Below the pieces are notes generated by a model. That model was not told the DNA's origin. It saw only the letters and a program-made list of their open reading frames with translations, and ran no database searches. A DNA stretch of 20,736 nt from a virus: positions 1 through 20,736 of the IMG/VR virus record IMGVR_UViG_3300031576_000292, one strand, 5' to 3'. The position numbers and the translations under genes are program-made. This document shows positions 1 to 20,736 of the stretch, in pieces. Positions within the stretch are counted from its first letter, which is position 1. The number at the start of each line of letters is the position of its first letter.

Positions 1-252
1 CATGAACCGACACTTCCAGCCTTCGACACCGGCTTCTTGGCACACTCGCATGAATTTGTCTTTCTTTTCCCACTCGTACGAGTGGTCTCGACTGCTGAGA
101 AACGACATGGCGAACGCGAACAGAACCGCGCAGATGCACAGAATGACGACCATCATGAAGTCAGGATGGTTTTCACAGATGTCGGTGAACAGTTTCGTAA
201 GCGTGTTCAGCACCCGATTTTTGTGTGCCGGTACGGATGTCGGCGAGTTCAT
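1..252 (-). CDS. Small single-helix membrane protein, 3' end cut by window edge
   Basis: Reading leftward from an ATG at 252, an open frame of 84 codons runs to the window edge with no stop. The start is preceded by GGAGG six bases upstream, a strong ribosome site. The first 27 residues are polar. They are followed by one clear hydrophobic segment (about residues 28-50, containing MMVVILCICAVLFAFAM), and then a charged, soluble tail with two Cys (VCQEAG, WKCRF). This predicts an inner-membrane protein with one helix and a short cytoplasmic or periplasmic domain. It lies last in the visible leftward operon, downstream of the SPFH gene, so a shared envelope role is possible but unproven. It overlaps the end of the preceding small frame by 80 bases, which is long, so one of the two may be misassigned. 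No family recognised. Confidence 0.6.
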   Translation of the reverse strand, partial: MNSPTSVPAHKNRVLNTLTKLFTDICENHPDFMMVVILCICAVLFAFAMSFLSSRDHSYEWEKKDKFMRVCQEAGVEGWKCRFM

Positions 253-373
253 AGCCAGCCTCCTTCTTCGCGTCGTTAAGTTTACGATACGTGCGCCAAC
301 GTCCGAGCCGGCGAGCAAGCTGCTCCGCCTCAAGCAAGGCACTAATGAGCTGGTCACACCCTATGATTGGCAC
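173..373 (-). CDS. Small charged hypothetical protein (66 aa)
   Basis: This is a 66-codon frame with a GTG start at 373, preceded by GGGAGG five bases upstream, which is why I keep it. The protein begins MPIIGCDQLISALLEAEQ and is mostly helix-forming and basic (ARRLGRWRTYRKLNDAKKEA). That resembles many small phage proteins, but no family is recognised. It sits about 100 bases downstream of the SPFH gene stop. Its last 27 codons overlap the start of the next, membrane-protein gene in a different frame, and that gene's ribosome site lies inside this one. The overlap suggests translational coupling if both are real. If only one is real, the membrane protein is the better supported. Confidence 0.45.
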   Translation of the reverse strand: MPIIGCDQLISALLEAEQLARRLGRWRTYRKLNDAKKEAGYELADIRTGTQKSGAEHAYETVHRHL

Positions 374-472
374 AGCCGCCTCCCTTCACTGCTCGTGGAT
401 GCGCGTCTCGATGCAGGGACTTTAACCGGACTCTTACCGGACATCCACCCCGCCCTTTGACCGGGAACCGTT

Positions 473-1549
473 TCACTTCGGTTGAATCTGCAAGAGCAGA
501 CCGCTGCCGGTGCCTTCGACTTGGGGCCGTTGCCCGTTCCACCGCGCCACGGCGTCTTTCGTAATTTCCAACCGTCGCCACTCGATCAACGACGGCGTGA
601 TGGAGGCGGTCAACAAGCGATTGGCCTCAGCTTCGCCCTTTGCCACGGCAATCTTCGAGCGAGCCGAGCCTTCCGCGGTTGCCACGTTCTTTTCTGCTTC
701 GGCTCGCGCCTGTCGCACTTGGTTTTCCACCTTGATCGCGTCCTGAATCGCCTGTGTTTTGGCATTGATCGCGGTGACAATCACGGCTGGCGGCTCGGGG
801 GCACTGTAGAACCCGAACTGTTCCAGCACAACCCCGTCAGGCTCCACCTGCCTGTTGATGAGTTTCATGGCCTCTACGAGGATCACTTCTTTCTTGTCCG
901 AATACACCTGTTCGGTCGTGTAGAGTGCTGCCACGTCGTTGAGGGCCGTTCGCGCCACGTTGCGTAGATAGCCGTGCGTAAACGAGCGCAGATCGTCCGA
1001 CCTGAATTTCACATAGAAGGCTGGCACCTTGTCGGGCATGATCCGGTAGCTCAGGCTGATGTCGGCCTTGAAGACCGCGCCTTCTTTGGAATTGAAATTC
1101 AACGCTTCCGTTTCTTTCCACACGGTGGTCTGTGTGTTGGTCTGATACTCCAAGATGGAGTACACAGGCCACACCCGCATGACGAAGCCGGTCTTGGCCG
1201 TGTAGTTCTGCACCCCTTTGTCGTCGCCCCAATTATCCACGACGATGCCGACATGTCCGGGTTCAATGACGGAGCACGAACAGCCGGTCAAGACGAGCAG
1301 GGCCAGCATAATCCCCCAGTCTTTCAGACGTTTTTGAACACCCTTGCTTTCCAACATCTTGTCCAGTCCTTTCCAGAATGCGACCACGATGGCCGCTGTG
1401 AGAAAACAAAACACGAAGAGCCCACTGATCACCGCGACGTTGCTCGCCTTCGTGACGGCTTTCCCCGCATGGCCGACCACGTAGAACAGGGCGATGAACG
1501 CTCCGAAGATCAGCGCAATTCCGCTGATCATTTTGATGAATGACATCAT
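473..1549 (-). CDS. SPFH / band 7 (prohibitin-like) membrane protein
   Basis: This 358-residue protein has a recognisable SPFH architecture. Hydrophobic segments lie at about residues 8-27 and 38-58. A third at 79-89 ends in the lipobox-like LTGC (87-90). The SPFH beta/alpha domain covers about 94-255 (VIEPGHVGIVVDNWG through GFYSAPEPP). An Ala/Glu-rich coiled coil follows at about 262-312 (QVRQARAEAEKNVATAEGSA, AKGEAEANRL). SPFH proteins oligomerise on membranes and scaffold proteases and other partners; HflKC, for example, controls FtsH. The start ATG at 1549 follows AAAGGAG and overlaps the stop of the upstream Tat-signal gene as ATGA, so translation is probably coupled. A second ATG at codon 65 (1357) has AAAGGA upstream and would give a classic lipoprotein precursor. 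SPFH genes are uncommon in phages of this type. Family call is firm; function in the phage is inference. Confidence 0.85.
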   Translation of the reverse strand: MMSFIKMISGIALIFGAFIALFYVVGHAGKAVTKASNVAVISGLFVFCFLTAAIVVAFWKGLDKMLESKGVQKRLKDWGIMLALLVLTGCSCSVIEPGHVGIVVDNWGDDKGVQNYTAKTGFVMRVWPVYSILEYQTNTQTTVWKETEALNFNSKEGAVFKADISLSYRIMPDKVPAFYVKFRSDDLRSFTHGYLRNVARTALNDVAALYTTEQVYSDKKEVILVEAMKLINRQVEPDGVVLEQFGFYSAPEPPAVIVTAINAKTQAIQDAIKVENQVRQARAEAEKNVATAEGSARSKIAVAKGEAEANRLLTASITPSLIEWRRLEITKDAVARWNGQRPQVEGTGSGLLLQIQPK

Positions 1550-2160
1550 GTCTGCTCCTTTCGGTTGATGTTGCCAGTGATGAACCGGAGATTGAGTGTG
1601 GACACACTATCGAACGAATGCTCCAGCGTCCACTCGGTGAGCCACACATCCATTTCGTAACGGTGTTTATCAAACGAGGCAGGGAAGCCCCTCAGATTCA
1701 GCACGGCTCGCAGCCGATGCCGATGGAGCGGCACCCCCATGAAGGAGTCGAAGCCTTCTGCCATAGAAAGTCCGGCCCACGACATAAATGGAGCTTCGAT
1801 GTCCAATTCACCGTGCGCGGGGCCGTCCTTGACAAAGATCTTTTGACCGCCGAACGGTGTCATTTCACGCACATCTTGGTTCAACGTCAATTGAAAATTT
1901 GAAATGGGGATCACGTAGTGTTTGCCGGTATCTGTGTCAATGATATAGAACCCCGCGTAATCTTCGGAGCGAGCCGGATCCACCCCGATCACAATCGGTT
2001 TCGGCCGCATGTCCTTGAACTCGGGAAGGACCGGTTCTTTCGTCGGTTCGCCGGAGTTCGTCAGATCGGGGAGTACGAGCTGCGGCGCGACTGCGAGGAA
2101 CGCGCCGAGCTTCGCCGCTTTCGCAAAGAGTCCTAAGAACTCACGCCGACTTGTGCTCAT
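1546..2160 (-). CDS. Predicted Tat-exported protein of unknown function
   Basis: I start this gene at the ATG at 2160, which has AAAGGAG eight bases upstream, giving 204 residues. The open frame extends further upstream, but that part is low-complexity and overlaps the preceding gene. The N-terminus MSTSRREFLGLFAKAAKLG is a textbook twin-arginine signal (SRREFLGL), followed by a hydrophobic stretch (AFLAVAPQLVLP). The mature part is soluble and mixed alpha/beta. It contains IVIGVDPARSEDYAGFYIID, a strand-turn pattern that superficially recalls RNase H-like folds, but no further catalytic pattern is evident. The gene ends in an ATGA overlap with the SPFH gene, which suggests the two products are made together and may act at the same membrane. 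A phage-encoded Tat substrate is unusual. Function unknown. Confidence 0.75.
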   Translation of the reverse strand: MSTSRREFLGLFAKAAKLGAFLAVAPQLVLPDLTNSGEPTKEPVLPEFKDMRPKPIVIGVDPARSEDYAGFYIIDTDTGKHYVIPISNFQLTLNQDVREMTPFGGQKIFVKDGPAHGELDIEAPFMSWAGLSMAEGFDSFMGVPLHRHRLRAVLNLRGFPASFDKHRYEMDVWLTEWTLEHSFDSVSTLNLRFITGNINRKEQT

Positions 2161-2527
2161 GGGACGTCTCCTTTCCAATCTCCGAACTAACGACACCGTG
2201 CGACCGATGATGCGCGATGAACTCGCTTGGGTTGCTGAACACGGCTTCGTGGTCGGCTGGCAAGACGAGCAGCTCCGGGAAGCGCGGCGACTTACAAACA
2301 TTCTTGCGATAGATCGCCGACCCCGCGCACTGAAAGCCTTCATGGACGTGGCACTCGATATAGGTTTCATCATGCGCCGACTGCACCCATTGTTCAGGGG
2401 TCTGCTCACTACCAAGCCAGCCAGCCGCCGACTTGCGACGCCACGGGCAATCCTTACAGGGGCGTCGGTGTTGTCTATCGGGCATGGGTTTTCCGTTTGA
2501 TGGTATTGATGGCGACCGCGATGTCAT
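2141..2527 (-). CDS. DUF6283-like Cys-rich phage protein
   Basis: This protein of about 128 residues carries the pattern PCKDCPWRR near the N-terminus, then ECHVH, QCAGS and KNVCKSPR. The spacing (CxxCPW, later CH, then CAG) matches what I know of the DUF6283 family of small phage and actinobacterial proteins. The Cys/His set probably binds a metal such as zinc. Function is not established. The ATG at 2527 has GGAG five bases upstream. A shorter ATG at 2485 would place the Cys motif closer to the start, but it has only a weak ribosome site. The longer form overlaps the preceding UDG-like gene by 53 bases. The 3' end overlaps the Tat-signal gene by 20 bases, in keeping with the operon. Confidence 0.65.
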   Translation of the reverse strand: MTSRSPSIPSNGKPMPDRQHRRPCKDCPWRRKSAAGWLGSEQTPEQWVQSAHDETYIECHVHEGFQCAGSAIYRKNVCKSPRFPELLVLPADHEAVFSNPSEFIAHHRSHGVVSSEIGKETSHEHKSA

Positions 2528-2924
2528 GTTCACTCCACGTTCGCGCGGCAGGGTGCTTCAGTCGGATCACGGGGCCGCGATGCCCGTGACCGACAACGAG
2601 CCGGAATGTTTCTTGCGCCACTTTTCCGCACACGAGTAGCGGGAGGTCTTTGGCCCTGCCGTCTAACATCCACAGTGACCCCCAGAGCCACGTCGGGCTC
2701 GGCTTCCCGTGTTTCGTAGCGTGATTGGTCTGTTGAGGACACGCATTCGTCACCCAGACGTGTGGGAATCTACAGCCGGTCAATCGGTAGAGCCGGCGTC
2801 CACTGTGATTATCGGGGTTGATGGGGAACCACCGTTCCGCGTCTTTCGTTGTGTGGCCCCACATCGTGTCGAGCACAACGAGGAATGAGGCGTACTTCGT
2901 GAGACGGCCCATCTGGTCGATCAT
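2475..2924 (-). CDS. Uracil-DNA glycosylase superfamily-like protein
   Basis: The 149-residue product has the order of landmarks seen in compact phage relatives of the uracil-DNA glycosylase superfamily. There is an early strand with VVLDTMWGH, then NPDNHSGRRLYRLTG, then VWVTNACPQ (the strand ending in an Asn-containing loop), then LPLLVCGKVAQETF. Near the C-terminus comes HPAAR, resembling motif 2 (HPS/AxR). The usual GEAPG motif 1 of family 4/5 enzymes is replaced, so glycosylase activity is uncertain and it may only bind DNA or a partner. The ATG at 2924 overlaps the upstream stop as ATGA with AGGAG five bases before it. Family call comes from motif order only; I could not run a profile search. 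Confidence 0.55.
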   Translation of the reverse strand: MIDQMGRLTKYASFLVVLDTMWGHTTKDAERWFPINPDNHSGRRLYRLTGCRFPHVWVTNACPQQTNHATKHGKPSPTWLWGSLWMLDGRAKDLPLLVCGKVAQETFRLVVGHGHRGPVIRLKHPAARTWSEHDIAVAINTIKRKTHAR

Positions 2925-3331
2925 GGAATCTCCTGCGTGACCATGACGTGCAGCTTATGGTCACCGCCTTGATGCACTTTCAAATCCACTCGATGCTGTT
3001 CCTTGACGTAGCGCAGCAGAATTTCGCCGTCGCCGCATTCCAGCCACTGATCGCAGAGCTTCGTCACATTCTTTTCATGGTCAATCATGGCGGCGTCCAC
3101 CGCGTTGACGAGCCGGTCGTAGGTGCGCTCCGCGTCCTCTTTCGTGGGACACGTGAGGCCCTGCCGGTAGCAGTAGGCCGCGTAGAGCAGTTCACGCTGA
3201 GGGTCCAACTGCACCGTGGCGAATCGCGTGTGGCGAAACCCATAGAACAGCTTGTCTTTCGCCTGTTCCACGCTCAGGTACTGACTGCCGTTGACGATGA
3301 AGGTGTTGTCGTTAATGGTCTTAACGTGCAT
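2921..3331 (-). CDS. Hypothetical protein (136 aa)
   Basis: I chose the ATG at 3331 (protein begins MHVKTINDNTFIVNGSQYLS), which has GGGAGG about ten bases upstream. An in-frame ATG at 3364 would add 11 residues. From the chosen start the gene overlaps the previous one by 11 bases. The N-terminal 30 residues look like two short strands. The middle is helical and charged, with three Cys (CYRQGLTCP, KLCDQWLEC). The C-terminus ends in a strand-rich stretch (HRVDLKVHQGGDHKLHVMV). There is no signal peptide or membrane segment. The stop overlaps the UDG-like gene as ATGA. No family recognised; probably a cytoplasmic accessory protein of the leftward operon. Confidence 0.65.
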   Translation of the reverse strand: MHVKTINDNTFIVNGSQYLSVEQAKDKLFYGFRHTRFATVQLDPQRELLYAAYCYRQGLTCPTKEDAERTYDRLVNAVDAAMIDHEKNVTKLCDQWLECGDGEILLRYVKEQHRVDLKVHQGGDHKLHVMVTQEIP

Positions 3332-3590
3332 GGAATTTCCAGCCTCCCGCATAGAATTTCCCATCTATTGTGATTCCTCCGGCTTCCATGAAAATCCCCA
3401 CGATGTCGTCGTACTTTTCGTGCCCCCGCGCCAGCTCGTTGAGGATGTCCGCGAATTCCAGCCAGCGAATCGCCACCGGCACGTCATCCCCACAGGCGCA
3501 CACCGTCCGAAATCGCGTGAGCACCGCTTTCCCCAGATCAGGGGCGACATCAATGACTGCGTCAATCGTCTCGATGATGTTGCCGGTCAT
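3321..3590 (-). CDS. Hypothetical small protein (89 aa)
   Basis: The product begins MTGNIIETIDAVIDVAPDLG and ends GKFYAGGWKFHAR. Its ATG at 3590 overlaps the stop of the upstream gene as TGATG, so it is probably translated by re-initiation. The open frame extends upstream to 3800 in the same phase, but that extension is Arg/His/Pro-rich and antisense-like, so I reject it. The protein is soluble, mainly helical to about residue 65 (WLEFADILNELARGHEKYDD), with a short C-terminal strand segment. No domain is recognised. It lies between the winged-helix-like gene and another unknown gene, with overlaps on both sides. Confidence 0.65.
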   Translation of the reverse strand: MTGNIIETIDAVIDVAPDLGKAVLTRFRTVCACGDDVPVAIRWLEFADILNELARGHEKYDDIVGIFMEAGGITIDGKFYAGGWKFHAR

Positions 3591-4045
3591 CAGCCCTTTG
3601 GGTAGTGCCGCATGATGGCGGCGTAGCCGAGTTCGGTGAGGGCGTAGGTGCTGCCTTCGCCACCGAGGTCCCGGTTGAGCCGCCGTGTGACGACCGCACA
3701 CCGGTCCAGCTTGAGCTTGATACCGCGAGTACGCAAGGCGCAGATGCGCGTCTGCACCTGCTTTTCGGCTTGATTGAGTGCCGCCATAATATCGCAGCAC
3801 ATCATGGGCTTCGGATGATTGACCGCGAGCAGCACCGCCACTCGCTTTTCCTCGGGGCTCAAATTCTTGGCCCAGATGTTGATCTGCCGTGGGATTTTTG
3901 TCCCGATCGCATTGACCGGTGGAACGTGCAGCATCCGAGTTGGCAATCCTGCCGACCCGTGAGGCCGCGATCGGTCCAGCATTTCGATGGCTTCATCCAC
4001 CGTGTCGCACTCAACCTGTTGATTGTTGAAGATAAACTTAATCAC
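3590..4045 (-). CDS. Winged-helix-like hypothetical protein (151 aa)
   Basis: The GTG start at 4045 has AAAGGAG six bases upstream and begins (M)IKFIFNNQQVECDTVDEA, a short beta region. From about residue 55 onward the protein reads like a winged helix. A helix (SPEEKRVAVLLAVNHPKP) is followed by a second (MMCCDIMAALNQAEKQVQTR), a third with basic residues (ICALRTRGIKLKLDR), and a C-terminal segment GSTYALTELGYAAIMRHYP, typical of MarR/PadR-like wings and closing helices. This suggests DNA binding, possibly a regulator of the phage, but the assignment rests on pattern only. The start overlaps the upstream membrane-protein gene by 8 bases, and the stop overlaps the next gene as TGATG. Confidence 0.7.
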   Translation of the reverse strand: MIKFIFNNQQVECDTVDEAIEMLDRSRPHGSAGLPTRMLHVPPVNAIGTKIPRQINIWAKNLSPEEKRVAVLLAVNHPKPMMCCDIMAALNQAEKQVQTRICALRTRGIKLKLDRCAVVTRRLNRDLGGEGSTYALTELGYAAIMRHYPKG

Positions 4046-4244
4046 GCTTGTCTCCTTTCGTAATGGAATCCACGTCACGCTGGAATTCCTCCAGTCGTTT
4101 CTTCAACTCGTCGCCGAGTTCAAAGAGCCAGTCCTCAATCGTGTCCGCGATGCGGAGCAGCACCCCGATGAGGGCGCAGACGAGAGTGATGAGGCAGAGT
4201 GCGATGAGTTGCAGCACCGCCCTCGCTGTTTTGAAGTAAATCAT
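4038..4244 (-). CDS. Small single-helix membrane protein with charged tail (68 aa)
   Basis: The ATG at 4244 follows AAAGGAAA and overlaps the stop of the upstream gene as ATGA. The product has a short N-terminus (MIYFKTARA), one strong hydrophobic helix at about residues 9-32 (VLQLIALCLITLVCALIGVL), and a charged, probably coiled tail (LGDELKKRLEEFQRDVDS). This layout fits a small inner-membrane phage protein with its tail in the cytoplasm. A holin or exclusion factor is conceivable, but the position in an early-looking leftward operon gives no direct support. No family recognised. Confidence 0.7.
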   Translation of the reverse strand: MIYFKTARAVLQLIALCLITLVCALIGVLLRIADTIEDWLFELGDELKKRLEEFQRDVDSITKGDKRD

Positions 4245-4504
4245 GTCGTTTCCTTTCTCGCAGGGGTTCGGCTGCACCGGCCCCGCCCACTATCGCAGAT
4301 GTCGTGGCCTCCGTTCAGACAGTTGTAGCACTGACCGCCATTGTATTTCGTGCAGTCGCAACTCGCATGGTCACTGTCAACGAGGGCCGTTCGCAGAGCC
4401 TCAATCGTTCGGGCGTCCGCCGCGTCATCACCGTGGATCGCCATGACTTCGGCAAAGAATTTCTTCGCGGCGTTTCGCAACTCATAGTAGTTCGTGGCGG
4501 TCAT
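4241..4504 (-). CDS. Small protein with C-terminal Cys cluster (87 aa)
   Basis: The ATG at 4504 overlaps the preceding stop as ATGA, and the gene ends in another ATGA overlap, so it is translationally linked on both sides. The first 45 residues are helical and acidic (NAAKKFFAEVMAIHGDDAA). The second half contains six Cys in a compact run: CDC, CYNC, ICD and RCS, with intervening Asn/Gly turns. Such spacing suggests a metal-binding knuckle or, less likely in cytoplasm, disulphides. There is no signal peptide. No family recognised. Confidence 0.7.
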   Translation of the reverse strand: MTATNYYELRNAAKKFFAEVMAIHGDDAADARTIEALRTALVDSDHASCDCTKYNGGQCYNCLNGGHDICDSGRGRCSRTPARKETT

Positions 4505-4716
4505 TTGATGCCTTTGATAGTCACGGTCAGCGTGATCGTGTCACCGGCTCGAAATGTTTTGAACGACTGGTCAAACCGCGTGTCCTCAATGGCTGGCCGT
4601 TTCATGACCACGTCGAAGTCACACCTCTGCGCGACCAGATACTTGGATAGGAGCTTCGTGATGTCCGTGATCAGGGCGACACGCCGCCGCAGGGTCATTT
4701 TCGGTGCCGTTGCCAT
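4501..4716 (-). CDS. Small basic hypothetical protein (71 aa)
   Basis: The ATG at 4716 has GGAG six bases upstream, overlapping the stop of the previous gene, which ends two bases before the start. The product begins MATAPKMTLRRRVALITDIT. An amphipathic basic helix covers the first 35 residues, and a beta-rich C-terminal half ends DTITLTVTIKG. No membrane segment, Cys pair or known motif is visible. Its tight linkage (2-base gap upstream, ATGA downstream) supports it as a real operon member despite its size. Confidence 0.65.
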   Translation of the reverse strand: MATAPKMTLRRRVALITDITKLLSKYLVAQRCDFDVVMKRPAIEDTRFDQSFKTFRAGDTITLTVTIKGIK

Positions 4717-4718
4717 TG

Positions 4719-5168
4719 TCAGCTCCGCGCGAAGAGCCGCTCGCTTCTATTCCACCGCGCACGGCGGTAGTGCGCGATGAACGCGCGGATGCGCGCGAGT
4801 GCCGCTTTCTTGTCGTGCCCGTTATAGGCGTCACCGGAATCGAAGAGGCCGATCCACTCCCCATTGATGAGGATCGCCTTCGGCCGACCGAGGTACACCC
4901 GCAGATCGAACCACGACGCGGTATCGCCGTCTTCGATTTTGATGTGCGCGACGCGCCGAAATTCGCGCATTCCAATACCCCACCCCGCGATGCAACCGAC
5001 CGAGCCGCACTGAATTTCCTTGGCGGTCTCGAGACAGTCGTTCGAGACATCCAAATTGATGAGCGAGGCTGGAATCTTCTGAATGAACCGATGCAGGGCC
5101 TCCAGTCGCCGAATCGCTTCGGCGCGGCTGGCCGGTTTGAGTTGAGGCGCGTCGCTGTCGGTCAACAT
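4719..5168 (-). CDS. CIAGWGIGM-motif phage protein, intact paralogue
   Basis: The 149-residue product has a helical N-terminus (AEAIRRLEALHRFIQKIP), then a Cys-containing core CGSVGCIAGWGIGM at about residues 54-67. A loop with LGRPKAILINGEWIGLF follows, then a closing helix (KKAALARIRAFIAHYRRA). I recognise this as the broad group of uncharacterised phage and plasmid proteins that carry a CGTxxCxAGW-type signature; their function is unknown. The ATG at 5168 has GGAGG nine bases upstream. The gene directly upstream (5200-5595) is a diverged paralogue with the same motif order, so the pair arose by tandem duplication. This copy is intact and keeps both Cys of the CGSVGC motif. Confidence 0.75.
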   Translation of the reverse strand: MLTDSDAPQLKPASRAEAIRRLEALHRFIQKIPASLINLDVSNDCLETAKEIQCGSVGCIAGWGIGMREFRRVAHIKIEDGDTASWFDLRVYLGRPKAILINGEWIGLFDSGDAYNGHDKKAALARIRAFIAHYRRARWNRSERLFARS

Positions 5169-5199
5169 AGTCTGGGTCCTCCGTTGTGAAAGTGTGCGG

Positions 5200-5595
5200 T
5201 CAGTTCACCCAGTCGCCGCTGAATTCGCGCGTCTGGGGGTGCCACTTTGCTCGCTTGAGTTTGACGATGAAGGTGTTGAGTCGTATGAGGGCGTCCTTTT
5301 TCTGCCGCTTCCCGTTGAGCCCTGGTGAAAAGATGTCCGTGAATTTCGTGTCGATCCGCACCCGAGGCGGCGAGCCAAGCCACTCGTGGAGGTGATTCCA
5401 CCCCGCGTCATGGTCATGCCCAACATTGTAGATGCGCTTCCAGTCGCGCACGAAGACCGGCATCCCGATGCCCCACCCCGCGATACACGCGATAGCTCCG
5501 CGCTTGACCGCCGCGTCGTGGTGACGGCAGCCCAGAAAGCCGTCCAAGTCCATGAGCTTCTTGGGGACACGATCCCTGATGAAGTTCCGTAACAT
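5200..5595 (-). CDS. CIAGWGIGM-motif paralogue with disrupted 5' end
   Basis: This frame encodes a paralogue of the gene at 4719-5168: RGAIACIAGWGIGM, LGSPPRVRIDTKFTDIF and KKDALIRLNTFIVKLKRA align in order. The first Cys of the neighbour's CGSVGC is Arg here. The first ATG (5595) has no ribosome site and would remove residues conserved in the paralogue. In-frame codons upstream read TPAEDSIRPPDKRTAIRRLV, matching the neighbour's AEAIRRLEAL, but contain no ATG, GTG or TTG. The strong ribosome site AAAGGAGG (5665-5672) and its GTG (5659) are in another frame, which stops after 12 codons at 5621. One extra base near 5653-5656 explains this. The gene may therefore be a decaying copy, a recoded gene or an assembly error. 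Confidence 0.6.
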   Translation of the reverse strand: MLRNFIRDRVPKKLMDLDGFLGCRHHDAAVKRGAIACIAGWGIGMPVFVRDWKRIYNVGHDHDAGWNHLHEWLGSPPRVRIDTKFTDIFSPGLNGKRQKKDALIRLNTFIVKLKRAKWHPQTREFSGDWVN

Positions 5596-5656
5596 GACGA
5601 GCCGGCGGATCGCCGTGCGTTTATCGGGAGGCCGGATACTGTCCTCTGCTGGCGTA

Positions 5657-5672
5657 CACTGTTTCCTCCTTT
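5657..5672 (-). promoter_or_regulatory. Strong ribosome site and GTG, out of frame with the gene behind it
   Basis: On the minus strand AAAGGAGG (5665-5672) lies five bases before GTG (5657-5659). Translation from this GTG gives 12 codons and stops at TAA (5621-5623). The coding frame of the downstream paralogue is offset by one base (GTG-T-ACG). This is the only good initiation signal for that gene. Confidence 0.6.
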
Positions 5673-5731
5673 ATGACCTTACCGTATCGCCGCCGCTCAA
5701 TCGCGTGTGCCCTTATGCCCCTACGACTAGG

Positions 5732-5764
5732 CTTTTGCAACCTAAATTATTTAAGATGCAAAAG
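5732..5764. repeat. Interrupted palindrome CTTTTGCA...TGCAAAAG
   Basis: Perfect 8-base arms (5732-5739 and 5757-5764) enclose a further partly self-complementary core (CCTAAA-TTA-TTTAAG, one mismatch in six). Together this makes a 33-base dyad centred at 5748. It is not followed by a T-run on either strand, so it is more like an operator than a terminator. On the minus strand a candidate promoter overlaps its leftward arm: TTGCAA, 17 bases, CATAAG. That promoter would serve the genes from 5659 leftward. Confidence 0.5.
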
Positions 5765-5793
5765 AAAAATAAGGGATGCACGAAATGTATCCC
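5757..5793 (-). terminator. Rho-independent terminator of the 5862-6107 gene
   Basis: On the minus strand, GGGATACA pairs with TGCATCCC (one G-T pair) across a five-base loop (5773-5793), followed by the T-rich run TTATTTTTCTTTTGC. It lies about 70 bases after the stop of the small regulator-like gene. It would therefore separate that gene from the rest of the leftward operon. Confidence 0.7.
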
Positions 5794-5861
5794 GTAAAGG
5801 GATAACGATTGTGCAAGACTCAAATTATCACCAGCCCCTTATCCTTTTGGTATAAAAGTTA

Positions 5862-6107
5862 TCACTTATCGTCGTTTTCTGATAGACTCAGACTCGTAAG
5901 AAAGTCAATGACCCGATCGTTGCTTGGCTCGCCGCATAGAGCGCGGTAGTAGCTGAAATAGCTGTATTCGGGAAATCGCTGCGCCGCCGCCCGTGCTGCG
6001 GTCGCGCGATTGCCGTGCTGCTTCAGAATCACTCGTTCGGTGTCGAGTGACAGGCGGGTGGACCGGTGTCGCCACTTCCGTCGCGGACTTGTCGTATCCA
6101 TTTTCAA
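5862..6107 (-). CDS. Small basic HTH-like protein, probable regulator (81 aa)
   Basis: The best start is a TTG at 6107 with AAAGGAGG five bases upstream; the ATG at 6101 is two codons later and further from the ribosome site. The N-terminus is very basic (RRKWRHRSTRLS). It is followed by RVILKQHGNRATAARAAAQR and FPEYSYFSYYRALCG, which read as a helix, a tight HGN turn, a second Ala-rich helix and a Tyr-rich third helix. This is a helix-turn-helix-like layout, predicted by eye. The gene is alone between the palindrome-rich control region and a terminator, the usual setting of an autoregulated phage switch protein. I infer it may bind the ACTATAG or TTTTCACACGG sites next door. No named family recognised. 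Confidence 0.6.
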   Translation of the reverse strand: MKMDTTSPRRKWRHRSTRLSLDTERVILKQHGNRATAARAAAQRFPEYSYFSYYRALCGEPSNDRVIDFLTSLSLSENDDK

Positions 6108-6136
6108 CGTGTCCTCCTTTATTGAATGGTTGAAAA

Positions 6137-6216
6137 ACTATAGCACTATAGCAGAATTGGATGAGCGACGATCATGACGATCGGTTCCCAGGAACGACTT
6201 TTTGCTATAGTGCTAT
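6137..6216. repeat. Inverted pair of tandem ACTATAGC motifs
   Basis: ACTATAGC occurs twice in tandem at 6137-6152. The inverse, TGCTATAGTGCTAT, lies at 6203-6216. The 14-base arms 6140-6153 and 6203-6216 are perfect reverse complements separated by 49 bases. The spacer itself holds two short dyads (6169-6183 and 6184-6195). The layout suggests a looped operator or back-to-back promoters, since each arm reads as an outward-facing TGnTATAGT. Confidence 0.7.
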
Positions 6217-6321
6217 GGGTGCCGAAATCACACCTCAATCTTTGTGTGAAAAATCCAGTCGTTAGCGAATTTGCAAAATCGTATCGTACTATACTTCTAG
6301 TGTTGCGGAAATTACTCGTAT

Positions 6322-6341
6322 AGTTTTCACACGGTAGCGAG
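6322..6341 (+). repeat. Direct repeat AGTTTTCACACGG-nn-GCGAG, copy 1
   Basis: The sequence AGTTTTCACACGG is followed after two variable bases by GCGAG. It recurs at 6577-6596, 255 bases downstream, with 18 of 20 bases identical. The core in reverse orientation (GTGTGAAAA) also occurs at 6244-6252. It is probably a protein-binding site. Confidence 0.6.
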
Positions 6342-6359
6342 GCAAATGAGTTGATAGAA

Positions 6360-6369
6360 AACTATAGTT
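6360..6369. repeat. Palindrome AACTATAGTT
   Basis: This is a perfect 10-base palindrome sharing the ACTATAG core with the motifs at 6137-6153, 6203-6216 and 6534-6543. It lies in the gene-free control region. Confidence 0.5.
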
Positions 6370-6533
6370 GAATTAGATAAAGTATAGCCGCGTAGGTTAC
6401 TTAACAATTGATTTTTCATTCTATTCACCATATACTACAGCCGGTTAGATTCTGCAAGTGTTTTATGTGTAAATAGCAAGGGATTAGGATTAACTTACGT
6501 GAGTGACTCATGTAATCTTTTGTCTAATCTACT

Positions 6534-6543
6534 CACTATAGTG
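6534..6543. repeat. Palindrome CACTATAGTG
   Basis: This is a perfect 10-base palindrome of the ACTATAG family. With its left flank it reads TAATCTACTCACTATAG (6525-6541), which is close to a phage T7 class promoter (see findings). Confidence 0.5.
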
Positions 6544-6576
6544 GACGCGATCGGAGTGAAGTATAACCGGTCGTGC

Positions 6577-6596
6577 AGTTTTCACACGGGGGCGAG
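6577..6596 (+). repeat. Direct repeat AGTTTTCACACGG-nn-GCGAG, copy 2
   Basis: This is the second copy of the 20-base repeat seen at 6322-6341, with two mismatches confined to adjacent positions 14-15. Confidence 0.6.
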
Positions 6597-6622
6597 CGAT
6601 TTGTGTGTTTTGGTCGGTGGCT

Positions 6623-6636
6623 GCACAATTTTGTGC
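6623..6636. repeat. Dyad GCACAA-TT-TTGTGC
   Basis: These are perfect six-base arms around a two-base centre in the control region. The size fits a dimeric repressor site. It is a different sequence from the ACTATAG family. Confidence 0.4.
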
Positions 6637-6809
6637 GGAAGGTCGTGGACGCTCAAACGACTCACTGATGCATGAAATACAGGACGTATCGCTCGGCTTC
6701 CCGATTGATTTCCAACTGGTCATCACTGATCATCGGTGAAATTTATTTACTGTGTTTACCCTATATTCCCTTGCAGATATCTTCCCACGAGTGTATCTTC
6801 CCCGAACCC

Positions 6810-7259
6810 ATGGACAGCCAGTCACCTGATCAGTCACCTGATCAGTCACCTGATCTCACATCCACTGGAGGCGATCATGTCCATGCGATGAGCGGGAACG
6901 GCAATGGAAACGGCGCGGAGCCTCACGCGTCTGCGCCGGTTCCAGAATCCCCCGAACTCACGGAAATTCCCGCGGTGATTTCCCTGCCGGTCGTGCCGAC
7001 GAATACGAAGCATGAAAACATCAACAACGTCAAGATTCCCGACCCGAAGAATCCCCGTCAATGGCTGCGCCAGTTCTTCGAGACCGAAGAGGGACGCAAG
7101 TTGATCCTCGATCGGGTGAAAGGATCAGACACGGTGCTCCTGCATTGTGTGGATCGCGCCTACGGCAAAGTGAAAGAGGTCATGGATGTGACCCATCGAT
7201 CCGCCCTCGCCCATAAGAGCGAGGAAGAGTTGAGGGCCATTGCCAACGTCAGTCCTTGA
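6810..7259 (+). CDS. Protein in small-terminase position, with QSPD repeats (149 aa)
   Basis: The ATG at 6810 begins MDSQSPDQSPDQSPD, followed by a disordered Gly/Asn/Pro/Ser region to about residue 70. A conserved-looking helical domain follows (NPRQWLRQFFETEEGRKLIL, GSDTVLLHCVDRAYGKVKEV, SALAHKSEEELRAIANV). It overlaps the TerL start by 20 bases, so the position is that of a small terminase (DNA-recognition) subunit. I see no classic HTH, so this role is inferred from location only. No ribosome site precedes 6810. A weak promoter-like pair (TTGCAG 6771-6776, TATCTT 6794-6799) would place transcription start just before the ATG. An ATG at 6888 is an alternative start. Upstream in-frame codons to 6672 do not look protein-like. 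Confidence 0.6.
   Translation: MDSQSPDQSPDQSPDLTSTGGDHVHAMSGNGNGNGAEPHASAPVPESPELTEIPAVISLPVVPTNTKHENINNVKIPDPKNPRQWLRQFFETEEGRKLILDRVKGSDTVLLHCVDRAYGKVKEVMDVTHRSALAHKSEEELRAIANVSP
6819..6854 (+). repeat. Three exact 12-bp tandem repeats coding QSPD
   Basis: CAGTCACCTGAT is repeated three times without change, keeping frame and adding (QSPD)3 to the N-terminus of the encoded protein. Identity at all codon positions points to recent slippage or expansion. Confidence 0.85.
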
Positions 7260-8655
7260 GCCGAAGCAGGAAATTTCTCCCCGCGAAGCCCTTGCTGAAC
7301 TCGCGATTCGCAAGGCGCGACACCACCTCATTCCCTTCACGCAAGTCACTCACGCCACGTATCGGGTCAACTGGCATCATCGCGAGATTGCGTCGGCACT
7401 CGAAGACGTCGAGCGCGGCGTCTGCAAGCGGTTGATGATTTTTATCCCGCCGCAACGGGGCAAGAGTGAACTCGCCAGTATCCGCTTCACCGCGTGGGTC
7501 ATCGGGAAGCATCCCGAGCTCAACATTATTGAAACGAGCTATGCGGCCGAACTGGCTGTGGGGTTTGGGCGCAAGACCCGCAACCTCATTGACAGTGAAG
7601 AGTATCAAGACATTTTCCCCGGTCTGCGCTTGGCGGAAGACTCGCAAGCGGCAGGTCGCTGGAATACCACGGCTGACGGAGGTCTCACGGCGGCTGGCGT
7701 CGGGGGCGGCATCACAGGTAAGCGGGGCAACATCATCATCATTGATGATCCGTTCAAGGACCGCGAAGAGGCCGATAGCAAAACAATTCGTGACAAGGTG
7801 GACGACTGGTATCGGTCGGTGGTCTACACCCGACAGGCCCCGAACGGCGCGATCATCTTGATTATGACTCGGTGGCATGAGGACGACCTCGCGGGTCGCT
7901 TGATCAAGCGCATGAAGGAACCGGGAGGGGAACAATGGCGTATTGTCCAGTTCCCCGAAATCTGTGAACGGAACGATGAAGTTCATCGCAAGGTGGGCGA
8001 TGCGCTGTGGCCTGATCAGTATTCCAAAGAGGCCGCCGAGTTGACGAAGGTCGCCGTGGGCACCCGCGCATGGGAGGCCCTGTATCAACAGCGACCGTCC
8101 AGCCCCGAAGGGAACATTATTCAGCGCGAGTGGTTCCAACGCTACAAGCTGCCGCCCTCGTCCTTCCTCATGCGGATCCATTCATTGGATACCGCGTTCA
8201 AGACGAAAAAGGAAAACGACTGGTCGGTGCTCGGGCATTGGGGCGTGAACGAGCACGGCTATTTCCTGCTGAGCGTCACGCGGGTGAAGGTCCAATTCCC
8301 TGAACTCAAGCGACTGGTCACCGATGCCTATGACCGTGACCATCCGAATTGGGTGATCGTGGAGGACAAGGCTTCGGGGCAGTCGTTGATTCAGGAACTC
8401 CAGCGCGATACGATCATCCCAGTCCATGCGGTGCAGGTGGATGTGGATAAGGTCGCGCGCGCGAATGCCGTGACGCCGCTCATGGAGGCCGGTCGGGTGT
8501 GGATTCCGGAACATGCGCCGTGGGTCGCGGACTTTTTGGATGAGTGCGCGGAGTTCAAGGCGAATGCCGAGCATGACGACCAAGTGGACATGATGACACA
8601 GGCATTGGCCTTCATGAAGAATCGCACGAAGGCACGAGCGAGTGTCCTCGGGTGA
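7240..8655 (+). CDS. terL: Terminase large subunit (TerL)
   Basis: This is the ATP-driven DNA packaging motor and headful or site-specific nuclease, 471 residues, a normal length. The ATPase domain shows a Walker A variant PPQRGKSE (70-77), Walker B NIIIIDDPFKD (164-174) and the coupling segment ILIMTRWHEDD (206-216). The RNase H-like nuclease domain supplies acidic residues in HSLDTAF (D317), VEDKASGQSL (E375, D376) and HDDQVDMMTQAL (D446/D447/D450). The only suitable start is TTG at 7240, inside the end of the upstream gene, with a GAGG-like site; the next ATG is at residue 66, within the ATPase strand. The stop overlaps the next start as GTGA. Function is confident; the phage packaging type cannot be told from motifs alone. 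Confidence 0.95.
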   Translation: MPTSVLEPKQEISPREALAELAIRKARHHLIPFTQVTHATYRVNWHHREIASALEDVERGVCKRLMIFIPPQRGKSELASIRFTAWVIGKHPELNIIETSYAAELAVGFGRKTRNLIDSEEYQDIFPGLRLAEDSQAAGRWNTTADGGLTAAGVGGGITGKRGNIIIIDDPFKDREEADSKTIRDKVDDWYRSVVYTRQAPNGAIILIMTRWHEDDLAGRLIKRMKEPGGEQWRIVQFPEICERNDEVHRKVGDALWPDQYSKEAAELTKVAVGTRAWEALYQQRPSSPEGNIIQREWFQRYKLPPSSFLMRIHSLDTAFKTKKENDWSVLGHWGVNEHGYFLLSVTRVKVQFPELKRLVTDAYDRDHPNWVIVEDKASGQSLIQELQRDTIIPVHAVQVDVDKVARANAVTPLMEAGRVWIPEHAPWVADFLDECAEFKANAEHDDQVDMMTQALAFMKNRTKARASVLG

Positions 8656-8906
8656 TTGGCAAGCGGGTCGCGGACAATTTTGATGGGCTGCTCAACGCCG
8701 GGGAATACACGAAGTGGATCGATCCACAAGGAAACGTGAACTGGATGTGCTGCACCCCGAACGGACATCACGGCAATCTGGGGCAGCATCGCGTCGAAGA
8801 GCACGAGGACGGCACGATCAGCGTCACGCCGTCCATTCTGGTATCACTGTCCACCGGCCCTGTGTGGCACGGGTTCCTGAAGCGCGGCGTCTGGGAGGCG
8901 TGTTGA
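8652..8906 (+). CDS. DUF6527-like small protein (84 aa)
   Basis: The GTG start at 8652 overlaps the TerL stop (GTGA). The product carries NWMCCTPNGHHGNLGQHRV, then DGTISVTPSILVSLS, and ends GPVWHGFLKRGVWEAC. The order (Cys/Gly turn, Trp or His strand, TPSI, then xHxFLxxGxW) resembles DUF6527, a family of short phage-linked proteins that are probably metal binding. Function is unknown. A GGGAGG ribosome site for the next gene is inside its last codons. Confidence in the gene is high; in the family, moderate. Confidence 0.65.
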   Translation: MIGKRVADNFDGLLNAGEYTKWIDPQGNVNWMCCTPNGHHGNLGQHRVEEHEDGTISVTPSILVSLSTGPVWHGFLKRGVWEAC

Positions 8907-9364
8907 GTTCCATGCGGATGTTCAAGTATAAGCGGATGTTCCTCAATGGGGAAGTGCTCGCCTCGCTGATCACGACCGGGGAATCATGGCGCGTGACGAT
9001 GGGCATTCCCAAGGGCGCACAGGTGGTCGGCGCGGGATTTGATAAGCATCGCGGCTGTTTCATGTTCCTGCTGGAGCACGGTGAATTTGAGCCGACCCCC
9101 GAAGGATCGCTGTGCCCCGAGCTCGACCAGCCGACGGTGCGCGTCTACGATCCACTCGCCGAAGCAGGGCAGGGCGTCGCGTGGTTGATTGAGTATCGTA
9201 CCGAGGGAGCTCCTGTGTGGTACTGCGGTGACGTGCGTCAGTGGTCGCCGAACGCGCATGAAGCGGTGCGGTTCACACGGTCCACTGATGCGCGGATGAT
9301 TGCTCAACATCTCCCGACCTATAAGACAGGGCACGTGTCCGTGACGGAGCATATCTTTTCGTAA
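8903..9364 (+). CDS. Hypothetical phage protein (about 153 aa)
   Basis: I place the start at TTG 8903, four bases after GGGAGG and overlapping the previous stop as TTGA. The ATG at 8912 is the alternative but is 13 bases from that site. The open frame continues upstream to 8714 as an Arg-rich shadow of the previous gene. The first half has SWRVTMGIPKGAQVVGAGFD and CFMFLLEHGEFEPTPEGS, a strand-turn pattern common in small phage proteins near terminase genes. The second half is VWYCGDVRQWSPNAHEAVRF followed by a short helix. No catalytic motif or membrane segment is seen. Function unknown. Confidence 0.65.
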   Translation: MSSMRMFKYKRMFLNGEVLASLITTGESWRVTMGIPKGAQVVGAGFDKHRGCFMFLLEHGEFEPTPEGSLCPELDQPTVRVYDPLAEAGQGVAWLIEYRTEGAPVWYCGDVRQWSPNAHEAVRFTRSTDARMIAQHLPTYKTGHVSVTEHIFS

Positions 9365-9379
9365 CGAAAGGACACCGGC

Positions 9380-9763
9380 ATGATGAGTGAACAGGACAAA
9401 GCCGAGGCCGTCGTTCCACCCGTTGAATCGGCGATTGATTCGGCGGAAGTCAAGGCCGTGACGATCCTCAAGGATGGCGACCCCGAGGTCCCTCAGGACG
9501 GCATCAGGCTTGTCGAGGACAAGAACCGGTCGCTCAAGCTCGCCGTCGCCAAGCTGTGTGTGAAGGACGGCGACATCCTCATCGTGCGGGTGCCGAACGG
9601 CTGTGATCGGGAGTTGATGCGAGCCTTGTATGTCCAAGCGCGTGGGTTTCTACGGGCCGAAGGACTCCTCAAGGTGCGCTTGCTCGTGTTGGAAACCGGC
9701 ATCGGGTTTGAATCACTCAACACGGAAATGATGGAAACGTACGGATGGATCAGGAAAAAGTAG
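9380..9763 (+). CDS. Hypothetical phage protein (127 aa)
   Basis: The ATG at 9380 has AAAGGA seven bases upstream. The first 60 residues are acidic and low in hydrophobics (VVPPVESAIDSAEVKAVTIL, DGDPEVPQDGIRLVED). They are followed by a compact alpha/beta domain: KDGDILIVRVPNGCDRELM, then a helix, then LLKVRLLVLETGIGFESL. The pattern DILIVRVP, helix, VRLLVLETG recalls small phage proteins of unknown role. It overlaps the next gene by 19 bases in another frame. No signal or membrane segment. Confidence 0.65.
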   Translation: MMSEQDKAEAVVPPVESAIDSAEVKAVTILKDGDPEVPQDGIRLVEDKNRSLKLAVAKLCVKDGDILIVRVPNGCDRELMRALYVQARGFLRAEGLLKVRLLVLETGIGFESLNTEMMETYGWIRKK

Positions 9764-10050
9764 TCGAACGGATCGCGCTTGGCACGGTGAAGGTTGTGTC
9801 GAGCGGCAGCGTCAAGAACACGAAGGTCTATCTGAAGACCGAGCAGGGGTACGTGGACATCAGCAAGAACGTGATCGGTGTGAAGTGGGCCTGTGATACG
9901 ACCGAAAACTTCATCGCGTTGTGTGAAGTGAGTCTGTTCGCCTCTGAGGTGGAGTTCACCGCCGATGCGGTCGTGCCGGTGCGTGAATCGCTTGTCGCGA
10001 AGATGAAAAAGTTCATTGCGTCACTCGCAGGATCCTGTGCGAAACCCTGA
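9745..10050 (+). CDS. Hypothetical beta-rich phage protein (101 aa)
   Basis: The ATG at 9745 lies within the end of the preceding gene and follows GGAAACGTACGG. The product is strand-rich through the middle (TVKVVSSGSVKNTKVYLKT, DISKNVIGVKWACD, CEVSLFASEVEFTADAVVP). It ends in a basic amphipathic helix (SLVAKMKKFIASLAG). Similar small beta proteins are often found near phage structural genes, but no function is established. It is followed by a 45-base gap before the lipoprotein gene, the largest gap in this part of the right arm. Confidence 0.65.
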   Translation: MDQEKVVERIALGTVKVVSSGSVKNTKVYLKTEQGYVDISKNVIGVKWACDTTENFIALCEVSLFASEVEFTADAVVPVRESLVAKMKKFIASLAGSCAKP

Positions 10051-10095
10051 CGCGGATCCATCTACGTCACTTCACCTATAGGGGGAGGGAGCGGT

Positions 10096-10521
10096 ATGAA
10101 AACGTTCACTCGGTTCGCATCACTCATCGGGCTCGTGGCAGTCATGGCCTTTGCCCTGACCGCCTGTGTCAGCATCGGCGCGAAGTTCTGTATCGGTCCG
10201 CCCGATGCGATCAAGGAGTATCTGCCGGACAAATTGCATGGCGGATGTCCGTTGGATTTCAACTATACGAATCAGACGCCCAAGGAACCGGCGAAAGCGG
10301 CACCGGCAAAACCGACGGTGATGCTCGATCAGGAAATGCGACTGTCAAGTCCAGTCGCATTGCAGGATGTCAGTCCTCAACTGTTCGCTGTACGACTATT
10401 CAACGAATCGCCTGATCAATTGAATACAGACCGGTTATCGCTCATCGTGGGCGGCACGCGCTACGGATCTATTAGGTGTCGGCTTTATCCCGTGGTCGAG
10501 GAGGCCCGTGAACTGGCTTAA
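10096..10521 (+). CDS. Predicted lipoprotein (141 aa)
   Basis: The ATG at 10096 has GGAGG seven bases upstream. The N-terminus MKTFTRFASLIGLVAVMAFA runs into the lipobox LTAC (Cys24), a clear signal peptidase II site. The mature chain begins CVSIGAKFCIGPPDAIKEYL. It has two further Cys, then an Ala/Pro/Lys-rich linker (KEPAKAAPAKPT), then a mixed C-terminal half. It should be anchored on the periplasmic face of a Gram-negative membrane. Location between terL and portal is odd for a lysis gene, and it lacks the short Pro-rich form of an Rz1-type outer spanin. A superinfection-exclusion (moron-like) lipoprotein is a fair alternative. It overlaps the portal gene by 14 bases. Confidence 0.7.
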   Translation: MKTFTRFASLIGLVAVMAFALTACVSIGAKFCIGPPDAIKEYLPDKLHGGCPLDFNYTNQTPKEPAKAAPAKPTVMLDQEMRLSSPVALQDVSPQLFAVRLFNESPDQLNTDRLSLIVGGTRYGSIRCRLYPVVEEARELA

Positions 10522-11908
10522 CCGACTACGACTCCTCTGGAGTCTCAAAGCGTCCGACGTCCAGTCGCTGATCTACTATGCGACCAATGGTCAGCCGATC
10601 TGGACGCCGGCTCGTTATGATGCGCTCGCGAAGGAAGGCTATTCGATCAATGCCACGGTGTTCGCCTGCGTGAACGAAATCGCGGGGGCCGTGTCGCAGT
10701 TCGACTGGCTGCTCTTCAAGATGGGCGGATCAGCGAAGGGCAAGAAGCGCACACAGATCGAGTCACATCCGTTGCTCGACTTACTGGCACGGCCGAACGA
10801 GCGGCAGGGGACAGCGGCCTTCTTCGAAGCCGTCGCCGCCTATTATGAACTCGCGGGCAATTCCTATATCAATTTGGTCGGGCCGAATGATGTCGCGCCC
10901 CCGAAGGAGCTCTGGCTTCTTCGCCCCGATCGCATCACGATTATGCCTGACAGTGTCAGCGGTGTGAAAGCTTACCGCTACACGCTGGACGGCCGATGGA
11001 ACGACATTTCCGCCGCACGGATCCTCCACTCCAAGACCTTCCACCCCTTGAACGACTGGTACGGCATGAGCCCCATTGAAGTCGCCGCACGGGCAATCGA
11101 TACGGATAACGAATCCCTCAAGTGGAATAAGGCTCTCTTGCAGAATGCCGCCCGTCCGTCGGGCGCGTTCGTGGCAAAGGGCCTGCTCGGCGAAATGGAG
11201 CACGCCCGAATGAAGACGGAGCTCGCCGAGGCGCATACCGGCGCGAGTCACGCAGGGCGGTTTATGCTCTTGGAGGGAGTCGAGTGGAAGGCGATGGGCT
11301 TGAATCCCATGGACATGGACTGGCTCGAAGGCCGGAAAATGACCAAGCGTGAAATCTGCCAAGCGTTTCAAGTCCCGCCGGAGCTGATCGGTGACGGGGA
11401 GCAAAAGACCTATTCCAATTATCAGGAAGCGCGGAAAGCCTTCTATCACGAGACCGTGATTCCGTTGATGTCGCGCATTCGGGACGACTTCAACAACACC
11501 ATCACGCCGCGATTCGGTCCTCAGCTCAGGCTGGAGTACGACCTCGACAACGTCCCGGCACTCGCCGAGGATCAGGAAAAACTGTGGACGCGGGTGCAAG
11601 CGGCGGAGCATTTGACCATCAATGAAAAGCGTGAGCTGACCGGCTATGATGATGTGGATGGGGGCGATGTGATCCTCGTCTCGGCGACCATGATTCCACT
11701 CGATGCGGCAGGGGTTGAGGAGGGCGTGGTTCCGGGGCTACCAGCCCCGACTCCAGTCCCTGAGCCGCCGAAAGCCACGCCGATTCAGATCACCACGATC
11801 GTGGAGGCCCAGACCGGCACGAGGAAGAAAACCGTACAATATGACAAAGGCGGACGGCCGACTCATGTGCTGGAAGAGATCGTCCCGTCACGCAATGGAG
11901 GCGCATGA
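10508..11908 (+). CDS. HK97-family portal protein
   Basis: The 466-residue product forms the dodecameric ring through which DNA enters the head. Family marks include the early PARYDALAKEGYSINATVFAC segment, a helix-strand core with HPLLDLLARPNERQG, YELAGNSYINLVG, the Leu/Arg segment LWLLRPDRITIMPD, and ILHSKTFHPLNDWYGMSPIE. Next comes LKWNKALLQNAARPSGAF, and FQVPPELIGD with KTYSNYQEARKAFYHETVIP near the end of the core. The C-terminus carries a Pro-rich tail (PGLPAPTPVPEPPKATP). GTG start at 10508 with AGGAGG three bases upstream. The stop overlaps the next ATG as ATGA. The call is firm. Confidence 0.93.
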   Translation: MNWLNRLRLLWSLKASDVQSLIYYATNGQPIWTPARYDALAKEGYSINATVFACVNEIAGAVSQFDWLLFKMGGSAKGKKRTQIESHPLLDLLARPNERQGTAAFFEAVAAYYELAGNSYINLVGPNDVAPPKELWLLRPDRITIMPDSVSGVKAYRYTLDGRWNDISAARILHSKTFHPLNDWYGMSPIEVAARAIDTDNESLKWNKALLQNAARPSGAFVAKGLLGEMEHARMKTELAEAHTGASHAGRFMLLEGVEWKAMGLNPMDMDWLEGRKMTKREICQAFQVPPELIGDGEQKTYSNYQEARKAFYHETVIPLMSRIRDDFNNTITPRFGPQLRLEYDLDNVPALAEDQEKLWTRVQAAEHLTINEKRELTGYDDVDGGDVILVSATMIPLDAAGVEEGVVPGLPAPTPVPEPPKATPIQITTIVEAQTGTRKKTVQYDKGGRPTHVLEEIVPSRNGGA

Positions 11909-12249
11909 GTTCTGCGGAAGATACGATGTCAGACGAAAACGGACAGGCAAGTGACCGGCGCAAGCTGGTCTACATCAATCTCGGGAACTACCACTTTGAA
12001 ATCCGGTCAGTGACCGGCGGCTTGATTCTGTTGATGGTGATGTTCATGCTGCTCGGCGGCGGCTCCCTGTATTTGTCGCACATCGAGAACAGCGACGTGA
12101 TGGTGGAGCATGTCAAGGCTCTTCAATCCCATGACGTGTCCATGTCAGACAAGTTTGACAAACTAACGTGGGTCACCTGCGTCACCCATAAGAGCCAGGA
12201 CTGGTGCAATGCGATCGGCATTTTCATGCCCGATACGACGAGGCGATAA
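11905..12249 (+). CDS. Single-helix membrane protein (114 aa)
   Basis: The ATG at 11905 overlaps the portal stop as ATGA with GGAGG three bases upstream; ATG 11926 is an alternative. A polar N-terminus with SDRRKLVYINLGNYHFEIRS precedes one strong transmembrane segment at about residues 38-57 (GGLILLMVMFMLLGGGSLYL). The tail holds two Cys (WVTCVTHKSQDWCNAIGIF), which could form a disulphide if it is periplasmic. The positive charge before the helix favours the N-terminus inside. A pinholin or holin-like role is possible but unsupported by neighbouring lysis genes. No family recognised. Confidence 0.6.
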   Translation: MSSAEDTMSDENGQASDRRKLVYINLGNYHFEIRSVTGGLILLMVMFMLLGGGSLYLSHIENSDVMVEHVKALQSHDVSMSDKFDKLTWVTCVTHKSQDWCNAIGIFMPDTTRR

Positions 12250-12251
12250 CG

Positions 12252-12659
12252 ATGGCGATTCGGCATTCACTCACGTCGATCAACGCAAAGGCGGATGCGA
12301 TTGCCTTTCTGCTTCGCGGTGGATCCTTGCGGGTGTACGCTGGCAAGGCCCCCGCGTCCCCTGACGAGGCGACGAACGAAGTGCTGCTCGCGGAGCATAA
12401 GCTCGGCGACCCGGCTTTTGAAAAGGCGGCGAATGGGACCATCAAGTCCCTGCTGATCGAGGATGAGTATTCGGTCAAGGCCACGGCGAAAGCGGAGTGG
12501 TTTCGGGCCGTGACGAAAACCGGTCTGCCCCTGTTTGATGGCACGGTCGGCACGGTGGACGGCGATCTGCGGTTCGACGATGTGCAATTTGTGAAAGACG
12601 CTAAAGTGCGTGTGGAGTCATTCATCTACACGGTCACCCGCAATGGTCTGAATATCTAG
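12252..12659 (+). CDS. Phage structural-type hypothetical protein (135 aa)
   Basis: I start at ATG 12252, two bases after the previous stop, with GAGGCGAT as a moderate ribosome site. The protein reads SLRVYAGKAPASPDEATNEV, then LLAEHKLGDPAFEKAANG, then AKAEWFRAVTKTGLPLFDGT, VGTVDGDLRFDD and a C-terminal strand. This order (RVYxGxxPASPDEA, A-x-WFR, DGTVG, DL) is familiar from small uncharacterised virion-region proteins found next to tail-tip or fibre genes in many phages. Probably a virion component; exact role unknown. Confidence 0.65.
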   Translation: MAIRHSLTSINAKADAIAFLLRGGSLRVYAGKAPASPDEATNEVLLAEHKLGDPAFEKAANGTIKSLLIEDEYSVKATAKAEWFRAVTKTGLPLFDGTVGTVDGDLRFDDVQFVKDAKVRVESFIYTVTRNGLNI

Positions 12660-12667
12660 GAGGCGGC

Positions 12668-13108
12668 ATGGCAACGTATAATAAGTTCGAAGACTTCGTC
12701 GAACAGCTTGGACTTGCCAAGCACGACCTCAGTGCGGCGGGGCATGTCCTCAAGTGCTACCTGTCGAATGCGACCCCGTCGGCGTCATTGGACGCGATCA
12801 AGACCGACTTGGCGGAAATCGCGGCAGGCAACGGGTACACGGCAGGCGGCGAGGACACCCTCAATTCATGGGCGGAAGCGACTGGCACCGGCACGTTGAC
12901 GGGCACGAAAATCGTGTGGACGGCGACTGGCGGCGCGATCGCGCAGTTCCGCTACGTCGTCCTCTACAACGATACGCAGACGTCACCGGTGGATCCGCTC
13001 ATCGCATGGTGGGACTATGGAAGCGCGGTGGACTTGGCGACCGGTGAAACGTTCACGGTCAAGTTCAACAACGGGGATCCGACTGGAACTATTTTCACCC
13101 TCGCATAG
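12668..13108 (+). CDS. Phage structural-type protein, DLAEIAAGNGYTAGG family
   Basis: The ATG at 12668 follows AGGAGG closely. The product begins MATYNKFEDFVEQLGLAKHD. It contains DLAEIAAGNGYTAGGEDTLN, TKIVWTATGGAIAQFRYVVL and PLIAWWDYGSAVDLATGETF, ending in VKFNNGDPTG and a short strand. I recognise these segments from a widespread, uncharacterised family in phage virion regions (NKFNDFVE, EIAAGNGYTAGG, FRYAVLYND, W-DYGS, GETF). It is likely an all-beta structural or appendage-base protein. It belongs to the block of such genes between portal and protease. Confidence 0.7.
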   Translation: MATYNKFEDFVEQLGLAKHDLSAAGHVLKCYLSNATPSASLDAIKTDLAEIAAGNGYTAGGEDTLNSWAEATGTGTLTGTKIVWTATGGAIAQFRYVVLYNDTQTSPVDPLIAWWDYGSAVDLATGETFTVKFNNGDPTGTIFTLA

Positions 13109-13125
13109 ACGAAAGGCGGTGGGTT

Positions 13126-13323
13126 ATGGGACTGACGCAAGGCAATCAACGCAACCCGTGTTGCCGAGTGGAAGATAACCTCGGTCCATGGGAATCGTAT
13201 CAAGGCCGGAAGGACTTGGGCTTCCGGCGGTGCAAGCTGTGTCAATGTCGTCACTTCGAAGCTGAGGCTGACGCCGGGAAAATCTTTTCTGCGGGTGCGT
13301 CGGCCGGTGGAGGGAAAGCATGA
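13126..13323 (+). CDS. Small Cys-rich protein (65 aa)
   Basis: The ATG at 13126 is preceded by a G-rich site (GGCGGTGGG). The product contains CCRVEDNLGPW and then RRCKLCQCRHFEAEAD, giving five Cys and a His. Its CKLCQCRHF knuckle suggests a single zinc site or a redox cluster. The C-terminus is Gly/Ala-rich and overlaps the next gene as ATGA. It lies in the structural block, so it may be a minor virion or assembly protein; function unknown. Confidence 0.6.
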   Translation: MGLTQGNQRNPCCRVEDNLGPWESYQGRKDLGFRRCKLCQCRHFEAEADAGKIFSAGASAGGGKA

Positions 13324-13544
13324 CCACGGAAACGAAACGACCGCCGACCGAACGGGAAAAGCGCAAGGCGGCTGAAGCGGCAGTTCGCGCGAACTCCACG
13401 AAGGCGACGGACCTGCCGCTTGAGCAGAAGTCCGACATGGAACTCCACGCGATTCTGGCGGCGATTTCCAAACATCGCGCGGACGGGGAAGCCTTGGAGC
13501 AGGGCATTCGGGTGATCTTGACGAAACGGCGCGAGGGTCGTTAA
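13320..13544 (+). CDS. Small helical, highly charged protein (74 aa)
   Basis: The ATG at 13320 overlaps the previous stop (ATGA) and has GGAGGG upstream. The product is almost wholly helix-forming and charged (PPTEREKRKAAEAAVRANST, SDMELHAILAAISKHRADGE, ALEQGIRVILTKRREGR). It looks like a coiled-coil or chaperone-like assembly factor, but no family is recognised. Its stop and the next start share bases (TAATG). Confidence 0.6.
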   Translation: MTTETKRPPTEREKRKAAEAAVRANSTKATDLPLEQKSDMELHAILAAISKHRADGEALEQGIRVILTKRREGR

Positions 13545-13987
13545 TGGGGTTCGTTGCAGGCGATCGAGTCAAGGAAACGACGACCGGCACCGGCACCGGC
13601 GATCTGGTACTGGCCGGAGCGGTGTCTGGGTTTCAAGCTTTCAGCTCGATTCCCGGCATCGCCGACCAAGACCAGTTTTTCTACACCATCGCAGGGGGTG
13701 CGGAGTGGGAGACCGGTATTGGTCGCTGGAACAGTGGAGCAGGGAGCCTCACTCGGCTACAGGTGATCGAGTCGTCGAATGCAGACGCGCTCGTGTCGTT
13801 CGCGGCAGGTACGAAGGATGTCTTCTGTCAACTGACGGCACAGAGTAATGAAGTGACGCATAATCAATTCCCGAAGGGCAATCTCTATGTTCCGCCCGAA
13901 CAGTGTCTCTATCTGACAAGCGTCTGCGAATGCGCGAATGGCAAGGTCATTGAAGTGGGCGACGCCGCCGTACTGGAGGTTGGATAA
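13544..13987 (+). CDS. Phage appendage-type structural protein, GDRVKETT family
   Basis: The ATG at 13544 is joined to the previous stop (TAATG). The protein begins MGFVAGDRVKETTTGTGTGD. It continues VLAGAVSGFQAFSSIPGI, then FFYTIAGGAEWETGIGRWNS, LTRLQVIESSNADALVSFAA and GTKDVFCQL. These segments recur at the N-terminus of many phage tail-fibre or spike-associated proteins. The domain is a short beta module thought to lie at the appendage base. Here it is a separate 147-residue gene, followed at once by a fibre-like protein, so the two may assemble together. The C-terminal 40 residues carry CLYLTSVCECANG. Confidence 0.75.
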   Translation: MGFVAGDRVKETTTGTGTGDLVLAGAVSGFQAFSSIPGIADQDQFFYTIAGGAEWETGIGRWNSGAGSLTRLQVIESSNADALVSFAAGTKDVFCQLTAQSNEVTHNQFPKGNLYVPPEQCLYLTSVCECANGKVIEVGDAAVLEVG

Positions 13988-15238
13988 ATGGGCTATCGTC
14001 TTACAAAATCCGCCGCACCGAATACCCCTGCGGCGAACAAGTCCGAAATCTACATGGACACGGCGGACAATCGCATCAAAGCGATTGACGACAAGGGCGT
14101 GATCTGGACGCTGGCTGAAGATGGCTCCAAGGACAGGAACGTACTCACCAATGGTGGGATGCGCGTTCAGCAGCGTGTCGCGACCGGCTCCACCGCGATT
14201 CCGGGCATCTCGACGACGACACGGGCGGGGCAAGTGGCGGATCGATGGGCTATCACCACGTCCGTCGCCTCCAACCTCAATTGGGCGCAGATTGACACGT
14301 CGGGCACTCCGGAAACGGGCCTGCTCGCGCGGTACTATGGCAGCATCATTGCTTCGACGGCTGGTAAGAAGGTGATGATTTCGCAGTTCATCATCAACGC
14401 CGAAATGGCGCACTTGCGCGGCCAGAAAGTCCGGTTCTCGATCAAACTCAATCAGAAGGTCGGCTCAGGGCAGACGTATAAGCTCGGCCTCTTGCAGTTG
14501 GCCGCAGCGGGCACGGTGGATGTCAGCCCCGCGTTTCTGACCGGCGCGTGGTCTACGGTTACGGGCACCGACCCTGCATGGGGGACCAATCTGTCGCCCA
14601 TCACGCCAGACGCCAGCCCGACCGGAGAAAACGGGACGATCACCGGCAACTTCCTGAACATCACCTCGCTGGCGGCGCAGTGGCAGCGGAGCAGCGTGGT
14701 CTTCACCGTGCCCACGAACGCGAAGAACCTCGTCGTGGTGCTGTTCGCGGACGCCACGGGCGGCGCGACCGACAACCTGAGTATCAGTGAGTGCCGGTTG
14801 ACGCAAGGGACGGAGATTATTGACTGGGTGGAAATGCCGTTGGCTTTGGAAGTGATGCGTTGTCAGCGGTTCTTCTGCAAGTCGTTCCCGTTGACCGTCG
14901 TACCGGCGGCGAGCGTGACGGAAGCGACCGGCGGTTCCGGTGCTTCCGGCATCATCGGCAAGGCGGCGGCGACCGCGCTGGCGGCGCAGATTTCTATTCA
15001 GTTCCCTGTGCAGATGTGGAAAACGCCGGTGACGCTAACGTACTTCACCCCGACGGCGGCAGGCGCACAGGTGTTCAGATTGTCAGGCACGACACCTGCG
15101 GTACAGACCGCCACGGCTTCCAGAACCAGTTCTTTGACAGATCGTGGGGTGATCTGTACGGCGACAGGCGACGTGAACGGCGCGGTCGGTGACGTGGCGG
15201 GCGTTCACTATACAGCAGATGCGGAGTTAGTCGCGTAA
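13988..15238 (+). CDS. Tail fibre / spike-like appendage protein (416 aa)
   Basis: The ATG at 13988 follows directly on the previous stop, with GGAGG eight bases upstream. The N-terminal 45 residues (AAPNTPAANKSEIYMDTADN, KGVIWTL) resemble the head of phage fibres. Then comes NVLTNGGMRVQQRVATGS with VADRW, the signature of a jelly-roll carbohydrate-binding-like domain (LLxNGGF, DRW). The beta-rich centre ends in PLALEVMRCQRFFCKSF, a typical domain-closing helix (E-x-x-R-C-x-R-F). The final part is Ala/Thr/Gly-rich. Such proteins bind host surface glycans. This is the largest appendage gene in the window. The domain call is from motif order, without a search. Confidence 0.75.
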   Translation: MGYRLTKSAAPNTPAANKSEIYMDTADNRIKAIDDKGVIWTLAEDGSKDRNVLTNGGMRVQQRVATGSTAIPGISTTTRAGQVADRWAITTSVASNLNWAQIDTSGTPETGLLARYYGSIIASTAGKKVMISQFIINAEMAHLRGQKVRFSIKLNQKVGSGQTYKLGLLQLAAAGTVDVSPAFLTGAWSTVTGTDPAWGTNLSPITPDASPTGENGTITGNFLNITSLAAQWQRSSVVFTVPTNAKNLVVVLFADATGGATDNLSISECRLTQGTEIIDWVEMPLALEVMRCQRFFCKSFPLTVVPAASVTEATGGSGASGIIGKAAATALAAQISIQFPVQMWKTPVTLTYFTPTAAGAQVFRLSGTTPAVQTATASRTSSLTDRGVICTATGDVNGAVGDVAGVHYTADAELVA

Positions 15239-15244
15239 AACTCT

Positions 15245-15505
15245 ATGCTGAACCTAGCGGAAGAATACGAGCAAACGATCACGCAGAACGATCTCGTGAC
15301 TGACGAGACCGGCGTCTATGCGGTGATCTCTCACGGTCTCGGCAAACTTTCTCCGGTCGTGGCAGTCTACGAGATCGCCGCCGAACAGCATAGTCATATG
15401 CTTCATGGCGTTTATGCGGTTGACACGTATGACGTCAATTCGCTTCGTATCTACCCGAAAAACGGAGTGATTGACAACGTCTGGCTCGTGAAGGTGGTGG
15501 GATGA
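15245..15505 (+). CDS. Small hypothetical virion-region protein (86 aa)
   Basis: The ATG at 15245 comes six bases after the fibre-like gene, with little ribosome site, so it is probably translated by coupling. The product begins MLNLAEEYEQTITQNDLVTD. It has a beta-rich core (YAVISHGLGKLSPVVAVYE, SLRIYPKNGVIDNVWLVKVV), the kind of short strand module often found after phage fibre genes. Its stop overlaps the next ATG as ATGA. Function unknown. Confidence 0.65.
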   Translation: MLNLAEEYEQTITQNDLVTDETGVYAVISHGLGKLSPVVAVYEIAAEQHSHMLHGVYAVDTYDVNSLRIYPKNGVIDNVWLVKVVG

Positions 15506-16506
15506 GTTACGGACACGGACCATATGCGAGTCAGCCGTATTCGGCATCGGGAGTTTCCCAGAAGGAGCTCAGTGCCGATCCGGGGGCCTACACGGTGTCA
15601 GGTCAATCGGCGACGTTGCTCGAGACGGTGCAGATGAACGCGGAGCCAGGAGTCTACACACTCACCGGCATCGCCAATTTCATGGCGAAGGGCCGCGAAA
15701 TCAGCGCACTCGCGGGGGCCTACACGCTCACGGGGCAAGCGGCAGGGTTGACGCAGGGCTACTTCATGAACGCGGTCGCAGGGTCATACGCACTCACCGG
15801 CGTCCTTGCTATTCTGGCACGAGGTCGGTTCATCGTGGCGAGTGCGGGAGCCTACGTTCTTACGGGGCTCACGGCATCATTGCTTCAAGGCTATCTGTTG
15901 ACGGCGAACGCCGGGAGCTACGTCATCACTGGTCTGGCCGCGTCGCTGTCCAAGGGTCGGGTGCTGTCGGCGACTGCTGGTTCGTACGTCATCACAGGCT
16001 TCATTGCGACTTTACAAAAAGCATGGTCACTGATTTCGTCAGCCGGATCCTATGTCGTTATTGGATTTTTGACTACCTTGACTAAAGGTGGTGACGTTCC
16101 TCAAGACATATCGGCAGGGCACGGCGGTCTGTGGAAATTGCTGAAGCGGAAGCGACCCCTGTCGCGGCTCCCCGGACGTCCACTCACCGACTTCATGACG
16201 GTGAAAAACATTGTCGGGCGTGGGCTGGTCGTGGCCTCGCTCGCGGGTGCGCGGGGGTTCGGTGTCCATGTCGGGTCCGCGGTGGTCGCGGGCAAGGGTC
16301 TCCATCTGCCGTTCCTGCACGGCACGGCGCAGCTCACGGACGAGCAGGTCATTGACTTGGCGTTGATGGGCTGGCACAAGTCGGCCATCGTTGGACAGGT
16401 GACGGCGACGCAGAGTGACGTGAAGGTGCGGGGCAAAGGGACGCTGGAGTATAAGGTGTCCGGCCCGAACGACGAGGCCCTGCGTCTACTGGGAGTGTTG
16501 GACTAA
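15502..16506 (+). CDS. 22-residue-repeat phage structural protein (334 aa)
   Basis: After a short Tyr/Ser/Gly-rich head, residues 23-198 form eight successive 22-residue units of pattern AxAGSYxLTGxxAxLxxGxx. Examples of the core are LAGAYTLTGQAAGL, SAGAYVLTGLTASL and TAGSYVITGFIATL. The alternating YxLTG and hydrophobic positions suggest a beta solenoid or stacked turn repeat. Residues 200-334 are different: a Lys/Arg-rich joint (LLKRKRPLSRLPGRPL), a Gly/Val-rich segment and a small domain ending DEALRLLGVLD. Proteins with similar AGSY-x-LTG repeats are known in phage virion regions but lack an assigned role; an appendage shaft is plausible. Start by ATGA overlap; stop joins the next ATG as TAATG. 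Confidence 0.75.
   Translation: MSYGHGPYASQPYSASGVSQKELSADPGAYTVSGQSATLLETVQMNAEPGVYTLTGIANFMAKGREISALAGAYTLTGQAAGLTQGYFMNAVAGSYALTGVLAILARGRFIVASAGAYVLTGLTASLLQGYLLTANAGSYVITGLAASLSKGRVLSATAGSYVITGFIATLQKAWSLISSAGSYVVIGFLTTLTKGGDVPQDISAGHGGLWKLLKRKRPLSRLPGRPLTDFMTVKNIVGRGLVVASLAGARGFGVHVGSAVVAGKGLHLPFLHGTAQLTDEQVIDLALMGWHKSAIVGQVTATQSDVKVRGKGTLEYKVSGPNDEALRLLGVLD
15568..16095 (+). repeat. Eight 66-bp units coding 22-residue repeats
   Basis: Eight consecutive 66-base units code for the AGSYxLTG repeats. DNA identity between units is moderate, so the array is old and kept by protein selection. From unit 2 to unit 6 the end of each unit alternates between GR (KGRE, RGRF, KGRV) and GY (QGYF, QGYL). 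This indicates a 44-residue double unit as the step of duplication. Confidence 0.75.
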
Positions 16507-17345
16507 TGGCACCGGCAACCCTGCATGAATGGCGCATGGCGAGCTTACCGCTTCGCAAGGCGTGGAATCTGATCACGTCTGAGCAGCGTCGGGTCTACTG
16601 GAAATCAGTCGATCGCCGGCGTCAGGGATGGGTGCCGGTCGTGCGGAGTCAGGTGAAGAAGCTGTTCATCAAGGAAGGCGTGGCGGTGGAAGCGGCGGTC
16701 GCGGGCGGGGCAGCGAGTGGGGATGCGGTGGTCAATCGCTTTCAAAAGGACTGGGCCAAGCTGTATCGGTCTATCTATCTGAACATCGGCACGGACTTCG
16801 CGCGGTCGGTTCACAATGAAGTGGCGAAGGCGACGCTCGAGTCGGTGTGGGAGTCAGGGGTCATGGAGTATTTGGACCCTGATGGCGGAAACAACATCGC
16901 CAAGATTGTGGGGATCGGCAAGGTCTCGAAGGAGAAAATCCGTGCGATCATCCAAGACGGCGTCGAGGAAGGCAAACATCCGTTCGCCATTTCGCAGGAC
17001 ATTAAAGAACTCTATGCAGGGTTCAGCACGTACCGCGCGGACCGCATCGCGCGCACGGAAGTCATCGCCGCATCGAACCTCGGCGGTCGGTTGGGGGCGA
17101 AGTCTACTGGCCTTGTGCTGGAAAAGGAATGGATCGCCACGCAAGACGAGCGCACTCGCGACGGCGCGGACGGTGGGTTTGACCATCTGTCAATGGATGG
17201 GCAGTTTTCACCAATTGATGACCCGTGGGAAGTCGGTGGCGAGAACCTTATGTTCCCGGGTGATTCATCGCTCGGCGCGTCGCCGGGGAATACGATCAAC
17301 TGCCGGTGTGTAGAGGGCTATCGCCGTTCAGAGGAGGACGAGTAG
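16506..17345 (+). CDS. Mu gpF-like minor head protein
   Basis: The 279-residue product ends with the SPP1 gp7/Mu gpF domain. The landmarks are YRADRIARTEVIAASNLGG (177-194), KEWIATQDERTRDGADGGF (207-225), HLSMDGQ (227-233), PGDSSLGASPGNT (251-263) and the Cys pair INCRCVEGY (264-272). The N-terminal half is helical and basic, as usual for the portal-bound part. MuF proteins are minor head components bound near the portal and ejected or used in assembly. The ATG at 16506 is joined to the preceding stop (TAATG). It normally directly follows the portal gene, but here about 4.6 kb of other genes intervene. Confidence 0.88.
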   Translation: MAPATLHEWRMASLPLRKAWNLITSEQRRVYWKSVDRRRQGWVPVVRSQVKKLFIKEGVAVEAAVAGGAASGDAVVNRFQKDWAKLYRSIYLNIGTDFARSVHNEVAKATLESVWESGVMEYLDPDGGNNIAKIVGIGKVSKEKIRAIIQDGVEEGKHPFAISQDIKELYAGFSTYRADRIARTEVIAASNLGGRLGAKSTGLVLEKEWIATQDERTRDGADGGFDHLSMDGQFSPIDDPWEVGGENLMFPGDSSLGASPGNTINCRCVEGYRRSEEDE

Positions 17346-17346
17346 C

Positions 17347-18273
17347 ATGGAAACGAAAGCACTGAAGGTCGAAATCAAACAGGTCACGGAGGAAGGCGAG
17401 TTCGAAGGCTATGCCTCCACGCGTGACAAAGACAAGGGTGGGGACATTGTAGCCGAAGGTGCGTTCACAAATACCATCACGCAAAAGGGCGGCAAGTTCC
17501 CCATCCTCTTTTTCCATGACCCCATGCGGCCGATCGGCCTCAGTGTGGACATGAAGGAGGACGGTCACGGACTCTACACGAAGGGCCAGCTTGACTTGGA
17601 TATTGAGGACGGCCGACGCGTTCATTCGGGTATGAAGAAGGGCTACATTGACCGGATGAGCATCGGCTACCGGACCATTGACTCCGAGTGGGACCCGAAA
17701 AGTGATTCCCGCATCCTCAAGGAAATTGATCTGCTGGAATACAGCATGATCACCAAGCATTTCGCTATGAATGAAAACGCATTGGTCACGGGGGTCAAGC
17801 TGTGGAACCCCGCCGAAACGGAAATCCACACGATCGTACTCGCCAAGAACCGGTTCAAAACCGTGGACACGGCGAAGACGTGGCTGGAAACCCGTGGGTT
17901 CATCACCGACAAGATGGAAGACACGGAGCAAGCGTTCAAGTTTTTCCAGAAGCAAGGGGAAGTGACGTTGAAAGATAACGTGCGGTCGGTGCGTCTGGGC
18001 AACGGGGTTCACGCCCTCGTCGCGGACGTATCAGCCGACGCGTTGCTTGAAGACGTCCTCGTGCAACTCAAGGAAGGACGGGTCTTGAGTCGCCGTAACA
18101 TGAACCTCGTCCAAAATGCAGTAGAGGCACTTCAGGCTCTCCTTGACGCTGCCAGCGACGAGGAGTCATCGGGCAAAGGCCCAGACTCTGGTGGACAACC
18201 CAACACGAAGGTGTCTCCTGAGCTACTGCAGAGCGCGAAAGAGTTACTTGCAGTCAGTAAGTTGTTTTCTTAG
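17347..18273 (+). CDS. HK97-type prohead protease with C-terminal extension
   Basis: This is the serine protease (U35/HK97 gp4-like) that matures the capsid shell. Visible landmarks are EFEGYASTRDKDKGGDIVA (18-36), the catalytic His in FPILFFHDP (His57), the catalytic Ser in IDRMSIGYRT (Ser105) and the acidic segment LKEIDLLEYSMI (124-135). At 308 residues it is longer than a minimal protease of about 200. The extra part has FKTVDTAKTWLETRGFITD (170-188), a small-domain motif seen in other phage protease/scaffold proteins. It ends with GRVLSRRNMNLVQNAVEALQ (244-263) and a Ser/Gly linker, likely scaffold-like. It lies between the MuF-like and capsid genes. The ATG at 17347 is just after the previous stop. 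Confidence 0.92.
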   Translation: METKALKVEIKQVTEEGEFEGYASTRDKDKGGDIVAEGAFTNTITQKGGKFPILFFHDPMRPIGLSVDMKEDGHGLYTKGQLDLDIEDGRRVHSGMKKGYIDRMSIGYRTIDSEWDPKSDSRILKEIDLLEYSMITKHFAMNENALVTGVKLWNPAETEIHTIVLAKNRFKTVDTAKTWLETRGFITDKMEDTEQAFKFFQKQGEVTLKDNVRSVRLGNGVHALVADVSADALLEDVLVQLKEGRVLSRRNMNLVQNAVEALQALLDAASDEESSGKGPDSGGQPNTKVSPELLQSAKELLAVSKLFS

Positions 18274-18309
18274 TAAGCGTTTTTCATAACGTCAAGGAGG
18301 GTACGACCT

Positions 18310-19488
18310 ATGGATCCTGAACTGAAGAAAATTATGGATGAGCTCAAGGAGTTGACCCCGAAGCTCCATGCAGCCATCGAGTCAGCGGAAAAGGCTGGCA
18401 AGAACGTGCAGCGTGAAAGCACGGAGCGGATCGAAGCCCTGCAGAAGGCTCTCGATGCGGCCGAAGAGCGGTACAAGGCGCGGTTCGACGAGGTGATGAC
18501 CAAGTTGAACCGTCCTGGGCAGGAAGGCACCGAGGGCAAGAAGCCCGAAGTGGTCGCCAATGAGAAAGCCTATGGGAAGTTCTTGCGGAAGGGTGAGGAC
18601 AGCCTGTCGCCGGAAGAGGCGAAGGCCCTCACCGTGGACCAAGACCCGAGCGGCGGGTATATGGTTCCGGCGACCCGGTCGGCGACCATCATCAAGAAGC
18701 TCATCGAGTTCTCGCCGATGCGGGAACTGGCGTCGATCGTTACGATCAGCGTCGGCGACTCGTACGAAGAACCGGTGGAAGGTGCCACGGACTTCGATGC
18801 AGGGTGGATCGGTGAGCGGAGCGCACGTCCGGAGACCACGAGCGGCAAGCTGCTCTTGGAGAAAGTGCCGGTGCATGAGCTCTATGCGAATCCGTTCGTC
18901 TCGCAGAAAATGCTGGACGACGCGGCATTCGACGTGGAAGGCTGGCTGGCCGACCGCGTCGGGATGCGGTTCGCAGTCAAGGAAGGCGCGGCATTCATCA
19001 GTGGTGATGGCGTCGGCAAGCCCGAGGGCATCATCAACAAGGTGACGGCTGGCCCGAACTCGGGCTCCTCGGGTGCGGTCACGGCGGACGGGCTCATCTC
19101 GTTGGCCTACGACCTGCCGGAGTTTTACGCCAAGAACGCGACGTTCCTCATGCGTCGGGCGACGGTCGCAGCGGTCCGGAAGTTGAAAGACAGCGCGAAC
19201 CAGTATCTCTGGGCGGCTGGCTTTGCCGGTTCGTTGCCGAATCCGTCACCGGCCACGATTCTCGGCTATCCGTATCGCGAGGCGATCGACATGCCCGTGA
19301 TTGCGGCGGCTGCGAAGGCCATCGTGTTCGGCGATATCCGGAGTGCCTACCGGATCGTCGATCGGGTGGACATCCGTGTGCTGCGTGATCCGTATTCCAA
19401 CAAGCCGCACGTCGCCTTCTACACGACCAAGCGGGTCGGTGGACAGGTCGTGCTGCCGGAAGCGGCACGGTCGCAGACTCTGTCGTAA
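18310..19488 (+). CDS. HK97-fold major capsid protein
   Basis: The 392-residue product forms the head shell. Residues 1-70 are a charged coiled coil (SAEKAGKNVQRESTERIEAL), the delta scaffolding domain removed by the protease. The mature fold begins near the GGYMVPATRS motif (115-124). It continues with the E-loop region (DFDAGWIGERSARPETTSGK), the spine helix (DVEGWLADRVGMRFAVKEGA) and the typical FISGDGVGKPEGIIN (229-243). The P-domain and A-domain strands end in VGGQVVLPEAARSQTLS. AAGGAGG lies upstream of the ATG at 18310. The call is firm; the residues for covalent cross-linking cannot be judged by eye. Confidence 0.95.
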   Translation: MDPELKKIMDELKELTPKLHAAIESAEKAGKNVQRESTERIEALQKALDAAEERYKARFDEVMTKLNRPGQEGTEGKKPEVVANEKAYGKFLRKGEDSLSPEEAKALTVDQDPSGGYMVPATRSATIIKKLIEFSPMRELASIVTISVGDSYEEPVEGATDFDAGWIGERSARPETTSGKLLLEKVPVHELYANPFVSQKMLDDAAFDVEGWLADRVGMRFAVKEGAAFISGDGVGKPEGIINKVTAGPNSGSSGAVTADGLISLAYDLPEFYAKNATFLMRRATVAAVRKLKDSANQYLWAAGFAGSLPNPSPATILGYPYREAIDMPVIAAAAKAIVFGDIRSAYRIVDRVDIRVLRDPYSNKPHVAFYTTKRVGGQVVLPEAARSQTLS

Positions 19489-19559
19489 TCGGCGGAGTGA
19501 GGTGAGCAGTCAATAGCAAGTCGCAGTGAAAATGAAAACGTATTCAAGGAGGGGTCACT

Positions 19560-20009
19560 ATGACTCGTGAATCACACAATACCTTCAAGCGCACCTCGGC
19601 TCTGGTCGCGTCTAACAAGACGGCCGATGCCAATGGTGTGAGCCTCGACACGAAGGGCTACGAATCGGTCGAGCTCGCAGTGAATGTCGGGGTGTCGGGC
19701 GACACACTGTCCGGCTCACTCTACATTGAGCTGGAAGTGGAACACGCAGACGACAACGGCTCGGGATCTCCGGGCACGTTCACGGACGTTGCCGATGTGG
19801 ATCTGACCAACGTGGTCGTGGGCACCAATCCAGGCACGTTCGCCAAGATCGATGACCCGGCCGAAGACGATGCCGTCTACTCGGTGGGCTACATCGGGCA
19901 GAAACAGTGGATTCGCGTCGTGGCGAATATCACTGGCACCCATACGAACGGCACCCCGAGCGCGGGTGTTGCCATTCTGGGTCACGCCCGTCACAATCCT
20001 CCGGCCTAA
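19560..20009 (+). CDS. Probable head decoration-type protein (149 aa)
   Basis: The ATG at 19560 has AGGAGGGG upstream. The product is all-beta in look: SLDTKGYESVELAVNVGVSG, SGSLYIELEVEHADD, then YIGQKQWIRVVANITG and GVAILGHARH. A 71-base gap separates it from the capsid gene. Proteins of this type lie just after the capsid gene in many HK97-like phages and are usually annotated as decoration or structural proteins, so the role is inferred from position and composition. A strong hairpin follows the stop. Confidence 0.7.
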   Translation: MTRESHNTFKRTSALVASNKTADANGVSLDTKGYESVELAVNVGVSGDTLSGSLYIELEVEHADDNGSGSPGTFTDVADVDLTNVVVGTNPGTFAKIDDPAEDDAVYSVGYIGQKQWIRVVANITGTHTNGTPSAGVAILGHARHNPPA

Positions 20010-20032
20010 GCCGAAGGGTTGATGTCATGGGA

Positions 20033-20058
20033 GGAGGGGGCGAATGGTCGCCCCCTCC
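20033..20058 (+). terminator. Perfect 11-bp hairpin without T-run
   Basis: GGAGGGGGCGA (20033-20043) pairs perfectly with TCGCCCCCTCC (20048-20058) around an ATGG loop. It lies 24 bases after the decoration-type gene and 21 before the next ATG. The downstream bases (AACCCC) hold no T-run, so it is not a classic terminator. It may instead cap and stabilise the capsid mRNA or attenuate transcription. Confidence 0.6.
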
Positions 20059-20079
20059 AACCCCATAGAAAGGATCGTT

Positions 20080-20307
20080 ATGATTCGTGTGCGAATGCTC
20101 GAAACGAAACCCGGAAGCCCGAACGGGATCGTGGTCAATACATATCACAAGGGCAACGTCTATGAACTCCCGGATGAATTGGCGATGAGCTTTCTGTCAG
20201 TCGGTCATGCGGAGCTGGTGGAATTTTACAATACCAAAGGCGAGGCCCTGCCGGTACGACCGCCTCTGCGTGATCGCATCAAAGCATTCTTGGGAGGTTG
20301 GCTGTGA
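20080..20307 (+). CDS. Small hypothetical head-region protein (75 aa)
   Basis: I start at ATG 20080, which has AAAGGA before it; a longer in-frame start at 20044 lies in the loop of the hairpin and lacks a site. The protein has a beta-rich beginning (MIRVRMLETKPGSPNGIVVN), then YHKGNVYELPDELAMSFLSV, a short insertion and a basic C-terminal helix (LRDRIKAFLGGWL). The GxVYELPDELAxxFLxxGxA pattern is common to short phage proteins between capsid and connector genes, and the next gene has a similar plan. The stop overlaps the next start as GTGA. Confidence 0.65.
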   Translation: MIRVRMLETKPGSPNGIVVNTYHKGNVYELPDELAMSFLSVGHAELVEFYNTKGEALPVRPPLRDRIKAFLGGWL

Positions 20308-20528
20308 AAACGATTGCGATGCTGAAAACCGCCGACCGATCACTGACCGGCGGAAAACAGGTGGTTCGGTTGCAGGAAGGTCGCGAGTATGCGGCGGAGG
20401 CCGAAGTCGCCCATGAACTCGTGACGGAAGGGCTGGCGGTGTACGCCGGGGAACCGGTTCAACCGAAAGCCAAGAGCAAACCTGCGAACAAGGCGATTCG
20501 TGCGGCGGAGAACAAAGATGAATCTTAA
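20304..20528 (+). CDS. Small hypothetical head-region protein (74 aa)
   Basis: The GTG at 20304 has GGGAGG six bases upstream and overlaps the previous stop as GTGA. The product begins MKTIAMLKTADRSLTGGKQV. It continues VRLQEGREYAAEAEVAHELV and TEGLAVYAG, then a Lys/Ala-rich basic tail. The early part repeats the plan of the upstream gene: strand, LxEGxEYxxxxxxAxxLxxxGxA. The two may be distant paralogues, a common situation in this part of phage genomes. No function known. Confidence 0.6.
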   Translation: MKTIAMLKTADRSLTGGKQVVRLQEGREYAAEAEVAHELVTEGLAVYAGEPVQPKAKSKPANKAIRAAENKDES

Positions 20529-20736
20529 ACTTCAAACGGGGCCAGCGACGGAGCCGGTCACCATCACGGAAGCGAAAGACCATCTGCGTGTCACCGTGTC
20601 GGACAGCGACACGCTGATCACCGCCCTTATTGTGGCGGCTCGCCGGATCTGTGAAGAGTGGACCCATCGGGCGTTCATTGAGCAGACATGGGACCTCGGC
20701 TTGGACCTGACCAATCGTGGGCCGTTCACGTCGCCG
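20518..20736 (+). CDS. gp6-like head-tail connector protein, 3' end cut by window edge
   Basis: An ATG at 20518 (GGAG seven bases upstream, 11-base overlap with the previous gene) opens a frame of 73 codons that runs off the window. The product begins MNLKLQTGPATEPVTITEAK and continues DHLRVTVSDSDTLITALIVA, ARRICEEWTHRAFIEQTW. This is the typical start of HK97 gp6/SPP1 gp15-like connector proteins: P-x-T-x-x-E-A-K-x-x-L-R-V, then D-x-x-I-x-x-L-I-x-A-A-R, then E-x-x-T-x-R. The ring it forms joins the portal to the tail. The call is good despite truncation. Confidence 0.85.
   Translation, partial: MNLKLQTGPATEPVTITEAKDHLRVTVSDSDTLITALIVAARRICEEWTHRAFIEQTWDLGLDLTNRGPFTSP

Follow-up and report, generated by a model that had tools for sequence, protein, structure and literature searches.

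The window analysed here, a metagenomic virus record of 20,736 bases, carries on its minus strand a gene for an SPFH protein that starts with two hydrophobic segments and reaches a lipoprotein signal only after them. This arrangement raises the question of what the extra N-terminus is and whether the gene makes one product or two. An earlier note, made from the sequence alone, had left two alternatives: that the SPFH domain exists in two forms, one polytopic and one lipid-anchored, arising from two starts, or that a small membrane protein has been fused to a lipoprotein. We compared the gene with its relatives, in which the two parts can be followed separately.

Layout of the gene and its SPFH half

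The virus record also encodes terminase, portal, protease and HK97-type capsid genes. Translation of the SPFH gene gives an open frame of 358 amino acids without internal stop codons, whose features are collected in Table 1. The two N-terminal hydrophobic segments span residues 10–26 and 40–56, and they are more than a chance occurrence because they match the profile of separate hairpins described below. A third hydrophobic segment, residues 79–95, spans the lipobox. The other readings made from the sequence hold as well: from Met65 the protein reads MLESKGVQKRLKDWGIMLALLVLTG up to C90, which is a normal lipoprotein signal, and the AAAGGA motif sits where claimed, ahead of the Met65 codon.

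Table 1. Position of the features of the fused gene in the window.
Feature	Position	Strand	Basis
Fused gene, hairpin plus SPFH lipoprotein	473..1549	-	Single open frame; Band_7 and phrog_200 matches
Shine-Dalgarno AAAGGAG of the main start	1555..1561	-	Sequence; 5 nt upstream of the ATG at 1549; strong
Residues 1–64, two-helix hairpin, homologue of the separate small gene of related phages	1358..1549	-	Hairpin HMM and AlphaFold2 helices
AAAGGA ahead of Met65; could be an internal ribosome site or a relict of one	1367..1372	-	Sequence; 9-nt spacing
Met65 codon, at the position where the separate lipoprotein gene begins	1355..1357	-	Comparison with L282 and other unfused relatives
Lipobox LTGC (residues 87–90), Cys90, Ser at +2	1280..1291	-	Translation
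SPFH/Band_7 domain, residues 94–287	689..1270	-	Band_7 match; prohibitin fold match
C-terminal helices, residues 255–336; by analogy, cage-wall helix of SPFH proteins	542..787	-	AlphaFold2
Conserved C-terminal W(N/D)G..P motif and tail	476..544	-	W337, G339 and P342 invariant in alignments

A profile search bore out the identification of the SPFH domain, with a match to Pfam Band_7 over residues 94–287 (E 3.9e-23) that, at 82.8 bits against a curated cut-off of 23.6, places the protein in the SPFH/Band 7 superfamily. The SPFH half also matches phrog_200 (E 6.2e-61) and, having a lipobox, belongs to PHROG 200. An AlphaFold2 monomer model of the fused protein, built from a 22-sequence alignment (pLDDT 83), shows helices at residues 2–32, 37–69 and 73–89, followed by the SPFH fold and by long helices at 255–316 and 319–336. 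The top solved-fold match of this model is human prohibitin (E 3.6e-15), followed by stomatin, HflK/C and QmcA, and the top sequence-profile match among solved structures is prohibitin 1 (E 2.7e-10). As judged from these profile and fold comparisons, the SPFH domain of the fused protein is of the prohibitin type.

Prohibitins (PHB1/2) are thus the best match among solved structures both in sequence profile and in fold, although they are mitochondrial, have a single anchor and show neither lipidation nor a fused hairpin. HflK and HflC, which modulate FtsH, likewise share with the window protein the SPFH fold (fold match E about 2e-12) and the order of an N-terminal membrane anchor followed by a periplasmic domain, which in the window protein is a predicted one, but they lack the lipobox and the fused hairpin and have a single membrane helix. 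Identity with HflK was rejected, with a score of 25.8 bits to the NCBIfam hflK model versus an equivalog cut-off of 159.4. We found no relatives of the fused-gene region in a DNA search, no close relatives in an exact peptide-pattern search, no match of the window gene to the PADLOC anti-phage defence models and no conserved neighbours of it among the fetched loci.

A small hairpin gene next to phage SPFH genes

In tblastn comparisons with phages, matches to the full-length window protein often extend over a pair of annotated genes, one for a small 'membrane protein' and one for a 'lipoprotein'. For instance, in Salmonella phage SSU5 a 66-aa small gene (061) and the SPFH gene (062) lie in the same frame, one codon apart; this pair resembles the window in that an SPFH lipoprotein follows a two-helix protein, and differs in consisting of two genes instead of a single fused one. 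The small proteins of SSU5 and of Ruegeria, Pseudomonas, Desulfovibrio and Klebsiella phages match PHROG 1130. Residues 1–64 of the window protein, searched alone, gave no phrog_1130 match at E values up to 1 and retrieved no family by tblastn, and the window N-terminus is therefore linked to PHROG 1130 only through a profile of the separate hairpins.

This profile was trained on 74 separate hairpins, leaving out the fused rows, and it matches residues 4–65 of the window protein with an E value of 8.5e-5 (among 12,379 ORFs). The score, 18.0 bits, was equalled by none of 2000 block-wise shuffles, the best of which reached 13.9. The profile also reaches the N-termini of all six fused proteins (E 5e-9 to 1.6e-3), with an imperfect specificity, since E values below 0.01 are also seen for 5 of the 71 two-helix ORFs in non-adjacent positions. 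The separate hairpins are about 53–115 aa long, contain two helices and show the consensus P.LISA.S...V..G. By its profile match, its two helices and its position before the SPFH domain, the window N-terminus belongs to this hairpin family. The match of residues 4–65 indicates that the partner gene has been fused in frame, and comparison of the sequences strongly supports that residues 1–64 are the fused version of the neighbouring small hairpin gene.

To place the window among its relatives, we surveyed 295 loci, including the window, that group into 98 clusters by SPFH sequence. According to the profile, a separate hairpin lies just upstream of the SPFH gene in 79 of the 98 clusters and is fused to it in six (the window, L089, L090, L294, L021 and L113), a count that is partly circular because the training hairpins were picked by position. 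The non-circular evidence comes from the fused rows and from a profile-free criterion, namely a separate two-helix ORF of 40–130 aa ending at most 150 nt from the expected SPFH start; such an ORF was found in 74/98 clusters versus 9/140 other ORFs (≥200 aa) of the same loci. No hairpin was found in 13 of the 98 clusters, of which six make up a distant outgroup from gut bacteria and one (L085) is truncated at a contig end. The other six are family clusters away from contig ends, with an SPFH gene and no hairpin found nearby, so the hairpin is either not always needed or located elsewhere. In the reverse check, the SSU5 hairpin matched ten phage records; the six close ones are SSU5-type, with an SPFH match adjoining the hairpin, and in TH18, an example of a weak match, an SPFH lipoprotein is also found next to the hairpin.

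Both parts are already known as PHROG families (200, 'lipoprotein', and 1130, 'membrane protein'), and we found no description in the open-access papers searched of their pairing as a conserved cassette, or of a fusion of the pair.

The survey also revealed variants of the arrangement. In the P1-like phage RCS47 (L301), an unannotated hairpin ORF at about 2284–2520 overlaps the start of the SPFH lipoprotein gene by 20 nt. In the Vequintavirinae phages KB57 and 4MG (L302 and L307), an annotated small 'membrane protein' and the SPFH gene downstream of it are separated by an inserted 54-aa ORF. Additionally, in L023, L030, L041 and similar IMG/VR loci a hydrophilic extension precedes the signal at the N-terminus of the SPFH protein, and the hairpin gene is immediately upstream; this large group is placed with crAss phage cr126_1 in the SPFH tree.

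Origin of the fusions and a possible second start

Maximum-likelihood analysis of the 98 SPFH rows places the window with L089, L090, L294 and ten unfused rows in a clade with support 100/99, and L021 and L113 appear elsewhere in the tree. The fused state requires four changes on this tree, and the AU test rejects a single clade for all the fused rows (p-AU 0.0007); together, these results imply that the fusion arose at least twice. At least two origins are thus the most likely reading of the sequence data, with re-splitting as an alternative for part of the pattern. The earlier suggestion of a small membrane protein fused to a lipoprotein is therefore sustained by an unfused pair that is widespread in phages and by fusions in two or more lineages.

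A missed stop codon or an assembly error could also have joined two genes in the window. In favour of this, the window is just one metagenomic virus record, and L282, the relative with the highest identity to it, has two separate genes. We consider such an artefact very improbable, because five other contigs are fused, three of them within the window's own clade, and because the GC content at third codon positions is alike on both sides of the junction (0.77 before and 0.75 after). A different matter is whether one gene yields two products, a polytopic form from the start at 1549 and an ordinary SPFH lipoprotein from Met65. In favour of this, the signal from Met65 is well formed, it is preceded by AAAGGA 9 nt before the ATG, and Met65 is positioned where unfused relatives begin their lipoprotein gene, so that, with two genes in L282, the site may be a working relict. 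However, the other fusions do not share these features: the stretch from hairpin to lipobox is free of in-frame ATGs in L089 and L090, an ATG occurs there in L294 and L021 but no Shine-Dalgarno sequence precedes it, and the sole candidate in L113 is a GTG preceded by AAGGA. Besides, an equally good site precedes 6 of 66 (9%) internal in-frame ATGs in the window genes checked, and AAAGGA before Met65 is weak evidence for an internal start. The production of two forms is hence somewhat doubtful, and the absence of the internal ATG and site from other fusions indicates that it is not a conserved property of them, although two forms are possible in the window alone, perhaps as a relict of the separate gene. 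So, from the two alternatives of the earlier note, the fusion stands, and the putative two forms from two starts are not common to the fusions.

Predicted topology, possible processing and possible role

The mean net charges of 72 separate hairpins are +1.9 for the N-tail, −0.5 for the loop and +2.1 for the C-tail, which by the positive-inside rule predicts an N-in/C-in hairpin with both ends in the cytoplasm. A lipoprotein signal placed after such a hairpin would cross the membrane outward and leave the SPFH domain in the periplasm, where the SPFH domain of HflK/C is also located (PMC12624060). The lipobox Cys is kept in 6/6 fused and 71/79 unfused clusters, and alignment shows that the fused proteins retain it at only 30–44% identity to the window. 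The unfused L003, L012 and L116 have lost the lipobox and have only a membrane helix, so lipidation is not essential to every member.

Because all six fusions have the lipobox Cys, we keep splitting by signal peptidase II as a live, putative option. The gene would then encode a small phage polyprotein, from which the Lgt and signal peptidase II of the host, acting at the internal lipobox, would free a membrane hairpin and a lipid-anchored SPFH protein in a fixed 1:1 ratio for one complex; we put this forward tentatively, as a rather unlikely scheme. In enterobacteria, Ser at position +2 routes a processed lipoprotein to the outer membrane. The Ser at +2 in the window thus sits badly with a single inner-membrane complex, unless processing is incomplete or host sorting differs. 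Alternatively, the fusion might never be cut, with the third segment serving as a plain transmembrane helix and Cys90 as a relict. The three members without lipobox illustrate that a helix can replace lipidation, but the Cys persists in all six fused proteins despite their low identity, including a separately derived pair, and an uncut fusion also seems to us rather on the unlikely side.

We propose that the gene probably represents the fused form of a two-gene cassette widespread in phages, whose products would form a membrane scaffold during infection. The fusion of neighbouring genes is classic evidence for joint action of their products, and both the fusion and the adjacency of the two genes suggest that these products work together. 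In the membrane, the hairpin of the product would run in-out-in and the lipoprotein signal after it in-out. Cys90 may then be lipidated and the hairpin set free by the host enzymes Lgt and signal peptidase II, or else the signal may stay in place as a third helix. Hairpin and SPFH subunits could assemble on the inner membrane into a single ring- or dome-shaped oligomer, by analogy with host SPFH proteins and their membrane partners (HflKC-FtsH and QmcA-YbbJ), and its likely job would be to hold or shield membrane proteins, modulating membrane proteolysis or integrity during infection. Host SPFH proteins assemble into rings or cages and associate with membrane partners; HflKC, for example, encloses FtsH (PMC12005517), and it is by this kind of analogy that the fused protein may act in membrane or protease scaffolding; it might also act directly on FtsH or on superinfecting phages. 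Among the named phages that we examined, the cassettes lie mostly among replication, recombination and nucleotide-metabolism genes, except in Kayvirus, where the cassette is near lysis genes. This context points to a role in the early or middle phase of infection, and not in virion structure or lysis. An SPFH lipoprotein is among the phage proteins detected by mass spectrometry (PMC10892097), possibly as carry-over from the host membrane, and in Pasteurella an HflK/C-like protein encoded on a prophage has an effect on virulence (PMC9872710).

The hairpin could instead be unrelated to SPFH function, as a holin-like or other small membrane gene that adjoins it by chance, and indeed the membrane protein preceding the SPFH gene of Kayvirus has been compared with holins (PMC7150955). 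Nevertheless, this is improbable considering the adjacency of both genes in most clusters across diverse phages, their recurrent in-frame fusion and a context that is mostly early or replicative, not lytic.

The proposed cassette of hairpin and SPFH protein has parallels in known systems. QmcA-YbbJ, which is a solved SPFH-NfeD complex (8z5g in the fold search), and other SPFH-NfeD operon pairs likewise combine an SPFH gene with an adjacent gene for a small membrane protein (PMC2636767). NfeD proteins are described as having 140–150 aa, three hydrophobic stretches and a beta domain (PMC2636767); the phage hairpin shares their operon position, but it is shorter, has two helices and lacks an NfeD match. 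NfeD identity was rejected, since seven hairpins gave no match to NfeD in Pfam and are too short for the beta domain. Staphylococcus Kayvirus MbpV-MbpS also resembles the cassette, with a membrane protein gene directly upstream of the phage SPFH gene, although MbpV differs from the hairpin in being a 102-aa protein with one helix and a long soluble tail, and its match to the profile of separate hairpins is not clear (E 0.014, in a very small search).

A recent paper considers unclear the reason for the presence of SPFH proteins in phages (PMC13239085). SPFH genes occur in hundreds of phage records without a known role, and a hairpin partner that is repeatedly fused to them suggests a concrete two-part complex, testable in SSU5 and other model phages, as well as in P1-like phages with an unannotated partner gene. 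Besides, the pair would serve as a compact model of the association between SPFH scaffolds and membrane partners.

Other genes of the window, all on the minus strand, deserve mention. Directly upstream of the SPFH gene, a 203-aa gene (1546–2157) shows a Tat-like signal (MSTSRREFLGLF plus a hydrophobic core), unusual for a phage protein, and only a weak terminase-like PHROG match (E 0.0014). The genes at 4719–5168 and 5200–5595, for which a PHROG search retrieved no family, share the motif CIAGWGIGM and resemble tandem paralogues. On its downstream side, the SPFH gene is directly followed by one more gene for a small membrane protein (1–270), which extends beyond the end of the contig.
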